This document shows positions 1-64,000 of a stretch of DNA of 64,000 nucleotides, in pieces. A program made the translations under genes and the position numbers. Source of the DNA: Picrophilus oshimae DSM 9789 (lineage in GTDB: Archaea > Thermoplasmatota > Thermoplasmata > Thermoplasmatales > Thermoplasmataceae); contig NZ_FWYE01000002.1 in the NCBI RefSeq assembly GCF_900176435.1, forward strand, positions 1-64,000. Direction: 5' to 3'. Position 1 is the first letter of the stretch. Each line of letters begins with the position of its first letter. The notes under the pieces are model-generated. The model made no database searches, was not told the origin of the DNA, and saw only the letters and a list, made by a program, of their open reading frames with translations.

Positions 1-496
1 AATATCGTGGATGAAATTGTAATAGGCAACACGGGTATCTAGTCTATCTTATAAGGGTTTTAACCTCCTAAAAATTACATATACTATAATTTTATGTTGT
101 CAGCACGGCATTTGATTAAGGTTTTGTTGGTTATGATGTTCTTTTTCTTCTGTAAAGGTTATATATTGTTTATTATAATCTGATCTATATATTAAAGCAA
201 ACTAATTATATTAATTGATGCTTCTCTTATTATATATTTTTACCTTTGGTTCATTATTAAAAAGATAAATTAGAGTAAAAATGCTATAAAGAAAGTTATT
301 AGATAATTTTTTATAATATATTTAGAAAATTATACTGTCTATATAAAAGAGTTTAAAAATTATTGAAAGATATATCAATAACATACCAGCTATGTAGTTT
401 TTTCAAGATGGTTTCAAAATCAATACTTATAATATCATATAAAAAATAAAAAATTTTTTTATACAGTATTATATAAACTTTTTTAATTTTATAATA
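1..496. other. AT-rich intergenic region
   Basis: No convincing gene lies here. Frame 1 is open from the window edge to a TAG at 40-42, so the first 42 bases could be the tail of a plus-strand gene, but 13 codons cannot be identified. The rest is AT-rich, with no tRNA, repeat array or long open frame. Its right end contains the promoter of the phytoene synthase gene. Confidence 0.5.
467..480 (+). promoter_or_regulatory. TATA box of the carotenoid operon
   Basis: A TATATAAA-like element lies 17-30 bp before the ATG at 497. An archaeal TATA box sits about 25 bp before the transcription start, so the mRNA would begin at or next to the start codon (leaderless). No Shine-Dalgarno motif precedes the ATG, which fits. 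Confidence 0.55.
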
Positions 497-1348
497 ATGT
501 TCACATCAATAGATCATAATAATAGCGATTTAATCGTTTCCGAAGTATTTCAAAAAGGAAGTACAACATACTTTTATAGCAGCAGATTTTTCCCTTTGCA
601 TATAAGATTAAAGGTTTCAAGACTCTACGCATTTGTGAGAGTTGCAGATAACTTTGTGGATTCAGTACCACAACAGGTGGATAAATTCTATAATTTTAAA
701 AACGAATATGAACGTGCCTTGAAAAGAGGCTTTTCAGATGATATAATTATAAATAAATTTATAGATCTAAAGAATGATGTGGGCATTGATGACTCCTGGG
801 TTGATGCATTTTTAAATGCAATGGAATCTGATATAAATAAAAAGATCTATTATACAGTACCAGAGCTGCTGTCTTACATATATGGCTCTGCAGAGGTCAT
901 AGGTCTTATGATGGCAAGGATACTTGATCTTGATAATAGATCATATCCATACGCAAGAATGCTTGGAAGGGCAATGCAGTACCTTAATTTTATAAGGGAT
1001 TTCAGTGAGGATCTTTCAATGGGCAGAATTTATCTCCCGCTTGAATTCACAGAGATAAATGATTTTAGCTATGAGAATGTCATTAAAAACATTGAAGCGT
1101 TCAATCTTTTTATAAGAAAAAACCTTAATGTTTACTTCTCATGGAATAAACAGGCAGCAAAAGGCTTTAGATATATTAAATACAGATATCTGGTTCCAAT
1201 AAAGACTGCATCTGATATGTATCTCTGGACTGGAAAAATAATATACAGGAATCCAATGGTAGTATATAAATCAAAGGTAAAGCCTGGAAAAAGATTAATT
1301 AGGGGACGTGGTATTTACAATCTTATAGGTGCCTTAAGATGGATATAA
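497..1348 (+). CDS. crtB: Phytoene synthase
   Basis: This enzyme condenses two geranylgeranyl diphosphates to phytoene, the first committed carotenoid step, at the membrane face. The 283-aa length is normal for the squalene/phytoene synthase family. Both Asp-rich, Mg-diphosphate-binding motifs are present: DNFVD at residues 51-55 and DFSED at 168-172, the latter followed by the typical GRIYLP stretch. The lycopene cyclase gene overlaps its last 10 bp and a glycosyltransferase follows with an ATGA overlap, so the three form one operon. The leaderless promoter supports the ATG at 497. Identification is firm. Confidence 0.95.
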   Translation: MFTSIDHNNSDLIVSEVFQKGSTTYFYSSRFFPLHIRLKVSRLYAFVRVADNFVDSVPQQVDKFYNFKNEYERALKRGFSDDIIINKFIDLKNDVGIDDSWVDAFLNAMESDINKKIYYTVPELLSYIYGSAEVIGLMMARILDLDNRSYPYARMLGRAMQYLNFIRDFSEDLSMGRIYLPLEFTEINDFSYENVIKNIEAFNLFIRKNLNVYFSWNKQAAKGFRYIKYRYLVPIKTASDMYLWTGKIIYRNPMVVYKSKVKPGKRLIRGRGIYNLIGALRWI

Positions 1349-2076
1349 CGCATTTCTACTATTTTATAATACTTTCCTTCATATTCTTCCCGGTTCTTGG
1401 CATATCACTTACAAATGAATTTAAAAAGGTAAGGAATTACAGGGCATTGTTATATGCAATGCTTTTTACTGATCCTGTTTACATAGTATGGGACTCTCTT
1501 TCTGTAACTTACCATGTATGGACATTTAATAAAAAATATATAACAGGCATAATGGTTTATAATCTTCCTGTTGAGGAGATACTTTTCTTTTTTGTGGTTC
1601 CATTCAGCACCTTTCTTATATATGAATCCATAGACTACATTAAAAATGATTCTTTTATATCAAAAACATCAAGAATAAAAAAGATAATGTTTATTATAGC
1701 AATTCTTTTCATTTTAAATGGGATATACTTTTATTCATATATATACATGCTTCTTGCATCTGTATTTACAGCCTTTATTATATTATTAACGCTTAAAATA
1801 ATGCCATCACTTTACAGGTCATCGAACTACTGGCTTTTTATAATAATAATGTACATTCCATTTATAGTATTTGATCATTTTTTAACCTCGCTTCCTGTTT
1901 TTACATACGGTGTTCATGCAATTATAAATATAAGAATATTGAGCATACCGGTTGAGGAATTTATATATGTGTATTCACTGATGAATTTCTATGCGCTTTT
2001 TTATAATATTTACAAAAAGAGTTCAAATAAAGATGAATTAAAATTTATTGTTAATTACCCTTTAAGGATAAAATGA
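1339..2076 (+). CDS. crtY: Lycopene beta-cyclase (archaeal CrtYcd type)
   Basis: This integral membrane protein closes the beta-ionone rings of lycopene to give beta-carotene. Its 245 residues are largely hydrophobic, with about 6-7 membrane segments. The short CrtYc/CrtYd repeat architecture shows as two halves, each with a PVEE motif (residues 77-80 and 204-207) that carries the catalytic Glu pair in this family. Bacterial actinomycetes encode the halves as separate genes; archaea and fungi have them fused, as here. The start overlaps the end of crtB by 10 bp, which implies translational coupling. It is unrelated to the flavoprotein CrtY/CrtL cyclases. Confidence 0.9.
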   Translation: MDITHFYYFIILSFIFFPVLGISLTNEFKKVRNYRALLYAMLFTDPVYIVWDSLSVTYHVWTFNKKYITGIMVYNLPVEEILFFFVVPFSTFLIYESIDYIKNDSFISKTSRIKKIMFIIAILFILNGIYFYSYIYMLLASVFTAFIILLTLKIMPSLYRSSNYWLFIIIMYIPFIVFDHFLTSLPVFTYGVHAIINIRILSIPVEEFIYVYSLMNFYALFYNIYKKSSNKDELKFIVNYPLRIK

Positions 2077-2960
2077 GGTTTTCAATATTAATAACCGTTT
2101 ATGACAGGCGTGAATACGTAGAAAGGGCGATAAAATCGGTAAAAAATCAGATCTTAAATGACCTTGAAATAATAGTAATTTCAAACATAGATCTAAAACT
2201 TGATGATGATATAATTTATATTAGAAGCCATGAAAAAAGCCTTTCCGGAAAGATCATTGAGGGGATTTCCATGGCATCAGGCGATGTAATATGCTTCCTA
2301 GAGGATGATGATGAGTTTAAACCTGAAAAATTGGTTAAAATTTCAAAATATTTTGATATGGGCTATGATTATGTTCATAATGCATTGATAACCGATAATG
2401 CAGATAAAGGAAAAATTATAAACATACCTGGATTCAACATGAGCTCCACGGCAATAAGCATAAATCTTGCGAGGTCAATAAAGATACCGGAGAACATTAA
2501 TACAGGCCTGGATATTTACATATACGCAAGGGCCATGGAGTTCAGGTTTGTAAATATTGATGAGCCACTCACAGTATATCACTCAGATACCGGCAATTCA
2601 ACAATTTACCATGGGCCTGTTGATGAATTTTATAAAAGGAATATTGAAATTTACAATAGATCATTAAATGATATTAAAACGTTCCTGCCATATACAAACG
2701 GCCCCGGAAGAAGATATTCTGAGCTTTTCATTTATTTATCATGCTATGGCATTTTATTAATGTCTGCTGATAGAAAAGGCATATTTAGAATATCTTTTAG
2801 AATCCTTTATAATAATTACATGAAAAAGAGCATTAAAAACATTATTATTTTCACCATTGGATCATTGTTTCATTTCATGTTTCCTGGATTTATAAGAAAT
2901 TATTTATATAAAAGATCACATGGTAATTTCTCCAGTGGACTTGACTTTTTCTTTAATTAA
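2073..2960 (+). CDS. Family 2 glycosyltransferase, possibly carotenoid glycosyltransferase
   Basis: The N-terminal 200 residues are a GT-A, family 2 fold: SILITVYDRREYVERAIKS nucleotide-binding start and a metal-binding D-x-D inside EDDDEF (residues 77-82). The C-terminal 80 residues are basic and hydrophobic (near FTIGSLFHFMFPGF), suggesting membrane association. The gene starts in an ATGA overlap with the lycopene cyclase stop, so it is the third gene of the carotenoid operon. Zeaxanthin glycosides are known from Sulfolobales, so glycosylation of zeaxanthin is a reasonable inference, but the sequence does not show the acceptor. Its last 45 bp overlap the 3' end of crtI on the other strand. 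Confidence 0.75.
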   Translation: MRFSILITVYDRREYVERAIKSVKNQILNDLEIIVISNIDLKLDDDIIYIRSHEKSLSGKIIEGISMASGDVICFLEDDDEFKPEKLVKISKYFDMGYDYVHNALITDNADKGKIINIPGFNMSSTAISINLARSIKIPENINTGLDIYIYARAMEFRFVNIDEPLTVYHSDTGNSTIYHGPVDEFYKRNIEIYNRSLNDIKTFLPYTNGPGRRYSELFIYLSCYGILLMSADRKGIFRISFRILYNNYMKKSIKNIIIFTIGSLFHFMFPGFIRNYLYKRSHGNFSSGLDFFFN

Positions 2961-4397
2961 TTTATTGTATATCACCTCGGCAGATACAAAAGCCATTGGA
3001 ACACCTATTCCAGGATGGGTGTACTGTCCTGTGTAATACATGTTCCTTAAAAGCCTGTTCCTGTTTAATGGCCTGAAATATGCGGTCTGCAGCATTGTGT
3101 TTGCAAGTCCAAAGGCGGTTCCCATAAAGGAATTGTAATCTGATTTAAAATCGGAAGGACCATAATATTTTATAAAGTCTATATAATCTATTATATTTTC
3201 ATTTAGATATTCCTCAAGTTTTGAAAGTGCGGCAAATACATACCTGCTTCTGTAAAATTCAGTATCAATTATGAATGGCGATGCCGGTATTAGCATAAAA
3301 ATTGAATCCATGTTTTCAGGTGCTACATTTTTATCTGTTTTGCTTCTAACGCTTAAATAGAATGAAAAGTTTTCAGGTATGTATTTTGATCCCGAATCTA
3401 TTGAATTAAAATGATCGTTCCATTCTGCAGGTATTATAATATTATGGTGTTCAATTGCAAGCTTTTTCTTGAGTCCTATGTATGCCAGAACTGCGGATGG
3501 TGAAAGCCTTCTTGTTTTCCAGAACGATTCTGAATAGTTTCTAAAGCCAGGGGGCAGCAGGGATTCTGCATTGTAATAATCGCCTGCAAAGATAAATAGA
3601 TCACCTTCGATTTTATTATTTCCTGCAATTATTGATGATATTTCATTGTTATTTATGTTAATCCCACTAACCTCGCACGATGTTATATACCTTACATTTA
3701 ATGATCTTCCTATTTTATAGAGCGATGAAACAACAGATGAAAAGCCATTCTCTGGATAGTAAACGCCATCGTTGAACATTGAATAGTTTACCATCGAGTA
3801 AAATGCAGGTATGTTAAATGGATTTCCGCCAAGAAAGACCGATGAAAATGTTGTTATGTACCTCATTGATTTTGAAGAGAAGAATGATTTTGAAAGATCC
3901 ATCATGGAATCAAGGAGATGGAGCCTTGATACATTTTTTAGGATATCAGGTGATAGCATATCCTTAAATGATGAGAAATCCCTGTATATAAAATCAGGGA
4001 AAACCGCATCGTATATCTTTTTTGTTTCCTCAAGATAAAGATCGAATTTTTTATAGCCATCATCCTCAAGGCTGTTAAAGAGATTCATATTATTGTATGG
4101 ATCAGCCCTTATATTATAACAGCTGTTTTCAATGCATATTCTAAATGCAGGATCGAGCCTTTTTATTGAATAAAAATCGTGCCTTGATAAGCCAAGTGAT
4201 TGAAAATAATGATCAAAAACCTCCGGCATTAAATACCATGATGGGCCCATATCGAATTTATAACCATCTGCATAAAAAGATCTTGATCTGCCACCAAGAG
4301 TTTTATTTTTTTCAATGAGGATTACATCATTGTCACCTGCAACAAGGTTTGCAAGTGATAGACCTGCATATCCGCCACCAACTATTACTATCTTCAT
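2916..4397 (-). CDS. crtI: Phytoene desaturase (CrtI family)
   Basis: This FAD enzyme introduces double bonds into phytoene to make lycopene. The N-terminus is a dinucleotide-binding fold with the glycine motif VGGGYAGLSLA followed by an LGGRSRSF region. The C-terminus has the family signature YTGQYTHPGIGVPMAFVSAE. The 493-aa length is typical. It is co-transcribed behind the hydroxylase gene, 4 bp after that stop, with an AGTGAT-like SD just before the ATG. It is convergent with, and overlaps, the glycosyltransferase gene by 45 bp. A related desaturase or isomerase activity cannot be excluded, but the cluster makes CrtI the clear choice. Confidence 0.92.
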   Translation of the reverse strand: MKIVIVGGGYAGLSLANLVAGDNDVILIEKNKTLGGRSRSFYADGYKFDMGPSWYLMPEVFDHYFQSLGLSRHDFYSIKRLDPAFRICIENSCYNIRADPYNNMNLFNSLEDDGYKKFDLYLEETKKIYDAVFPDFIYRDFSSFKDMLSPDILKNVSRLHLLDSMMDLSKSFFSSKSMRYITTFSSVFLGGNPFNIPAFYSMVNYSMFNDGVYYPENGFSSVVSSLYKIGRSLNVRYITSCEVSGININNNEISSIIAGNNKIEGDLFIFAGDYYNAESLLPPGFRNYSESFWKTRRLSPSAVLAYIGLKKKLAIEHHNIIIPAEWNDHFNSIDSGSKYIPENFSFYLSVRSKTDKNVAPENMDSIFMLIPASPFIIDTEFYRSRYVFAALSKLEEYLNENIIDYIDFIKYYGPSDFKSDYNSFMGTAFGLANTMLQTAYFRPLNRNRLLRNMYYTGQYTHPGIGVPMAFVSAEVIYNKLIKEKVKSTGEITM

Positions 4398-4401
4398 TTT
4401 A

Positions 4402-4911
4402 TCACTGCTTCAATGTATCAAGATTTTTCTTTGAATTAATCCTTTCAAGATCCACCCTTGTTTTATCTATTCCAGGTATGTATAAAAGAAATCCCCAGTT
4501 CATGCCCTTTCCGCGGCCGTCGTTTATATGGTGAAGCTCGTGAACCTCTATTAATTTATTAATATATCTTGAATGTTTTCTATTTCTTAAATGAAGATAA
4601 TAATTATGTATTATCATATCATGAATGATTAAATATAATATTCCATAAAACAGCATGCCTATGCCGAATGACATGTATATAAAGTCCTTTGTTTCAAAGC
4701 TTGCTATGAACAGGGACATCGATATAAATGCAAAGAATAATGCAAATAAATTGTTCCTCTGGAATCTTCTTCCTGATGGTATATGATGATCCTTATGTAT
4801 TGGCCACAGAATACCATGCATCAGGTACTTATGTGTTAATCTTGCTATGAATTCCATGCCTATTAAACCAGATACTATCCCTGCGGCATAGTATAAATAC
4901 TGGATTATCAT
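4402..4911 (-). CDS. crtZ: Beta-carotene hydroxylase (fatty acid hydroxylase superfamily)
   Basis: This non-heme di-iron membrane enzyme hydroxylates the beta-carotene rings to zeaxanthin. The 169-aa protein has four hydrophobic segments and the His clusters that hold the irons: HKYLMH and HKDHH in the first half, then a HDMIIHN region and HELHH near the C-terminus. It is the first gene of a two-gene minus-strand unit with crtI. A TATA-like AATATAAAG at about 4926-4934 lies roughly 20 bp upstream of the ATG. Together with crtB, crtY and crtI this completes a zeaxanthin pathway from geranylgeranyl diphosphate. Confidence 0.9.
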   Translation of the reverse strand: MIIQYLYYAAGIVSGLIGMEFIARLTHKYLMHGILWPIHKDHHIPSGRRFQRNNLFALFFAFISMSLFIASFETKDFIYMSFGIGMLFYGILYLIIHDMIIHNYYLHLRNRKHSRYINKLIEVHELHHINDGRGKGMNWGFLLYIPGIDKTRVDLERINSKKNLDTLKQ

Positions 4912-4944
4912 GCCTAAAAAATCTTTATATTGCTTATAATCATT

Positions 4945-4963
4945 TATAAAAATATTTTTTATA
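4945..4963. promoter_or_regulatory. AT-rich near-palindrome shared with neighbouring promoters
   Basis: A near-palindromic TATAAAAATATTTTTT element followed by ATA lies between the divergent crtZ and MFS genes. The same 16-mer recurs at 6276-6291 before the MMPL gene, and a variant lies at 4992-5007. It may be a TATA element plus T-tract or a shared regulator site. Confidence 0.3.
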
Positions 4964-4991
4964 ATTTACTGTTTCAAATCTAAAATTATTG

Positions 4992-5007
4992 TATAAAAAT
5001 TTTTTTT
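4992..5007 (+). promoter_or_regulatory. TATA-like element upstream of the MFS gene
   Basis: TATAAAAATTTTTTTT lies 36-51 bp before the MFS start codon. It resembles the elements at 4945-4963 and 6276-6291. Used as a TATA box it would give a leader of roughly 20 nt. Confidence 0.35.
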
Positions 5008-5042
5008 AAATAGCTTAATATTAATACAAAAAATAAAAATTC

Positions 5043-6197
5043 ATGGATAAGGGCATATTACCATTATTTGTAACGGCCATGATAGACTTTATTGGCTTTG
5101 GTATAATAATACCAATAGCACCGTTTTATACAAGGGATCTTGGTGCCACACCATTTGAATTTTCAATACTTCTGGTTGTTTATTCACTTGCACAGTTTAT
5201 TGCATCACCATATCTTGGCAGGCTTTCAGATAGAATTGGCAGGAAAAATGTTCTTGTACTTGGGCTTTCAGGTGAGATTGCAGGATATTTAATATTTGGG
5301 CTTTCCCCGGTATTATCACTGCTTTATATAGGCAGGGCAATAACAGGCGCAACCTCGGGAAACCTCCCTGTAATTTACTCCTTTGTTTCTGATAAAACAT
5401 CATCAGATAACAGGACAAGGGCCATAGGCATGATAGGTGCCGCAATAGGCATTGGCTTTGTTATTGGGCCCTTTATAGGCGGCTCATTGTCAATTTTTGG
5501 ATACAGGGTTCCAATACTCTTTGCGGCAGTCCTGTCATTTATAAATATGGTTCTTGTCCTTAGAATAAAGGAAGAAAGGAAAAAGACAAATTACAAAAAA
5601 GGGAGTATATTAAAAGCTTTTGAAATTGCACCGTACATTTTTATTTCAATAACCTTCATAGCACTGGGCTTTGTCATGCTTCAGACAACGCTTGCATACT
5701 ATGGCCAGGCACTCTATTCATGGGGCTCGCTGGCCGTTGGCATTATTCTCGGCATCGTTGGCATGGAGCAGGCATTATTCCAGCTTCTACTTGTTTTCAG
5801 ACTGACCAGGAGGATTGGAAGCATAAGGACAGTAATGCTTGGAATAATATCATTTACAATGGCATTTTTAATCCTGTCGTTCAGGGTAAATGAGTACATT
5901 GCCATCTTCTCATTAACATTGTTCTCGCTTGGATATTCTCTTTTTCAAACCCCGGTTATATCAATAATAAGCGATATTGCACCTGTAGAAATACGCGGAT
6001 CCACCCTGGGAATAACACAGTCAGCGCAGTCATTATCAAACATTATTGGACCGTTAATTGCAGGCTATACTTTTGAATTCATATCGATATACTCGCCATA
6101 CATGCTGGCAGCTGCATTTGGAATACTATCACTGCTTTTTATATCCATTTTCATTATCAAATCAGGTTCAGCCTTAAAAGATATAGGTTATACATAA
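5043..6197 (+). CDS. Major facilitator superfamily transporter
   Basis: This is a polytopic membrane carrier of 384 aa with about 12 hydrophobic segments. The cytoplasmic loop 2-3 motif characteristic of the family is clear (GRLSDRIGRK near residues 60-69). The first helices (FIGFGIIIPIAPFY) and the GATSGNLPVIYSF segment resemble the drug/proton antiporter branch, but the substrate cannot be read from sequence. The gene stands alone between the divergent carotenoid genes and the MMPL gene. It has no SD, in keeping with the leaderless or short-leader pattern of single genes here. Confidence 0.85.
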   Translation: MDKGILPLFVTAMIDFIGFGIIIPIAPFYTRDLGATPFEFSILLVVYSLAQFIASPYLGRLSDRIGRKNVLVLGLSGEIAGYLIFGLSPVLSLLYIGRAITGATSGNLPVIYSFVSDKTSSDNRTRAIGMIGAAIGIGFVIGPFIGGSLSIFGYRVPILFAAVLSFINMVLVLRIKEERKKTNYKKGSILKAFEIAPYIFISITFIALGFVMLQTTLAYYGQALYSWGSLAVGIILGIVGMEQALFQLLLVFRLTRRIGSIRTVMLGIISFTMAFLILSFRVNEYIAIFSLTLFSLGYSLFQTPVISIISDIAPVEIRGSTLGITQSAQSLSNIIGPLIAGYTFEFISIYSPYMLAAAFGILSLLFISIFIIKSGSALKDIGYT

Positions 6198-6200
6198 ATA

Positions 6201-6246
6201 TATTTTTAATTTTTGGATTTTTTTATTATATTTTTAGCTTTTTATC
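6201..6246 (+). terminator. Poly-T tract downstream of the MFS gene
   Basis: Several runs of 5-7 T follow the MFS stop codon. Archaeal intrinsic termination works on T-runs on the non-template strand without needing a hairpin, so this is a likely terminator. The general AT-richness lowers confidence. Confidence 0.35.
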
Positions 6247-6275
6247 AGAGTCTGCTTTAAAAAATTGTAAGATTG

Positions 6276-6291
6276 TATAAAAATATTTTTT
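6276..6291 (+). promoter_or_regulatory. TATA-like element upstream of the MMPL gene
   Basis: TATAAAAATATTTTTT lies 38-53 bp before the MMPL start codon and matches the element at 4945-4960 exactly over 16 bp. It is either the promoter core or a shared operator. Confidence 0.35.
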
Positions 6292-6328
6292 AACTATTGT
6301 TATTAACATAATAAATATTTTTTTCCAC

Positions 6329-8863
6329 ATGGTTATTTCAAAATCCATTATTAAAAGGCGGGTACTTTTAATAATAATATGGGCAATAGTGCTTGTTGCC
6401 ATAATACCTGCAGTGACCGGTTACACACATTATATAAGCTATTCAAACAGCTCACCGGTAGGTCCAGGATCCGAATCATCAATAGCACAGCATATCATAG
6501 AGAAAAAGTTCCCGGATAACTCAAGTTTAATAGTTGTTGTAAATGGGAGTTCCCCATCAAAAAATATGGCATCAACTGTTCTTGGATTTCAGTCAAACCT
6601 GTCAGGGCTTGGGCTTAAAAACTATTATTCCTCATCATCGGTTTACAGTGAGTACGCAGCATATATAAACAATGAAATAAATGCATCAATATCGTCCAGG
6701 ATAATATACGATTATACAATGATAAAAAATAATGCAATTGAAATATTCAGCGAACCGGCAGAATTTTATATTTTATGGTCCCATGATGGTTTTAACAACA
6801 GCTCAATAAATAAAAATGTTATGGACTCATTTTCACCTGGCACATACAGGGAAAAATTTTACAGTGCAATAATTAATTCAACAGGGTCTCCATACAATCG
6901 TGTTGAATCATCAATAGGAAGATCCATTGTAATGGATTTATTTAATGCCACGGCGTTTAAATATCTAAACATCACTGATTACAATAATAAATCATCAATA
7001 ATAAATGCAACATCATATATGTTAAATTACAGTGGACTTTCATATTATATAATAAATTCCGTTGTATCATCATCGAATCCTGGCATCTTCTATGTTACAC
7101 ATTATGGTATTTACAATGCACCATCATTTATTTCATCAGCATACGTGGCCGGTAATATATCACTGATATACATAGACTTTGACACGCCTGCCGGCATGGA
7201 CGTAATGGGCAGTTATACAGCATCAGAGCTTGCATTTCCTGCGGTTAATAACCTTGCAATGAAGACGTTCAAGAACGCCATTGTGACCGGCAACGGTGCA
7301 ATATCATATGAAACAAATAAGGAAACCCAGAAGGCTGGTTTTGCCTTTGGATTAATATTTATATTCCTTGCAGTGGCCATTCTGTTTGCTGCACTGTCCT
7401 GGAAGTCATCGATTCTTGTTATTATATTTTCAGGGATTGCGCTGCTTCTTGGTTATACATCGGAATACATTACCGGGCTGATACTTCACAGTGTAAGCTA
7501 CATTGTAAACTACACACTAACCGCCGTGATCCTTGGAATATCAGCAGATTACCTGCTTTTTATAATATCAAGGTACAGGGACGAACTAAGATCAGGTTCA
7601 GATGAGAAAACAGCGCTTGAGACATCCATAAGATCCTCGGGAAGGTCCATTTTAATCAGCGGAATTACAGTTGCATTCAGCCTTGCAACATTTTCTTTTA
7701 TACCAGGGTTTAAATCCTGGGGCATAACGCTATTCCTTGCTGTTATATTCACCATTGCCCTGGAAACGACACTGCTGCCGGTGATTATATCATTCCTTGG
7801 CAGAAGTCTCTTTTTAAGGTACGCACTTAAACCTGATATAAATGATAAAGAAAAATCAAAATTCTATAAGGCCGCCGAGGGGGCAATATCGAAAAAGTTT
7901 TTTGTAATAATTATAATAATAATACTTGGATCATCAGGCATCTATGCATTCTTTAATGCGCCGGTAACGTACAATTTTAACACAGGGCTGCCACAGAACC
8001 TTGAGAGTGTCAGGGGACTTAACCTAATAGATAAAAGCTTTGGTTCAAGCACCCTCTATCCGGTCTATGTTATAGTCAATGAAAGTATTGGCAGTGAAAA
8101 AATAGAAAATATATCATATTACATTGCATCGCTCAGCTGGGTTGACAGGGCATACGGCCCATACATTAATGGAAAATATGTAAACAGCTCCATAGGTTAT
8201 TCATCTTACAAAATTGATTCCCATTATGTTTATTACATTTTATATTCAAGGTACTCACCGTATTCTAAAAATGCAATAAATGCAGTTTCCCAGCTCAGAT
8301 CAAATCATGATCTTATTGTCGGCGGGATAACATCAACAATAATAGATGAGGCGCACCAGAATAAAATAATATACAGCGAGCTTGAGATACTTATAGTTCT
8401 GGTAATAGGAATCATAATAGGTGTCTCATTCAGATCATGGAAGTATCCTGTTATATCATTATCCGGTGTTTTTTTCAGTGTTTCATGGACAACAGGCATA
8501 CTCTATTTGATATCAAAATACGTTCTACACGAGGCCCTGATATATTTAATACCTGTGATACTTTTTATAATATTGTTCTCGCTTGGAAACGATTACACGG
8601 TATTTATAATCTCAAGGATAAGGGAGTACAGTTCTTTAAACAGGGATAATGCAATAAAGATTGGAATATCAACATCCGGCAGGGTTGTAACGACACTTGG
8701 TATAATACTTGCCGTATCCCTTGGGGCACTGAGCTTTATACCTGTGGCCTTCCTGGAACAGCTTGGAATCTCATTTATAATCTCATTGATAATAGATACC
8801 TTTATAATACGTATTTTTTACTTCCCTGCGATGATATCGGCCCTCTTCAAAAATAAAATTTAG
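6329..8863 (+). CDS. MMPL/RND-superfamily membrane transport protein
   Basis: This 844-aa protein has the RND two-fold design: one N-terminal membrane segment, a large external domain (roughly residues 35-335), five or six membrane helices, a second helix and external domain, then a final helix bundle. Each bundle contains the family-type polar helix, with ILGISADYLLFIISRYRDE in the first half and SLGNDYTVFIISRIRE in the second; these Asp-bearing helices drive proton-coupled transport in relatives. MMPL proteins export lipids or hydrophobic compounds in bacteria. The archaeal substrate is unknown; membrane lipid or pigment handling is only a guess from the adjacent carotenoid genes. Confidence 0.8.
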   Translation: MVISKSIIKRRVLLIIIWAIVLVAIIPAVTGYTHYISYSNSSPVGPGSESSIAQHIIEKKFPDNSSLIVVVNGSSPSKNMASTVLGFQSNLSGLGLKNYYSSSSVYSEYAAYINNEINASISSRIIYDYTMIKNNAIEIFSEPAEFYILWSHDGFNNSSINKNVMDSFSPGTYREKFYSAIINSTGSPYNRVESSIGRSIVMDLFNATAFKYLNITDYNNKSSIINATSYMLNYSGLSYYIINSVVSSSNPGIFYVTHYGIYNAPSFISSAYVAGNISLIYIDFDTPAGMDVMGSYTASELAFPAVNNLAMKTFKNAIVTGNGAISYETNKETQKAGFAFGLIFIFLAVAILFAALSWKSSILVIIFSGIALLLGYTSEYITGLILHSVSYIVNYTLTAVILGISADYLLFIISRYRDELRSGSDEKTALETSIRSSGRSILISGITVAFSLATFSFIPGFKSWGITLFLAVIFTIALETTLLPVIISFLGRSLFLRYALKPDINDKEKSKFYKAAEGAISKKFFVIIIIIILGSSGIYAFFNAPVTYNFNTGLPQNLESVRGLNLIDKSFGSSTLYPVYVIVNESIGSEKIENISYYIASLSWVDRAYGPYINGKYVNSSIGYSSYKIDSHYVYYILYSRYSPYSKNAINAVSQLRSNHDLIVGGITSTIIDEAHQNKIIYSELEILIVLVIGIIIGVSFRSWKYPVISLSGVFFSVSWTTGILYLISKYVLHEALIYLIPVILFIILFSLGNDYTVFIISRIREYSSLNRDNAIKIGISTSGRVVTTLGIILAVSLGALSFIPVAFLEQLGISFIISLIIDTFIIRIFYFPAMISALFKNKI

Positions 8864-8864
8864 G

Positions 8865-9635
8865 CTATTCAAAAAACTCATAATCGTATATGATCATAAC
8901 CTCTATTTTATTATCTATTTTTCTTAAATTTTCTATGACGCTCTTTGCTGTGATTATGTCCTTTTCAATACTTAGTGATATTCCGGATTGGTCATCGTTT
9001 ATTATTATTAAGCTCTCATCAAGTCTTGATATTATATCCTTTATTCTATCAGTAAAAATGCCAAGTATTACAGTATTAAGCTTTGAAAGGTCTAGCCTTC
9101 CTATTATTGAAATTACGCGCTTTTCAATTAAATAATCCAGTCTTCTCTTTACCGTGCTGTACTTTTTGTTTAATGCCCTTGCAATATCCTGTGTCCTCAT
9201 TAATGGATCCATTCTTAGCTGTTCTATTATCATATCATCAAGCTTTATCCTTTTCACGCCCGGCTCCAGTGTGGCGGGCATGTACCTCATTTCAGGAGAA
9301 CCGAGCATATCAACGATTTCCATGGATTTTTTATTAAGTTCCTCATCTGTTCCGGAAAGACCATAAACGGTTGTTTTTTCAAGGCATTTTATTACAGAGG
9401 AAACCCTCCCGTGATATATTTTATCCCCTGAAAATGCCATGTAAAGTGACTTTTTTCCATAAAATGCAGGATTAACATGAAGCATGTACTTTTTTATTAT
9501 GCCCTCCTCATTTATTTTTTTCATCCTATAATTTAAATCCTGCGCACTTATATTAAGATCCATTGAGAGCGATCTAAGGCTCTGCCTCGGATTTCGCAGC
9601 AGCCTGTAAATTATGCCCGAGTATGAGGCATCCAT
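8865..9635 (-). CDS. Lrp/AsnC-like regulator with two winged-helix domains
   Basis: The 256-aa protein begins with a winged helix-turn-helix of the Lrp type (residues about 5-55, RNPRQSLRSLSMDLNISAQDLNYRMKKI) that leads into a short alpha/beta segment. A second HTH follows at about residues 138-185 (RMDPLMRTQDIARALNKKYSTVKRRLDYL), with a C-terminal alpha/beta tail. It lacks a clear full RAM ligand-binding domain, so it is not a textbook Lrp. It converges on the MMPL gene with a 1-bp gap. Targets are unknown; the nearby carotenoid and transport promoters are candidates. Confidence 0.7.
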   Translation of the reverse strand: MDASYSGIIYRLLRNPRQSLRSLSMDLNISAQDLNYRMKKINEEGIIKKYMLHVNPAFYGKKSLYMAFSGDKIYHGRVSSVIKCLEKTTVYGLSGTDEELNKKSMEIVDMLGSPEMRYMPATLEPGVKRIKLDDMIIEQLRMDPLMRTQDIARALNKKYSTVKRRLDYLIEKRVISIIGRLDLSKLNTVILGIFTDRIKDIISRLDESLIIINDDQSGISLSIEKDIITAKSVIENLRKIDNKIEVMIIYDYEFFE

Positions 9636-9825
9636 TATTGAGTATTACCAGTTTATAAATCTATTTTTCTATTTTAAAGGTTGATAATAAATGACCCTGT
9701 TTCATTATAATAATGTTTTATAAATCCTGTTGTTATTAAACCCATGTGGGCGCCGTATCATTTTTAATGCTTTTATAATACATTATACATCTCCCGGAAA
9801 AAATATAGTATAATATTGAATTTGC

Positions 9826-9832
9826 AGGTGAT
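9826..9832 (+). promoter_or_regulatory. Shine-Dalgarno motif fixing the PLP enzyme start
   Basis: AGGTGAT lies 4 nt before the ATG at 9837. This matches the archaeal anti-SD well and favours that ATG over an in-frame TTG at 9816, which has no SD. Confidence 0.6.
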
Positions 9833-9836
9833 TAAA

Positions 9837-10946
9837 ATGCACAAGGATAGTATAAGGGAGCGTTTTATAGGCCTTGACAGGATAAATCATCTTGCAGCAT
9901 GCTCAAAATCGCCAATGCTTAAAACTGTTAAGAATGCACTTGAGGATTACATCAATGATGTTATAAACCTTGGGAACCCATGGGATCTCTGGACTGATAA
10001 GGTAAATTACGCAAGAAGGCTTTTTGCAAAAATAATCAACGCAGATCCGGGTGATGTTGCCGTTTTATACTCCGTTTCATCAGCGCTTAATGCAATCATG
10101 AGCTCATTTAATTTTAAAAATAATAATATTGTAACCTCGGATCTGGAGTTCCCGACAACAAATTTTATACTTCAGGCATATAAAAAATATGGCATAAAAA
10201 TTAAAACAATAAAAAATGATAATGGAATCATTAAAAGCAGTAATTATAATGAATACATTGATGAAAATACAATTATGGTAACCGCAGTGCATGTATCGTC
10301 CCTTAATGGTTTTAAACAGGACATAGATGAAATTTCAAAGATGGCGCATGAACATGGTTCATATATATACGTTGATGATTACCAATCCCTTGGTTCATTA
10401 AAAATCGATGTTAAAAAGAGCAAAATAGACTTTTTGGCATCTGGAACCCTAAAATGGCTTCTTGGAGTTTCTGGAATTGCATTTTTATATGTAAATCCCG
10501 AGATTGTTAATGATCTAAGGCCAGCAAATATAGGCTGGTTTTCACAGAAATATCCATTCCAGTTTGGATCCGAATCCATAAATTATGCACATGGGGCAGG
10601 GCGCTTCGAAAATGGTACATGGTCAATTCCATCGGTTTACGCGGCAATAGGTGGCATGGAGTGCATACTCGATTATAATGATATAGAAGGCGAAAATAAA
10701 AGATTGTTTTCATATACACTTGACGAGCTTGATAAAAATAATATAAAAACCCTGACCCCGGAGCAGTCTGCAAATATAGTTGCCATTCCATTGAAAAATC
10801 CACAGGAGGCCGAATCAATATTAAAAAGGAAGTACAATATAATAACATCGGCAAGATCAAACTCTCTTAGAATTTCACCGCACTTTTACAATACATTTGA
10901 GGAGATAGAGGCGGCTGTAAAGATCATTAAGAATGAATTTTTATAG
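9837..10946 (+). CDS. Class V aminotransferase / cysteine desulfurase-like PLP enzyme
   Basis: This is a fold-type I PLP enzyme of about 369 aa. The cofactor-binding Asp sits in a YVDDYQSLG stretch, and the Schiff-base Lys is in SGTLKWLLGVSGIAFLYV. The substrate region ends in NSLRISPHFYNTFEEIE, typical of class V enzymes (kynureninase, isopenicillin epimerase-like and IscS-like branches). No SufS/IscS active-site Cys loop is evident, so cysteine desulfurase activity is doubtful. The ATG at 9837 with its SD is preferred. The gene is monocistronic, and the first copy of the 46-bp hairpin repeat follows its stop by about 20 bp. Confidence 0.75.
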   Translation: MHKDSIRERFIGLDRINHLAACSKSPMLKTVKNALEDYINDVINLGNPWDLWTDKVNYARRLFAKIINADPGDVAVLYSVSSALNAIMSSFNFKNNNIVTSDLEFPTTNFILQAYKKYGIKIKTIKNDNGIIKSSNYNEYIDENTIMVTAVHVSSLNGFKQDIDEISKMAHEHGSYIYVDDYQSLGSLKIDVKKSKIDFLASGTLKWLLGVSGIAFLYVNPEIVNDLRPANIGWFSQKYPFQFGSESINYAHGAGRFENGTWSIPSVYAAIGGMECILDYNDIEGENKRLFSYTLDELDKNNIKTLTPEQSANIVAIPLKNPQEAESILKRKYNIITSARSNSLRISPHFYNTFEEIEAAVKIIKNEFL

Positions 10947-10967
10947 TATGATTATATGATTTATTTA

Positions 10968-11013
10968 GTGTGTGAGAATTTTCCACAAAAACCTGCCCAA
11001 AATCCTCACACAC
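10968..11013. repeat. 46-bp hairpin repeat, copy 1
   Basis: The arms GTGTGTGAGAATTTT and AAAATCCTCACACAC are inverted complements except for one position, separated by 16 bp (10983-10998). In RNA from the minus strand the odd position becomes a G-U pair, so the 15-bp stem is unbroken. An almost identical copy lies at 15413-15458 in the same orientation; the two differ at one of 46 bases. It lies between the PLP enzyme and the first MutS-like gene. It could be a miniature mobile element, the end of a larger element, or a structured RNA. Confidence 0.75.
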
Positions 11014-11092
11014 CATAATGCTTTGTGTTTAAAAATAAAAAGATTTATATTATAAATAATTATTATCTATTAAGTGGATGGAGTTCCATTAA

Positions 11093-11149
11093 ATGCCTGG
11101 TGCTGATAACTCCTGTTTAAAAATAAGGGGGTGGCATCTTGGCATTTAA
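11093..11149 (+). other. Possible 18-codon leader ORF before the MutS-like pair
   Basis: An ATG preceded by GGATGGAG opens an 18-residue frame (MPGADNSCLKIRGWHLGI). It ends 11 nt inside the following TTG-started gene. A GGAGTT/AACTCC inverted repeat (about 11080-11115) could fold over its start. It may be a translated leader that couples to, or competes with, the MutS-like start, or may be chance. Confidence 0.25.
11127..11134 (+). promoter_or_regulatory. Strong SD that decides a TTG start
   Basis: GGGGGTGG lies 4 nt before the TTG at 11139. No ATG or GTG in this frame lies nearby, so this strong SD supports initiation at TTG. Confidence 0.6.
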
Positions 11150-12665
11150 AAGCATAATTTACATAAAGGATGAGAATAATCTCATATCATATGATTTAGA
11201 TTTATTAACGGATTTATCATTAAATGATATCTTTAAGGGAATTAACGGAAATATAATTGATGATAACATTGATTCAATTCTACATAAACCATTAAAATAC
11301 ATTGAAAATATAAAATACAGGCAGGATGTATTCTCGGATTTAATGGACAATAATTTATACAATGCCGTTAAATTATTTTCTGAAAATTCAGATATTTTAT
11401 TATACAAAATTAGGGGATTAAATGATCTTGATGATGTTCAGAGAAAAAGATGCTTTCTTGATTCTGTATATCTTTACTGCAATGCAATCACATCATTACT
11501 TGAATCATTGAAGAATGCAGATTTAAAATCGTCAGGATTTATTAACCTGTTGGATTATCTTAAAAATTACACAGAATCTGATTTTTTTAAATCACTAAAA
11601 AAAGAATCATATAATATAGAAAAAATTATATCATCAATAAGGTATAAAATAAATATAAATGGCAATAAAATCACTGTTAAGAAATGTTTAAATGATGATG
11701 ATTTCAGTGATGAGATTATCAATGCATTCTCAAAATTCCTTGATGATAAAAATTTTGATTTTAATGATGATAATTCATATGAAATAGGCCATGTTGAGGC
11801 TTCTATAATAGTTTTGGTATCAAGGCTGTATCCTGATGAGTTTGGTTTAATGTCCTCATTTTTTGAAAAATACAATAATTTTATTGATCCTGTGATTGAA
11901 AAATTCATGCATGACATTAAATTTTATTTAAAATACATTATTTATATGAAAAGATTCACAAATTACGGATTAAAATTCTGCATACCAAAGATCATTAATT
12001 CAGGAAATGTTTATGCAGATAATATATATGACCTTGCACTGGCGCAAAAATTAATTATTCATGGAAATATTCCTGTTGCAAATTCATTTTCATTTAATGA
12101 TGCAAACATATTAATTGTTACAGGACCAAACAATGGCGGAAAAACAACGTTTGCACGATCAATAGGCCAGGTTTATTATCTTTCAGCTCTGGGTTTACCT
12201 GTTCCCGGATCCGATGCCGCACTTAATATTCCGGATAAAATATTTACGCACTTTGAAAAATCAGAGGCCATAGAGAATCCAGAGGGAAGGCTAGAGGAGG
12301 AGCTTAAAAGGTTTAAAAAAATAATTGATGAATCTACAGATAAAAGCGTTATAATAATAAACGAGATGCTGAGTTCAACAACAATAATGGACGGCATTGA
12401 AATAGGTAAAAAAATAATAGATCTTTTAATCAAAAGGAAATGCCATTCAGTTTATGTGACTTTTATACATGAATTATCTGAACTTAATGGTGTAAAAAGC
12501 TATGTTGCACAGGTTGGTAATGACCATATTAAAAGAGCATATAAAATAATTCAGGAAAAATCAAACGGAATGGCATATGCACATGCACTCGCTGAGAAGT
12601 ATGGTTTATCATATGAAATTTTAATAAAGAGGATTAAAAATGAGGACCTATCTAACATCAATTAA
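11139..12665 (+). CDS. MutS-like ATPase, first of tandem pair
   Basis: This 508-aa protein has a MutS core/lever-like helical region (about residues 40-310) and a C-terminal MutS ATPase domain. The Walker A is TGPNNGGKTTFARSIGQ near residue 330, followed by the family's Gly-rich LGLPVPGSDAA loop, a THFEKSE signature and Walker B VIIINEMLSSTT. The mismatch-recognition and connector domains of true MutS are absent. The sequence strongly resembles a bacterial family of about 500-600-aa MutS-related proteins of unknown role, as remembered rather than searched, which suggests acquisition from bacteria. It starts at TTG with a strong SD and overlaps the next gene by 26 bp. Substrate and role are unknown. 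Confidence 0.85.
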   Translation: MAFKSIIYIKDENNLISYDLDLLTDLSLNDIFKGINGNIIDDNIDSILHKPLKYIENIKYRQDVFSDLMDNNLYNAVKLFSENSDILLYKIRGLNDLDDVQRKRCFLDSVYLYCNAITSLLESLKNADLKSSGFINLLDYLKNYTESDFFKSLKKESYNIEKIISSIRYKININGNKITVKKCLNDDDFSDEIINAFSKFLDDKNFDFNDDNSYEIGHVEASIIVLVSRLYPDEFGLMSSFFEKYNNFIDPVIEKFMHDIKFYLKYIIYMKRFTNYGLKFCIPKIINSGNVYADNIYDLALAQKLIIHGNIPVANSFSFNDANILIVTGPNNGGKTTFARSIGQVYYLSALGLPVPGSDAALNIPDKIFTHFEKSEAIENPEGRLEEELKRFKKIIDESTDKSVIIINEMLSSTTIMDGIEIGKKIIDLLIKRKCHSVYVTFIHELSELNGVKSYVAQVGNDHIKRAYKIIQEKSNGMAYAHALAEKYGLSYEILIKRIKNEDLSNIN

Positions 12666-14109
12666 TGGAAAAAGGAAAAAATGCAATATTCCATGGAATG
12701 GTGATACAATTATAAAAGACCTTGGATTAAATCCAATTTTAAATGCCATGGCATCCGGCGATGATTACCTTTTACAAAATATTAAGGAATATCTATTAAA
12801 TAATATAAATTCTGTTGATGAAATATTGTACCGTCAGGAAATATTAAAAGATTTTATTAAAAATGGTGACATGGCAAAAAGAATATACAACAATGCCTCG
12901 GAATTCATTGAATCAATAAGAAGGAATTATCTATGGCTCAGCGATTCAATTTCATTTAGTGCATCATTGGGCATAATTAGGGATTTTATAAAATACATTG
13001 ATAAATTAAGGCATATATTTTTGGAGAACAATGATTTTTCATCCATTGGATTAAAAAAATTTTACAATGTTATTTTTAATGATTTTGGAAATGAATATAT
13101 GAATTTTATTAAGAATTATCTGGATATATTAAATTTTAATGATGGCATTGAGCTTTGTATCTCACCTGGACTTGGAAATTCAGGAAAAAATTATAAGCTT
13201 CATAGGCCATATAATGGCAATTCAATAAGAAAATTTATTAGCAATTCAATTGAAAGGCATTACACATACATACTTGCTGAGAGGGACATAAGCGGTGCGG
13301 AGGAGGTTTCTGAGATAAAGAACAGGGGATTAAAAAAGGTAAAATTTGCAGTAATAAATGCTGCAAAGAACATAATGGAATTCTATAATGATATAAAGAG
13401 CGAATCGGGATTTTATCTATCCGCAGTGAATTTATTTAATAAAATTAAAATAAAGAATGGAAATATATGCTTTCCCATTCCATTGAATGATATGAGAACA
13501 TCCTTTAAGGGCTTGTATGACCTTGGTTTGTTTCTTGACACTGAATCAAATGTTGTTCCAAATGATTTAAACAGCGATGCGGAATTATTTATCATTACAG
13601 GCACAAATAAAGGTGGAAAAACAACATTTTTAAGGAGCATTGGACAGGCACAGATATTAATGCAGTCCGGAATCTTTGTTCCTGCGGAATCATTCTCTGC
13701 AAACATTGTTTCAGGAGTATATACGCATTTCAAGCATGAGGAGGATAAGACACTTGAAAAAGGTAAATTTGATGATGAACTCTCAAAGATGGATGAAATA
13801 GTTAAACATTTAAAGGCAAAAGGCATGATTTTATTCAATGAATCATTTTCATCAACAAATACCAGAGAAGGTTCAGAAATAGCATTGGGAATAACAAAGG
13901 CACTTATTGAAAATGGAATAAAAATATTCTTTGTTACACATTTATATGAGTTTGCCTCATCTGTTTATAAAGAAATAAGTGAAAAATCAATGTTTTTAAT
14001 TGCCGAGAGAACATATGATGGAAGGCACACATATAAAATAATAAAAGGTAAACCATCTGAAACAGGATACGCTATGGATTTATACAATAAAATTTTTATG
14101 GAAAAGTAA
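12640..14109 (+). CDS. MutS-like ATPase, second of tandem pair
   Basis: This 489-aa protein is a distant paralogue of the preceding gene. Near the N-terminus it has an ASGDDYLLQ...ILYRQEILKDF pattern like the YRQDVFSDL of its neighbour, then a helical region and a MutS ATPase domain (Walker A TGTNKGGKTTFLRSIGQ near residue 323, Walker B MILFNESFSSTN, and a VTHLYEFA segment). It also lacks mismatch-binding domains. The SD GAGG lies within the end of the first gene, and the 26-bp overlap implies coupled synthesis, so a heterodimer is plausible by analogy with the MutS dimer. Bacterial relatives are remembered as adjacent gene pairs too. Confidence 0.85.
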   Translation: MRTYLTSINGKRKKCNIPWNGDTIIKDLGLNPILNAMASGDDYLLQNIKEYLLNNINSVDEILYRQEILKDFIKNGDMAKRIYNNASEFIESIRRNYLWLSDSISFSASLGIIRDFIKYIDKLRHIFLENNDFSSIGLKKFYNVIFNDFGNEYMNFIKNYLDILNFNDGIELCISPGLGNSGKNYKLHRPYNGNSIRKFISNSIERHYTYILAERDISGAEEVSEIKNRGLKKVKFAVINAAKNIMEFYNDIKSESGFYLSAVNLFNKIKIKNGNICFPIPLNDMRTSFKGLYDLGLFLDTESNVVPNDLNSDAELFIITGTNKGGKTTFLRSIGQAQILMQSGIFVPAESFSANIVSGVYTHFKHEEDKTLEKGKFDDELSKMDEIVKHLKAKGMILFNESFSSTNTREGSEIALGITKALIENGIKIFFVTHLYEFASSVYKEISEKSMFLIAERTYDGRHTYKIIKGKPSETGYAMDLYNKIFMEK

Positions 14110-14211
14110 GTTAATAAACAATTTTTATATATTATTTATAAAAAAATAATCTTTGTGCTTTAAGACTCTTATTATCAAAACATATCCATTTATAAAATAT
14201 TTATTATTAAT

Positions 14212-14529
14212 TCACTTGTCATCATCCTTTTTATTTTCATAATCAAGATGAATTTTTCTAGTACTGTTTCTTTTACCATTTATTAAAATGCTAGGTTCAT
14301 CTGAAATTACTATATTTTTCTTATTATTACGAATAATATTTGTATATTCATTTATTACATCATCATTTGCTGGTAAATATATACCATTTTTATCATTGTT
14401 CTTTGAATTAATATGTTTCATTGCATTCTCAATGCAATTTTTAATCAAATCAAAATCAACCTCAAATGCAATTATATGCTTTCCTTTTAATTTTTCAGGC
14501 TCATATAAATAATATTCATTACATATCAA
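14212..14529 (-). CDS. Small orphan protein, possible gene remnant
   Basis: The 105-residue frame encodes a charged, hydrophilic protein that I do not recognise. It starts at TTG directly after a stop codon (TGA, then one codon). The sequence begins in what looks like the middle of a domain (EYYLYEPEKLKGKHIIAFEVDFDLIKN), so it may be the C-terminal remnant of a longer gene. The C-terminus is Lys/Asp-rich (ENKKDDDK). It sits inside the repeat-flanked island, convergent with the MutS-like pair. It could be non-functional. Confidence 0.4.
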   Translation of the reverse strand: MICNEYYLYEPEKLKGKHIIAFEVDFDLIKNCIENAMKHINSKNNDKNGIYLPANDDVINEYTNIIRNNKKNIVISDEPSILINGKRNSTRKIHLDYENKKDDDK

Positions 14530-15412
14530 CTTTCAATATACGTTACTTTCTTACCAATATTAGCAAATTTTATTGACTATTACAATATTCATTATTAATT
14601 ATTGCTATACCAAGTTTCATGTTGAACTTTAATCTCTTCACAATTATGAATAGTCTAAAATTTAAACTCATTTAAAGGGGATATAAGGAATAATTTATAT
14701 AAATATATAAATGATAAAAATACAATGTTATAATATTTATTCCAGAATTCAGATATCACAATAGTATCAACAGAAGTTGAATAGCAGGAGCATTCCTAGA
14801 AGTCGGAAAGAACAGATTAGAAGTAAAGGTTCTTATAAGGTATTGATAAGGAATGATAATATTAAAAAATAATAGGTGAAATGACAATATAAATTAAACA
14901 TTAGTTCAACATATGAAATAATAAATAAATATAACAGTGCAACAAGAATAGTATGATATTATAAAATAAATAATATTAATAAAGAGGATAAAAATATTCA
15001 ACAGGAATAGAGTACAGAATATTAAACAAAATAATAGAACTATCCGGGGAAAGGTGACGTATATCTATAATTTGAGCATTAATAGGGAATTTAAATATGA
15101 ATAATTTACTTATATATAGAGAATGGATAAACCAAGTTTCGTACATAAAATATTTTTCTATATTTTTATTATTTTTGAGTTTTGTTTATTGCGCCAAAAT
15201 GCACCAAAACTTATTTTACTATGTCTGCATAAGATTTTTTTCTATTTTGGCGAATCGCACCAAAATGCAACCAAAATTAATGACTTTACTTTTTAAATTA
15301 TCTTTTAGATTCACTTTAAAATGGAATATTAACATATTTTAAAAATATGATGTTCATAATATATTATAGATAATAGCCATTTGACTGATTTCAATTGATA
15401 ATATTACCTTAG
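14530..15412. other. Decayed-looking AT-rich stretch of the island
   Basis: No intact gene is recognisable in about 880 bp. Short open segments broken by stops occur, for example around 14743-14850 (reading ...IAGAFLEVGKNRLEVKVLIRY after a stop) and around 15000-15100, which suggests a degraded gene or element. A direct repeat of CCAAAATGCA-CCAAAA type occurs at 15191-15210 and 15257-15277, and CGCCAAAAT (15192-15200) is inverted at 15244-15252. An 81-codon frame at 15097-15342 spans these repeats and does not look like a protein. Confidence 0.4.
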
Positions 15413-15458
15413 GTGTGTGAGAATTTTCCACAAAAACCTGCCCAAAATCCTCACAAAC
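15413..15458. repeat. 46-bp hairpin repeat, copy 2
   Basis: This copy matches copy 1 (10968-11013) at 45 of 46 positions and has the same orientation; the change (C to A) is third from the right end. The stem therefore loses one outer pair. It lies about 55 bp beyond the 3' end of the minus-strand phosphodiesterase gene. The two copies bracket about 4.4 kb containing the MutS-like pair. Confidence 0.75.
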
Positions 15459-15513
15459 ATATAATTTATTTAATTCATTATAAATTATTTAAAAATTAAA
15501 AAATAAAATGGCG

Positions 15514-16746
15514 TTAATTATCATTTAGATTTATCGCTGCAAATGGTATTATCATTTCCTCTGGGCCAAGGCCGCCATGCATGCCGCGATCCTTTATTAT
15601 GTCGTTTTCGCAGTATTTGTACCATACTGTATTTCCGTGATATGGAAGTATTATAAAATCTCCAATTCTATTTATATATTTATCCGGTATTTTTGTGGTT
15701 CCAAGAAGGTTTCTATTTATAATTTCATTCCTTGTCATTACCGCTGCAGCTCCATCAAGCTGATTTTCTATGCTTTCCAGTATATCCTCATTGGCATAGA
15801 TGGACATATCCCTTGGGCTCCAGGTTTCTGGCATTATCTTTCCGTTCCTTACTTTAAGATATTTTTCTATATTTTTTATGTATATTTTATGCTCAACAGG
15901 CATGAATCCATGATCAGATGATATAATAATATTAACATCCTTTTTGATCTCATTTAAAAGATCGTTAAACAGGGATGATACATTTTTTATTGAGTATAGA
16001 TGCTCATCACTTCCCGGCCCATACCTGTGCTCCATCTTATCAAAGTTTTCTATATAAAAAAATATATAGCCATCATGCAGCCTTGAAATAAGCTTTTTTA
16101 ATATTAAAAAACCCTCACAGAGGAGATCGAAACGCTTTTTTTCCTTTGTGCCTGAATACATAATATTGCTGTAATCACTTTTTAAAAGGCTTGAGTTTGA
16201 TACAACATATGACCTTATTCCATTAACCTTCAATTTTTCATAGAATGTTTCACCATTGAAAAGTATTTCTGGCGAAAACTTTGAACTGTTAAATCTTTCC
16301 CTATCGAATTTATAAACAGGTATAAATGGCAGGCTCTTTAAAACCATTGAGAATTCATCTATATAAAGACGCCATTCAAATAGTCCATGCTCGCCTGGAA
16401 ATTTGCCTGTATTTATTGTATTGCTTGCTGCAGCTGTTGTTGATGGAAAAACGGCTGTTATTGGGGAGACAATTCCATCATCATTGATTTTTTTAAATGG
16501 TTTATAAAATGATAAATAATCAATCCATTGATTATAGCCAAGACCATCAATGTAAATGAACACTGTTAAAGTATTTTTATTTAAATTTGAATATAATTTT
16601 TTATTCAGCGCTGTTTTATGATTAATATCAAATAAATCGAGTATTGTATTATTTATATTTGCAAAGTTGTATCCATTGTAATCAGGATAAACAAAATTTT
16701 CATCCTTTTCATAGTTTTTAATTAAATCATTAAGAATCATGAACAT
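15514..16746 (-). CDS. Type I phosphodiesterase / nucleotide pyrophosphatase-like enzyme
   Basis: The 410-aa protein belongs to the alkaline-phosphatase superfamily. The N-terminal metal site and nucleophile are visible: FIYIDGLGYNQW, then ITAVFPSTTAAASNTINTGKFPGEHGLFEW with the TT nucleophile segment. The later metal ligands appear in ENFDKMEHRYGPGSDEH and IISSDHGFMPVEH, and a final His in RGMHGGLGPEEM. Relatives hydrolyse phosphodiesters or nucleotide pyrophosphates, with two metal ions. There is no signal peptide, so it is probably cytoplasmic. The physiological substrate cannot be told. Confidence 0.8.
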   Translation of the reverse strand: MFMILNDLIKNYEKDENFVYPDYNGYNFANINNTILDLFDINHKTALNKKLYSNLNKNTLTVFIYIDGLGYNQWIDYLSFYKPFKKINDDGIVSPITAVFPSTTAAASNTINTGKFPGEHGLFEWRLYIDEFSMVLKSLPFIPVYKFDRERFNSSKFSPEILFNGETFYEKLKVNGIRSYVVSNSSLLKSDYSNIMYSGTKEKKRFDLLCEGFLILKKLISRLHDGYIFFYIENFDKMEHRYGPGSDEHLYSIKNVSSLFNDLLNEIKKDVNIIISSDHGFMPVEHKIYIKNIEKYLKVRNGKIMPETWSPRDMSIYANEDILESIENQLDGAAAVMTRNEIINRNLLGTTKIPDKYINRIGDFIILPYHGNTVWYKYCENDIIKDRGMHGGLGPEEMIIPFAAINLNDN

Positions 16747-16799
16747 AAATAGTTTCGATGCCTATAAAAATAATATTTATATGAATTTTTGTATAAATA

Positions 16800-17066
16800 T
16801 TATTTATTAAAATCATGACCATTTTCAATTAAATACATATAATTCTTTATTTTATAAAGTATATCATCGTAATTAAATTTTGTAACTTTTATCCTTTCAT
16901 TTCCAATATCTATGTATATTATTGAATTATCGACATGAAAATGTGCTATATTTTTACCGTGAAAATAAAAATGCCCTGGATTTTTTTCTCTTAATTTTTC
17001 TATTGACCTTATTCTTGATAAAAGATCATTAATATAAATTAGATCCTCCACGGTTGCATGCCTCAT
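16800..17066 (-). CDS. Small conserved-looking protein of unknown function
   Basis: This 88-aa protein is not recognised. It starts with a helical, charged segment (MRHATVEDLIYINDLLSRIRSIEKLREKNPG) followed by a beta-rich core with alternating hydrophobic residues (HFYFHGKNIAHFHVDNSIIYIDIGNERIKV) and a C-terminal helix. The balanced composition suggests a real small alpha/beta protein. It lies 36 bp downstream of tRNA-Met on the same strand, so it could share a transcript with rps3ae and the tRNA. Confidence 0.6.
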   Translation of the reverse strand: MRHATVEDLIYINDLLSRIRSIEKLREKNPGHFYFHGKNIAHFHVDNSIIYIDIGNERIKVTKFNYDDILYKIKNYMYLIENGHDFNK

Positions 17067-17102
17067 TTAATCAAAGTCCCAAAAAGTTTATACAATAATG
17101 GA

Positions 17103-17190
17103 TGCCGGGATCGGGGATTGAACCCGAGACCTCCGGATATCTCAGCATTTGCTTATGAGTCCGGCGCTCTTCCAACTAAGCCATCCCGGC
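17103..17190 (-). tRNA. Elongator tRNA-Met (CAT) with a 15-nt intron
   Basis: The minus strand folds as a tRNA: acceptor stem GCCGGGA/TCCCGGC with discriminator A, a D arm, anticodon stem CCGGA/TCCGG, a 5-nt variable loop, and T arm TCGGG-TTCAATC-CCCGA. The anticodon CAT is at 17155-17157. The anticodon loop is 22 nt instead of 7, explained by a 15-nt intron at the canonical position 37/38 (17139-17153), removed by the archaeal splicing endonuclease. Mature length would be 73 nt before CCA, which is not encoded. The GCCGGG acceptor fits elongator Met rather than initiator or CAU-Ile tRNA. It starts 8 nt after the rps3ae stop. Confidence 0.95.
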
Positions 17191-17198
17191 ATTTTTTG

Positions 17199-17828
17199 TT
17201 ACTGCGCCTCTATCTGTGTCTGGGCACCAGGCTCCTCGACATAGCCATCACGACCCAGAACCTCTGATTTCCTTATCTCTATCTTCTTTATTGGATAGAC
17301 GTCCTTAAGGGTATCAACAATATCATTATAAACATTATCACCTATAATGTACTGTGCCAGCTCCGGCAATGTCATCGAGCCGCACCTTTCATTTATAAAG
17401 CCTATAATCTTTGACCTTACCTCTCCCCTTTTATTTGCCGTTAATTTTGAATCTGAAACCAGGACGATCTTTATTACAAGCCTGTAACCATCCTTTGTTT
17501 TTGAGGGCATTATAATATCTATTCTTTCCTTGCGCCTTCTTACCATCCTTCTTATTGTATCGTCACTAACCTTATGACCAATGAACTCGGTCGTGCAGCG
17601 CTTGCCGGTACACTCCTTTACACGGAATATAACCATCGTGCTTGACTTTCTAAAGTTTCCTGTGAAGTCCGATACAGGTACCTCAACCTTCCTGCCGATC
17701 ATCAGTGATGGATCTGCAGCTGGGCTAAGTGCGATCTCCCTCTCGCCAAGGAACGATGGCGCAACGATCGTATACCATGTCTTCTCCTTCCATTTATCCT
17801 TTGTACCAATCTTTCTTCTATCAGCCAT
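17199..17828 (-). CDS. rps3ae: Small-subunit ribosomal protein S3Ae
   Basis: This archaeal/eukaryotic-type 30S protein (eS1) has a basic N-terminus (ADRRKIGTKDKWKEKTWYTIVAPSFLG) that is diagnostic for the family, and a central RRMVRRRKERIDIIMPSKTKDGYRL. The 209-aa length fits. GC is visibly higher than in neighbouring genes, as expected for a highly expressed gene. Only 8 nt separate its stop from the tRNA-Met on the same strand, so the two are probably co-transcribed, and RNase P cleavage would trim the mRNA. Confidence 0.95.
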   Translation of the reverse strand: MADRRKIGTKDKWKEKTWYTIVAPSFLGEREIALSPAADPSLMIGRKVEVPVSDFTGNFRKSSTMVIFRVKECTGKRCTTEFIGHKVSDDTIRRMVRRRKERIDIIMPSKTKDGYRLVIKIVLVSDSKLTANKRGEVRSKIIGFINERCGSMTLPELAQYIIGDNVYNDIVDTLKDVYPIKKIEIRKSEVLGRDGYVEEPGAQTQIEAQ

Positions 17829-17900
17829 TTAATCCCTCTTGAACATGAACATCAGTGTTAGTGAAATACCTTATTGCTTATAAATTTATAGGATTTTAAT

Positions 17901-18920
17901 CTACTTTACCTTTTCAGCCTTTAAATATAATTCCTCCATTCTTATATCCTCTATCCTTGTTAACCTTCCACCAACTGTAAATACCTGGTCCTCGGACTGT
18001 ATTAAAAATGAGTTCTTGTATCCTGGTATTATATCGGTTCCCTTTATTGTACCTGTTATATCTATTTGACCATTCTGGGTATTTCCTATAACACGGCCCG
18101 TTAACTTATATCCATTGTTAATAAATGTGTTTATTGCCTCGCATGATATCCATGATGTGTTAAACCTCCATTCATTTTTTATCATGAACTTTGATATGTA
18201 CATTGATGGTTTCCATACAATATTATAATAGTAATAATTTAATATATGTATCATCTCGGCCTCCTGGAAATCTATTGCATAAACAAGTTTTTTTGAGATG
18301 TCATCAACCTTTACAATGCTTTCCTCCCTGTCGACTATAAAGATCTCCGGTGATATTCCGGGCCTCCTTTTAAGAACGGTCGTGTTTAAAAGATCTGTTA
18401 TATCATATCTATCTGAATCAGGAAAGATAACTATTATTACAGAAACACCGCGGTTGGCGGCATTTATTAGATACCTGTCAAGATACCTTAGCATTGGTAA
18501 TTTCAATGAGCATATAATCTCACTCTTTGCATTTATTATTAGCTCCTTTATCTGCTCCTTTATCAGGGCCTCATTGTCCATGTACCAAAGGTATGGATTG
18601 TACTTCTTTACATTATTTGATACCTTTTCAACATAATCGGCAAGCTCGTCCTTATAGGATGACATGTCGTTTATTATTCTGCTCAATGCAGTTTCAACAG
18701 GAACGGCCCTGTATATCTTCTTCTTGCCAGGGCTCACCTGTATAAGCCCCTTATTGATTAAATTGTTGAAAAGATCATAAACCCTGGGCTGGGGAACACC
18801 AGCAAGTGAAACAATTGATGTTGATGTCTGCGGGCCGTTTAATAAAAGGGCCTTATATACCTTGATTTCATATGGCGATAAACCGAACTTTGATAAATTT
18901 TCGAAAATGTCTTCTTCCAT
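17901..18920 (-). CDS. TrmB-family sugar-responsive transcription regulator
   Basis: The 339-aa protein has an N-terminal winged HTH (residues about 8-75: GLSPYEIKVYKALLLNGPQTSTSIVSLAGVPQPRVYDLFNNL), a short linker helix, a phospholipase-D-like domain (about 110-235) and a C-terminal beta domain (GRVIGNTQNGQIDITGTIKG). This is the full TrmB layout, in which the C-terminal half binds sugars. Relatives repress or activate sugar ABC transporters and switch glycolysis and gluconeogenesis. PEP synthase and a sugar ABC operon occur in the same window, making them plausible targets; this is inference. No operon partner is evident. Confidence 0.88.
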   Translation of the reverse strand: MEEDIFENLSKFGLSPYEIKVYKALLLNGPQTSTSIVSLAGVPQPRVYDLFNNLINKGLIQVSPGKKKIYRAVPVETALSRIINDMSSYKDELADYVEKVSNNVKKYNPYLWYMDNEALIKEQIKELIINAKSEIICSLKLPMLRYLDRYLINAANRGVSVIIVIFPDSDRYDITDLLNTTVLKRRPGISPEIFIVDREESIVKVDDISKKLVYAIDFQEAEMIHILNYYYYNIVWKPSMYISKFMIKNEWRFNTSWISCEAINTFINNGYKLTGRVIGNTQNGQIDITGTIKGTDIIPGYKNSFLIQSEDQVFTVGGRLTRIEDIRMEELYLKAEKVK

Positions 18921-18971
18921 AAAATGGGATATTAATCATATAAATAAATATTTATATTAAAAAGGTGAATT

Positions 18972-19556
18972 TTATAATTTACCTATATCATTTACTACAT
19001 TGATGTCTAAAACTTCCTCGCCAGGTTCCCAGTTTGCGGGTATTGCGCACATGTGTCCTTCCGGCTCCTTTGTGTCATGTAATGTCTTTAATCCCATGAA
19101 TGCAGCATATATATGCTTTACATCCTTTCCAAGGCCATCGTTGAACATTGCCATGTACTGTACCTTGCCCTCCGGGTCTATTATTACAAGGCCCCTCTGG
19201 GCAGTTCCTGCAGCCGTCAGGAATCCATAGGCCGATGCTATCTTCTTATTGAAGTCATCAATTAATGGTATCTTGCTCTTGCTGACCCTTGGTGATGTGT
19301 CACTCCATGCCTTGTGTGAGTAAACCGAGTCCTCGCTGATTGCAAAGATCTGTGCATTCTCCTTTAAGAATTTATCGTATGAGCCCATTAATGCCTCGAT
19401 ATCTGTGGCGCACACAAATGTAAAATCGCCTGGATAAAATGTTAATATTACCCATTTGCCACGGTAATCAGACAGCCTTACATTTTTTATCTCCTTTGTC
19501 TCAGGGAAGTATGTCGGTGATTCAAAATCCGGTGCAGTATTTCCTATTGCCAGCAT
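18972..19556 (-). CDS. 2-Cys peroxiredoxin (AhpC/TSA family)
   Basis: This thiol peroxidase reduces hydrogen peroxide and organic peroxides. The peroxidatic Cys is in FYPGDFTFVCATDIEAL near residue 50. The resolving Cys is in GHMCAIPANWEPGEEV near residue 169, which is the typical 2-Cys arrangement. The 194-aa length fits the AhpC-like group. No dedicated AhpF or thioredoxin reductase gene is adjacent. It is probably a single-gene transcript, with a TATA-rich region upstream. Confidence 0.92.
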   Translation of the reverse strand: MLAIGNTAPDFESPTYFPETKEIKNVRLSDYRGKWVILTFYPGDFTFVCATDIEALMGSYDKFLKENAQIFAISEDSVYSHKAWSDTSPRVSKSKIPLIDDFNKKIASAYGFLTAAGTAQRGLVIIDPEGKVQYMAMFNDGLGKDVKHIYAAFMGLKTLHDTKEPEGHMCAIPANWEPGEEVLDINVVNDIGKL

Positions 19557-19683
19557 GTTTATCGCTTATGATATTACATCTTATTATATTAAATTAATGT
19601 TTAATTAAACACAAAAGAAGGTTATTTTTTATATAATTTAAAGTATTATAAATGATCAAAAAGTAAAAAAAATTAAACATTGT

Positions 19684-20034
19684 TTAAATGTTCTCACCAT
19701 CAAAGTATGTGTGCCTTTTTACTATTTTATCATTGGCAAAATCCATGACGTCAATGAATTCAGTGCTTACGGACCTTCCATCCTTTAACGTCCCAGAGAA
19801 TGAACCCTCGACAACGGCACAGCTTCCTGATATTATTATCCTTTTTATTGTGTGATGCCCGCTCTTTATTATTCTATGCTCCTCGTAGAATTTTTTAAAA
19901 TCGTTTATACCTTTTATTTCACCATATCCTGGCCTTTTATAGACAATCGAGTCGTCAAAGATTGAGAAAAGCGTTTTTAAATCCCTTGAATCAACGGCAT
20001 TATAATAATCAAGACATATCTGCTTAATATCCAT
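19684..20034 (-). CDS. SnoaL/NTF2-like domain protein
   Basis: This 116-aa protein has the cone-shaped NTF2-like fold signature: an N-terminal helix (CLDYYNAVDSRDLKTLFSIFDDSIVYKRPGYGEIKGINDFKKFYEEHR) and four beta strands including AVVEGSFSGTLKDGRSVSTEFIDVMDF. The final KIVKRHTYFDGE is typical of the SnoaL-like branch, whose members are isomerases, dehydratases or simple ligand binders. No catalytic role can be assigned. It sits behind the peroxiredoxin gene with its own AT-rich upstream region. Confidence 0.75.
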   Translation of the reverse strand: MDIKQICLDYYNAVDSRDLKTLFSIFDDSIVYKRPGYGEIKGINDFKKFYEEHRIIKSGHHTIKRIIISGSCAVVEGSFSGTLKDGRSVSTEFIDVMDFANDKIVKRHTYFDGENI

Positions 20035-20154
20035 AGATGTGTATTAATTAATGTTTTATATTATTTTTTAAATATTCGGATCCTATTTATTATATATAAT
20101 TTATAATTTTATTAATAAAGAATTGATTAATATAATAATCTTAAATACCATGCT

Positions 20155-20934
20155 GTGGACATAGATATTGTTAAGGATCCGGATGATGTTAAGTTTATAT
20201 CAAACGTTATAAGGTCTGCATGGCATTCGATTAATATCGAGGGGCAGTTTATAGATACAGTTCGCTCAATGATATATCATGGCGGCTTTGTTATAATAGC
20301 AAAGGAGAATAATGAAATTATTGGCATGAGCTTTTCATATCCAGGGTACAGGAATGGAAAAACATATTTATATTCACACATGACCGGTGTTATAGAAGAC
20401 AAGAAAAGGAGCGGCATAGGATACATGCTGAAGATGAAGCAGAGGGAGCTCGCACTGAACTATGGATACGATTTAATAGCCTGGACCTTTGATCCATACA
20501 TGGCTTTAAATGCATACTTTAACATAGAAAAGCTTGGCTGTTTATCAAGGACTTACATAGACAACTTCTACGGAACAATGGATGACGGCCTAAACAATGG
20601 ATTGCCAACGGACCGCCTGGTCTGTGAATGGTATATAAAAGATTTTAAAAAGCCGGATTATAATGAATATAATATTATCAATAAAAAATCAAGGCTTGGC
20701 AGCTATGAAATAACCGAGGGCATTGAATATAATTATGAAAACCCGGCAATTTCAATACCTTATGATTTTCAGGAGATAAAGAAGAACAGCATGGAGATCG
20801 CGATGGACTGGAAGCTAAGGCTGAGGCCGGCGTTTAAAAAGCTCTTTGGACTTGGCTATGCAATAACGCATTTTGATAAAAAAACATCGTCATATATCTT
20901 TCAGAAGGTTGATTTAGAAAAAAATATATTTTAG
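20155..20934 (+). CDS. GNAT-family N-acetyltransferase
   Basis: The first half of this 259-aa protein is a GNAT fold. The acetyl-CoA-binding region is GVIEDKKRSGIGYMLKMKQRELALNYGYDLIAWTFDP (about residues 80-116), with the typical R/K-x-x-G-I-G loop. The C-terminal 120 residues (YEITEGIEYNYENPAISIPYDFQEIKK) form an extra domain seen in some predicted archaeal acetyltransferases. The substrate is unknown. It starts at GTG; an out-of-frame four-codon ATG ORF overlaps this start, as also seen at 25362. It is convergent with ppsA and overlaps its end by 4 bp. Confidence 0.75.
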   Translation: MDIDIVKDPDDVKFISNVIRSAWHSINIEGQFIDTVRSMIYHGGFVIIAKENNEIIGMSFSYPGYRNGKTYLYSHMTGVIEDKKRSGIGYMLKMKQRELALNYGYDLIAWTFDPYMALNAYFNIEKLGCLSRTYIDNFYGTMDDGLNNGLPTDRLVCEWYIKDFKKPDYNEYNIINKKSRLGSYEITEGIEYNYENPAISIPYDFQEIKKNSMEIAMDWKLRLRPAFKKLFGLGYAITHFDKKTSSYIFQKVDLEKNIF

Positions 20935-23261
20935 GGTAAATCCCAGTCATCATCGATTTCAACGTGCCCAAGGGCAGCCTCAAGCTTTATCCTTGCCTCA
21001 ACCGAGGCCACAAGCTTTTTTACATGTATCACGGCATCTGGATTTACAGAGATATCATCTATACCAGCCCTAACGAGGAAGTCGACAAGCTCATCGTACT
21101 GTGATGGTGCCTGGCCGCATATTGAGACTATTTTCTTATCCTTGTGTGCAATCTTTATCAAATATTTTATTGCACGCTTCACGGCAAGGTCCCTCTCATC
21201 GAACATTGAGCTCATCTTTCCATTGTTTCTATCAGATCCAAGTAGTAGCATTGTTAAATCATTCGAGCCTATTGAATAGCCATCAACATATTTATTGAAT
21301 TTATCTGCAAGTAATATATTGCTTGGTATCTCAGCCATCAAAAAGACCTTGAAGTCCTTGCCCCTGTAAAGTCCGTTATCCTCCATTATTCTAATGATTC
21401 TTTCCATCTCCTCAACGGTTCTTGTAAATGGAACCATTACCCATAGATTCCTGGCGCGGTATTCCTCCCTTGCCTTCCTGACGGCCATCAATTCAAGTTT
21501 AAATGCCTCCCTGTATCTTTCATCGTAGTACCTTGATGCACCACGCCATCCAAGCAGTGGATTATCCTCAACAGGCTCAAATTCACTTCCGCCCTTTAGA
21601 TTTGAATACTCGTCAGTCTTAAAATCACTGAATCTTAGTATTACCGGCCTTGGATTGAATGCCCTGCAAACCTGTGCCATGTACTCTGACAGTTTATCAA
21701 CGAAGTAATCCCCACGATTGTTCTTTAAAAGTGATAATGGATGCTCACCGATCTCTGCCCAGATGAACTCCTCACGCATCAGGCCTATGCCATCGCATGG
21801 CAGCTTTGCTATCCTCTCTGCTATTGATGGCTCACCCATGTTTACCATAACCTTTGTGCCTGTGATGATCTCTGGAATTTCCACTGATACCTCATTTTCC
21901 GTTTCAGAGCCGACCTTTCCCCTGTAAACAAGGCCGTTTCTGGAATCGACGGTTATTAAATCACCGGTCTTTATCGTTTCCGTGGCCTTTTTGCCAAAGG
22001 ATGATGTGCCAACTATGCATGGAACACCGAGCTCCCTTGAGACTATTGCAGCGTGGCATGTCATGCCTCCATCATCCGTTATTATGGCCCTGGATTTTTT
22101 CATAACTGGCACCCAGTCAGGTGCGGTCATTCTTGTTATTAATATCTCGTCATTTTTAAACTGATCAATGTTTGATACATCAAGTATCACATGGGCCCTT
22201 CCTGTAATAAATCCAGGAGAGGCTGGAAGTCCCTTTAAAATAACCTCGTTTTCATGGTCTTTTTCCTCTGGCTCCTCTGGCTCGCGATTGCTCCAGACGG
22301 TTTCAAACCTTGCCTGGACTATATAAAGCTTTCCCTGGTACTTTGCCCACTCAATGTCCATTGGATGATTATAATGGTTTTCTATGGATTTTCCCGCCAT
22401 GGCAAGTTCAATAACCTCATCATCGCTCAATGATGGCTCCTCGCAGAGCGTTTCCGGAACCGAGACCTCCATGGTACCGCCGCCTTCAAGGGCCTTTAGC
22501 ATCTTGCTCTTGCTTACAACCGTGCTCTTTACAATCTTCATCGTGTTTTTATCAACGTAGAATGTATCTGGTGTAACCTGGCCGCTTACTATGTATTCAC
22601 CAAGGCCGTAGCTCGACTCTATTACTATTTTTGACCTGTCGCCATTTGAAACATCAAGCGTGAACATAACACCGGAAACATCTGAAAAGATCTGTTTTTG
22701 TATTATAACGGAAAGGCTTGCACGCTCATTTATGTTTTCCTTTTTTCTGTAGTATATTGCCCTTGTTGAATACAGACTTGCAAAGCACTCCTTGACCTTT
22801 TCTATGACCTGATCATTGCCCTTTACATTCAGGTATGTTTCCTGCTCGCCTGCAAAACTTGCATTTGACATATCCTCAAGGTTTGCAGATGATCTTACAG
22901 CTACGTAGGCGGCACCCTCCCTTTGAACAAGATCCTCGTAGTGCTCTATAATGCTATCAAAAAGATCGTCTGGCATCTTTGAATTAACAAAGAGCGATTT
23001 TATCTCGGAGCTTGCCCTCTGCAATGCCCTTGTGTCATCAACATCGAGCATTTCAAGGATTTCATTTATTTTTTTCTCTATATCATTCCTATCCAAAAAA
23101 AGTTTGTATGCATATGCTGTTATAACAAAGCCCTCGGGCACGTGAACATCCGGTATGTTCATAAGTTCACCGAGACCCGCGGCCTTGCCTCCGGCAATGG
23201 AAACATCATTCTTGTCAACTTCATTCAGCCATAGAACAGGCTTTTTAGATTTTTCGGACAT
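20931..23261 (-). CDS. ppsA: Phosphoenolpyruvate synthase
   Basis: The enzyme makes PEP from pyruvate and ATP, feeding gluconeogenesis. The 776-aa protein has the standard order: an N-terminal ATP-binding domain (SIAGGKAAGLGELMN start, AVRSSANLEDMSNASFAGEQETYLNV), a central swivelling phosphohistidine domain (DDGGMTCHAAIVSRELGVPCIVGT) and a C-terminal PEP-binding barrel (SIGSNDLTMLLLGSDRN, ICGQAPSQ with the catalytic Cys). All key residues are present. Upstream, a 25-bp palindrome at 23301-23325 sits just behind the TATA region, suggesting regulation. Confidence 0.95.
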   Translation of the reverse strand: MSEKSKKPVLWLNEVDKNDVSIAGGKAAGLGELMNIPDVHVPEGFVITAYAYKLFLDRNDIEKKINEILEMLDVDDTRALQRASSEIKSLFVNSKMPDDLFDSIIEHYEDLVQREGAAYVAVRSSANLEDMSNASFAGEQETYLNVKGNDQVIEKVKECFASLYSTRAIYYRKKENINERASLSVIIQKQIFSDVSGVMFTLDVSNGDRSKIVIESSYGLGEYIVSGQVTPDTFYVDKNTMKIVKSTVVSKSKMLKALEGGGTMEVSVPETLCEEPSLSDDEVIELAMAGKSIENHYNHPMDIEWAKYQGKLYIVQARFETVWSNREPEEPEEKDHENEVILKGLPASPGFITGRAHVILDVSNIDQFKNDEILITRMTAPDWVPVMKKSRAIITDDGGMTCHAAIVSRELGVPCIVGTSSFGKKATETIKTGDLITVDSRNGLVYRGKVGSETENEVSVEIPEIITGTKVMVNMGEPSIAERIAKLPCDGIGLMREEFIWAEIGEHPLSLLKNNRGDYFVDKLSEYMAQVCRAFNPRPVILRFSDFKTDEYSNLKGGSEFEPVEDNPLLGWRGASRYYDERYREAFKLELMAVRKAREEYRARNLWVMVPFTRTVEEMERIIRIMEDNGLYRGKDFKVFLMAEIPSNILLADKFNKYVDGYSIGSNDLTMLLLGSDRNNGKMSSMFDERDLAVKRAIKYLIKIAHKDKKIVSICGQAPSQYDELVDFLVRAGIDDISVNPDAVIHVKKLVASVEARIKLEAALGHVEIDDDWDLP

Positions 23262-23300
23262 CAGTTTTTTATTTTTTCATGGTATTTAAAAAAATCGATA

Positions 23301-23325
23301 TTTTTGATGAAATATTCGTCAAAAA
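23301..23325. promoter_or_regulatory. Candidate operator palindrome upstream of ppsA
   Basis: The arms TTTTTGATG and CGTCAAAAA are inverted complements with one G-T mismatch and a 7-bp AT spacer. It lies 40-64 bp before the ppsA start, just upstream of its TATA-like TTTAAAT (about 23281-23295), where activators of archaeal promoters usually bind. Confidence 0.45.
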
Positions 23326-23354
23326 ACGTAATACAATATAAATATTGCTTAAAG

Positions 23355-23385
23355 AACAAAATGTATATTTTTGCAGCATTTTGTT
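23355..23385. promoter_or_regulatory. Second inverted repeat in the ppsA/glycosyltransferase gap
   Basis: AACAAAATG and CATTTTGTT are perfect 9-bp inverted complements with a 13-bp spacer. It lies about 95 bp before ppsA and 170 bp before the divergent membrane glycosyltransferase gene. It could be an operator for either gene. Confidence 0.4.
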
Positions 23386-23554
23386 GAGAAATTATTAGAA
23401 ATACTGTAAATCCATGAATAGAAATTTAAATAAAATGTATATTATATATTGTTATATTTAAAGTAATGTTTAAATATTATAAAAATATATACTATGCTTT
23501 GAATTATAAAATTATGAGGGTAAAGATTTTTAATTTTTAAATAATTATACACTA

Positions 23555-25294
23555 ATGGAAGATTCCATAACCGCAAGGGAGGGCTATTTAATCCTCTTTT
23601 ACATATTCGCAACGATCATTTATGAGCTCTGGTATTTGACGGCCTATTTATACTGGTGGTTAAGCTCAATTGTGATTCCGTCATTAATGATCATTTTATC
23701 AGTATTCATTGTATTAAGAATCTCAAGATCAAATTATAATATTAAGCATGATCTTTTGAATTACATACCAGTTTTTGCAGTGATTTTTTCAGCCTTTGAA
23801 TACCCAATGTATGAATTTTCATACATTAATGTTATAATATCGGTATTAGCAGCATCGTTTTTGCTTTTAATATATTTCATTGTAAGGAGTGATTACAAAT
23901 ACCTTTTTATTATACTTTTTATCTTCTCTTTTAATGTCTTCATGTTCCTGCATGCTGTAAGTCCATATGGCACCGATGAGATAAGCTTTGATTACTATTC
24001 AACGTTGAAGATCCTCGATGGAATAAACCCGTATAAACTGATAATAACAAATAGTGTATTACAAAGGCTTGGAATAAATCCACAGTTTTACACGCCGTTG
24101 TTAACAGGCGGCCACGTTGAGAACCTTTCATATCCTGCACTGGCCTTTCTTATATTCATACCGGCGGTTCTTTTAAAATTTGTTCCTGGTATTATCATAG
24201 CTGTATTCGCATTTTTTACGCTTGTAATGCTCTTCGTTTTTTATAAAAACAGGCCAAAATCATACTTTTTTGTTGCAGCATTAATAACTATCAATCCTGT
24301 TTACTTTCTATACTCAATCTCTGGAATAACCGGTTATGTCTGGCTGCTTCTACTATCAGTATCCTTTTACACGTTTTCAAAAAATAATATTAAATTATCC
24401 GGTGCATTTTATGGTTTATCACTGGCTGCAAAGCAGCTTCCGGTTTATATTGCAATACCATACCTGTACATTGTCTACAAAAGATCCGGAATTAAGGGAT
24501 CTTTATATTTTGTTATATTTTCGATTATAGGTTTTTTGCCTGAAAATATATACTTTATCTATGTTTCACCATTAAAATACATAAGTGATATCATATCGCC
24601 GATCTCCGAGCCTTTAATAGGCATAGGTTTTGGTTTTTCACAGGTATCATTTTTAAATGTGTTTTACATTGCACCGGCATACTTTTCATATATAAGCATA
24701 GTAACCATGATATTGCTATCGTTTTTATTTATATTATACTATCCTGATTCATATTACTGGCTCTTTATGATACCTGTAATAGTGCTCCAGCTGAACTATC
24801 GCGCCCTCTTTAATTATATAATATTCTGGCCAATTCTATGCCTGATGCTTATTAACACAGAACCTGTGATCGAAGGGGCAAAAAAATTAAATAAATCGAA
24901 TGTTTTAAAGTTAATAAGGGCAAGATATGCCAAGATTTTTTTAACGTTATTCATTGTAATTATAATAGTTGCAGGTCTTGGAATGCATTCAGAATCAAAA
25001 AATGATATGAGGATAAATATAGAGAATGAATATATAGTTAATTCAAATGTTTCATATATAATAGTAAATGTAACCGGCGTAAATATAACACCAGAATTCA
25101 GGGCATTCTTTGGGCCGGATATGTACACCGCAAATGGTGTTATATTCAACGAGACCGTTGTTTATAAGAATTCTAAATATGAGATAATAAATCTAACGCC
25201 TGCGTATAACTATTATCTACCGGTATCAAAAAACATAGAGATCGTTGGTTACTATAATAATATCCAGGCATCGGCACATTTAATAATATCATAA
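23555..25294 (+). CDS. Polytopic membrane glycosyltransferase-like protein (GT-C fold)
   Basis: The 579-aa protein has 11-13 hydrophobic segments, then a C-terminal external domain of about 100 residues (after AKIFLTLFIVIIIVAGLGM). The first long loop carries GTDEISFDYYSTLKILDGINPY (near residues 140-161), the acidic motif plus G-x-NPY pattern of GT87/mannosyltransferase-like GT-C enzymes, which use polyprenyl-linked sugars at the outer membrane face. SGAFYGLSLAAKQLPVYIAIPYL also matches this class. The likely role is glycan or lipid glycosylation on the cell surface; donor and acceptor are unknown. It is divergent from ppsA. Confidence 0.7.
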   Translation: MEDSITAREGYLILFYIFATIIYELWYLTAYLYWWLSSIVIPSLMIILSVFIVLRISRSNYNIKHDLLNYIPVFAVIFSAFEYPMYEFSYINVIISVLAASFLLLIYFIVRSDYKYLFIILFIFSFNVFMFLHAVSPYGTDEISFDYYSTLKILDGINPYKLIITNSVLQRLGINPQFYTPLLTGGHVENLSYPALAFLIFIPAVLLKFVPGIIIAVFAFFTLVMLFVFYKNRPKSYFFVAALITINPVYFLYSISGITGYVWLLLLSVSFYTFSKNNIKLSGAFYGLSLAAKQLPVYIAIPYLYIVYKRSGIKGSLYFVIFSIIGFLPENIYFIYVSPLKYISDIISPISEPLIGIGFGFSQVSFLNVFYIAPAYFSYISIVTMILLSFLFILYYPDSYYWLFMIPVIVLQLNYRALFNYIIFWPILCLMLINTEPVIEGAKKLNKSNVLKLIRARYAKIFLTLFIVIIIVAGLGMHSESKNDMRINIENEYIVNSNVSYIIVNVTGVNITPEFRAFFGPDMYTANGVIFNETVVYKNSKYEIINLTPAYNYYLPVSKNIEIVGYYNNIQASAHLIIS

Positions 25295-25366
25295 CTACTT
25301 TTGTCTAATTTTACTTCAATTATAATCGAAACAATATATTTTTATTCTTAAAATGCATACCATGCC

Positions 25367-26041
25367 GTGGATCTAAAGGAAAAGATAGCAGGTGAGATAA
25401 CAATATCTGAGAATCCAGGATATACAATAAAGAAATGGCGGGAGGAATTTAATATATCGCAGATGGAGCTTTCAAAATTTATGAACGTTTCACCATCTGT
25501 TATAAGCGACTATGAGGCTGGAAGAAGAAAATCGCCAGGATCTGCATCGATAAAAAAGATCGTCGAGGCACTTATAAAGATCGATGAGAACCGTGGTGGA
25601 AATGTAATAAGAAGATACAACAGCGGGATATCATCGGATGCACTTCTCGATATAAAGGACTACGACCATGATATAAGCCTGGAATACATAGCAACAAAGA
25701 TCAATGCAAAATCATATTCAAGGGTTGATCTCAGGAGAAACATAAGGGGATATACCATGATTGACGGCATAAAGGCAATAATAGAATTTTCATATGCAGA
25801 TTACACAAAGCTTTATGGCTGGTCAAGCCAGAGGATTATCTTTATAACACAGGTTTACTATGGAAGAAGCCCAATGATAGCTGTAAGGGCCCATCCATTA
25901 AAGCCCGCTGCAGTTGTCTACATACAGCCAAATAACGTTGACGATCTTGCAGTAAGGATATCAGAGCTTGAAAACATTCCATTACTAAAAACTGATTATG
26001 ATTATAAAAGGATCTCTGATATAATGTCCTCCTTAAGATGA
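25367..26041 (+). CDS. XRE-type helix-turn-helix regulator with C-terminal domain
   Basis: Residues about 20-75 form a Cro/CI-like HTH (IKKWREEFNISQMELSKFMNVSPSVISDYEAGRRKSPGSASIKKIVEAL). The C-terminal 140 residues form an alpha/beta domain (RGYTMIDGIKAIIEFSYADYTKLYGWSSQRIIFITQVYYGRSPMIAVRAHPLKPAAVVYIQP) found in predicted archaeal regulators. The effector is unknown. The start is GTG, with a TATA-like element at about 25332-25346. A four-codon ATG ORF overlaps the start out of frame, as at 20150. Its 3' end overlaps ftsY (opposite strand) by 9 bp. Confidence 0.8.
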   Translation: MDLKEKIAGEITISENPGYTIKKWREEFNISQMELSKFMNVSPSVISDYEAGRRKSPGSASIKKIVEALIKIDENRGGNVIRRYNSGISSDALLDIKDYDHDISLEYIATKINAKSYSRVDLRRNIRGYTMIDGIKAIIEFSYADYTKLYGWSSQRIIFITQVYYGRSPMIAVRAHPLKPAAVVYIQPNNVDDLAVRISELENIPLLKTDYDYKRISDIMSSLR

Positions 26042-26980
26042 AAAGATCTTATCCAAATACCAGTCCGGATCGAACCTCATTATATCATTTAATCCCTGGC
26101 CCACGCCAACAAACATTATTGGCTTTTTTATCTCCATTGCAACACTTATAACTGCGCCGCCCCTGGCATCAGTATCAAGCTTTGTTAAAACAACGCCGTC
26201 AAAGTTTATTTCATTCATAAAGGTCTTTGCCTGCTCAATTGCATCATTGCCTATCATGCCATCAAGAACCAGAAGTGTGAGATCGGGTCTTGCAACCCTT
26301 TTTATTTTTTTCATCTCTGATAAAAGGTTTTTATTTGTCTGCATTCTTCCGGCAGAATCTATTAAAACATAGTCTATCCTTCTTGCCCTTGCGTGCTCTA
26401 TAGCATCGTAGGCAACGGATGCCGGGTCGCTGCCAAAGTCATGCTTTATCACCTCGGTTCCTGTTTTTTCACCAATTATTGATATCTGCTCTATTGCACC
26501 GGCCCTGAAGGTATCGCCAGCGGCTATTACAACCTTCTTATTATTATTCTTTAAATATGATGCTATCTTGCCTATCGTTGTTGTTTTTCCGGTTCCATTT
26601 ATTCCAATAAATAAGATAACATAGGGTTTCTTATCTACATTTAACAGATCAAGATCTGATTTTGCCTGTGATAAAACGTCATATAGAACTGACCTTAAAT
26701 TGGATTTTATATCATCATAGCTTATTTTTCTGCTTAGCTTTTTCTCCCTGTTTTTTAGCATCTCAACAATCCTTTCAGCGCTTTCAAATGATACATCAGA
26801 TTCAATTAATATCTCCTGAACCCTTTCATCAAATTCATCCCTTTTAATAAAAAGGCTCTCCTGGTTCTCTGATTTATTTGATATATTTTCATTTACTTTA
26901 TCATTGATATTTAAATTTTCATCGTCTTTCGATTCCTTTTTAAATAGGCCTGCAAGCTTCTTTTTAAGACTGTCGAACAT
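26033..26980 (-). CDS. ftsY: Signal recognition particle receptor FtsY
   Basis: This GTPase docks SRP-ribosome complexes at the membrane. A charged N-terminal region (about residues 1-50) precedes the helical N domain and the G domain. GTPase motifs are GINGTGKTTTIGK, DTFRAGAIEQ, DSAGRMQTN and TKLDTDARGG, all intact. The ATG at 26980 is preferred over a TTG 9 bp upstream because GGAG lies 10 nt before the ATG. It overlaps the prefoldin gene by 17 bp. The SRP RNA is also in this window, at 52946-53251. Confidence 0.95.
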   Translation of the reverse strand: MFDSLKKKLAGLFKKESKDDENLNINDKVNENISNKSENQESLFIKRDEFDERVQEILIESDVSFESAERIVEMLKNREKKLSRKISYDDIKSNLRSVLYDVLSQAKSDLDLLNVDKKPYVILFIGINGTGKTTTIGKIASYLKNNNKKVVIAAGDTFRAGAIEQISIIGEKTGTEVIKHDFGSDPASVAYDAIEHARARRIDYVLIDSAGRMQTNKNLLSEMKKIKRVARPDLTLLVLDGMIGNDAIEQAKTFMNEINFDGVVLTKLDTDARGGAVISVAMEIKKPIMFVGVGQGLNDIMRFDPDWYLDKIFSS

Positions 26981-27383
26981 TGCTATCAAGCTCCTGAATC
27001 TGCATTAAAAGCATATTATAATTATTCTCAAGCTCTTTTTTCTGCTGGTTCAATCTATTTATGCTGTCATTTAAATCCTTTAAATTTTCGCTGAGCCTTT
27101 TTATCGTCCTTTCCCTTTCCTCCTCTATAAAAACACCGGAACCTACTGGAACTATAAATTTATCCTTTTTTATTGTGGCGTCAGCATATATACCAGAGCC
27201 AATCATTATCCTGAGCTGCTTTGAATTGTCAGATTCGTTATCCTTTAAGAATGAAAGGGTTTGATTTGCCTCTGACAGCGTTGCAGATAGGCTTGCTATT
27301 CTTGAGTTTAAACTATCTATGAGCGATTTCATGTAATTTGCCTGCTCAATAAGCTCCTCACCGCTTATATTATTACCTGCCAT
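26964..27383 (-). CDS. pfdA: Prefoldin subunit alpha
   Basis: This chaperone subunit forms the alpha2-beta4 jellyfish complex that hands unfolded proteins to the thermosome. The sequence shows two long coiled-coil helices ([23 protein letters not shown] and [21 protein letters not shown]) around a central beta segment with [29 protein letters not shown], the family signature. The ATG at 27383 has a G-rich TTGGGGG stretch about 9 nt upstream; an in-frame TTG at 27398 is the alternative. It overlaps pgk by 11 bp and ftsY by 17 bp; the pfdA-ftsY order is common in archaea. Confidence 0.93.
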
Positions 27384-28617
27384 TGTATTTGCCCCCAAAT
27401 AACCTTTTATTTTCTATTAAAGCATCTATAACTGGAATTGAATCACCTGATAAATAATTTATTAATGCACCACCACCTGTTGATGTGTAATCCATTTTTT
27501 TGGTTAAATGCATGCTATTAAGTGCATTCAGTGTGTGTCCGCCACCCGCTATTTTCAGTGCAGGGGTCTCGGCAACAATGTTAAATACCTCCCTGGTTCC
27601 TATTGAATATTCAGGTATTTCATATATTCCCATTGGGCCATTCATAAATATTGCCGAGGCCCTGGATATTATCTTGCTGTATTTATCAACAGTATTAAAG
27701 CCTATATCGGCTATGATCTCATCATCGTTTATGCTTTCGCTTATTGTTACATGCCTGCCCGATGGGCTCAAAAGGAAATCATCTGGCATTAAAATCCTGC
27801 CGCGAAATGTTTGTAAGAGCTGTGTTGCACTGTTAATCAATGATTCGTAATTATCATTGTTCTTGATTATAAACTCCCTGTTTTTTCTGCCTATGTTAAA
27901 GCCACCGGCGTAAAGAAATGCATTTGCAACCACGCCGCCGGTTAATATGTAATCAACGATGTTATCTTTTAAGAATGCCCTGGAGACCTTTATTGAATCC
28001 TCTATCTTTGATCCGGCCAGAATTGCAATTTTTGGCGAGCCCCTGAAAAATTTGAATTTATCAAGCATTGTAATCTCACGCTCCATCAGCCTTCCAGCTA
28101 TGTTTGGACCGGAGCCCTTAAAGCCTATTAATGTTGTCTGTGCCCTGTGTATTGCAGGAAAAGCATCGATTACATAATAATCGAAGAGCGGCGATAGCCT
28201 TCTTACTATATGTGTGTTTTTTATAGTTTCAAAATCAGCATTTAATGTCTCCTCGCTGTAAAATCTTGAATTTTCAAGCATTATTATATCACCGGCTGAC
28301 ATATTTGATATGGCATTTATGGCATCATGGGAGAAGAGGGAATCAATAAATTTTATCTCTTTTTTTATTATATTTGACATGTACCTGGCATGACCCATTA
28401 ATGATGTGAAATCATTCTTACCAGGCCGGCTCTGGTGTGAAACTATAACGACCTTTGATGATTTCAGCTCATTTATGGTCTTTGAATATGCCCTGAAGCG
28501 TGAATCATCAAGAATTTCTCCGGTTTCAGGGTTTACAGGGGAATTTATATCTATCCTTAAATAGATTCTTTTACCATCAAGATCGAAATCGTCCATTGTA
28601 AAGAATGAACCATTCAT
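27373..28617 (-). CDS. pgk: Phosphoglycerate kinase
   Basis: The enzyme interconverts 1,3-bisphosphoglycerate + ADP and 3-phosphoglycerate + ATP. The N-terminal substrate domain has [12 protein letters not shown] and [11 protein letters not shown]. The nucleotide domain has [38 protein letters not shown] and the C-terminal [22 protein letters not shown]. The 414-aa length is normal for archaeal PGK. It is the promoter-proximal gene of a pgk-pfdA-ftsY operon with overlapping ends, an unusual pairing of metabolism with protein folding and targeting. Confidence 0.95.
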
Positions 28618-28820
28618 GGTGGTAGATATAATACATAATAATTATTTTTCCCTTTTATCAATGTTTTTAAATGATAATAATTTTTTACCGGTTAATGAAT
28701 TTTCATATTTATGTTAACATTTAATTAATTATATTATAAAATTCATATATTGATAATTACATATTTTAATATATTACATTGCCAGATTATATTTATTATA
28801 AATTAACATATTGTCAATGA

Positions 28821-28839
28821 CCATACAGGCCCTGCATGG
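28821..28839. promoter_or_regulatory. Near-palindrome in the pgk/vapBC gap
   Basis: CCATACAGGCCCTGCATGG is a 19-bp palindrome around a central base with one mismatched pair. It is unusually GC-rich for an intergenic region here. It lies between the divergent pgk and antitoxin genes and could be an operator. The rest of the gap (28618-28976) is AT-rich with no other gene. Confidence 0.35.
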
Positions 28840-28851
28840 TAACCTTAACTT

Positions 28852-28889
28852 ATGTATACTTATTGTAATTTTATAATACTGATGTATAC
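28852..28889. promoter_or_regulatory. Paired ATGTATAC sites upstream of the toxin-antitoxin operon
   Basis: Identical ATGTATAC octamers occur at 28852-28859 and 28882-28889, exactly 30 bp apart and so nearly on the same helix face. They lie directly upstream of the TATA box at 28897-28910. Ribbon-helix-helix antitoxins repress their own operons at such paired short palindromes, so this is a candidate autoregulatory operator. Confidence 0.4.
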
Positions 28890-28896
28890 AATAAAA

Positions 28897-28910
28897 GAAT
28901 ATAAATACAA
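28897..28910 (+). promoter_or_regulatory. TATA box of the vapBC-like operon
   Basis: A GAATATAAATACAA element predicts a transcription start near 28930. This is just upstream of the region encoding the ribbon-helix-helix N-terminus and about 45 bp before the first ATG. Confidence 0.45.
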
Positions 28911-28940
28911 TTAAATAATTTGTAATATCCGGGCAGGGTT

Positions 28941-29177
28941 ATTAGTGTCAGATTATCTGATGATATAATTAATATTATGAATAGGCTAATTTCTTTTAAA
29001 ATTGTAGATAGCAAAACAGAGGCCATAAACTACATGCTGGAACATGGTATTGAATACACAATGAACGTTATAGAAAAGAAGGAAAGATCCAGGGAATTGC
29101 TTGAAAGGTACCTGCATGAAGGCTTGCCTGAATTACCATCAGATTTATCCGATATATCAATTATGGAGAGGGAATAA
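28941..29177 (+). CDS. VapB-type ribbon-helix-helix antitoxin
   Basis: The first ATG, at 28977, gives 66 residues, but the frame upstream is open and encodes ISVRLSDDIINI, which with the following NRLISFKIVDSKTEAINYMLEHGIE makes a complete ribbon-helix-helix domain (DNA-contacting strand plus two helices). No ATG, GTG or TTG precedes that strand; ATT at 28941 is the only near-start in place. The C-terminal part (ERSRELLERYLHEGLPELP) would bind the toxin. Its TAA overlaps the toxin ATG by one base, typical of such pairs. Either a non-standard start is used or the antitoxin has lost its N-terminus. Confidence 0.65.
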   Translation: MSVRLSDDIINIMNRLISFKIVDSKTEAINYMLEHGIEYTMNVIEKKERSRELLERYLHEGLPELPSDLSDISIMERE

Positions 29178-29590
29178 TGGAGTATATTGATACCAATATC
29201 CTGATTTCATTAATAAATAAAAACGATAATAAACACAATATTGCAAATGAATTAATAAAAAAATACAATGATATAATTATTACACAATTAAATATACTAG
29301 AAATGAGGAGCGTTTTATCCAGGGTGCCGGTTACCGAGGAGGAAATTGATGCATTAATAGAATATTTATTTATAAAAACCAATATAAAATTTGTTGAAAT
29401 AGATATTAACAAAGCTTTAAAAAAGAGCGGGGATATAATAAATTCGGTTAAATTAAAAACACTTGATTGTATTCATATTGCCAGTGCAATTATTTTAAAT
29501 GCTGATAAATTTATTACCTTTAATAAGGATTTTAAAATTAAGGAGGTATATATAAATAAATATGGAATGGAAATAATAAACCCTTTATAG
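29177..29590 (+). CDS. VapC-type PIN-domain ribonuclease toxin
   Basis: The 137-aa protein is a PIN domain. The acidic active-site residues are visible: Asp in YIDTNILISL near the N-terminus, a Glu in NILEMRSVLSR, Asp in TLDCIHIASAIILNAD and Asp in FITFNKDFK. These coordinate Mg for RNA cleavage. It follows the antitoxin with a 1-bp TAATG overlap. The target RNA is unknown; several VapC toxins cut tRNA or the sarcin-ricin loop. Confidence 0.88.
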   Translation: MEYIDTNILISLINKNDNKHNIANELIKKYNDIIITQLNILEMRSVLSRVPVTEEEIDALIEYLFIKTNIKFVEIDINKALKKSGDIINSVKLKTLDCIHIASAIILNADKFITFNKDFKIKEVYINKYGMEIINPL

Positions 29591-29815
29591 GTTTTTCCAG
29601 TGTTTATGAATTATTATAATATATAAGTGTTATTTTATAATTTAAACTTATAAGGCACATTAATATTACATGATCATTCCATTAATTTTATACTGGAAAA
29701 GGCCATGATTTAAATTGATTATGGTTTCTGCATTTAATTGTAAACATAGATAATTTCAGGAAACAAATTTTTAGCAGTTAAAAAAATTAATATAGATCTC
29801 ATTTTATATATTAAT

Positions 29816-32263
29816 GTGTTGAAAAAGCGGTTTTTTACTGGACTTATCGTAATAATAATATTTTTTATCCTGCTCTTTATATCTTTGACTCCGCTGTCAC
29901 CATTCTATGAGCTTTTAAACCCTGAAACTGGCATATATGCGAGGCCGCCGCCATACTCATCTGGTGTTTCAACATTTACCATTGAAAGGGATAACAGGTC
30001 TGCCAGTGTTACAGTTTACTATGAAAACTGCCTTGGCTTTATAGGAATATACAGCAATCATAACTGGTCATTGTTCTATGAACAGGGATACCTTGAGGCC
30101 AGGTACAGGCTTGCACAGATTGAAATTATTAAGGCAGAGGCCACAGGCACTCTTGCATCGATAATAGGCAAAAGTGAGCTTTCCTCTGATATACTATCAA
30201 GGGAGCTGCTTAACTGTCCCGTTGCCAGGGAGGAGTTCCAGAACCTATCAAGGAGCAGCTATACCTACATGGCACTCTCAAACTTCGTTGCCGGAATCAA
30301 CTCATATATAAATGGTCTAACCTATAAGGATATGCCGTTGCTGTTTAAAACGTTGAATTACAGGCCAGGTGACTGGAATGTGACAGACGTTCTGGCAATA
30401 CAGCAGTCATTTCTATGGGAGAATACGCCAGCAAACTTTGATCCGTTGTATTTCCAGTATGCACTTGAAAAGATGCCTGAAAATATAGTAAGGGCCCTTT
30501 ATCCGGCCTATCCTGCAGGCATACAGAATCCAATAGTTCCATATAAGTGCAATCCATCAGTGTATAAAGAAACAGGTGACATTAATAATTTAAGCCTTTA
30601 CACACCATCTGTAAACATAACAGGAAATCTCAATTTTTCAGTCTCAAGGTGCCTTGAATTTCCATCCTCAAGGAGCTTCAGTAACGACTGGGCTGTAAAT
30701 GGCATTAAAACGGATAACACATCGGCACTGCTTGCCAACGATCCACATTTAACGACCAGTGTGCCGTCAATATGGATGGGCTTCCAGCTTGTTTCTCCTG
30801 GAATGAACGTCATTGGTGTTGTTTTTCCAGGATTTCCCGGGATTATACTTGGACATAACAGGTACATAGCCTGGGGTGCAACAAATGGTCAGATCCAGGA
30901 AACGTACTTTTATGCAGAGGTATCAAAAGGGTACACATATTTATCCTATAATAAATGGCTTCATTATAAGATAATAAACGAGACAATAGATGTACGTGGT
31001 TCATCGCCATATCATCTTATGATAAGAATTGCAAATAATGGCGTTGTAATGTTCAATGAATCTGGAACAGAGATCGCAATGGACTGGACAGGTATGCATC
31101 CGACATATGAGATAACGTTCTTCCTCAACATCGATAGATCAAGGGATATTAAAGGCTTTGTTTCAAATCTTACTAAATACTTCAAGGTTGCAATTCAGAA
31201 CTGGGCCGTGGCAGATTCAAATGGCAATATAGGAATATATCCATATGGAGAGTATCCTATAATAGAGCATGGCGACCCAAGAGGAATACTGAACGGAACC
31301 GGCATATCAAACTGGATCGGCTTTGTTCCATTGAGGTATGAGCCCTATCTTTACGATCCTGCCAGGGGTTTTGTTTTCTCTGATAATCAGATAACAGTTT
31401 CAGATAATTATCCATACTACATAGGCTGGGATTACGAGTCCGGATACAGGGCTGATGAGGCTTACCATCTTTTAAACAGTTCATATAATATAAACATGGA
31501 TAAAATGAAGAGCATACAGCTCACCGTGCATGATTACACAACAAACATCTTTTTAAAGCCGTTGCTAAGGGCCATCTCAAGGTATTATTCTAATACATCA
31601 TATTATAATGAATTATCAAGCTGGAATGGAAATATGACCATAAACTCAACAGCCGCAACGATCTTTTATTTCTGGGAGAACAACACATTAAATGATACAT
31701 TTATGCCATACATGGAAAAATATAACATAAATCAGAGCAACGGACTCTTCAACGTATCGTTTTTCCTGGGGCCTGATGACATGTACCACGGGCCTTTGAT
31801 AGAAGACCTTGTAAACTGGACATTGAATGATCCCTATTCAAGATACTTTGATAATCCATTAAATGGTGAGACCAGAAATTTTTACACCATTGCACTCACA
31901 GCCTTTAACCAGACAATAAGGTATCTAAACGAAAGGTATGGAGGAATACCTGCCTGGGGTAATATACATAAAAGATACCTTGTCAGCTTCTTTGGAATAA
32001 ATGCCATGAATACAATGGATGTCCCGGCGGCAGGTGATGGCAACACAATAAATGCAGCATATGGAATAATATCTGACTTTGGTCCGTCATGGAGATTAAT
32101 AGTAAACATGTCAAGACCTGAAGATGCAATTGGCATATACCCTGGCGGCATATCAGAGAATCCATTGAGTAAATACTATGATAACAACTTTATTCCATGG
32201 AACAATGGATTATATTATAAAATAATGCCTGAAAATGAACCGGAGGTCTTTAGATATGAATAA
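29816..32263 (+). CDS. Penicillin acylase family N-terminal nucleophile hydrolase
   Basis: The 815-aa protein starts with one membrane-spanning signal or anchor (residues about 5-27), then the small chain. The autocatalytic cleavage site follows, with the catalytic Ser at about residue 289 in SFSNDWAVNG; it would become the new N-terminus of the large chain. LLANDPHLTTSVPSIWMGFQL and GHNRYIAWGATN are standard large-chain motifs. The enzyme would act outside the cell at low pH on acylated amides; N-acyl compounds or lipoamides are possible, and antibiotic hydrolysis is not implied. The GTG start overlaps an ATG-TGT-TGA mini-ORF. A small membrane protein gene follows. Confidence 0.88.
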   Translation: MLKKRFFTGLIVIIIFFILLFISLTPLSPFYELLNPETGIYARPPPYSSGVSTFTIERDNRSASVTVYYENCLGFIGIYSNHNWSLFYEQGYLEARYRLAQIEIIKAEATGTLASIIGKSELSSDILSRELLNCPVAREEFQNLSRSSYTYMALSNFVAGINSYINGLTYKDMPLLFKTLNYRPGDWNVTDVLAIQQSFLWENTPANFDPLYFQYALEKMPENIVRALYPAYPAGIQNPIVPYKCNPSVYKETGDINNLSLYTPSVNITGNLNFSVSRCLEFPSSRSFSNDWAVNGIKTDNTSALLANDPHLTTSVPSIWMGFQLVSPGMNVIGVVFPGFPGIILGHNRYIAWGATNGQIQETYFYAEVSKGYTYLSYNKWLHYKIINETIDVRGSSPYHLMIRIANNGVVMFNESGTEIAMDWTGMHPTYEITFFLNIDRSRDIKGFVSNLTKYFKVAIQNWAVADSNGNIGIYPYGEYPIIEHGDPRGILNGTGISNWIGFVPLRYEPYLYDPARGFVFSDNQITVSDNYPYYIGWDYESGYRADEAYHLLNSSYNINMDKMKSIQLTVHDYTTNIFLKPLLRAISRYYSNTSYYNELSSWNGNMTINSTAATIFYFWENNTLNDTFMPYMEKYNINQSNGLFNVSFFLGPDDMYHGPLIEDLVNWTLNDPYSRYFDNPLNGETRNFYTIALTAFNQTIRYLNERYGGIPAWGNIHKRYLVSFFGINAMNTMDVPAAGDGNTINAAYGIISDFGPSWRLIVNMSRPEDAIGIYPGGISENPLSKYYDNNFIPWNNGLYYKIMPENEPEVFRYE

Positions 32264-32585
32264 AAAATTAATTTATTCATTAATAATTGTTCTGGCAGGA
32301 ACGTTTTTAATTTCATACGCCGGATACTGGTACCTTGCATTTATTTTTTCAATAATGGCCGGATACCTCTGGGTTTCAGAGATAAAATACATATTAATGA
32401 TCTCATTTTTATCATTAATCGCCTTCCTTCTAAGCTTTAACATTGGCTATTCACTAAGAGCCTTGAGCCTTTTTTCAGGGATCTCTGGAATACCGCAATA
32501 CATTGTAATTTTAATAACGTTTTTAATTGTTTTTTCATTAAATACTGCAGGCATGCTTCTTGGTTCAGGAATAAATAGATCATAA
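32256..32585 (+). CDS. Small membrane protein of unknown function
   Basis: About 109 residues with three to four hydrophobic segments (LIYSLIIVLAGTFLISYAGYWYLAF, ILMISFLSLIAFLLSFNIGY, YIVILITFLIVFSLNTAGMLLG). I do not recognise the family. The ATG at 32256 is preferred over one at 32235 because GGAGG sits 11 nt before it, within the end of the acylase gene. The overlap places it in one operon with the penicillin acylase, so it may help anchor or secrete that enzyme (inference). Confidence 0.6.
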   Translation: MNKKLIYSLIIVLAGTFLISYAGYWYLAFIFSIMAGYLWVSEIKYILMISFLSLIAFLLSFNIGYSLRALSLFSGISGIPQYIVILITFLIVFSLNTAGMLLGSGINRS

Positions 32586-32628
32586 TTTATATAAAATTAT
32601 TTTTATCCATAATCATAATTAGCCAGGC

Positions 32629-33966
32629 ATGGAACTAAAGAGGTCAATAACATTAACAGGAGCAATAATGATAAATCTTGGTGCCATCATAGGCGCAGGC
32701 ATCTTTGTTATAATAGGCATAGCTGCATACAGGGCAGGCCCCGGTGTTATAATATCAATAGTTTTATCCGGTATAATAGCAATTCTAACAGGATTAAGCT
32801 TTTCAGAGATCGCAAGGCATGTTGCCAAGGAAGGTGGTGCATACGAATACGCAAAGGATACGCTGTCGCCGTCAGCAGGTTTTGTTGCGGGCTGGATGTG
32901 GACCTCCGGTAATATAATAGCAATAGCCGCCGTTGCAACAAGCTTTGGCAGCTACTTCGATGTTCTATTTAATATAAATGTAAACCCGTTTTTTATAGCT
33001 GTAATATGCATACTTGCCTTCATGACATTAAACATCCTTGGAATAAAAAATTCAACAAAGACCATAACTGGCCTTGTAATATTAAATGTGCTTGTACTGC
33101 TGGTTTTTATATTCTCAGGAATAACAAGGTTCAATTCTAATAATTATATTAATTTTATGCCACACGGAATCTCCGGAATAATAACAGGAACGGCACTGAT
33201 CTTCTTTGCATTTACAGGTTTTTCAAGGGTGACAACTGTAAGTGATGAGGTTGTTAACCCTGAAAAAACGATACCTCTTGCGATAATTGTATCGATAATA
33301 ATATCATCAATTCTATATATATTAATAGCCGTTGTTTTAATAGGACTTAAGCCATATTATGCATACCAGGGCTCAACGTCACCCTTAAGCCTGGCCGTAT
33401 CCTCGCTTCATAATAGATATATTGATATAATAGTATCAATAGGTGGCGTTACATCAACGGCAGGTGTTACACTGACAGGCATACTTGGCACGTCAAGGGT
33501 TCTGTTTGCCATGGGCAGGGATAAAGAGCTGCCGGAAAAACTATCATACATTGATAGGTTCTCAACACCGGTATTTGCAATAATATTATCATCAATACTT
33601 GGAATAATATTTTTGATCTTTGTTTCCTTTGGAACAATAGTTGAGGCCTCAAATTCATCTGTTCTGATCTCATATATAATTATAAATGTGGCTGCAGGCT
33701 TTTTGTATCTAAAGCTAAGAAAAAGGGAAACAAAAAGGCTTGCAGGCAGGCCATTTTTTATAATCATACCTGCACTTGGCATAGCAACAATTCTTTTAAT
33801 AATAAGCCATATAAATATAGGAAGCCTGGAGATTACAGGTGTAATACTATTGATCTGCATAATATATTATATAATAAGAAGAATAGCTCTTAACATTGAG
33901 GGGCGCAGGGTTCCCAGGCACAGCGATGTGCGTCTCTTTGGAAAAAGCAGGTCAAGGACAAACTAA
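32629..33966 (+). CDS. APC-superfamily amino acid permease
   Basis: This 445-aa carrier has about 12 membrane segments. The first helix shows the unwound substrate site typical of the family (GAIMINLGAIIGAGIFVIIG), followed by SFSEIARHVAKEGGAYEYAKDTL and, in helix 6, FFAFTGFSRVTTVSDEVVNPEKTIP. These identify an APC-type amino acid/proton symporter or exchanger; the amino acid is not evident. It overlaps the XdhC-like gene on the other strand by 4 bp. A second APC permease lies at 60240-61571. Confidence 0.9.
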   Translation: MELKRSITLTGAIMINLGAIIGAGIFVIIGIAAYRAGPGVIISIVLSGIIAILTGLSFSEIARHVAKEGGAYEYAKDTLSPSAGFVAGWMWTSGNIIAIAAVATSFGSYFDVLFNINVNPFFIAVICILAFMTLNILGIKNSTKTITGLVILNVLVLLVFIFSGITRFNSNNYINFMPHGISGIITGTALIFFAFTGFSRVTTVSDEVVNPEKTIPLAIIVSIIISSILYILIAVVLIGLKPYYAYQGSTSPLSLAVSSLHNRYIDIIVSIGGVTSTAGVTLTGILGTSRVLFAMGRDKELPEKLSYIDRFSTPVFAIILSSILGIIFLIFVSFGTIVEASNSSVLISYIIINVAAGFLYLKLRKRETKRLAGRPFFIIIPALGIATILLIISHINIGSLEITGVILLICIIYYIIRRIALNIEGRRVPRHSDVRLFGKSRSRTN

Positions 33967-34721
33967 TCATTTTTTATTATATACTGTTTTTTTACCATGT
34001 TCTTATTCTTTATGGATATTATCCTTGATAGTATGCTCACAGCTATCTCATATGGTGACACTGCGTTTATTTCAATTCCTGCCGGGCATTCAATGTCAAT
34101 ATCGTAATTTATCATTGCCATATCGCTTTTATAACGATTTAAACTGGCCATCAGACCTATGTAATCCGGTCTTTTACCCGCAAGTTTGTTTATAACCCTG
34201 ACGTCGTTTTTGCCCCTGGTTAATATAATTACATAATCGTTTCTGCCAATCTCTGTTCCCTCAATATCATCGATTTTATAATGCCCGGAATCAGGCTCTG
34301 AATCGTCACTGAATATTAATATTTTAAAGCCGAGAAACCTTGACAGATTCTCAACGGCCTCGGCTATTATGTCACGGCCAGGATCCTTTATAATTATTAT
34401 CCTTTTCCTGCCATGATATGGCTCAATGTATACTGACAATGTGCCGCCGCAGGTTGTGTCCATTTTAATATAATCATCAATGCCCGTGCCAAGATCTATA
34501 TTTATTATATCAGGCTCATTTATATTGATTGATCTATTAAGAACTGCATTGTCTATCGCCGCGCTGCCAAGTGTTCCATAAACGATCATATTATTGTGTA
34601 TTATCATCTTAAATCCAGGCTTTGCTATTGAATTGCCCGTTGTTGAAATAACAGTACAAAGGATAAAATCCTCATTTTCTGATACAAGTTTATTAAAAAC
34701 CTCGAGGTAATCCTCATACAT
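33963..34721 (-). CDS. XdhC/CoxI family protein
   Basis: This 252-aa protein has the XdhC N-terminal domain (FILCTVISTTGNSIAKPGFKMIIHNN, YGTLGSAAIDN, and MDTTCGGTLSVYIEPY with the conserved Cys) and a Rossmann-like C-terminal half (ENLSRFLGFKILIFSDD, YVIILTRGKNDVRVI, and YIGLMASLNRYKS). XdhC proteins bind molybdenum cofactor, help sulfurate it and insert it into xanthine-oxidase-type hydroxylases or CO dehydrogenases. No such hydroxylase gene lies in this window, though CoxG-like genes do (55048 and 58343). Confidence 0.85.
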   Translation of the reverse strand: MYEDYLEVFNKLVSENEDFILCTVISTTGNSIAKPGFKMIIHNNMIVYGTLGSAAIDNAVLNRSININEPDIINIDLGTGIDDYIKMDTTCGGTLSVYIEPYHGRKRIIIIKDPGRDIIAEAVENLSRFLGFKILIFSDDSEPDSGHYKIDDIEGTEIGRNDYVIILTRGKNDVRVINKLAGKRPDYIGLMASLNRYKSDMAMINYDIDIECPAGIEINAVSPYEIAVSILSRIISIKNKNMVKKQYIIKND

Positions 34722-34809
34722 AATTTAAAATTAAAGGTTGTTATTTAATATTTTTATTTAAGAGATAAGAAATAGGAAAATAAATATAAAGATTTTTATA
34801 TTTAGGTTT

Positions 34810-35118
34810 ATGGTAAGCCAGCAGGTTGCAATAGAGCTAATACTTGATGCTGTGGTCTTCTTTTTTATAGGTGCATGGTTTTCAAGGTTTTATTTAAGGC
34901 ATCCATTTAGAAGAAAGCCGGTAACAGGCAAGGATGCAATGATAGGAAAAACCGGCATCGTTGTTAATATAACAAAAAATAATTTCTACGAGGTTTCGGT
35001 TGATTCAGAGATATGGCGTGCCCTTCCACTTGAAAAGAATGATAAATTTCAGAAGGGTGATGAGGTTATTATAAAGGATATAAGAAGCCTTGTGCTTTAC
35101 ATTCAAAAAATAAAATAA
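34810..35118 (+). CDS. Short NfeD-like membrane protein
   Basis: The 102-aa protein has one N-terminal membrane helix (ELILDAVVFFFIGAWFSRFYL) and a C-terminal OB-fold-like beta domain (GKDAMIGKTGIVVNITKNNFYEVSVDSEIWRALPLEKNDKFQKGDEVIIKDIRSLVLYI). This matches the short NfeD class, which usually partners a stomatin-like protein or membrane protease. No stomatin gene is adjacent. The molecular role is unknown. Confidence 0.7.
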   Translation: MVSQQVAIELILDAVVFFFIGAWFSRFYLRHPFRRKPVTGKDAMIGKTGIVVNITKNNFYEVSVDSEIWRALPLEKNDKFQKGDEVIIKDIRSLVLYIQKIK

Positions 35119-35148
35119 GTTTAAAATTGTTTTTGCAATACCATTGTT

Positions 35149-35652
35149 ATGCACGCCATAAACATAGGTATAATTGGTGGAAGCCATACAGATGATTATT
35201 ACTGCAGCATAGCATATAAGGTTGGTGAGCTCCTTGCAAAGAAAAACATCGTTGTTATATGCGGTGGCAAGGAGGGAATAATGGAATGCGTTTCAAAGGG
35301 CGTTTCAGATAACAATGGAATAGTAATAGGCATACTGCCTGGCAATGACAAAACAGAGGGAAATAGATATCTAACGATTGCAATGCCAACAGGCATAGGC
35401 TACATGAGGAATTTTTTAATAGTAAGGGCGAGCGATGCACTGATAGCAATAGAGGGTTTCTCCGGAACAACCTCCGAGGCGGCATTTGCAATAAGTGAGG
35501 GGAAAACAGTTGTTTCAATCGGAGATCTTGATATAAAAAGAAAGGAGACAGATGGAAAGCTTATAAGGGCATCAGATCCTGAGGAGGCAGTTGAAATAGC
35601 CATTTTAGAGGCAACGAAACATGCCCATAACAAAATAGATAAATCTTTATAA
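35149..35652 (+). CDS. SLOG/LOG-like protein (possible molybdenum cofactor carrier)
   Basis: This 167-aa Rossmann-like protein has IGIIGGSH at the N-terminus, the Gly-rich VVICGGKEGIMECVSKG, GILPGNDK and a central IAIEGFSGTTSEAAFAI loop. It belongs to the lysine-decarboxylase-like/SLOG superfamily, close to the TIGR00725 group, in which the algal molybdenum cofactor carrier protein is a characterised relative. The neighbouring XdhC gene makes a cofactor-carrier role attractive, but nucleotide-ribosyl hydrolase activity (LOG type) is the alternative. Confidence 0.75.
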   Translation: MHAINIGIIGGSHTDDYYCSIAYKVGELLAKKNIVVICGGKEGIMECVSKGVSDNNGIVIGILPGNDKTEGNRYLTIAMPTGIGYMRNFLIVRASDALIAIEGFSGTTSEAAFAISEGKTVVSIGDLDIKRKETDGKLIRASDPEEAVEIAILEATKHAHNKIDKSL

Positions 35653-35664
35653 TATATACATTCA

Positions 35665-36831
35665 ATGAAAGATGTTTATATTGTATCAGCAAAGAGAACC
35701 CCCATAGGCAAATTTGGCAAGGGCTTCTCGAAAATAAAGGCAACGGAGCTTGGCGGAAAGGCCATAAGGGCTGCCATAGATGATGCAAAGCTCGACCCTG
35801 CACTTGTACAGGAGGTAATAATGGGCAATGTCATAGAGGGGGGCGTTGGCCAGAATCCTGCAGGTCAGGCAGCATACCATGCGGGCCTGCCTTTTGGAGT
35901 TACAAAATACACTGTAAACGTTGTTTGTGCATCCGGCATGCTGGCCGTGGAATCCGCGGCAAGGGAGATCATGCTTGGTGAGAGGGATTTAATAGTCGCA
36001 GGCGGTATGGAGAATATGAGCATGTCTCCACTGCTTTTGAGCAGCGAGTTCCGCTGGGGGCCAAAGCAGCTTTTATACAAGAACATGAAGATAGAGGACT
36101 CAATGCTTGTCGACGGATTAATTGATGCAATGTACTATGAGCACATGGGCGTTTCTGCTGAGAGAAGCGCCAGGAAGTACAATTTAACAAGGGAGGATGC
36201 GGATTCATATTCAGTTCAGAGCCAGGAGCGTGCGATCAGGGCAACAGAGAGCGGAGAATTCAGGAATGAAATTGTTCCAGTTAATGATATAGATAGGGAC
36301 GAGGGCTTAAGAAAAACAACCATGAAGGATCTTGAGAAGTTAAACCCTGCATTCGACCGTGATGGTATATTAACAGCAGGCAATTCATCGCAGCTATCAG
36401 ACGGTGCATCTGCACTGGTAATTGCCTCTGAAAAGGCCATAAATGAGTATGATTTAAAGCCCATTGCAAGAATAACCGGTTATGAATCTGCATCACTGGA
36501 TCCAAGGGACTTTGTTGAGGCGCCGATACCTGCAACAAAGAAGCTCCTGGAAAAACAGAACAAAAGCATAGACTACTATGATCTTGTGGAACACAACGAG
36601 GCGTTTTCTGTTGCATCAATAATAGTAAGGGACCAGCTAAAAATAGACAACGAAAGGTTCAACGTTAACGGTGGTGCAATAGCCATTGGTCATCCACTTG
36701 GGAACAGCGGTTCAAGGATCATTGTAACATTAATAAATGCATTAAAAACAAGGCATATGAAGACAGGACTTGCAACAATATGCCATGGTGGCGGTGGTGG
36801 CCATACAATAACACTGGAGATGGTTGAATGA
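35665..36831 (+). CDS. Acetyl-CoA C-acetyltransferase (thiolase)
   Basis: This 388-aa protein is a bacterial-type thiolase with the acyl-accepting Cys in VNVVCASGM (near residue 89), the NEAF motif in VEHNEAFSVAS, the GGAIAIGHPLGNSGSR segment and the C-terminal acid-base Cys in TICHGGGGG. It condenses or cleaves acetoacetyl-CoA or longer 3-ketoacyl-CoA. The next gene, a 3-hydroxyacyl-CoA dehydrogenase, overlaps by 4 bp (ATGA). The pair suggests beta-oxidation or C4-CoA metabolism rather than the mevalonate pathway alone, for which most archaea use a different thiolase next to HMG-CoA synthase. Confidence 0.92.
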   Translation: MKDVYIVSAKRTPIGKFGKGFSKIKATELGGKAIRAAIDDAKLDPALVQEVIMGNVIEGGVGQNPAGQAAYHAGLPFGVTKYTVNVVCASGMLAVESAAREIMLGERDLIVAGGMENMSMSPLLLSSEFRWGPKQLLYKNMKIEDSMLVDGLIDAMYYEHMGVSAERSARKYNLTREDADSYSVQSQERAIRATESGEFRNEIVPVNDIDRDEGLRKTTMKDLEKLNPAFDRDGILTAGNSSQLSDGASALVIASEKAINEYDLKPIARITGYESASLDPRDFVEAPIPATKKLLEKQNKSIDYYDLVEHNEAFSVASIIVRDQLKIDNERFNVNGGAIAIGHPLGNSGSRIIVTLINALKTRHMKTGLATICHGGGGGHTITLEMVE

Positions 36832-37649
36832 GGGTAACCGTCATTGGTGCAGGAACCATGGGCTCTGGCATAGCAGAGGTCTTTGCGCTGAATAATCACG
36901 AGGTTCTGCTTAGCGATGTTAGCAATGATATATTAAACAACGGAAGAAAAAAGATAGAGGCATCACTGGAAAAATTTAAGGAAAAGGGCAGAATAAAAAG
37001 CGTCGAGGATGTCCTTGAAAAGATATCAATGAATACAGATATAAATGCACAGGAATCTGATCTTTACATAGAGGCCGTTCTTGAAAGAATAGATGTAAAA
37101 AGGGATGTTTTATCAAGGATCAGGAGCGATGCAATCATAGCAACGAACACGTCATCGATCTCGATAACATATCTTTCAAAATTTGTAAGGAACCCTGAGA
37201 AGTTTATAGGCATGCACTTCTTTAATCCACCGCCGATAATGAGTTTAATAGAGATAGTACGTGGAAACAGCACATCAGACGAAACAACAAAAAAAATAGT
37301 TGAAATATCAAGATCTCTTGGTAAAACCCCTGTTGAGGTCAATGATTTTCCTGGCTTTGTTTCAAACCGTGTTTTAATGGCAATGTTAAGGGAGGCAATA
37401 ATAGCATACGAGGAAAACGTGGCAAGCGCAGAGGGCATCGATACAGTGATGAAACTTGGCATGAATCATCCAATGGGACCGCTGGAATTGTCAGATTTCA
37501 TAGGTCTTGATGTTGTCTATGATATAATGAATGTTCTTTACAATGACACGGGCTCCGAGAGGTTTAAGCCCCCGATTACATTAAGAAACCTTGTATATGC
37601 AGGAAAGCTTGGAAGGAAGACCGGCGAGGGCTTTTATAAATATAAATAA
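36828..37649 (+). CDS. 3-hydroxyacyl-CoA dehydrogenase
   Basis: The 273-aa length fits the short monofunctional enzymes such as 3-hydroxybutyryl-CoA dehydrogenase. The NAD-binding motif is VIGAGTMGSGIAEVFALNNHEVLLSD at the very N-terminus. The catalytic His is in FIGMHFFNPPPIMSLIEIV with downstream EVNDFPGFVSNRVLM. The C-terminal dimerisation domain includes MNHPMGPLELSDFIGLDVVYDIM. It is translationally coupled to the thiolase gene (ATGA overlap), so the two enzymes act in consecutive steps. Confidence 0.93.
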   Translation: MRVTVIGAGTMGSGIAEVFALNNHEVLLSDVSNDILNNGRKKIEASLEKFKEKGRIKSVEDVLEKISMNTDINAQESDLYIEAVLERIDVKRDVLSRIRSDAIIATNTSSISITYLSKFVRNPEKFIGMHFFNPPPIMSLIEIVRGNSTSDETTKKIVEISRSLGKTPVEVNDFPGFVSNRVLMAMLREAIIAYEENVASAEGIDTVMKLGMNHPMGPLELSDFIGLDVVYDIMNVLYNDTGSERFKPPITLRNLVYAGKLGRKTGEGFYKYK

Positions 37650-38360
37650 CTATTTTGAATTTAATATTTCAATCAGCCTTAACGCATTTTTTGGCGCCAG
37701 CCCATTGTAATCATTGTTGAAATAAATATATGATTCATCAAAATTGTTTTCAAGAATTAATTCTGCAAAATAATCTAAACGATCGCTGTAATCCGTCATG
37801 TATCCATTTTCATCGCCATGGAATCTTAAATATAAAATTTTATCATCATATAAATTAAATGGCATCTTTTTTGAACTAACAGAAACAACATGTATTCCGG
37901 AATTAATTATATCATTAATTGATTTAAGATCCCATGACCTGCTCCTGAATTCTATGAAGCTGCCCCCTGGTATGTTTTCAATGATGTTTTTTATGTTTTC
38001 ATCGCTTCTCTTAAATGACGGCGGCATCTGGTAAAGAACGCATTTCAGTTTTTCCTTTAATATCGATACATTTTTTATAAAGCTATTTATTAATTCAGCT
38101 GAGTCATTCAATTTATTTATATGCGTCACAAGCTTATTCATCTTAACTGAATAAACAAAATTCTCCGGCGAGTTCCTGTAATAATTCTTAAAGGTTCTCT
38201 CATCAGGCATCCTGTAGAATGTGGAGTTTATCTCAACGGTATTGAATTTTGATGTATAGTATTTAAACCATTGACTTTTTTTAAGATCCCCTGGATAAAA
38301 TTTTTTATACCAGTGTAAATAGAACCATCCGGAGCAGCCTATGTAAATCATAAAAATCAT
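37650..38360 (-). CDS. DUF72 family protein
   Basis: The 236-aa protein has the DUF72 hallmarks: an IGCSGWFYLHWYKKFYPGD start, FNTVEINSTFYRMP, NFVYSVKMNKLVTH, VLYQMPPSF and the C-terminal YLRFHGDENGYMTDYSDRL with YIYFNNDYNGLAPKNALRL. The fold is a TIM-like barrel of unknown activity. It lies 5 bp after the stop of the ThDP enzyme on the same strand and so is probably co-transcribed. M4 (ATG at 38351) is an equally good start. Confidence 0.88.
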   Translation of the reverse strand: MIFMIYIGCSGWFYLHWYKKFYPGDLKKSQWFKYYTSKFNTVEINSTFYRMPDERTFKNYYRNSPENFVYSVKMNKLVTHINKLNDSAELINSFIKNVSILKEKLKCVLYQMPPSFKRSDENIKNIIENIPGGSFIEFRSRSWDLKSINDIINSGIHVVSVSSKKMPFNLYDDKILYLRFHGDENGYMTDYSDRLDYFAELILENNFDESYIYFNNDYNGLAPKNALRLIEILNSK

Positions 38361-38365
38361 TAAAA

Positions 38366-40012
38366 TTATTCCCTTGGTTCAAGCTTTTCCCTTAGTATTG
38401 ATGTTATATAGCGCTCGGCGACCCTGAACTCCAGCTTTGGCGGCATTGGTGTTTCGTTCGTCTCTGTTATTACATCAAGAACCGCAGGGCCATCGTAATT
38501 AAAGAACTCATCAAGCTTTTCATTTAATTCATTGTAGTTCTCTATTCTTATGCCCTTTATGCCAACGGACTCTGCAAGCCTTGCAAAATCCGGGTTATAG
38601 AGATCGACGCCGTACTCAGGGTATCCCATGATCTCCTCCTCAAGCTTTATCATTCCAAGTATATGGTTATCGTATATTATTAGCTTCACAGGTATGTTGT
38701 ACTTTTTAATTGTAATTAATTCCATTGATGTCATTGCAAAGCTTCCATCGCCTATGATGCCGTAGACCTTTCTCCCGGAGGCAAGTGATATGCCTATGGT
38801 TCCTGGTATGCCCGCACCCATGGTTCCAAGCCATGATGAAAAGAAGAATTTATTGTTCTTTTTTGCATTTATGTACCTGTTTACCCATAATGTAACATTG
38901 CCGGTATCGCCAACGATTATTGCATCGTCCTCGATGCGTTTTGATATTTCATAGCTTAATGCCTCGGCGCTTATTATATTATCTCTTTTAAATGCCCTGC
39001 TTTCTATATCCTTCTTCCATTTTGAGATCTCGGAATCCATCTCATCGTAGAATTTATCGCTTTTTTCAGAAACATTCAAATTATCAAGAAAATATGATAC
39101 ATCGCACAGGCATGATACATCGGCCTTCATAATCTTATTAAGATCCTCTATGTTGTTGTTCACCTGAATGTTTTTCACATTATTTATAAATGCACTGTAT
39201 GGAAATACTGTTCCAAGAAAGATGATTAGATCTGTTTTGGACATTGCCTTAATAGATGGCCTGGTTCCCAGAAGGCCTATGCCGCCAAGGACTTTTTTGT
39301 CCCCATCGCTGATTATGCCCTTTCCGTTCAATGCATAGATAATTGGTGCCCCTATCCTTTCCGCAAGTTTGTTTATCTTTTCCCCGGCATCCCTGGCACC
39401 AGAACCTATAAATATTAATGGCCTTTTGCTTTTATTTATTAATTCCTCTGCACCTTTAAGATCTGGTTTGTAATCAGGCCTTTCTATATTATATGATAAA
39501 TCAATCTCCCTTGAATTCATTCTTAGAACATCGACAGGCATATCAACATGGGCCACTCCCTTTTTTATTAATGCCTCCCTGCATGCCCTCCATATTATAT
39601 AATTCGCATTATCTGGATTTGTTATCCTGGCATTGAAAACTGAAACATCATCGAAGAGCTTTACAAGATCAACCTCCTGGAAGTAATCATGATATAAAAG
39701 ATCCGTTTCTATCTGACCGGTAAGCGCTATCACCGGAACATGCTGCATCTTTGCATCGTATAAACCGTTTAAAAGATGAATTGACCCGGGGCCTGATGTG
39801 CCCATGCACGCTGATAAATTACCCGAATACTTTGACTCAAATGATGCGCTCAATGCACCGCCCTCCTCGTGCCTTACCTGAATATATTTTATATCCCTGT
39901 TCCTTCTTATTGCATCTATTATTGGATTAAGTGAATCCCCAGGAATTGCATATATACGTTTTACACCAAAGTTTACAAGCGTTTTTACAATTACATCTGC
40001 CACGGTTGCCAT
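38366..40012 (-). CDS. ThDP-dependent pyruvate oxidase-like enzyme
   Basis: The 548-aa protein has the three-domain acetolactate synthase/pyruvate oxidase layout. The catalytic Glu is in VRHEEGGALSASFESKYSG (about residue 51). The middle domain has LIFIGSGA and a Rossmann-like core, and the C-terminal ThDP motif is IIGDGSFAMTSMELITIKKYNIPVKLIIYDNHILG. The FQEVDLVKLFDDVSVFNARI region resembles pyruvate oxidase/PoxB-like enzymes more than biosynthetic IlvB. No small regulatory subunit (ilvN) is adjacent, which supports an oxidase or decarboxylase role, though acetolactate synthesis remains possible. Confidence 0.8.
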   Translation of the reverse strand: MATVADVIVKTLVNFGVKRIYAIPGDSLNPIIDAIRRNRDIKYIQVRHEEGGALSASFESKYSGNLSACMGTSGPGSIHLLNGLYDAKMQHVPVIALTGQIETDLLYHDYFQEVDLVKLFDDVSVFNARITNPDNANYIIWRACREALIKKGVAHVDMPVDVLRMNSREIDLSYNIERPDYKPDLKGAEELINKSKRPLIFIGSGARDAGEKINKLAERIGAPIIYALNGKGIISDGDKKVLGGIGLLGTRPSIKAMSKTDLIIFLGTVFPYSAFINNVKNIQVNNNIEDLNKIMKADVSCLCDVSYFLDNLNVSEKSDKFYDEMDSEISKWKKDIESRAFKRDNIISAEALSYEISKRIEDDAIIVGDTGNVTLWVNRYINAKKNNKFFFSSWLGTMGAGIPGTIGISLASGRKVYGIIGDGSFAMTSMELITIKKYNIPVKLIIYDNHILGMIKLEEEIMGYPEYGVDLYNPDFARLAESVGIKGIRIENYNELNEKLDEFFNYDGPAVLDVITETNETPMPPKLEFRVAERYITSILREKLEPRE

Positions 40013-40155
40013 ATTTTTACATTATATTATCTTTGAAATACTTTTTTTATAAAATAAAATTATATTTTTAAATTGATCTTTTATAAATAAGATCCTGAAA
40101 TTCATTTGGTTTAACCCGGCGGTAAATAAATATACAAATATGTCTTTTATTATCA

Positions 40156-41397
40156 ATGAATGTTAAAAGGATACTGCCGGAGCTATGCGTAAAATGCAGG
40201 GGTTCAAGGATGCTCTGCGGGCTTTCATACTGTCCCTTGCTTATATCAATGAGGATAAAAAATATTTATTCAAATTCAAATAATTCAATTAACGGTGATT
40301 CCCCGCCATCGGTCTTCATAGGAAGGCATGGATATCCTAAGGTAAATGTTTATCCATCGGCACCGCCGGTATCAGGTGATACATCAATCTACGAGGATGA
40401 AAACGCCTGGATAAACATGGATATAAATGATTTTATTGAAAAGAGGCTTTCAATATACCGCGGGTCATTAATTTATAATATAGATACACCTGCAGATCCT
40501 GATTATAAATTCCAGGAAATACAGATGCTTTCAATGTCTTCCAAACCTGTTAATATAAACATGAGTGTTTTAAAACCATTTAAAAGGGATGTAATCCTTG
40601 ATGAAAACATATCACCAATGGGACCATCATCACCATTAAAAGATATATACATAGGGAATTCAAGCATTGATAATAGTATAGAGCGTGCCTACTATGACAC
40701 GGATTTTAAGGCAGATGATGCAATGATATATTTATATAAAAACGGCAAAACGGTAAATGAAATCTCAAAAATTCTGAGCACCGGCTCAATTGGCACAGGG
40801 CGGATGAGAAGGATGGTGCCAACAAGATGGGCAATAACCGCGGCTGATAAAAACATCTCTGATTACTTCGTTGATACAATTAAAAATTACAATTCAATAG
40901 ATAAAATAGAATTATATTTAAGGAAAACAAATGGAAATCTTTTTATCGGCATATTGATGCCTGGAAGCTGGTCCTTTGAATGGGGTGAATCCTGGTTTCC
41001 GGACACAACATGGAATAGATTCGGCGGTTCCGTTGCCATGGAACTTGATTATGAAAATTACAATGGCAGAAAAACGTATCCGGATATAGGTGGATGTTAT
41101 TACTCATCAAGGCTTGCGGTTTCAGAGTATTTAAATAAAAGAAGGAGGCAGGCTGTATCAATACTCTGGCGTGAGATCTATCCAGGTTTTAATCTGCCAG
41201 TCGGTGTATGGTACGTTCGCGACCATGTAAGGGAGCTCTTCAAATCAAGGCCTGTGATCTTTGATGATATAAATGATCTAATGAAATATTTATCAGGAAT
41301 TACAAGGATTGATGTTAATCTATGGAAGGTTAAATCAAAATTAATTGGTTTAAAAAGGCTGGATTCATTTTTTGGAGGTCTGTATGAAGATCATTGA
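40156..41397 (+). CDS. Archaeal Nre-family DNA repair protein
   Basis: The 413-aa protein starts with the Nre zinc-finger: LCVKCRGSRMLCGLSYCPLL (four Cys). The core carries PSVFIGRHGYPKVNVYPSAPP, VRDHVRELF and IGTGRMRRMVPTRWAITAADK, all typical. The C-terminus ends in a PCNA-interacting-peptide-like LKRLDSFFGG, which lacks the usual Gln. Haloferax NreA works with PCNA in repairing DNA damage; the activity here is inferred from the family. Its last 14 bp overlap a radical SAM gene, whose SD (GGAGG) lies inside this coding sequence. Confidence 0.88.
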   Translation: MNVKRILPELCVKCRGSRMLCGLSYCPLLISMRIKNIYSNSNNSINGDSPPSVFIGRHGYPKVNVYPSAPPVSGDTSIYEDENAWINMDINDFIEKRLSIYRGSLIYNIDTPADPDYKFQEIQMLSMSSKPVNINMSVLKPFKRDVILDENISPMGPSSPLKDIYIGNSSIDNSIERAYYDTDFKADDAMIYLYKNGKTVNEISKILSTGSIGTGRMRRMVPTRWAITAADKNISDYFVDTIKNYNSIDKIELYLRKTNGNLFIGILMPGSWSFEWGESWFPDTTWNRFGGSVAMELDYENYNGRKTYPDIGGCYYSSRLAVSEYLNKRRRQAVSILWREIYPGFNLPVGVWYVRDHVRELFKSRPVIFDDINDLMKYLSGITRIDVNLWKVKSKLIGLKRLDSFFGGLYEDH

Positions 41398-42193
41398 AAT
41401 CAATGCCAGGTCTGCAATAGGAAAATCCAAAATGAAGGAACTTGATTATACTTTTAATCCATACATAGGATGCTCACATGGATGCCTTTACTGCTATGCA
41501 ATGGATTTTTCACCTAATGAGGCAAATTCAGACTGGGGCAATGTTGTTTTTGTAAGAAAAAACATTATTGAACTATTAAAAAATGAGGTAAAAAGATTAA
41601 AAATCGGCAGGGTGGGCGTATCATCAATAACAGATCCATACATGCCGGTTGAGGCAAAATACATGATAACAAGATCTGCAATAGAGATCCTTGCAAGGAA
41701 CAATTTTTATGTAACAATTCAGACAAAGTCAAAATTAATAACAAGGGACATCGATTTATTCTCAAGGTATAAAAATCATATAGATGCCGGATTAACAATA
41801 ACAACATTAAAAAATGATGTTTCAAGAATGATCGAGCCAGGGGCGCCAAGGCCTGATGCAAGGGTCTCAGCCCTTGTAGACCTTTCAAAAAGGATTAAGA
41901 CATGGATATACATAGGCCCGATAATAGAAAATATAAACGATGATCTAAATGATATAGAAAACATAATAAGAATTGCATCTGAAACCGGATCAAGGGTGAT
42001 ATACGATCACTTTGAGGAATATAATTACAATGTTAATTACATGCTTAACATAAAATATAAAAGGTTCAATATTGAATGGTGGCGGGAAATATCAAGGGCA
42101 ATAGAAAAACTGGCATATAAATATAATATAAATGCAAACAGCGAGGAGGATGAATGGCTTTACGAGTCCATGAACCAGAGGCGCCTCTTTTAG
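41384..42193 (+). CDS. Radical SAM protein, spore photoproduct lyase-like
   Basis: The 269-aa protein has the 4Fe-4S Cys triad C-x3-C-x2-C in YIGCSHGCLYCYA (residues 30-37), a following IGRVGVSSITDPYMPVEAKY, VTIQTKSKLI and IDAGLTITTL in the barrel. This is the SplB-like radical SAM branch (COG1533 type). The ATG at 41384 is 5 nt behind GGAGG; an in-frame TTG at 41372 has no SD and is rejected as the start. Overlap with the Nre gene suggests joint work, perhaps in DNA lesion repair, but the substrate is unproven. Confidence 0.85.
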   Translation: MKIIEINARSAIGKSKMKELDYTFNPYIGCSHGCLYCYAMDFSPNEANSDWGNVVFVRKNIIELLKNEVKRLKIGRVGVSSITDPYMPVEAKYMITRSAIEILARNNFYVTIQTKSKLITRDIDLFSRYKNHIDAGLTITTLKNDVSRMIEPGAPRPDARVSALVDLSKRIKTWIYIGPIIENINDDLNDIENIIRIASETGSRVIYDHFEEYNYNVNYMLNIKYKRFNIEWWREISRAIEKLAYKYNINANSEEDEWLYESMNQRRLF

Positions 42194-43062
42194 GATGTTA
42201 TTGATATGTATGTTTCCTCAAGGTCATCATAATCCTGTGCACTGTTAACCTTTACGCCGTTCTTTATTAAATCGTATATTATATTGTAATTATCAGCATC
42301 CTCCCTTGGTGTTATTATTATCCTGTTTTTGTCTATAACAAAATCCCTTATAAAGTCGCTCTTTATATTACTTATTGAACCATCAAATGTTACAAGGATC
42401 TTTCTTTTATTATCGCTGTTAATTGAATCGTATTTTATCTCTCCATGATCTATTATAAGAGTCCTGTTTGAAACCTCCTTTGCCTCGTAGATTAAATGCG
42501 TGCTTAATATAACCAGCTTTTCCCTTGAAAGATTTTTTATTAGATCCCTTATATAGGCCATGCCCTTTGGATCCAGGCCAAATGTGGGCTCATCAAGGAT
42601 TATAATCTCCGGATCACCTATCATTGCCACGGCAAGTGCAAGCCTTTGCTTCATGCCCCTTGAATAGGTTCCTGTTTTTCTGTAAAGGTAATCATTCATA
42701 TCTGTTAAATCTACAAGCCTTTTTATCTCATCATCAATATTATTTTTTAAGCCCTTGACCTTTGCCGCGAATTTTAATATCTCATAGCCGTTTAAATAGT
42801 AATAAAATTCGGGCTGCTCTATTAACGCACCGAGATACTTTAACGCCCTTTCAGGATAATCAGAGACGTTTATATTATTTATCAGAACGCTTCCATCTGT
42901 TGGCTTTATAATGTTTGATATTAATTTTAACATTGTCGTTTTGCCTGCACCGTTTGGACCAAGTATTGCTATGCACCCCGGCCCGCTGGCATGCATGTTT
43001 ATTTTATTTAATGCAAGAATTCTGCCATACCTCTTTGTTAAATTCCTTATCGAGATCTCCAT
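42190..43062 (-). CDS. ABC transporter ATP-binding protein (ABC-2 exporter type)
   Basis: This 290-aa ATPase has Walker A GPNGAGKTTMLK, Q-loop IEQPEFYYYLNG, signature YSRGMKQRLALAVAMIG, Walker B IIILDEPTFGLDPKG and a switch His in STHLIYEAKEVS. The C-terminal 80 residues form a small extra domain usual in exporter ATPases of the CcmA/DrrA type. AGGAGG 7 nt before the ATG gives strong initiation. It is the last gene of a three-gene unit with a permease and an anchored external protein. The substrate is unknown. Confidence 0.92.
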   Translation of the reverse strand: MEISIRNLTKRYGRILALNKINMHASGPGCIAILGPNGAGKTTMLKLISNIIKPTDGSVLINNINVSDYPERALKYLGALIEQPEFYYYLNGYEILKFAAKVKGLKNNIDDEIKRLVDLTDMNDYLYRKTGTYSRGMKQRLALAVAMIGDPEIIILDEPTFGLDPKGMAYIRDLIKNLSREKLVILSTHLIYEAKEVSNRTLIIDHGEIKYDSINSDNKRKILVTFDGSISNIKSDFIRDFVIDKNRIIITPREDADNYNIIYDLIKNGVKVNSAQDYDDLEETYISITS

Positions 43063-43877
43063 TATGATACCTCCTTTCTTTCAAAGATTATTATACCGGC
43101 AACAAAGGAGATTATCATGTATATTATCATAATAAGCACAGAAGTATATATCTCGGTATTTGTTGCCGGTGCCAGGCTTGGTGATGTTACAAAGCTTGAT
43201 GTGTTTATATTAAGATAGACCTTTTCAACGATGTCGGCGGCCTCGTTTAGAAGATATATCGGTGTTATTTTATACAAAAGATTTATTATAAGAGAGCCAG
43301 CCTCGAAGACTATATAATATATTATAAAGACTGTTATGTATGCATATGTATTTTTATTAAATATGGAGCTTATCATAAATGTTATCGATAGTATTGTAAA
43401 AATGAAGATTGCAAGAAGGCCTATTGAATAGTAAAAGCTTAAAGGTATCGATCCAAAGAGATAATGCAGTATTATTACCTCAAATGATGAGTATATAAGA
43501 ACTATTATAAATGTCACGGTGAATGCTGATAGATATTTTCCTATGTATAATTTATACCTGTTTATCGGCAGCGGGAATATATAATATGCAGTTTTGTTCT
43601 CTATCTCACTTGATATCGCCGGGGATCCAAAGAAAACCGATGAGAACACTGGAATATTTATTAAAACAAAGGACCATATAAAATAGAATAGGATCTTCTT
43701 TAAATGAAATGAAACGTTCCTGCCAAGAAATGCCGGAAGGTCATTAACATATTTTAATGAAAAGTAGGTCATTAAAATGCTTATAACAAGTATAAGCGTT
43801 AGCATAAGGTAAAAGCTCTTGGATCTATAATAGTTCTTAACATACTGCATGTAAACGTTGTATAGATTGCCCATCAT
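43062..43877 (-). CDS. ABC-2 type permease subunit
   Basis: The 271-aa protein has six hydrophobic segments: an N-terminal one (FYLMLTLILVISILMTYFSL), then four to five in the latter two thirds. The SEIENKTAYYIFPLPINRYKLYIGKYLSAF segment before helix 3 is the coupling region seen in ABC-2 permeases. It overlaps its ATPase by one base and the upstream gene by 4 bp. Such exporters move lipids, peptides or drugs; the cargo here is unknown. Confidence 0.85.
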   Translation of the reverse strand: MMGNLYNVYMQYVKNYYRSKSFYLMLTLILVISILMTYFSLKYVNDLPAFLGRNVSFHLKKILFYFIWSFVLINIPVFSSVFFGSPAISSEIENKTAYYIFPLPINRYKLYIGKYLSAFTVTFIIVLIYSSFEVIILHYLFGSIPLSFYYSIGLLAIFIFTILSITFMISSIFNKNTYAYITVFIIYYIVFEAGSLIINLLYKITPIYLLNEAADIVEKVYLNINTSSFVTSPSLAPATNTEIYTSVLIMIIYMIISFVAGIIIFERKEVS

Positions 43878-44635
43878 TTCACCTTTTTGTATATGCCATT
43901 AATTCCTTCCTTTATATATATTTCTGTGTAATTCTTTTTTTCATATATATTTATATACCTATCAATGGAGCCATTTCCAGTTATTCCAAAAATATGGCTT
44001 AATGTTGAATTTATTGTTGGATTCATTGTTGAATTGTATATATAAATATATGTGCTGTTTTCATACATCATGGCCTTTATATATGTACTGTTGAATTTTG
44101 CCATTAACGTTGCATTTCCATTTTTTATACTGTTCGTGTTAAATGTTTTTCCAGAGTTAACGGCATTTATTGATGCCTTGACGCCATTTAAATTGCCCAA
44201 AACGACATAGTTGTTATTCTCTATAAAGGCATATAAATTAAAATTACTGATTTTTAGCAGGCTTAAATTAAATGGTATTATTCCAGAGATGTTTAGATCC
44301 TTTATTTCATATATTGTTTTTCCCCTGTATGATATCTCTGAAACAGATACATTCGAGGATTTTAATCTTGTATCGTTGCTTATTTTAACATCCTTTGATA
44401 TAATGCTATTTATTCCGGTTACAATGCCGATACTGTTATTTGATGCAAAGAAGTAAAATGTTGTTCCATTGTAATTTACATAACCGTATATGTTTTGATC
44501 CTTTGGTATGAAATCAGAATAATTGTATACAGCCCCGGTGGAGCTTGATATGTTCCTTGAAATGAAGTATGCGGACGGTATTATTATAATAATCGCAATA
44601 ATAATTATAATGATCTTTGTGATAATCGGCCTCAT
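43874..44635 (-). CDS. Membrane-anchored external protein of an ABC exporter operon
   Basis: The 253-aa protein begins with a strong membrane anchor (RPIITKIIIIIIAIIIIIPSAYFI) and continues as a beta-rich, Asn/Ser/Thr-rich external domain with many N-x-S/T sites, usual for surface proteins here. I do not recognise the family. It is the first gene of a three-gene unit (ATGA-type overlap with the permease), so it may be the exporter's accessory or substrate-handling subunit. This is inference from position only. Confidence 0.6.
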   Translation of the reverse strand: MRPIITKIIIIIIAIIIIIPSAYFISRNISSSTGAVYNYSDFIPKDQNIYGYVNYNGTTFYFFASNNSIGIVTGINSIISKDVKISNDTRLKSSNVSVSEISYRGKTIYEIKDLNISGIIPFNLSLLKISNFNLYAFIENNNYVVLGNLNGVKASINAVNSGKTFNTNSIKNGNATLMAKFNSTYIKAMMYENSTYIYIYNSTMNPTINSTLSHIFGITGNGSIDRYINIYEKKNYTEIYIKEGINGIYKKVK

Positions 44636-44667
44636 GATTTATCTATTTAAATCTTGTAAATAACCTT

Positions 44668-45171
44668 TTACTTCAATGACTTTATAAAGAAATATGTATT
44701 AAAAATTCCAGATCTTATTTCAGATTTTAATGATTTTATATTTATACATTTATATTCATTGTAAGTATCTATTTTTAATGCATTTTCCATGACCTCGTGG
44801 TATATACTGTAGTGACCTCTCTGAAGATGAACAAAGGCGGTGCATACCATTATTATAAACCTGAGTGTTGATTTCTCAAGGCCATTTGAATGCCTCCAGA
44901 GCTGCTCAAGGGCCTCGTGTGCCTCCCAGAAACGCTCCTGAACCATTAATGAAATTCCATCATTGAATGTGTAACTTTTTTCATTTAATTCTATATAAAA
45001 AAGATAATCATCAATTATATTAAAATCAATGTTTTCAAATGATGATATCTCTGTATGGTCAAAGGCGCATCTAAGATCATGTATGCATTTATATTTCGAT
45101 GTTATATCCCTGAAGATTTTATCACGCTCTGATAGGTTTATCTTCCTACCAAAAAAATAGATGTACCTCAT
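44668..45171 (-). CDS. DUF309 family protein
   Basis: The C-terminal 100 residues of this 167-aa protein carry the DUF309 signature: LMVQERFWEAHEALEQLWRHSNGLEKSTLRFIIMVCTAFVHLQRGHY, with E-x-H and His residues that probably bind metal in this all-helical fold. The N-terminal 60 residues are less conserved-looking. Function is unknown in any organism, to my knowledge. It is a single gene, divergent from the sugar ABC operon. Confidence 0.8.
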   Translation of the reverse strand: MRYIYFFGRKINLSERDKIFRDITSKYKCIHDLRCAFDHTEISSFENIDFNIIDDYLFYIELNEKSYTFNDGISLMVQERFWEAHEALEQLWRHSNGLEKSTLRFIIMVCTAFVHLQRGHYSIYHEVMENALKIDTYNEYKCINIKSLKSEIRSGIFNTYFFIKSLK

Positions 45172-45269
45172 ATTATTCCATTATATTTTAAAATAAATCA
45201 TTTTTGTGAATATAGAAATATATATTATAGATGGTAAAAATTTAATTACATGTTACAGTTACTGAATTG

Positions 45270-46700
45270 ATGGACGATAATAATAAAGATTTCTATAAGA
45301 AAAAAAGTAGGGGAAGGATCTTTGCTGTTATAGCCGCAATAATAATAATCGTTGCCGCAGTTGGTGGTGTTCTCTATTATTTGAGCACAGTGCACCACGT
45401 CAGGACGCAGACAATTACAGTTCTTGTTGGCAGCGGAAGTGATACAGAGGAATATTTAAGTGCAGTTGCAAAGAACTTTGAGAAGGCAAATCCGAATATT
45501 AAGATAGACATAACAACTGTTGGTTACAGTGATATAGTTGACACACCGCTGACAGCACTGAGGGACAAGGCATCATCTCCGTCGATTATAATGTACTATC
45601 CATCAGGAGCGCCAACGCTTGGTCCTTATTTATATAACCTCTCAGGAAGGATAAATACCGGTCTATTCCCGGCGGCCGAGATGTTCTCAGGTGGTTATCT
45701 GCTTAATTTAAACGGAAGTGTGGAGAAGACCATAGGTGTTCCTATACATAACGTCCTCGGCTACGTTCTTGTATACCAAAAAGATGTCTTTGATAATAAA
45801 ACGTTGAGCAGTGAGTTTGAAAAGGAATACAATTTCAGCTTTAACCCGGATACATGGACAAACTGGACACAGGTTCTTGATGCGGCCACATTTTTAAAGA
45901 ACTCAAACGATTCATCACTACCAAAGTACCAGCTACTATTCCCGGATTCACCAAACCATTCGATTATAGATGCCTTCATGGGGCTTTTATACTCGTATGG
46001 CCAGGGAAAAAGTGAAACAATGATACCCAAAAACTCAGGTTCAGCATACTGGACATACATAGGTGATTTCAACGGAACATGGGAACCAACCTTTAACAAT
46101 GCAGCCGGTGTTCAGGCACTAAAAATGTATAAAAAGTTAATAAACTTTGAACCGTCTTTATCCGTTGAGCCAATAGGCTATGATGAGCAGCTTAAGCTCT
46201 TTGAGACCGGCGATTATGCAATGGGCCTTGCATGGACAAGCTTCCTGCCAGCATACTCAAAATCGACTGTTGGAAAGGATCTCGGTGTTGCAATACTGCC
46301 ACAGGGTGCTACAGGTTACCAGCCGACGTTTCTTGGTGTAAATCCATATTCAAACACATCTCTTGATATGAAATTCATAGACTTTGCAATATCAAACAGT
46401 GAGTTCTCAATGGGTGTTAAGGATTTCCAGTTTTTGCCATCAACATACTCTGGCATGGAGGCTGCAGAATCACAGCCAGGATTCTCATGGCTTGCACCAA
46501 TGCTAAATTACTCTGAAAAGATCGTTCCGCCTGTTAAGAACGTTGCAGTTTACATACATCTTGAGCCCCTCTTTACTGAGCTGACACCGGATCTAAATGG
46601 GCAGATATATAATTACTTTGAGGGAAAGGAAACGGCCACTGCCGCACTTTCAACTGCATATTCCGAGTGGATGTCCGAGATAAAGAGTGAAAATTTATAA
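45270..46700 (+). CDS. Sugar ABC transporter substrate-binding protein
   Basis: The 476-aa protein has an N-terminal membrane anchor (GRIFAVIAAIIIIVAAVGGVLYYL) and a type I/cluster B solute-binding fold: ITVLVGSGSDTEEYLSAVAKNFEKANPNIKIDI at the start, VQALKMYKKLINFEPS and FETGDYAMGLAWTSFLPAY later. These are hallmarks of extracellular sugar-binding proteins. No lipobox Cys is seen; anchoring is by the helix. The ATG at 45270 is preferred over the TTG just before it. It is first in an operon with a fused permease and an ATPase, then a GH15 enzyme, so a malto- or gluco-oligosaccharide is a likely substrate. Confidence 0.9.
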   Translation: MDDNNKDFYKKKSRGRIFAVIAAIIIIVAAVGGVLYYLSTVHHVRTQTITVLVGSGSDTEEYLSAVAKNFEKANPNIKIDITTVGYSDIVDTPLTALRDKASSPSIIMYYPSGAPTLGPYLYNLSGRINTGLFPAAEMFSGGYLLNLNGSVEKTIGVPIHNVLGYVLVYQKDVFDNKTLSSEFEKEYNFSFNPDTWTNWTQVLDAATFLKNSNDSSLPKYQLLFPDSPNHSIIDAFMGLLYSYGQGKSETMIPKNSGSAYWTYIGDFNGTWEPTFNNAAGVQALKMYKKLINFEPSLSVEPIGYDEQLKLFETGDYAMGLAWTSFLPAYSKSTVGKDLGVAILPQGATGYQPTFLGVNPYSNTSLDMKFIDFAISNSEFSMGVKDFQFLPSTYSGMEAAESQPGFSWLAPMLNYSEKIVPPVKNVAVYIHLEPLFTELTPDLNGQIYNYFEGKETATAALSTAYSEWMSEIKSENL

Positions 46701-48432
46701 ACCATTTATAAATAGAGAATCCGGAATGAAATCTGGTATTAAAACCTCATTAAGAATGCGGGCCCTTTTATTGGTAATACCCGCCCTTATCTATTTTTTG
46801 ATTTTTGCAATATATCCAATGATAGAAAATGTTATTTTAACATTTGAAACCCAGAATTCAAGCGGTGCTTACATATTTGCGGGTCTTAAAAACTATTATC
46901 TTTTGTTTAACACACCGCACCTCGGCCGGATATTTTACAACAGCCTTCTTTACACATTTGTTGTCCCTGTTGTTGATGTTGCATTGTCAATACCACTGGC
47001 AAATTTTTTGAAAAATTTGAAAAAAAGTTATCTGTTCCCGTTGATACTTTTACCATCATTTGTACCATTGGTCACTGGTGCAACAATGTGGATTTTAATG
47101 CTAAATCCATTTTATGGAATATCATATTTTATATTAAGGAAAGACCTGTTTACAAGCGTATGGAGCATAATAATAATTGATATATGGTCAAGCATACCCC
47201 TTGCAACAGTAATGATATACTCCGGATTAAATGGAATACCAAAGAGCATCGATGAGGCCGCATACATGGACGGAATAACAGGACTGAAAAAGCTTGTTAA
47301 CATAGATTTACCTTATATAAAATACCAGATCCTTGCAGCCTTTGTTTTAATGCTTATCTATGGTTCATTTACCTTTGACCCAATATACGCATCTTTAAGT
47401 TTATCGCCACCATTTGCCACAACGGATCTATCATTCTTTTCATATCAATTATTTTTCACGGGAAACATAGGTTTTTCTGCTGTTTTAATGACATTAATGT
47501 CCTTATTTTCCACGGCCGTTGCAATTATATTTGTAAAATTAACTTTAAGCAGCTCCAGGTCTAGTGGAAGAATAAGGTTTAAGAGGCTTCCAAATAGAAT
47601 GATGCCTTTAAAGCTCCAGTGGTTCCTTACAATACTTTATATAATATTCTTCCTGATACCATTCTTATGGCTAATACTTGAATCATTAAAGACAAATGCA
47701 GAGATCTTTGATATACCGCCGTTGATAATACCAAAAATAGTAACGGCCCAGCATTACATATCATCAATATTTAAGGGTGCGCCGTATTATATAACAAGCC
47801 TTGTTGTTTCAATTCTTGGATCGTTGCTTGCATTAATAATAGGCATTCCCGCGGCCTATTCTGTTGCAAGGCATAAAATAGGAGGTTTAAAGTTCATAGG
47901 CCTTGTTTTATTTATATATTCAATACCTCTTGTTATATTAATGATACCGGACTATTCAATATTAAATGACTTACATACAATAAATTCATGGCTTGGCCTT
48001 ATAATTGTTTACCCGGTTATGGTCATGCCCATTGTTATATGGATGTTATATAACTTTTACATTGGATTCCCAAAGTATTATGATGAGGCATCATACATGG
48101 ATGGCATGGGCTTTTTCAAATCATTTTTTAAAACAATAATACCATTAAGCTATGATGGAATCTTCGTTGCGTTTTTATATGCCTTTATATTTGCCTGGGG
48201 TGCTTTAATATTCCCGCTGGCATTTACATATTCTCCATATAACATGAGTATTTTATCTCCATCCGGAGCACAGACATTAACAATATTTATAGGAAGCTCC
48301 ATAGGCCATGAGGCCATAGATTACGGCCTTTTATCAGCGGCCAGCGTTGTCAGTATAATACCTGCGGTAATAATTTCAATTCTTGTTAGGTCAAAGCTTG
48401 ATAAGGTCTGGAGGGGGAGTGGCATAAAATGA
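46687..48432 (+). CDS. Fused MalF-MalG-type sugar ABC permease
   Basis: This 581-aa protein contains two complete permease halves. The N-terminal half (about residues 20-290) is MalF-like with an EAA loop EAAYMDGITGLKKLVNIDLP. The C-terminal half (about 315-580) is MalG-like with EASYMDGMGFFKSFFKTIIP. Most sugar importers use two separate genes; here they are joined by a short basic linker (KLTLSSSRSSGRIRFKRLPNRMM). The gene starts at GTG overlapping the binding-protein stop; an ATG at 46726 is a possible alternative. It overlaps the ATPase gene by 4 bp (ATGA). Confidence 0.9.
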   Translation: MKIYKPFINRESGMKSGIKTSLRMRALLLVIPALIYFLIFAIYPMIENVILTFETQNSSGAYIFAGLKNYYLLFNTPHLGRIFYNSLLYTFVVPVVDVALSIPLANFLKNLKKSYLFPLILLPSFVPLVTGATMWILMLNPFYGISYFILRKDLFTSVWSIIIIDIWSSIPLATVMIYSGLNGIPKSIDEAAYMDGITGLKKLVNIDLPYIKYQILAAFVLMLIYGSFTFDPIYASLSLSPPFATTDLSFFSYQLFFTGNIGFSAVLMTLMSLFSTAVAIIFVKLTLSSSRSSGRIRFKRLPNRMMPLKLQWFLTILYIIFFLIPFLWLILESLKTNAEIFDIPPLIIPKIVTAQHYISSIFKGAPYYITSLVVSILGSLLALIIGIPAAYSVARHKIGGLKFIGLVLFIYSIPLVILMIPDYSILNDLHTINSWLGLIIVYPVMVMPIVIWMLYNFYIGFPKYYDEASYMDGMGFFKSFFKTIIPLSYDGIFVAFLYAFIFAWGALIFPLAFTYSPYNMSILSPSGAQTLTIFIGSSIGHEAIDYGLLSAASVVSIIPAVIISILVRSKLDKVWRGSGIK

Positions 48433-49439
48433 TACTTGAAATGTATAATATAGAAAAACGGTTTGGTAATTTTACAGCACTAAAATTTGATGAATTATTA
48501 TTTGATAATAATAGATACTATGTAATTCTCGGACCATCTGGTTCCGGAAAGACCACACTTTTAAGGATCATAGGCGGTCTTGAGTACGCCGATTCTGGAA
48601 AAATAATTATGGAATCGAGGGAAATAACAAACATGCCGCCATGGAAGAGGGATATCGGACTTGTATTTCAAAACTATGCCCTTTATCCACATTTAAAGGT
48701 TTACGAGAACATAGCATCGCCATTGATATCAAAGAATGTTCCTGCAGAGGAGGTAAATCATGAGGTAAAGAATATACTTGATATCATGGAGTTAACAGAC
48801 CAGGCAAGGAAGTTCCCATCGCAGCTCAGCGGCGGCCAGCAGCAGAGGGTTGCACTGGCAAGGGCCCTGGTAAAACGTCCAAAGGTTCTGCTTTTGGATG
48901 AGCCGCTATCCAATCTTGATAGCAGGGTGAGGGCAGATCTCAGGGATTATTTAAAAAAGACCCAGAGGGAGTTTCAGTTCACTGCAATACATGTTACACA
49001 CGATCCTGAGGAGGCCATGGCCCTTGGTGATAAGCTTGTTGTATTTCATCATGGTAAGATAATACAGAACGATACGCCATATAACGTTTATAATAATCCA
49101 AATGATATATTCTGCGCAAGAATGCTTGGCAACATCAATTTAATACCAAGGAATAGCATAGATCTTGATTTAAATGATGATTTCGATTACTATGGAATAA
49201 GGCCAGAGGACATATTTATTGATCCCAATGGAAATATAAATGGAACAATAAAATATAAGGATTTTCTGGGGCACGGATATATGTACGCCATAGATGTCAA
49301 CGGCTTTACATTAAAGGTTCTGGCAGGCAAGGATGTTCATCTATCATCAAAGCAGGAGGTAAGGCTGAGGTTTGATATGTCAAGATTAAATATATACAAA
49401 AATGGCAAAAAGGTCTCTCCTGCAATAAAAGCGGTTTAA
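48429..49439 (+). CDS. Sugar ABC transporter ATP-binding protein (MalK/UgpC-like)
   Basis: The 336-aa ATPase has Walker A GPSGSGKTTLLR, Q-loop FQNYALYPHLKVYENIASPL, signature LSGGQQQRVALARALVKRP, Walker B VLLLDEPLSNLDS and switch His in THDPEEAMALGD. A C-terminal TOBE-like regulatory domain follows from about residue 235 (IRPEDIFIDPNGNINGTIKYKDFLGHGYMYAIDV), as in MalK/UgpC proteins. A strong G-rich SD (GGAGGGGGAGTGG) lies before the ATG. It powers the fused permease encoded immediately upstream. Confidence 0.95.
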   Translation: MILEMYNIEKRFGNFTALKFDELLFDNNRYYVILGPSGSGKTTLLRIIGGLEYADSGKIIMESREITNMPPWKRDIGLVFQNYALYPHLKVYENIASPLISKNVPAEEVNHEVKNILDIMELTDQARKFPSQLSGGQQQRVALARALVKRPKVLLLDEPLSNLDSRVRADLRDYLKKTQREFQFTAIHVTHDPEEAMALGDKLVVFHHGKIIQNDTPYNVYNNPNDIFCARMLGNINLIPRNSIDLDLNDDFDYYGIRPEDIFIDPNGNINGTIKYKDFLGHGYMYAIDVNGFTLKVLAGKDVHLSSKQEVRLRFDMSRLNIYKNGKKVSPAIKAV

Positions 49440-49491
49440 TTCTTTGTTTTAGCAACTTAAGTATTAAATAATAATTATCAATAATAGCACA

Positions 49492-51402
49492 ATGGTTAGA
49501 TACATACCCATGGGTAATGGGAAGATCCTTGTGAGCTTTAATAATGATTATAATTTAACAGACTTTTACTTTTCAAAGGACATGGCTGAGAACCACAGTG
49601 CCGGAAAACCTTTCAGGTACGGTGTCTCCATTAATGATAAATTCACATGGATAAATGCTTCAAACATTGTTTCTAAGGATTATTATGATCATACAATGAT
49701 AGGCATTGTTAAATACAATATCAACGACGTTTCATTTGAGGATGACAACTTTGTTGATATATACGAGGATGTCTATGCAAGAAAAATAAAGATAACAAAC
49801 AAAAGAAAGGAAAAGATAAATGTTAAATTGTTCTTCCATCAGAATTTTTCAATTTACGGAAACAATATTGGTGATACAGGATTCTATTATCCTGATACAA
49901 ATGCAATAGTGCATTACAAGGGCAGAAGGTATTTTATAATATCAACAACGGACGGAAAGAATTCATTTGACCAGTATGCCATAGGAATAAAGGATTTCAA
50001 TGGCATGGCAGGTACATGGAAGGACGCCGAGGATAATAATTTATCCATGGGGCCAATAGCCATAGGCTCGGTTGATTCAACGATCAGGCACAGCATCGAT
50101 ATTGATCCAGAATCGCAGAAGGAGCTTTACTATTACATAGCCTGTGCCAGGGATCTTGACACAGTTTTAAGGATTAATAAGAATATGAGCACGGGCAAGC
50201 TTGACAGAATGATGAAGAGAACGGAGAACTTCTGGGAGCTCTGGGTTTCAAAGTCGCCGTTAAATTTAACAACAGAGCTAAATGAGATGTACAAAAAATC
50301 ACTTTTTATTATAAGGTCACATATAAATGAGAAGGGCGCAGTCATGGCCTCAAGCGATAGCGATATACTTAGAAGCAACATGGATTCATATTACTATTCA
50401 TGGCCAAGGGATGCCGGCTATGCTGCAATATCAATGATTGTTTCAGAGCATAGTGATCCGGCAAAGCTATTCTTCGATTTTTGCATAAATACAATATCAA
50501 AAGATGGATATTTTTATCATAAGTACAACCCTGATGGAAAGATTGCAAGCAGCTGGCTTCCATACATTATGGATGGAAAGAGAATACTCCCGATACAGGA
50601 GGACGAATCGGCAATAGTTATAATAGCAGCCTGGTACTATTATTCAACAAACAATGATATTGAGTACATATCATATTTATACGAGAGATTAATTAAAAGG
50701 GTTGCCGAGTTTTTATACAATTTTACATACGATAACGGCCTTCCAAAGGAATCATTTGATCTCTGGGAGGAGCGCTTTGGAATACATACATATACCGTTG
50801 CCTCTGTTTACATTGCACTTATATACGCGGCGAATTTTGCCGAGATATTCAATGAGACCGATCTTGCAAGGAAATACAAGTCAAAGGCTGATAAGATGCT
50901 CGAATCCTTTGAAAAGATGTTTTATTCAGATGATCTTGGCTACTATGCAAGGCGCATATACAATGGAGACGTGGATTTTGTGCTTGATTCATCTGTTCTC
51001 TGGCTGGTGATCTTTGGAATTAAAAAGCCGGACGATCCGAGAATTGTATCCACGGTGAAGGCCATAGAGAAGAAGCTCTGGGTTCCAGGCATTGGCGGGA
51101 TAGCAAGGTACGAGGGTGATTACTACCAGAGGATTTCAGGTAAAAACATACCAGGCAATCCATGGATAATAACAACCCTGTGGCTTGCAGATTATTATAT
51201 AATGGCCGGAAACACGGGCAGGGCACTTGAATTGATAAACTGGGTGGTACAGCACAGCGAGGAATCAGGAATATTATCAGAACAGATAAATCCTGACAAT
51301 GGCGAGCCAATATCTGTATCACCGCTGATATGGTCGCACTCACAGCTCGTTTTAACACTTAAAAGGTATAAGGATGCCATTAAAAATAAGGGAATTCAAT
51401 GA
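49492..51402 (+). CDS. GH15 glucoamylase-like hydrolase
   Basis: This 636-aa protein has an N-terminal beta-sandwich (about residues 1-270) and an (alpha/alpha)6 barrel. The barrel has YYYSWPRDAGYAAISM, the general-acid region FDLWEERFGIHTYTVASVY and the general-base region SEQINPDNGEPISVSPLIWSHSQLV, all GH15 marks. No signal peptide is present, so the enzyme is intracellular and would hydrolyse imported oligosaccharides to glucose. An intracellular glucoamylase of about this size has been described from Picrophilus torridus, as I recall. Trehalase activity is known in related Thermoplasmatales GH15 enzymes and is the alternative. It sits just behind the sugar ABC operon. Confidence 0.88.
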   Translation: MVRYIPMGNGKILVSFNNDYNLTDFYFSKDMAENHSAGKPFRYGVSINDKFTWINASNIVSKDYYDHTMIGIVKYNINDVSFEDDNFVDIYEDVYARKIKITNKRKEKINVKLFFHQNFSIYGNNIGDTGFYYPDTNAIVHYKGRRYFIISTTDGKNSFDQYAIGIKDFNGMAGTWKDAEDNNLSMGPIAIGSVDSTIRHSIDIDPESQKELYYYIACARDLDTVLRINKNMSTGKLDRMMKRTENFWELWVSKSPLNLTTELNEMYKKSLFIIRSHINEKGAVMASSDSDILRSNMDSYYYSWPRDAGYAAISMIVSEHSDPAKLFFDFCINTISKDGYFYHKYNPDGKIASSWLPYIMDGKRILPIQEDESAIVIIAAWYYYSTNNDIEYISYLYERLIKRVAEFLYNFTYDNGLPKESFDLWEERFGIHTYTVASVYIALIYAANFAEIFNETDLARKYKSKADKMLESFEKMFYSDDLGYYARRIYNGDVDFVLDSSVLWLVIFGIKKPDDPRIVSTVKAIEKKLWVPGIGGIARYEGDYYQRISGKNIPGNPWIITTLWLADYYIMAGNTGRALELINWVVQHSEESGILSEQINPDNGEPISVSPLIWSHSQLVLTLKRYKDAIKNKGIQ

Positions 51403-51829
51403 TAATGATATAAATGGCATATACAAAGTCGAGCTGCTATCTTTTGGCAGCGGGGCCTACTCATACGAGATGATAGATGAAATGCTGCATGATAAAAACA
51501 GCATTACACTGGTTCTTGATAACAATAATATTATAGGATACGCAACCGCCGTTAAATTAAACAGTAGTTCAATGGATGTAGAGAGCATAGCGGTAATTCC
51601 AGAATACCAGGGGCACGGCTACGGAAAACTGCTTTTATCCAGTTTGGAAGATAAAATGAGGGGGCTTGGATATTTATATTCCATTCTTGAGGTTAGATCA
51701 ATGAATTACAGGGCAATATCCATGTACAAAAAGAACGGATACAGGGAGATTGAATACATAAAAAATTACTATGAGGTAAACGATCCTGGCGGCAGGGACG
51801 CAATAAGGATGATAAAATCACTTCATTAA
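51374..51829 (+). CDS. rimI: RimI-like N-terminal acetyltransferase
   Basis: This 151-aa GNAT enzyme has the family's acetyl-CoA-binding motif VESIAVIPEYQGHGYGKLLLSSLEDKM (residues about 72-98) and the C-terminal SILEVRSMNYRAISMYKKNGYREIEYIKNYY typical of RimI/Ard1 protein N-acetyltransferases. It probably acetylates protein N-termini. It overlaps the glucoamylase end by 29 bp, so it is in the same transcript, and is convergent with the HD hydrolase, overlapping it by 12 bp. Confidence 0.85.
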   Translation: MPLKIREFNDNDINGIYKVELLSFGSGAYSYEMIDEMLHDKNSITLVLDNNNIIGYATAVKLNSSSMDVESIAVIPEYQGHGYGKLLLSSLEDKMRGLGYLYSILEVRSMNYRAISMYKKNGYREIEYIKNYYEVNDPGGRDAIRMIKSLH

Positions 51830-52870
51830 AAAGATGTATTTATTCGATATATAATCATCAAGGGCCCTTATTATTGGAGATATATCCTTTAAATTTTCCT
51901 TTCTGTTGTTTACATAAACGTATATATTATTTTTTATTCTGTCCGAGCCGAAGAAGGAAAGCGGCGGTATAACATCGATGATGTTTTTTGAGAGTTTTTT
52001 ATATTCATTTTCATCGTACTTTATCCTTTTGTATACCTTGTAAAGCCTTCTGTTCATTATGTTTCTTATAATATTGCATGATTTGTCATATTTAAGCATG
52101 TCATACATTAATTCAAAGTCGGTCTTTTTAAGATCCTTTACATCATATGAATAGTTTTTATATGCAATCTCAAGCATCTTCTGTGCTATCCTGCATGTTT
52201 TATGAAAGTAAACGCTTTTATACATTATCAGCCTGGCTATCATTGCCGCCTCAATTGCAGGTATGCCCTTCTCCTCTATTATTAGATCATTATTATCCAT
52301 TGATGATGTGTTTATTATCCTCTCGTAATCTATATTAATGCCTGTACCGGTATAAAAGGCATCACGCCTTATATAATCAAGCTCGTCAGAATCAACAGGC
52401 CCGCTTATTATCCATGAGTAACTTGATTTTTTGCCTGTTGCAAGATCCGATACCATTTTTAGATCATAATGGTATTTTTCTATTATCTCAGGGATCTTGC
52501 TGTCATTGTATGGATAAATGCCATTTATTATTTTAAAGGTCATGTCCTCGTGCCTCATGCCATAAAGTTCATTGAATAGATCCTCAAGGGAGTGGCTGAA
52601 TGGTGGATGCCCAATATCATGGAGCATGGCTGCTATGCCTATTTCCTCGGCATCTATGTTAAGATGATCCATGAACTTCCTTGCTATAAACATCGTTCCT
52701 ATTGAATGCTCGAACCTGGTATGGTTTGCACCTGGAAAGACAAGATTGCACATACCAAGCTGCTTTATATATCTTAACCTCTGAAAATAATCAGAATCAA
52801 GTAATTCTAAATACACTCCTGAGATCTTTATCATTCCATTTAGCGGATCCTCTATGATCTTGTAATCCAT
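51818..52870 (-). CDS. HD-superfamily phosphohydrolase
   Basis: The 350-aa protein has the HD metal site: HTRFEHSIGTMFIARKF, then IAAMLHDIGHPPFSHSLEDLF and a later Asp in GPVDSDELDYIRRDAFYTG. These patterns match the YdhJ/dNTPase-like HD group (COG1078). Members are predicted nucleotide phosphohydrolases, and some are dGTPases. The C-terminal 150 residues are helical and lysine-rich. The gene is divergent from the SRP RNA, 75 bp away, with a TATA-like element about 25-35 bp before the ATG. Confidence 0.88.
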   Translation of the reverse strand: MDYKIIEDPLNGMIKISGVYLELLDSDYFQRLRYIKQLGMCNLVFPGANHTRFEHSIGTMFIARKFMDHLNIDAEEIGIAAMLHDIGHPPFSHSLEDLFNELYGMRHEDMTFKIINGIYPYNDSKIPEIIEKYHYDLKMVSDLATGKKSSYSWIISGPVDSDELDYIRRDAFYTGTGINIDYERIINTSSMDNNDLIIEEKGIPAIEAAMIARLIMYKSVYFHKTCRIAQKMLEIAYKNYSYDVKDLKKTDFELMYDMLKYDKSCNIIRNIMNRRLYKVYKRIKYDENEYKKLSKNIIDVIPPLSFFGSDRIKNNIYVYVNNRKENLKDISPIIRALDDYISNKYIFLMK

Positions 52871-52945
52871 AAAATCTTTATAAAAAACATGCTATAAATA
52901 TAACCAATATTAGGAAATTTTTTATGCATTGTTTATATTATCTCT

Positions 52946-53251
52946 TGCTGGACTTGGCCGGGAAGCCAGGCACTTCCTGTTACCCGAAGCCTAAATGCGG
53001 GGGCGACAGCCGGTTGAGGGCAACCAGGCCTCCATAGGGTCCCTGTGGAAGCAATGAATCTCTGTCCTCCTTGGTCCTGGGTTTATGCGTGCATTTCCAA
53101 AGGGAGATGCATGCATAATCTGTCCGGTGAACCCGCCAGGCCCGGAAGGGAGCAACGGTGGCTGGAACCAAGGATGCTAGGAGGGTGCGGGGACGAGTGG
53201 AAGCAGGGGGCAGCCCTATGGGCGCCTGGTCCGATTCCGGCGTGTCCAGCA
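52946..53251 (+). ncRNA. Signal recognition particle RNA (archaeal 7S RNA)
   Basis: The terminal helix pairs TGCTGGAC (52946-52953) with GTCCAGCA (53244-53251). The Alu domain shows CTGTTACCCGAAGCC and the GGGGGCGACAGCC segment. Helix 8, the Ffh/SRP54-binding site, shows GTGAACCCGCCAGGCCCGG and GGAGCAACGG (about 53130-53160). The stretch is strikingly GC-rich against its surroundings, and about 306 nt is the normal archaeal size. It works with SRP19, SRP54 and the FtsY encoded at 26033-26980. A long open frame that starts at 53158 inside it is not protein-coding there. Confidence 0.95.
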
Positions 53252-53295
53252 TTTTAAAGACGCAAACATTAATAATTTTTATGATATATTTGTTC

Positions 53296-55047
53296 ATGAG
53301 GGATCAGACAGTAAACGACCTTTTAAGATTAAAAAACATAGCAGAGTTGAAAATAAGAAAAGACATGATCGCCGTTGTGATTAGGGACAATTATAAAAAT
53401 TATAAGAGCGATTACAATAAATCATATTTAAATGTATATAACCTGAATTTTGATCTGCTGTTCTCATATGATGGAAACATACATTCAATAGACTTTTCTG
53501 ATGATGAAAGACTGTTATTTGCCGATGGGAGATATATAAATATACTTGATGCCAAAAAATGGACAAGGCTCTCTGTTGATACATCTGTTAATGTTGATGC
53601 TGCAAGATGGCACTCTGGATCGGTAATATTCACCGGATCAAAAAAGCCCGAGGAATCAGAGGACGATGCATACTACTTTGAGGAGAGCGACAGCTATAAT
53701 GACCTATTTATTATGGATTTCAGTCATGGTATTAAAAAGATAACAGAGGACATAAACATCTGGGAATTTGATACAAATGGCAGTGACATAGTTTTGATAG
53801 CATCGGATAAACCCCAGGAGAGCTCATGGTATAAATCCTCCGTTTATATCATTGTTAATAACAGGCCTGTAAAATTATACGATCCAGGATTCAGGCAGAT
53901 AGGAAAGATAAGAATATCAAATGATAATAAAATAGCGTTCCTTGAATCAATAATGAGTGACAGGGGTGTTGTCTCCGGCGACGTTATATTAATAGATCAA
54001 AACCATGTAAAAAATTTAACGGAAAATTATGATAGAACCTATTCGCATGTTGAGTTTATAAATAACAGCATATACGCCCTTGAAAACCACATGGGTAACT
54101 TTTCAATAAGGAATCTCAATAACAATGAGATAATGGCCATAGGCTCCGGCATCGTTTATCCTGTTTTTTCTCCCATGTTTTCATATGATGATGGAAACTT
54201 CGTTTATGCATTTTCAGATAAAAATAATCCGCCAGAGGTTATAATCTCAGGAAGGCATTCTGGAAGATCGTCAATTAATTCATCGCTGCTTGATCTTGAT
54301 GCATATCCAGGTCAATTAATCGAGTGGGAATCTTCAGGGAAAAGAATATACGGTTTTCTGCGGTGCAGAAATAAAGATGATCCGTTAATAGTTTATATCC
54401 ACGGCGGGCCGACGTCGTTCTCATACCTATCATTCATTGACAGAACCTCGGTATACCTTGGCTACGGCTTCTCGGTTTTTATGCCAAATTACCGCGGCAG
54501 CATAGGCCTTGGAAGGGAATATGCAGAATCAAACATCGGTGATCTTGGCGGCATGGACTTCGAGGATATAATTTCCGGAATAAGATATATAATGGATAAA
54601 AAAATGGTAACAACCGACAGAATATACATAACCGGTGGATCGTACGGGGGTTACATATCAGCGCTTGCACTGTTTAAAAGTGATATTTTCAAGGCCTCGG
54701 TATCACTGTTTGGAATATCGGACTGGTTTAGCTTCCACGGAACCAGCAGCCTTTATGAATGGGACAGGATACACATGAACGATGATCCATACGCAGATGG
54801 AAAATATAAATATTATTCGCCAATAATGATGAAACACGATGTTAAAACACCAGTGCTTTTAATGCATGGAATAAACGATCCATATGTGCCTGTGGGCCAG
54901 TACTATCAATTATACAGGTACCTGAAGGATCACAACAAAAATGTCAGACTTTTGCTTTTCGCAAGAGAGGGTCACGGATTCACTGAAAAGGAGCATATAA
55001 TAAGGCAGTACGAGGAAACAATAAAATTTTTTAATGAGTATAAATAA
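53296..55047 (+). CDS. S9 family acylaminoacyl-peptidase / prolyl oligopeptidase-like
   Basis: About 583 aa with an N-terminal beta-propeller (about residues 1-330) and a C-terminal alpha/beta hydrolase. The catalytic Ser is in GGSYGGY (about residue 449), the Asp in LMHGINDPYVPVGQY and the His in REGHGFTE; VYIHGGPTSF and NYRGSIGLGREYAES complete the fold. It cleaves short peptides or N-acylated amino acids in the cytoplasm. The frame is open back to 53158, but that start lies in the SRP RNA, so ATG 53296 (or 53281) is chosen. Confidence 0.88.
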   Translation: MRDQTVNDLLRLKNIAELKIRKDMIAVVIRDNYKNYKSDYNKSYLNVYNLNFDLLFSYDGNIHSIDFSDDERLLFADGRYINILDAKKWTRLSVDTSVNVDAARWHSGSVIFTGSKKPEESEDDAYYFEESDSYNDLFIMDFSHGIKKITEDINIWEFDTNGSDIVLIASDKPQESSWYKSSVYIIVNNRPVKLYDPGFRQIGKIRISNDNKIAFLESIMSDRGVVSGDVILIDQNHVKNLTENYDRTYSHVEFINNSIYALENHMGNFSIRNLNNNEIMAIGSGIVYPVFSPMFSYDDGNFVYAFSDKNNPPEVIISGRHSGRSSINSSLLDLDAYPGQLIEWESSGKRIYGFLRCRNKDDPLIVYIHGGPTSFSYLSFIDRTSVYLGYGFSVFMPNYRGSIGLGREYAESNIGDLGGMDFEDIISGIRYIMDKKMVTTDRIYITGGSYGGYISALALFKSDIFKASVSLFGISDWFSFHGTSSLYEWDRIHMNDDPYADGKYKYYSPIMMKHDVKTPVLLMHGINDPYVPVGQYYQLYRYLKDHNKNVRLLLFAREGHGFTEKEHIIRQYEETIKFFNEYK

Positions 55048-55482
55048 TTAATTTTCCGCCGCCTGCCTATAATTTGAAATCAGCCTATTTATATATTTAT
55101 CGGCTGAGCCCTTTATCATCCTGGATCCTGCAGCTGCTGCCGCACCGGCTATATTTACATCGGCACTGTATTTTACATTTACCGGGTTATTACCACTGTA
55201 ATCAAAGTATGCCTTGAAATCAACGGATACACCGGAGCCGGAGCCCTTCGCAGTGATCTCTATTCTTTTATTATCAATGTTGTTTCCGTAGCTTATTTCA
55301 AGATTAAATTTACCCTTTATAAAAGATACGCCGGCCTTTGCGGTTATTTTTAATCTGTTCTCCTCAATGTGGTACTCTATTAAATCCGGTATCAGCTTTA
55401 TTAAATTATTATAATCACTTAGGATATTATATGCCCTTTCTATGTCTGAGTTTATCTCAAATTCACCGTTGAAATTAAGCAT
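55048..55482 (-). CDS. CoxG-like SRPBCC-domain protein (first of two)
   Basis: This 144-aa protein has the START/SRPBCC lipid-binding-like fold of the carbon monoxide dehydrogenase subunit G family: NGEFEINSDIERAYNILSDYNNLIKLIPDL at the start and ITAKGSGSGVSVDFKAYFDYSG with NIAGAAAAAGSRMIKGSADKYINRLI at the end. CoxG is linked to membrane recruitment of CO dehydrogenase in bacteria, but many archaea carry stand-alone copies. It is convergent with the peptidase gene, starting right after its stop. A second, divergent copy lies at 58343-58783. Confidence 0.8.
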   Translation of the reverse strand: MLNFNGEFEINSDIERAYNILSDYNNLIKLIPDLIEYHIEENRLKITAKAGVSFIKGKFNLEISYGNNIDNKRIEITAKGSGSGVSVDFKAYFDYSGNNPVNVKYSADVNIAGAAAAAGSRMIKGSADKYINRLISNYRQAAEN

Positions 55483-55548
55483 GTAATGTTATTTTATTGT
55501 ATTAAATAATAATTATCTTTTTCCTGTAAAAACCAAATTTATTTATAT

Positions 55549-57030
55549 TTATGTAACGCGTTTCCTCTTCCTTGAAAGAATTAGAACCAGTGCGATAAGG
55601 ACTATTACTATTGGAATATAAAGTATGTTGAACCCCGGTGTCTGGTTTTTCCATACAAGATCTATTGTTATATTGTTCCCTGTTACATTAAATGTGCCGT
55701 TTTTTGTAACCGGTATGAAATAATTATTGTATGAGCCTATTCTATAATTGTATGTCCCGTTTTTTAGGTAAATGTATGCATTCGCTCCAGTTAAATTGTA
55801 TCTGTTTCCATTTATTATAATGTACCAGTTCACATCATTGGTTAGATTCGATGATACAAAGGATACCCTGTAATAATTTAATGCTATTACAGAGGCAGAG
55901 TTTGATTTAATTATTATGGTTTTGCTGTATATTATATTATTATCTGATCTTATTGTAATGTTGTATTTTCCAGGTATTAATGTTATGTTTGCATCACCGT
56001 TTTTAAATCCGTATGATTTGCCGTTAATATTTATTATTCCGGTCTTTATTCCTGAATAAAGATTTATGTAACCAACGTCGTTTGAGTTGTATATCATCTT
56101 TAACCTTCCGCTTCCACTGGTAATATGCGCAAATAAACTCCCATTTGCATTGTAAACACCAGTGTCTGTTACATTTGATACGGTCTCTGCGGTGTCAACG
56201 CCGTAATCATATGCGTTGTTTATCTCCTGATAGTTGTTTCCATTCCAGTAATAAAGTGATAATAGAATATTTGATGACAGGTCAACGGTTGATGAGCCAT
56301 TGCCAGGGCCGCCTATGATTAACTCCGCATCTGATAAAAGGCCGGCAGGATTGTAATTGTATCCATTAACCATGAAATGATAGCTTCCATTTTCATTGAA
56401 TATAACTGTATCATATTTTACCCATGAATTTGAATCAAAATAATAAAAATTAACTGCAGGCTTGTTATTTATCTCGGTATCGTTAACCATTAAAGATATC
56501 CTCGCCGGATATTTTAGATCAATATTATTACCAGGAAAATCCTGCGGTGCACAGTAATAATAAAATCTTCCATGATCTGCTATTGTTCCATTGCCTGATA
56601 ATGAATTAAAATGCAGGCTTGCATTACTGGATGAATAATTCCAGACGTTGTCTATAAACGCTATGCAGTTATCCGTTGTATTTATGTATGCAACGTCCTG
56701 AATCCAGTAATCATATGTTTTATTGCCGAAAATAAAGAAATTTGTGTTTAACTGAATCGAAAAGCTTGTTGATTTTGATGTGTAATTATAAAATGTTGCA
56801 TTGTATATTGTTATTGAACCCATGAAGGATGATGTATTAAGATAAAATGGTGATCCTGAATCCAGACCAAGGTCGCTTATACCCATTGGCGCCGGTTCAC
56901 CCTTAATAAAATAACCCGGATTAACCTGATAATTTTTATTTAAATGATTGTTATTTGCAAATCCAGGTATTGATATTAATATAATAATGATCATTGATAA
57001 AACGATGATCTTTTTTATCATGAATTTCAT
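55549..57030 (-). CDS. Thermopsin-family acid protease, membrane-anchored
   Basis: This secreted A5-family protease acts at low pH outside the cell. The 493-aa protein has a signal peptide (KKIIVLSMIIIILISIPGFA). The thermopsin signature follows: EPAPMGISDLGL, NTSSFMGSITIYNATFYN, SIQLNTNFFIF, YDYWIQDVAYINTT and FIDNVWNYSS. Beyond about residue 300 there are beta repeats (PEGA-like, KYNITIRSDN and NGTYNYRIGS). It ends in a membrane helix (ILYIPIVIVLIALVLIL) and a basic tail (SRKRKRVT). Numerous N-x-S/T sites suggest glycosylation. The family's active-site residues are not certain to me. Confidence 0.88.
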   Translation of the reverse strand: MKFMIKKIIVLSMIIIILISIPGFANNNHLNKNYQVNPGYFIKGEPAPMGISDLGLDSGSPFYLNTSSFMGSITIYNATFYNYTSKSTSFSIQLNTNFFIFGNKTYDYWIQDVAYINTTDNCIAFIDNVWNYSSSNASLHFNSLSGNGTIADHGRFYYYCAPQDFPGNNIDLKYPARISLMVNDTEINNKPAVNFYYFDSNSWVKYDTVIFNENGSYHFMVNGYNYNPAGLLSDAELIIGGPGNGSSTVDLSSNILLSLYYWNGNNYQEINNAYDYGVDTAETVSNVTDTGVYNANGSLFAHITSGSGRLKMIYNSNDVGYINLYSGIKTGIININGKSYGFKNGDANITLIPGKYNITIRSDNNIIYSKTIIIKSNSASVIALNYYRVSFVSSNLTNDVNWYIIINGNRYNLTGANAYIYLKNGTYNYRIGSYNNYFIPVTKNGTFNVTGNNITIDLVWKNQTPGFNILYIPIVIVLIALVLILSRKRKRVT

Positions 57031-57073
57031 AACAAAAGATCGTTTATTATATTTTTCATTCTGGATGGTTTAA

Positions 57074-57087
57074 TTTATATATAAAAT
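57074..57087 (+). promoter_or_regulatory. TATA box of the glycerol-3-phosphate dehydrogenase gene
   Basis: TTTATATATAAAAT lies 15-28 bp before the ATG at 57102. There is no SD, so the mRNA should be leaderless. Confidence 0.5.
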
Positions 57088-57101
57088 AATCATGGAATGC
57101 C

Positions 57102-58346
57102 ATGGAAAGGATCTGCGTTATTGGCGGTGGCATCACAGGCCTGTTTACAGCCCTGGATCTTTCAATAAACGGTTTTGATGTAACATTAATAGAAAAAAAT
57201 AGGATATTATCAGGAGCCTCCGGAAGATTCCATGGAATGCTCCACAGTGGTTCAAGGTATTCGGTGAACGATAAAAAATCAGCCAGGGAATGCATAAGTG
57301 AGAATAGGATAATAAGCAGTAATGCATCAATGTTTGTTAACAATACCGGAGGTTACTTCATCGGCATAAACGATGAAGACCTTGATTATGGAAAAAAACT
57401 TATACATGAAAATAAAATAATAGGTATAGAAACCGATGAAATCGAAATAAATGATTTAATGAAGATTGAGCCATACATAAATAAAAATACACTCATGGCC
57501 CTAAAGGTCCCGGATAAAACCATAAACGGGCATGCATTTGCAGGTGCGGTTGCCGTTGAGGCCTCAATGAATGGCGCAAGAATCCTTGACAATTCAATGA
57601 TAATCGATGCAGATGTTTCAGATGGTTACATAAACAATGTTAGGATATCAAAGGACAATGATGTTTTCAATGAATCCTTTGATTTTTATGTAAACACGGC
57701 AGGTGCATGGTCATCAGAGGTTCTTAAAAAATTTGGGATAGACAGCCTTGATGTTATGCCAACGCTTGGATACATGGCAAGCTACAATTTCAGGTTTTCA
57801 AATTCAATAATAAACAGGATGAGGGAGCCATCTGATGGTGATATAATTGTACCATACGGTTCGCACTCTGTTGCCGGAACTATAGCAATAGTTTCAGATG
57901 ACCCCGATAATAATAATGTAGATAACGATGATATAAAGATGATGATCGATGAGGTCTCTGAAATGATTCCAGCAATTAAATATTTTAATTACGAAAAATT
58001 ATACTATTCCATGAGGCCGCTGGTCAGGAATGGCAATCCAAGGGGTTCAAGGGACTTCATGATCTATGACAACCTGGGCAATTTAATATCGTCAATAGGC
58101 GGAAAATTCACAACAGCCAGGCTAAATGCCGAGGAAATAACAGATAATATTATTAAAAAATTTGGATCACATAGGAATTATAAGACTTCTGATATAAACT
58201 TTAACGAGACGTTTAGCAGATTCATTGAAAGGAATGATCTTAATATTAACTACATAAATTATATAAAAAGCCTTTACAATTCAATGGACTACGAATATGC
58301 ATTGCATATAATGTCATCATATTTATTAAGCCGGGTGGTGCATTGA
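57102..58346 (+). CDS. glpA: FAD-dependent glycerol-3-phosphate dehydrogenase
   Basis: This 414-aa flavoprotein has VIGGGITGLFTALDLSINGFDVTLIEKN at the N-terminus, then GASGRFHGMLHSGSRYSVNDKKSA, WSSEVLKKFGID and the C-terminal YYSMRPLVRNGNPRGSRDF and IGGKFTTARLNAE, all typical of GlpA/GlpD. It oxidises glycerol-3-phosphate to dihydroxyacetone phosphate. It is shorter than E. coli GlpA and has no C-terminal Cys-rich [2Fe-2S] domain, and no glpB/glpC genes follow, so the electron acceptor is unclear. Glycerol kinase is encoded convergently just beyond the next gene. Confidence 0.85.
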   Translation: MERICVIGGGITGLFTALDLSINGFDVTLIEKNRILSGASGRFHGMLHSGSRYSVNDKKSARECISENRIISSNASMFVNNTGGYFIGINDEDLDYGKKLIHENKIIGIETDEIEINDLMKIEPYINKNTLMALKVPDKTINGHAFAGAVAVEASMNGARILDNSMIIDADVSDGYINNVRISKDNDVFNESFDFYVNTAGAWSSEVLKKFGIDSLDVMPTLGYMASYNFRFSNSIINRMREPSDGDIIVPYGSHSVAGTIAIVSDDPDNNNVDNDDIKMMIDEVSEMIPAIKYFNYEKLYYSMRPLVRNGNPRGSRDFMIYDNLGNLISSIGGKFTTARLNAEEITDNIIKKFGSHRNYKTSDINFNETFSRFIERNDLNINYINYIKSLYNSMDYEYALHIMSSYLLSRVVH

Positions 58347-58783
58347 ACATCTCTGGTGATTTCGAATCAGAATCGGATTACGAAAGATGCCTGGAATTTC
58401 TTGGGGATATAAATAATATAATGTCATGCATGCCATTGTATGATATCAGCATTTCTGATAAAATAAATGCAAAAATAAAGATAGACCTATCATTTTTAAA
58501 CATGGATTCATTAAAAAGCATAACCGGGAGGTTATCCTTTAATTACATTAAAACAGGGAACGTGGTCTCTGTTAATGGTACGGGCAGGGCTGCAGGGGCC
58601 AGCATAAAATTTAAAATAGAGATAATTATCAGTTCAGGCGATAAAACCAGGATAATATGGAATGCGGACTTTGATCCGGGAATTATATTAAAGCTGCTCG
58701 GCAGTGAAAGGGTTTATGATGCATCCAGGATTAATATTGAAAATGCAATAAAATGCATAAAATTAAAGATGGATAATCTATGA
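58343..58783 (+). CDS. CoxG-like SRPBCC-domain protein (second copy)
   Basis: The 146-aa protein has the same fold signature as the gene at 55048: ISGDFESESDYERCLEFLGDINNIMSCMPL at the start, then VSVNGTGRAAGASIKFKIEI and a C-terminal helix. Sequence identity between the two is low, so the duplication is old. It begins at TTG, overlapping the glpA stop by 4 bp, with GGGTGGTG just upstream as the SD. Close coupling to glpA suggests a functional tie, perhaps membrane delivery of electrons or lipids (inference). Confidence 0.75.
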   Translation: MNISGDFESESDYERCLEFLGDINNIMSCMPLYDISISDKINAKIKIDLSFLNMDSLKSITGRLSFNYIKTGNVVSVNGTGRAAGASIKFKIEIIISSGDKTRIIWNADFDPGIILKLLGSERVYDASRINIENAIKCIKLKMDNL

Positions 58784-60127
58784 TATTGATAAATTAACGG
58801 CATGCCTCCATTTTTTATATAAATATCTGTAATCCCTTCCTGATGGCGTATAAATTCTTTCTATACCAGGTTTATTTATATCCTTTATAATTCCAGAGGC
58901 TGTGCCGGCCATTGCAGCTATGCCAAATGATGTTATCTCATGTTCATTTAATGTTATTACATCGATGTTTGATAGATCTGATATGAACTGCATTAAAAAC
59001 TCATTTCTTGACCCGGAGCCGTCGCATGTCATGTACTTCCTGTTTTTTATCTCCTTTAGTATATCATAGACCTGAAAGCCGATGCCCTGGATTGCTGCAG
59101 AAAGCAGCTCAGAACCGGTTGAGTTATAGTCAATGCCTGTTATTACTGTTCTTGCACCAGGTTCCCAGTATGGAGCACCAAGGCCAGAAAATGCAGGAAC
59201 CATAACTATCCTGTTCTGATAAACAGGATCTCCTGAAAATGTACTCCTTGCCCAGTTGTAAAATGATCCTGAATCAAATATTGAGCCCTCAAGTGCATAC
59301 TTTATATTATTTTCCATGGACCATGCTATTGTTTTTAAAAGCCTGCTGCTTCCATTTAAATCTGAAGTCAATGACATTATAAATGTTCCGGTTCCAAAAG
59401 TGGCCTTTACCGGATCGTCCTTTATTAAATTATGACCGAAAAGTGATGAATTTTGATCGCCTAAAACAGCGTTTATATCAATACCATGCCATGAACCAAA
59501 GAATGAATCTGATGGCATGGGCTCTGGAAGCATCTTTTCTGGTATATCAAGAATTTTTAGGATTTCATCATCGTATTCCAGATTTTTTATGTTGAAAAGC
59601 ATTGTTCTTGATGCATTTGAGTAATCTGTAACATGCCTGTTCAGCATCTTGTATAATATATAAGAATCAACCGTTCCGAATTTTATCCTGCCATTGGCTG
59701 CCTTCTCCCTTAACAATGGATTTCTTGACATTAGGTATTTTATCTTTATCGCGCTGAAGTATGGATCTGGTATTAAGCCCGTTTTTTTAATAAAAAGATC
59801 GCCGTATTCCTTTTTTAACATTTTTGCGTATGAGGAAAATCTCTTATCCTGCCATGATATTGCATTTGCCAGTGGCATGCCCTCATTGTTCCAGAATATT
59901 GATGTCTCCCTTTGATTTGTTACGCCAATTGCCCTGATATGAAATCTTTTAATGGCATCTTTGATATTTATCATTGTTTTGTTATAAATTTCATTTGGGT
60001 CCTGTTCTGCCGTTCTATTGTTATGAAATGTTCTTATTCTCCTTTTGCTTGAATATAATGTGTTCATTTCATTATCATAGACGGTGAATCTTGTGGAGCC
60101 TGTACCCTCATCAACTGCACCTATCAT
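58778..60127 (-). CDS. glpK: Glycerol kinase
   Basis: The 449-aa FGGY-family kinase has the ATP motif GAVDEGTGSTRFTVYD at the N-terminus and family signatures AIGVTNQRETSIFWNNEGMPLANAISWQDKR, AVLGDQNSSLFGHN, FGTGTFIMSLTSD and FSGLGAPYWEPGARTVITGI. It phosphorylates glycerol to glycerol-3-phosphate, the substrate of the convergent glpA product. It is about 50 residues shorter than the usual 500, mainly in the C-terminal half. Its 3' end overlaps the CoxG-like gene by 6 bp. Confidence 0.92.
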   Translation of the reverse strand: MIGAVDEGTGSTRFTVYDNEMNTLYSSKRRIRTFHNNRTAEQDPNEIYNKTMINIKDAIKRFHIRAIGVTNQRETSIFWNNEGMPLANAISWQDKRFSSYAKMLKKEYGDLFIKKTGLIPDPYFSAIKIKYLMSRNPLLREKAANGRIKFGTVDSYILYKMLNRHVTDYSNASRTMLFNIKNLEYDDEILKILDIPEKMLPEPMPSDSFFGSWHGIDINAVLGDQNSSLFGHNLIKDDPVKATFGTGTFIMSLTSDLNGSSRLLKTIAWSMENNIKYALEGSIFDSGSFYNWARSTFSGDPVYQNRIVMVPAFSGLGAPYWEPGARTVITGIDYNSTGSELLSAAIQGIGFQVYDILKEIKNRKYMTCDGSGSRNEFLMQFISDLSNIDVITLNEHEITSFGIAAMAGTASGIIKDINKPGIERIYTPSGRDYRYLYKKWRHAVNLSIS

Positions 60128-60239
60128 TGAATTTCAATGTTTAATAAATTATTATTATTTTCCTTTTTTGAATATTGCAATAAAAAGTATCATTCCATGC
60201 GACTAAAAATATTTAAATTAGTAAAAAACATATATAAAA

Positions 60240-61571
60240 ATGAAGAGATGGCATGGCAGTGGAGTTATAAGTGTACCTGTTGCAACTGCTGTGGGCCTTG
60301 GCGCAATAATAGGTGCAGGCATATTTGTCCTTAGCGGAACTGCAATAGCACTTGCCGGTGCCAATGCCCTTTTTTCCTTTATCCTTGTTGGCATACTTGC
60401 AGTGATTATTGCAGTGCAATTTGGAGAGCTAGGATCGATAATGCCAAACGCAAAGGGCGCATCCTTTTCATATACGTACAATGCCTTTGGAAGTGAGCTT
60501 GGGTTCATAATAGGTATACTTTTATATTTCAGCTTTGCAACGGCAATTTCCGCAATAGCCCTGGGCTTTGGTTCCTACCTTTCAAGCGTGCTTTTACTTC
60601 ATGGTAATAATTATCCAATAATGTTCGCCATTTTATTAATATTTATTTTATCAATTGTAAATATAATTGGAATAAAAAAGGCTGCAAGGCTCGATTCATT
60701 TCTTGTCTTGATAAAGCTTTTAATTTTAACAGTATTTATAATATCGGCTGTTTTGCTGGCCCATTTTTCTGGGACATTGAATTTAAACAATTTTCATGGT
60801 TCGGCCAGACAATCCGGTGTTTTACCTGTTCTTTCTGCAAGCATAGCTGTATTCTTTGCATACTCAGGATTTCAGTCCATTTCAACAATAACATCAAATG
60901 TCAGGGGCGGCGCTTCCGGTGCTGCAAGGGCGATAGTACTATCCGTGGTTATAAGCATGATTTTTTACATCCTGGTCATTTTTGCATTGATGCTGATGGT
61001 ACCTGCATCAAAATTTGTAATATCGGCTGATCCGCTTTCCTTTGCATTAAAATATGTAAGGGCACCATACAGTATTTTTATACTTGTTGATGCCGGTGCA
61101 CTTATGGCAACTGCATCGGCAACTCTTGCAATGATACTTACATCCTCAAGGGTGATATATCAAATCTCTGAGAATAAACTTTTACCAGGATTTTTTAGAA
61201 AATACGATAGGAAAAGGGATGTGCCAATAAATGGTGTAATTTTATCAGCATTAATAGGTGTTGCAATGCTATTCTCCGGCAATATTTATATTATAGCCGC
61301 AATTAGCAATTTTGGGCTTTTAATTTCATACCTTGTTTCATCCCTTGCATTAATACACTTCAGGAGAAACAATAAAACCGGAAGCTTTAAAACACCATTT
61401 TACCCATATATCACGGTAATAAGCATAGTTATGCTCCTTGTTTTTATTCTTGGAATGCCAAGGGAGGTTTTGGACATAGGCATGATTTTAATAATAATAC
61501 TGCTTATGCTCTATTATTTTCTTGTTGAGTTCAAAAGAGACCGTGTTATACATGAGGAGCTTTTTAAATAA
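60240..61571 (+). CDS. APC-superfamily amino acid permease (second)
   Basis: This 443-aa carrier has 12 predicted membrane segments, the first with GLGAIIGAGIFVLSGTAIALAGANAL and a helix-6 region FFAYSGFQSISTITSNVRGGASGAARAI. The amino acid substrate is not evident. A TATA-like ATATTTAAAT (about 60209-60220) is about 25 bp before the ATG, so the mRNA is probably leaderless. The proton-pump gene follows 15 bp after its stop on the same strand with its own SD, implying an operon. Confidence 0.9.
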   Translation: MKRWHGSGVISVPVATAVGLGAIIGAGIFVLSGTAIALAGANALFSFILVGILAVIIAVQFGELGSIMPNAKGASFSYTYNAFGSELGFIIGILLYFSFATAISAIALGFGSYLSSVLLLHGNNYPIMFAILLIFILSIVNIIGIKKAARLDSFLVLIKLLILTVFIISAVLLAHFSGTLNLNNFHGSARQSGVLPVLSASIAVFFAYSGFQSISTITSNVRGGASGAARAIVLSVVISMIFYILVIFALMLMVPASKFVISADPLSFALKYVRAPYSIFILVDAGALMATASATLAMILTSSRVIYQISENKLLPGFFRKYDRKRDVPINGVILSALIGVAMLFSGNIYIIAAISNFGLLISYLVSSLALIHFRRNNKTGSFKTPFYPYITVISIVMLLVFILGMPREVLDIGMILIIILLMLYYFLVEFKRDRVIHEELFK

Positions 61572-61586
61572 TTTTTAGGTGGTTAA

Positions 61587-63503
61587 ATGCAGGAAATAAA
61601 AAAGAAAATTGATATGATCCAATTAATGAAGGATCTAAAGACTTCAAACAATGGTCTTTCAGATTCCGAGGCGGGTTCAAGGCTTAACAGCTATGGTTAC
61701 AATGAGGTAACCGAGAAGAAGGATAGTATATACATTAAATTCCTTAAAAAATTCTGGGCTCCTGTTCCATGGATGCTTGAGGTAACCTCTATAATAACAT
61801 ATATAATAGGAAGGTACATTGATACATATATAATACTTTTCCTGCTTTTTTTCAATGCAATCATTGGCTTTTTTCAGGAATCAAGGGCGAAAAACGCCGT
61901 TGAATTATTAAAAAAGAGGCTCCAGGTTACATCCAGGGTTCTAAGAAATGGAAAATGGGAATTGCTCGAATCAATTTATATCGTTCCTGGAGATATAATT
62001 AATGTAAGGTTTGGTGACATTGTACCGGCAGACTGTGCAATAATCTCAGGAAACGTTGAAACAGACCAGTCAGCACTCACAGGCGAATCATTATCTGTTT
62101 CAAAGGGTGTTTCAGATCAGCTCTTTTCAGGCTCTGTTATAAAGCGCGGTGAGGCAACAGCCGTGGTCATGGCAACCGGGGATAAAACATACTTTGGCAA
62201 AACGGCAATGCTTGTAAGTGAAGCAGGTTCCAGATCACATATAGAATCGCTTATCTTTAATATTGTGAAATATCTTATAATACTTGATGTCTCGCTTGTT
62301 ATTATAACAACAATTTATTCAATTTTAATTAATGTTCCATTTAATGATATTATCCCGTTTTCACTTGTGCTTCTTATAACTTCAATACCCGTGGCACTGC
62401 CCGCAACCTTTACGATAGCAATGGCCATTGGTGCAATGGACATGGCAAAAAAGGGAGCCATTGTAACAAGGTTAAATGCAATAGAGGATGCCGCATCAAT
62501 GGATATACTTTGCTCAGATAAAACAGGAACGATAACAGAGAATGTTCTTACAGTAAGGGATCCGTATCCTGTTGGATGCAGCATCAACGAACTCATGGAA
62601 CTGGCCATGTATGCATCAGAGGAGAAATCAGAGGATCCAATAGATATTGCAATAATAAATTTTGCAAGGAATATTAAAATAAATATTGATTATAATAATG
62701 TAAAAAATTTTATTCCCTTTGATCCGGCAACAAAAAGAACCGAGGCTGTTGTTTTAAAAAATGGTAAAACAACAAGAATTTTAAAGGGTGCACCGCAGGT
62801 TATAGCAGGCCTTTGCGGTTTTAATTATTCAGGGATATCATCAAAAATTGATGAGTTTGCCCGCTTTGGCTACCGTGTAATAGCTGTGGCCACCATTGAT
62901 GAAAAGCCTGCTTTTAAAGGCTTAATACCAATGTATGATCCTCCAAGAAAGGATTCCGCTGAGTTAATAAAGGAGCTTGGAGATCTTGGAATTTCAGTAA
63001 AAATGGTTACAGGTGATAATAAGGAGATAGCCGCAAAGATAGCAGGCGAGGTTGGTATCTCTGGAATGGCATGCAATGTCCATGAGAATTTTGATGTAAA
63101 TAAATGCTCTGTTTTTTCTGAGGTTTTCCCTGAGGACAAGTTTAAAATAGTAATGGAGCTGCAAAAAGATGGTCATGTCACCGGAATGACTGGAGACGGC
63201 GTTAATGATGCACCTGCACTCAAGCAGGCCGAGGTTGGCATAGCCGTTAGCAATGCGACTGATGTTGCAAAGGCCTCTGCAAGCATAGTTCTTACACATC
63301 AGGGTATAGTTGATATTGTTGAATCCGTAAAGGATGGGAGAAGAATATACCAGAGAATGTTAACATATACATTAAATAAAATTATAAAGACAATACAGGT
63401 TGTTCTGTTTTTAACAACAGCATTTTTTGCGGTAAAATTCTTTGTTACAACGCCGTTTGACATAATTTTACTGCTCTTTGCAAATGATTTTGTGACCATG
63501 TAA
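61587..63503 (+). CDS. P-type H+-ATPase, major part, ending at a premature stop
   Basis: The 638-residue product has all core motifs of the plasma-membrane proton pump group (type IIIA): [15 protein letters not shown], the actuator TGES in [30 protein letters not shown], the phosphorylated Asp (residue about 311) in CSDKTGTIT and the hinge [20 protein letters not shown]. It pumps protons or cations out using ATP. Translation stops at TAA (63501-63503) right after NDFVTM, where relatives continue with a Ser and more helices; the same frame stays open for 142 more codons. The GGTGGT before the ATG is the SD. It is a nonsense-interrupted gene, a recoded stop or a sequence error. Confidence 0.85.
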
Positions 63504-63932
63504 ATTGCAACCGATAATGTAAGATATTCAAAAAAGCCTGAAAAATGGAATGTTATGTCCCTTGTTTACTCATCAGGATTGATTGCAGCCCTTATGGTAA
63601 TTGAGGGGTTTTTAATTCTTTACATAGGCATCTATGAATATTTACCTGTTAATGGTATACATACCATAATCTTTGACATGCTTGTTTTTTCAGGATTATT
63701 TAATGTTATAATGGTAAGGGAAAGAGGACATTTCTGGCATTCAAGGCCAAGCAACACCCTGCTTCTATCGATAATCATTGATATAATTTTTGTATCCTTT
63801 ATATCATATTATGGAATACTTATCAGTGCAATACCATTATATTTAATTATCATCACTGTTTTAATTGCATTTTCCTGGATGGCCGCTGTTGATCTTTTGA
63901 AAAACCTTGTTTTTAGAAGATTTAACCTTTAG
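63504..63932 (+). pseudogene. C-terminal part of the P-type H+-ATPase, separated by in-frame stop
   Basis: The frame continues directly after the TAA with IATDNVRYSKKPEKWNV, the expected next segment of the pump, then four hydrophobic helices (SSGLIAALMVIEGFLILYIG, IIFDMLVFSGLFNVIMV, LLLSIIIDIIFVSFISYY and AIPLYLIIITVLIAFSWMAAVDLL). It ends naturally at 63930-63932. With the part upstream this totals about 780 residues, the normal length. There is no frameshift, and no other stop occurs. The first ATG in this segment is at 63555. Separate translation would require reinitiation. Confidence 0.8.
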
Positions 63933-63990
63933 ATTGTTTTTATAATAATTTTCCTGAAACGTTTAAATAAAAATATTGTATAAATATAAA

Positions 63991-64000
63991 ATGAACTGCG
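63991..64000 (+). other. Possible start of a gene cut by the window edge
   Basis: An ATG (63991) is preceded by TATA-like TATAAATATAAAA and a TTTAAATAAAAA stretch. Only three codons are visible, so nothing can be said about the product. Confidence 0.25.

Follow-up and report, generated by a model that had tools for sequence, protein, structure and literature searches.

A fluoride-riboswitch-associated pair of overlapping MutS-type ATPase genes in Picrophilus oshimae and many bacterial phyla

At the start of contig NZ_FWYE01000002.1 of Picrophilus oshimae DSM 9789, the 64,000-nt stretch of DNA analysed here (hereafter the window) carries two overlapping genes, A and B, that encode MutS-type ATPases and follow a fluoride riboswitch. 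Both Thermoplasmata and bacteria of many phyla carry this pair, overlapping and nearly obligate, and in them it is associated with fluoride riboswitches and fluoride genes beyond chance. The reading we favour, with confidence somewhat above even, is that fluoride induces A and B, whose products assemble into a heteromeric MutS-type ATPase that serves in the fluoride stress response and would remodel or free complexes blocked by fluoride. The features concerned, in window coordinates, are as follows.

11065–11122, + strand: fluoride riboswitch aptamer (Rfam RF01734, crcB RNA motif; cmscan 28.9 bits, E 3.1e-6)
11109–11141, + strand: predicted expression platform, ACUCCU (11109–11114) pairing with the Shine-Dalgarno GGGGGU (11127–11132)
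11139–12665, + strand: gene A, MutS-type ATPase subunit, 508 aa, TTG start (Pfam MutS_V, 4e-23)
12640–14109, + strand: gene B, partner MutS-type ATPase subunit, 489 aa, ATG start (Pfam MutS_V, 8e-22)

Two MutS paralogues that lack mismatch recognition

Both A and B are confirmed as genuine genes for distinct MutS paralogues, each composed of a core/lever and an ATPase domain without a mismatch-recognition domain; a first-pass annotation had described them as adjacent paralogues of this kind, and Pfam, structure models and the separate clades reported below uphold that description. Pfam MutS_V scored 82.8 bits in A and 78.5 bits in B (cut-off 30.2), with Walker A motifs GPNNGGKT (A) and GTNKGGKT (B) and Walker B residues N408-E409 (A) and N400-E401 (B), and the genes overlap by 26 nt, the start of B lying inside the end of A. 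Neither protein had a Pfam match to MutS_I, MutS_II or MutS_IV, and both are too short to hold either the mismatch-recognition or the connector domain (MutS_I, MutS_II). SMR and KOW domains likewise gave no Pfam match in A or B, both of which stop after MutS_V. AlphaFold models (pLDDT 88.9 for A, from 59 sequences; 80.5 for B, from 18 sequences) show a helical core/lever and, after it, the ATPase domain, with only ~55 residues at the position of the MutS clamp, and Foldseek returned MutS proteins as the best matches of both, many of them DNA-bound, with MutS2 among the matches. An insert in B is net positive (median +4).

A separate clade with asparagine at Walker B

Phylogeny of the ATPase region resolved A as one clade and B as another, each fully supported, and a single branch, starred in our tree, sets A and B, along with their Bacillota relatives (sister pairs and single genes), apart from MutS1, MutS2 and KamC. 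The Walker B residues are Asn-Glu in every homologue (85/85 for A, 98/98 for B) and Asp-Glu in the MutS1, MutS2 and KamC of the same genomes; bacteria carrying the pair retain separate MutS1 and MutS2. In E. coli MutS, the Walker B substitution D693N weakens magnesium coordination. The Asn of A and B aligns with the Walker B Asp of Msh3 and Taq MutS and thus stands at the same position as D693N (PDB 3k0s), so that an engineered Asp-to-Asn change in a mismatch-repair protein, which A and B are unlike in that respect, corresponds to their natural state.

Sister tandem MutS-like pairs with N-E at Walker B were seen in Bacillota genomes (L200, L201, L203, L204), and neither a fluoride riboswitch nor fluoride genes were found around the sister tandem pairs of Bacillota (L200–L210). 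A UvrD/PD-(D/E)XK helicase-nuclease pair lies near related genes that occur singly (L205, L208).

The trees of A and B alike placed 18 of 20 Thermoplasmata sequences on one side of a supported branch and the other two, from another family, among bacteria, with bacterial phyla mixed. From this mixture of sequences, the pair family seems to be mobile between lineages yet old in Thermoplasmatales. The vertical archaeal descent that would have counted against the bacterial origin proposed in the first-pass annotation is borne out in part, as most Thermoplasmata sequences stay together and two lie among bacteria.

Co-occurrence of A and B across genomes

Searching 300 Thermoplasmata genomes showed B directly downstream of every full-length A (29 of 29, this genome's included), and all 11 full-length A genes of Bacillota had B next (10 genomes with the pair, 249 searched). 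Loci found by B alone had A immediately upstream in 78 of 80 cases, the two exceptions being a locus at a contig end (L071) and a solitary copy of B in Paraburkholderia (L114). The contig that holds this solitary B also carries further A/B-like genes. The overlap between A and B is exactly 4 nt in 59 of the 78 loci and is conserved across domains, and an overlapping pair kept across many phyla is not a matter of chance. Trees of A and B built for the same 80 loci had 21 of 77 splits in common, with a maximum of 2 when labels were shuffled, and their distances correlated at 0.95.

Co-occurrence, overlap and congruent trees together are what one would expect if A and B were obligate partner subunits, and on this comparative evidence an A-B heteromer is likely. 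The annotation made from the DNA alone had foreseen both a bacterial family of adjacent MutS-related gene pairs, which the 78 of 80 B-loci and 11 Bacillota pairs bear out, and a heteromeric product; the separate occurrence that would have spoken against it was not what the Thermoplasmata and Bacillota genomes held.

A fluoride riboswitch in front of the pair

The ligand of crcB-motif riboswitches was reportedly identified as fluoride by Baker et al. in 2012. The copy in the window lies 16 nt before gene A and falls below the RF01734 gathering score of 34 with its conserved core intact; a default scan of the whole window misses it, and it emerged when the sequence preceding A was scanned sensitively with Rfam. 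It can form both the P1 stem and the long-range pseudoknot, the latter between 11080–11085 (GGAGUU) and 11108–11113 (AACUCC). Over 40 copies associated with the pair, P1 and pseudoknot were 98.5% paired, as compared with 46–59% in slid controls, and changes on both sides were seen at 8 of their 10 pairs.

An independent model (R1), built only from riboswitches away from the pair, recovers the window riboswitch and found one immediately before A at 42 of the 70 loci with upstream DNA, a set picked by protein similarity alone (35 of them at E ≤0.01); Rfam adds one more (L068), giving at least 43/70. Riboswitch and gene positions in the 300 Thermoplasmata genomes placed a riboswitch before 25 of 29 pairs, directly upstream in 21 and, in the others, before one operon gene that is HAD-like (G040, G049) or a dynamin-like GTPase (G193, G254). 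The 10 Bacillota genomes, unselected for fluoride, carried a same-strand riboswitch within 2 kb upstream of all 11 pairs (within 450 nt of 8), and riboswitches occurred in 10/10 Bacillota genomes with the pair versus 11/20 without it. Control searches of 214 kb around MutS1, MutS2, KamC and sister pairs gave no riboswitch match; for some pairs, among them G166, G186, G225, L121, L126, L130 and L131, a riboswitch could be detected neither at the pair nor upstream of it. These sequence patterns strongly support the predicted regulation of the pair by fluoride.

The ligand-free minimum-energy fold (−25.6 kcal/mol, z −3.1; as stable in 2 of 200 shuffles) engages ACUCCU, part of the 3' strand of the pseudoknot, with the Shine-Dalgarno and closes around the TTG start codon of A (11139), and pairing of ACUCC with the Shine-Dalgarno recurs in three other loci with their own ribosome-binding sites (L033, L037, L038) and is unclear in L063. 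Under the mechanism we propose, the RNA would hide the ribosome-binding site of A when fluoride is absent, fluoride would stabilise the pseudoknot and free the site, acting as a translational ON switch, and A and, by coupling, B would be produced together.

Fluoride genes beside the pair

Outside Thermoplasmata, the recurrent neighbours at 74 loci, with each neighbour cluster named by one representative, were enolase (22), MFS transporter (22), dynamin-like GTPase (18), DUF190 (17), CrcB (13), Usp (10), CPA2 antiporter (10), pyrophosphatase (8), phosphoglycerate-mutase-like (7) and P-type ATPase (5). By chance, enolase would be expected at well under one of the 74 loci (a rough estimate from 20 kb of a 4-Mb genome). 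Such gene kinds, recurring beside the pair and behind the same riboswitch, match those of the Enterobacter cloacae FRM operon ppaC-uspA-eno-gpmA-crcB-orf5249, which was experimentally shown to confer fluoride resistance in a paper that leaves mutS unmentioned (PMC5533749). A guess from gene lengths that the neighbourhood serves CoA/B12 metabolism proved wrong, as Pfam gave fluoride genes.

In Thermoplasmata the search for a conserved operon partner turned up only the dynamin-like and HAD-like genes that certain families have. A dynamin-like GTPase of ~580 aa lies between riboswitch and pair in archaea (L057, 11689–13437; L059, 6851–8605), and the bacterial neighbours counted above at 18 of 74 loci (cluster c3) are of the same kind. 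To our knowledge, dynamin-like GTPases have no known role in the fluoride response; recurring in both domains, they may hint at what the pair acts on, or at membrane damage. A HAD-like gene of ~195 aa sits between riboswitch and pair in two Thermoplasmata genomes (L050, 12920–13513; cluster c22).

Proposed role and competing explanations

The riboswitch in front of A and the missing mismatch part make a place for the pair in the fluoride response, rather than in mismatch repair or phage defence, almost certain. Mismatch repair is further disfavoured by the host, whose whole 1.53-Mb genome (99.9% complete) holds A and B as its only MutS_V genes, with no MutS1 or MutS2 and no MutL (PF01119). That the pair may remodel fluoride-blocked complexes is suggested by neighbouring enzymes that fluoride inhibits and by analogy with MutS2, the ribosome-splitting ATPase of B. 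subtilis (PMC10897456), which shares the core/lever and ATPase and the absence of MutS domains I and II, but forms a homodimer, carries clamp, KOW and SMR domains and has D-E at Walker B, whereas A and B are a two-gene pair without these. As we picture it, A and B would join in a heterodimer with two composite ATP sites bearing Asn for the Walker B Asp. In the weakest steps of the model, ATP binding and hydrolysis might pull apart or reset fluoride-frozen complexes as MutS2 does stalled ribosomes, the frozen targets might be nucleotide or metal enzymes whose active site holds Mg-fluoride, and having Asn for Asp might make the pair's own sites less prone to the Mg-fluoride trap.

A bolder version, which we hold to be unlikely, is a dedicated 'unlocking' machine, that is, an Mg-fluoride-resistant Asn heterodimer that would drive the ATP-dependent release of fluoride-frozen complexes from essential enzymes, GTPases or ribosomes. 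If true, it would provide export-independent fluoride resistance, and a main form of it in acidophiles without CrcB. Fluoride should enter acid-loving archaea freely as HF. The host genome has no CrcB, and a CLC-F exporter was ruled out, its single CLC carrying the GSGG/GREGP motifs of the chloride type; the pair may therefore be a main line of protection.

Several rival accounts were weighed against remodelling of fluoride-blocked complexes. Weinberg et al. (2010; PMC2864571) found the crcB RNA motif upstream of 'mutS', read it as a DNA repair gene and proposed DNA-damaging stress conditions; extended to our pair, their idea is that the heterodimer binds damaged or branched DNA under fluoride stress. 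The MutS fold, the DNA-bound structural matches and the positive insert of B, by which nucleic acid could still be a substrate, favour such a role, but the loss of the mismatch-recognition and connector domains, the shortened clamp, the host's lack of MutL or any other MutS, the separate MutS1 and MutS2 of pair-bearing bacteria and the Walker B Asn of both subunits weigh against it. The repair reading leaned mainly on taking the gene for a MutS, a support that is now lost, and we rate fluoride-induced repair as possible but improbable. The resemblance to MutS2 and the charged insert of B could also be taken to mean that the pair splits or protects ribosomes stalled by fluoride-blocked translational GTPases. 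This we judge quite improbable: A and B lack the SMR and KOW domains that recruit MutS2 to collisions, stand phylogenetically apart from MutS2, and have no ribosome genes among their named recurrent neighbours.

The best NCBIfam match of B is KamC (NF052383), the reactivase ATPase of lysine 5,6-aminomutase and, per its NCBI family name, a short (~500 aa) MutS-like ATPase that acts on an enzyme and not on DNA, which raised the idea of a reactivase for a coenzyme-B12 enzyme. B scores 88 bits and A 61 bits against a cut-off of 300, however, and the true KamC of Thermoanaerobacter, at 607 bits, groups with MutS2, has D-E at Walker B and a different gene context, with no aminomutase among the named recurrent neighbours of our pair. 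Score, phylogeny and gene context contradict the aminomutase reactivase identity, and a KamC-like role is very improbable. Least credible of all is an anti-phage or mobile-element system on an island, close to the defence or mobile DNA-processing role first suggested for the pair. Its distribution is patchy, its genomic position differs between genera and its GC is lowish (29% versus 35%), but PADLOC gave only weak ATPase-level matches (best E 0.0013), IMG/VR viral contigs held no relative of the pair, and the riboswitch and neighbours are those of fluoride resistance. The defence reading was dropped after these searches, and the 'mobile-looking island' of the first-pass annotation is a weak description, as no mobile genes were found among the tested neighbours, which include ribosomal protein S3Ae and TrmB.

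The statement that the family has no described role also needs correction, as a 2010 paper (PMC2864571) had already reported, upstream of 'mutS', the RNA motif now recognised as the fluoride riboswitch. That regulon resembles ours in having the same RNA family directly before mutS-annotated genes in bacteria and archaea and, as in our host, in control of formate-hydrogenlyase-type operons; its main text, in contrast, names a DNA-repair gene (mutS), where we find a pair of paralogues that overlap, lack mismatch domains and belong to a separate clade with Asn at Walker B. In our searches of the PMC literature, no paper connected the function of MutS with fluoride. The 'mutS' genes behind fluoride riboswitches, listed since 2010 as DNA repair, belong, in those followed here, to a separate two-gene family of ATPases that bears a sequence signature of its own and is conserved over two domains of life. 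A vague annotation thereby becomes testable questions, namely what effect the pair has on fluoride tolerance and what it binds.

Other features of the host genome

The host has a second fluoride riboswitch (5304–5374 of locus L172, G000:C1:124000-137000) before a NuoH/NuoL/NuoD-like operon, which agrees with the listing of formate-hydrogenlyase genes by Weinberg et al. (PMC2864571). This operon is of proton-pumping or formate-hydrogenlyase type. Near the pair, on the opposite strand of the window, lies a gene for a phosphodiesterase/PglZ-like protein (15514–16746, − strand; PF01663, PF08665), and a tRNA at 17103–17190 (− strand) has what looks like a 17-nt insert, probably an intron, in its anticodon region.
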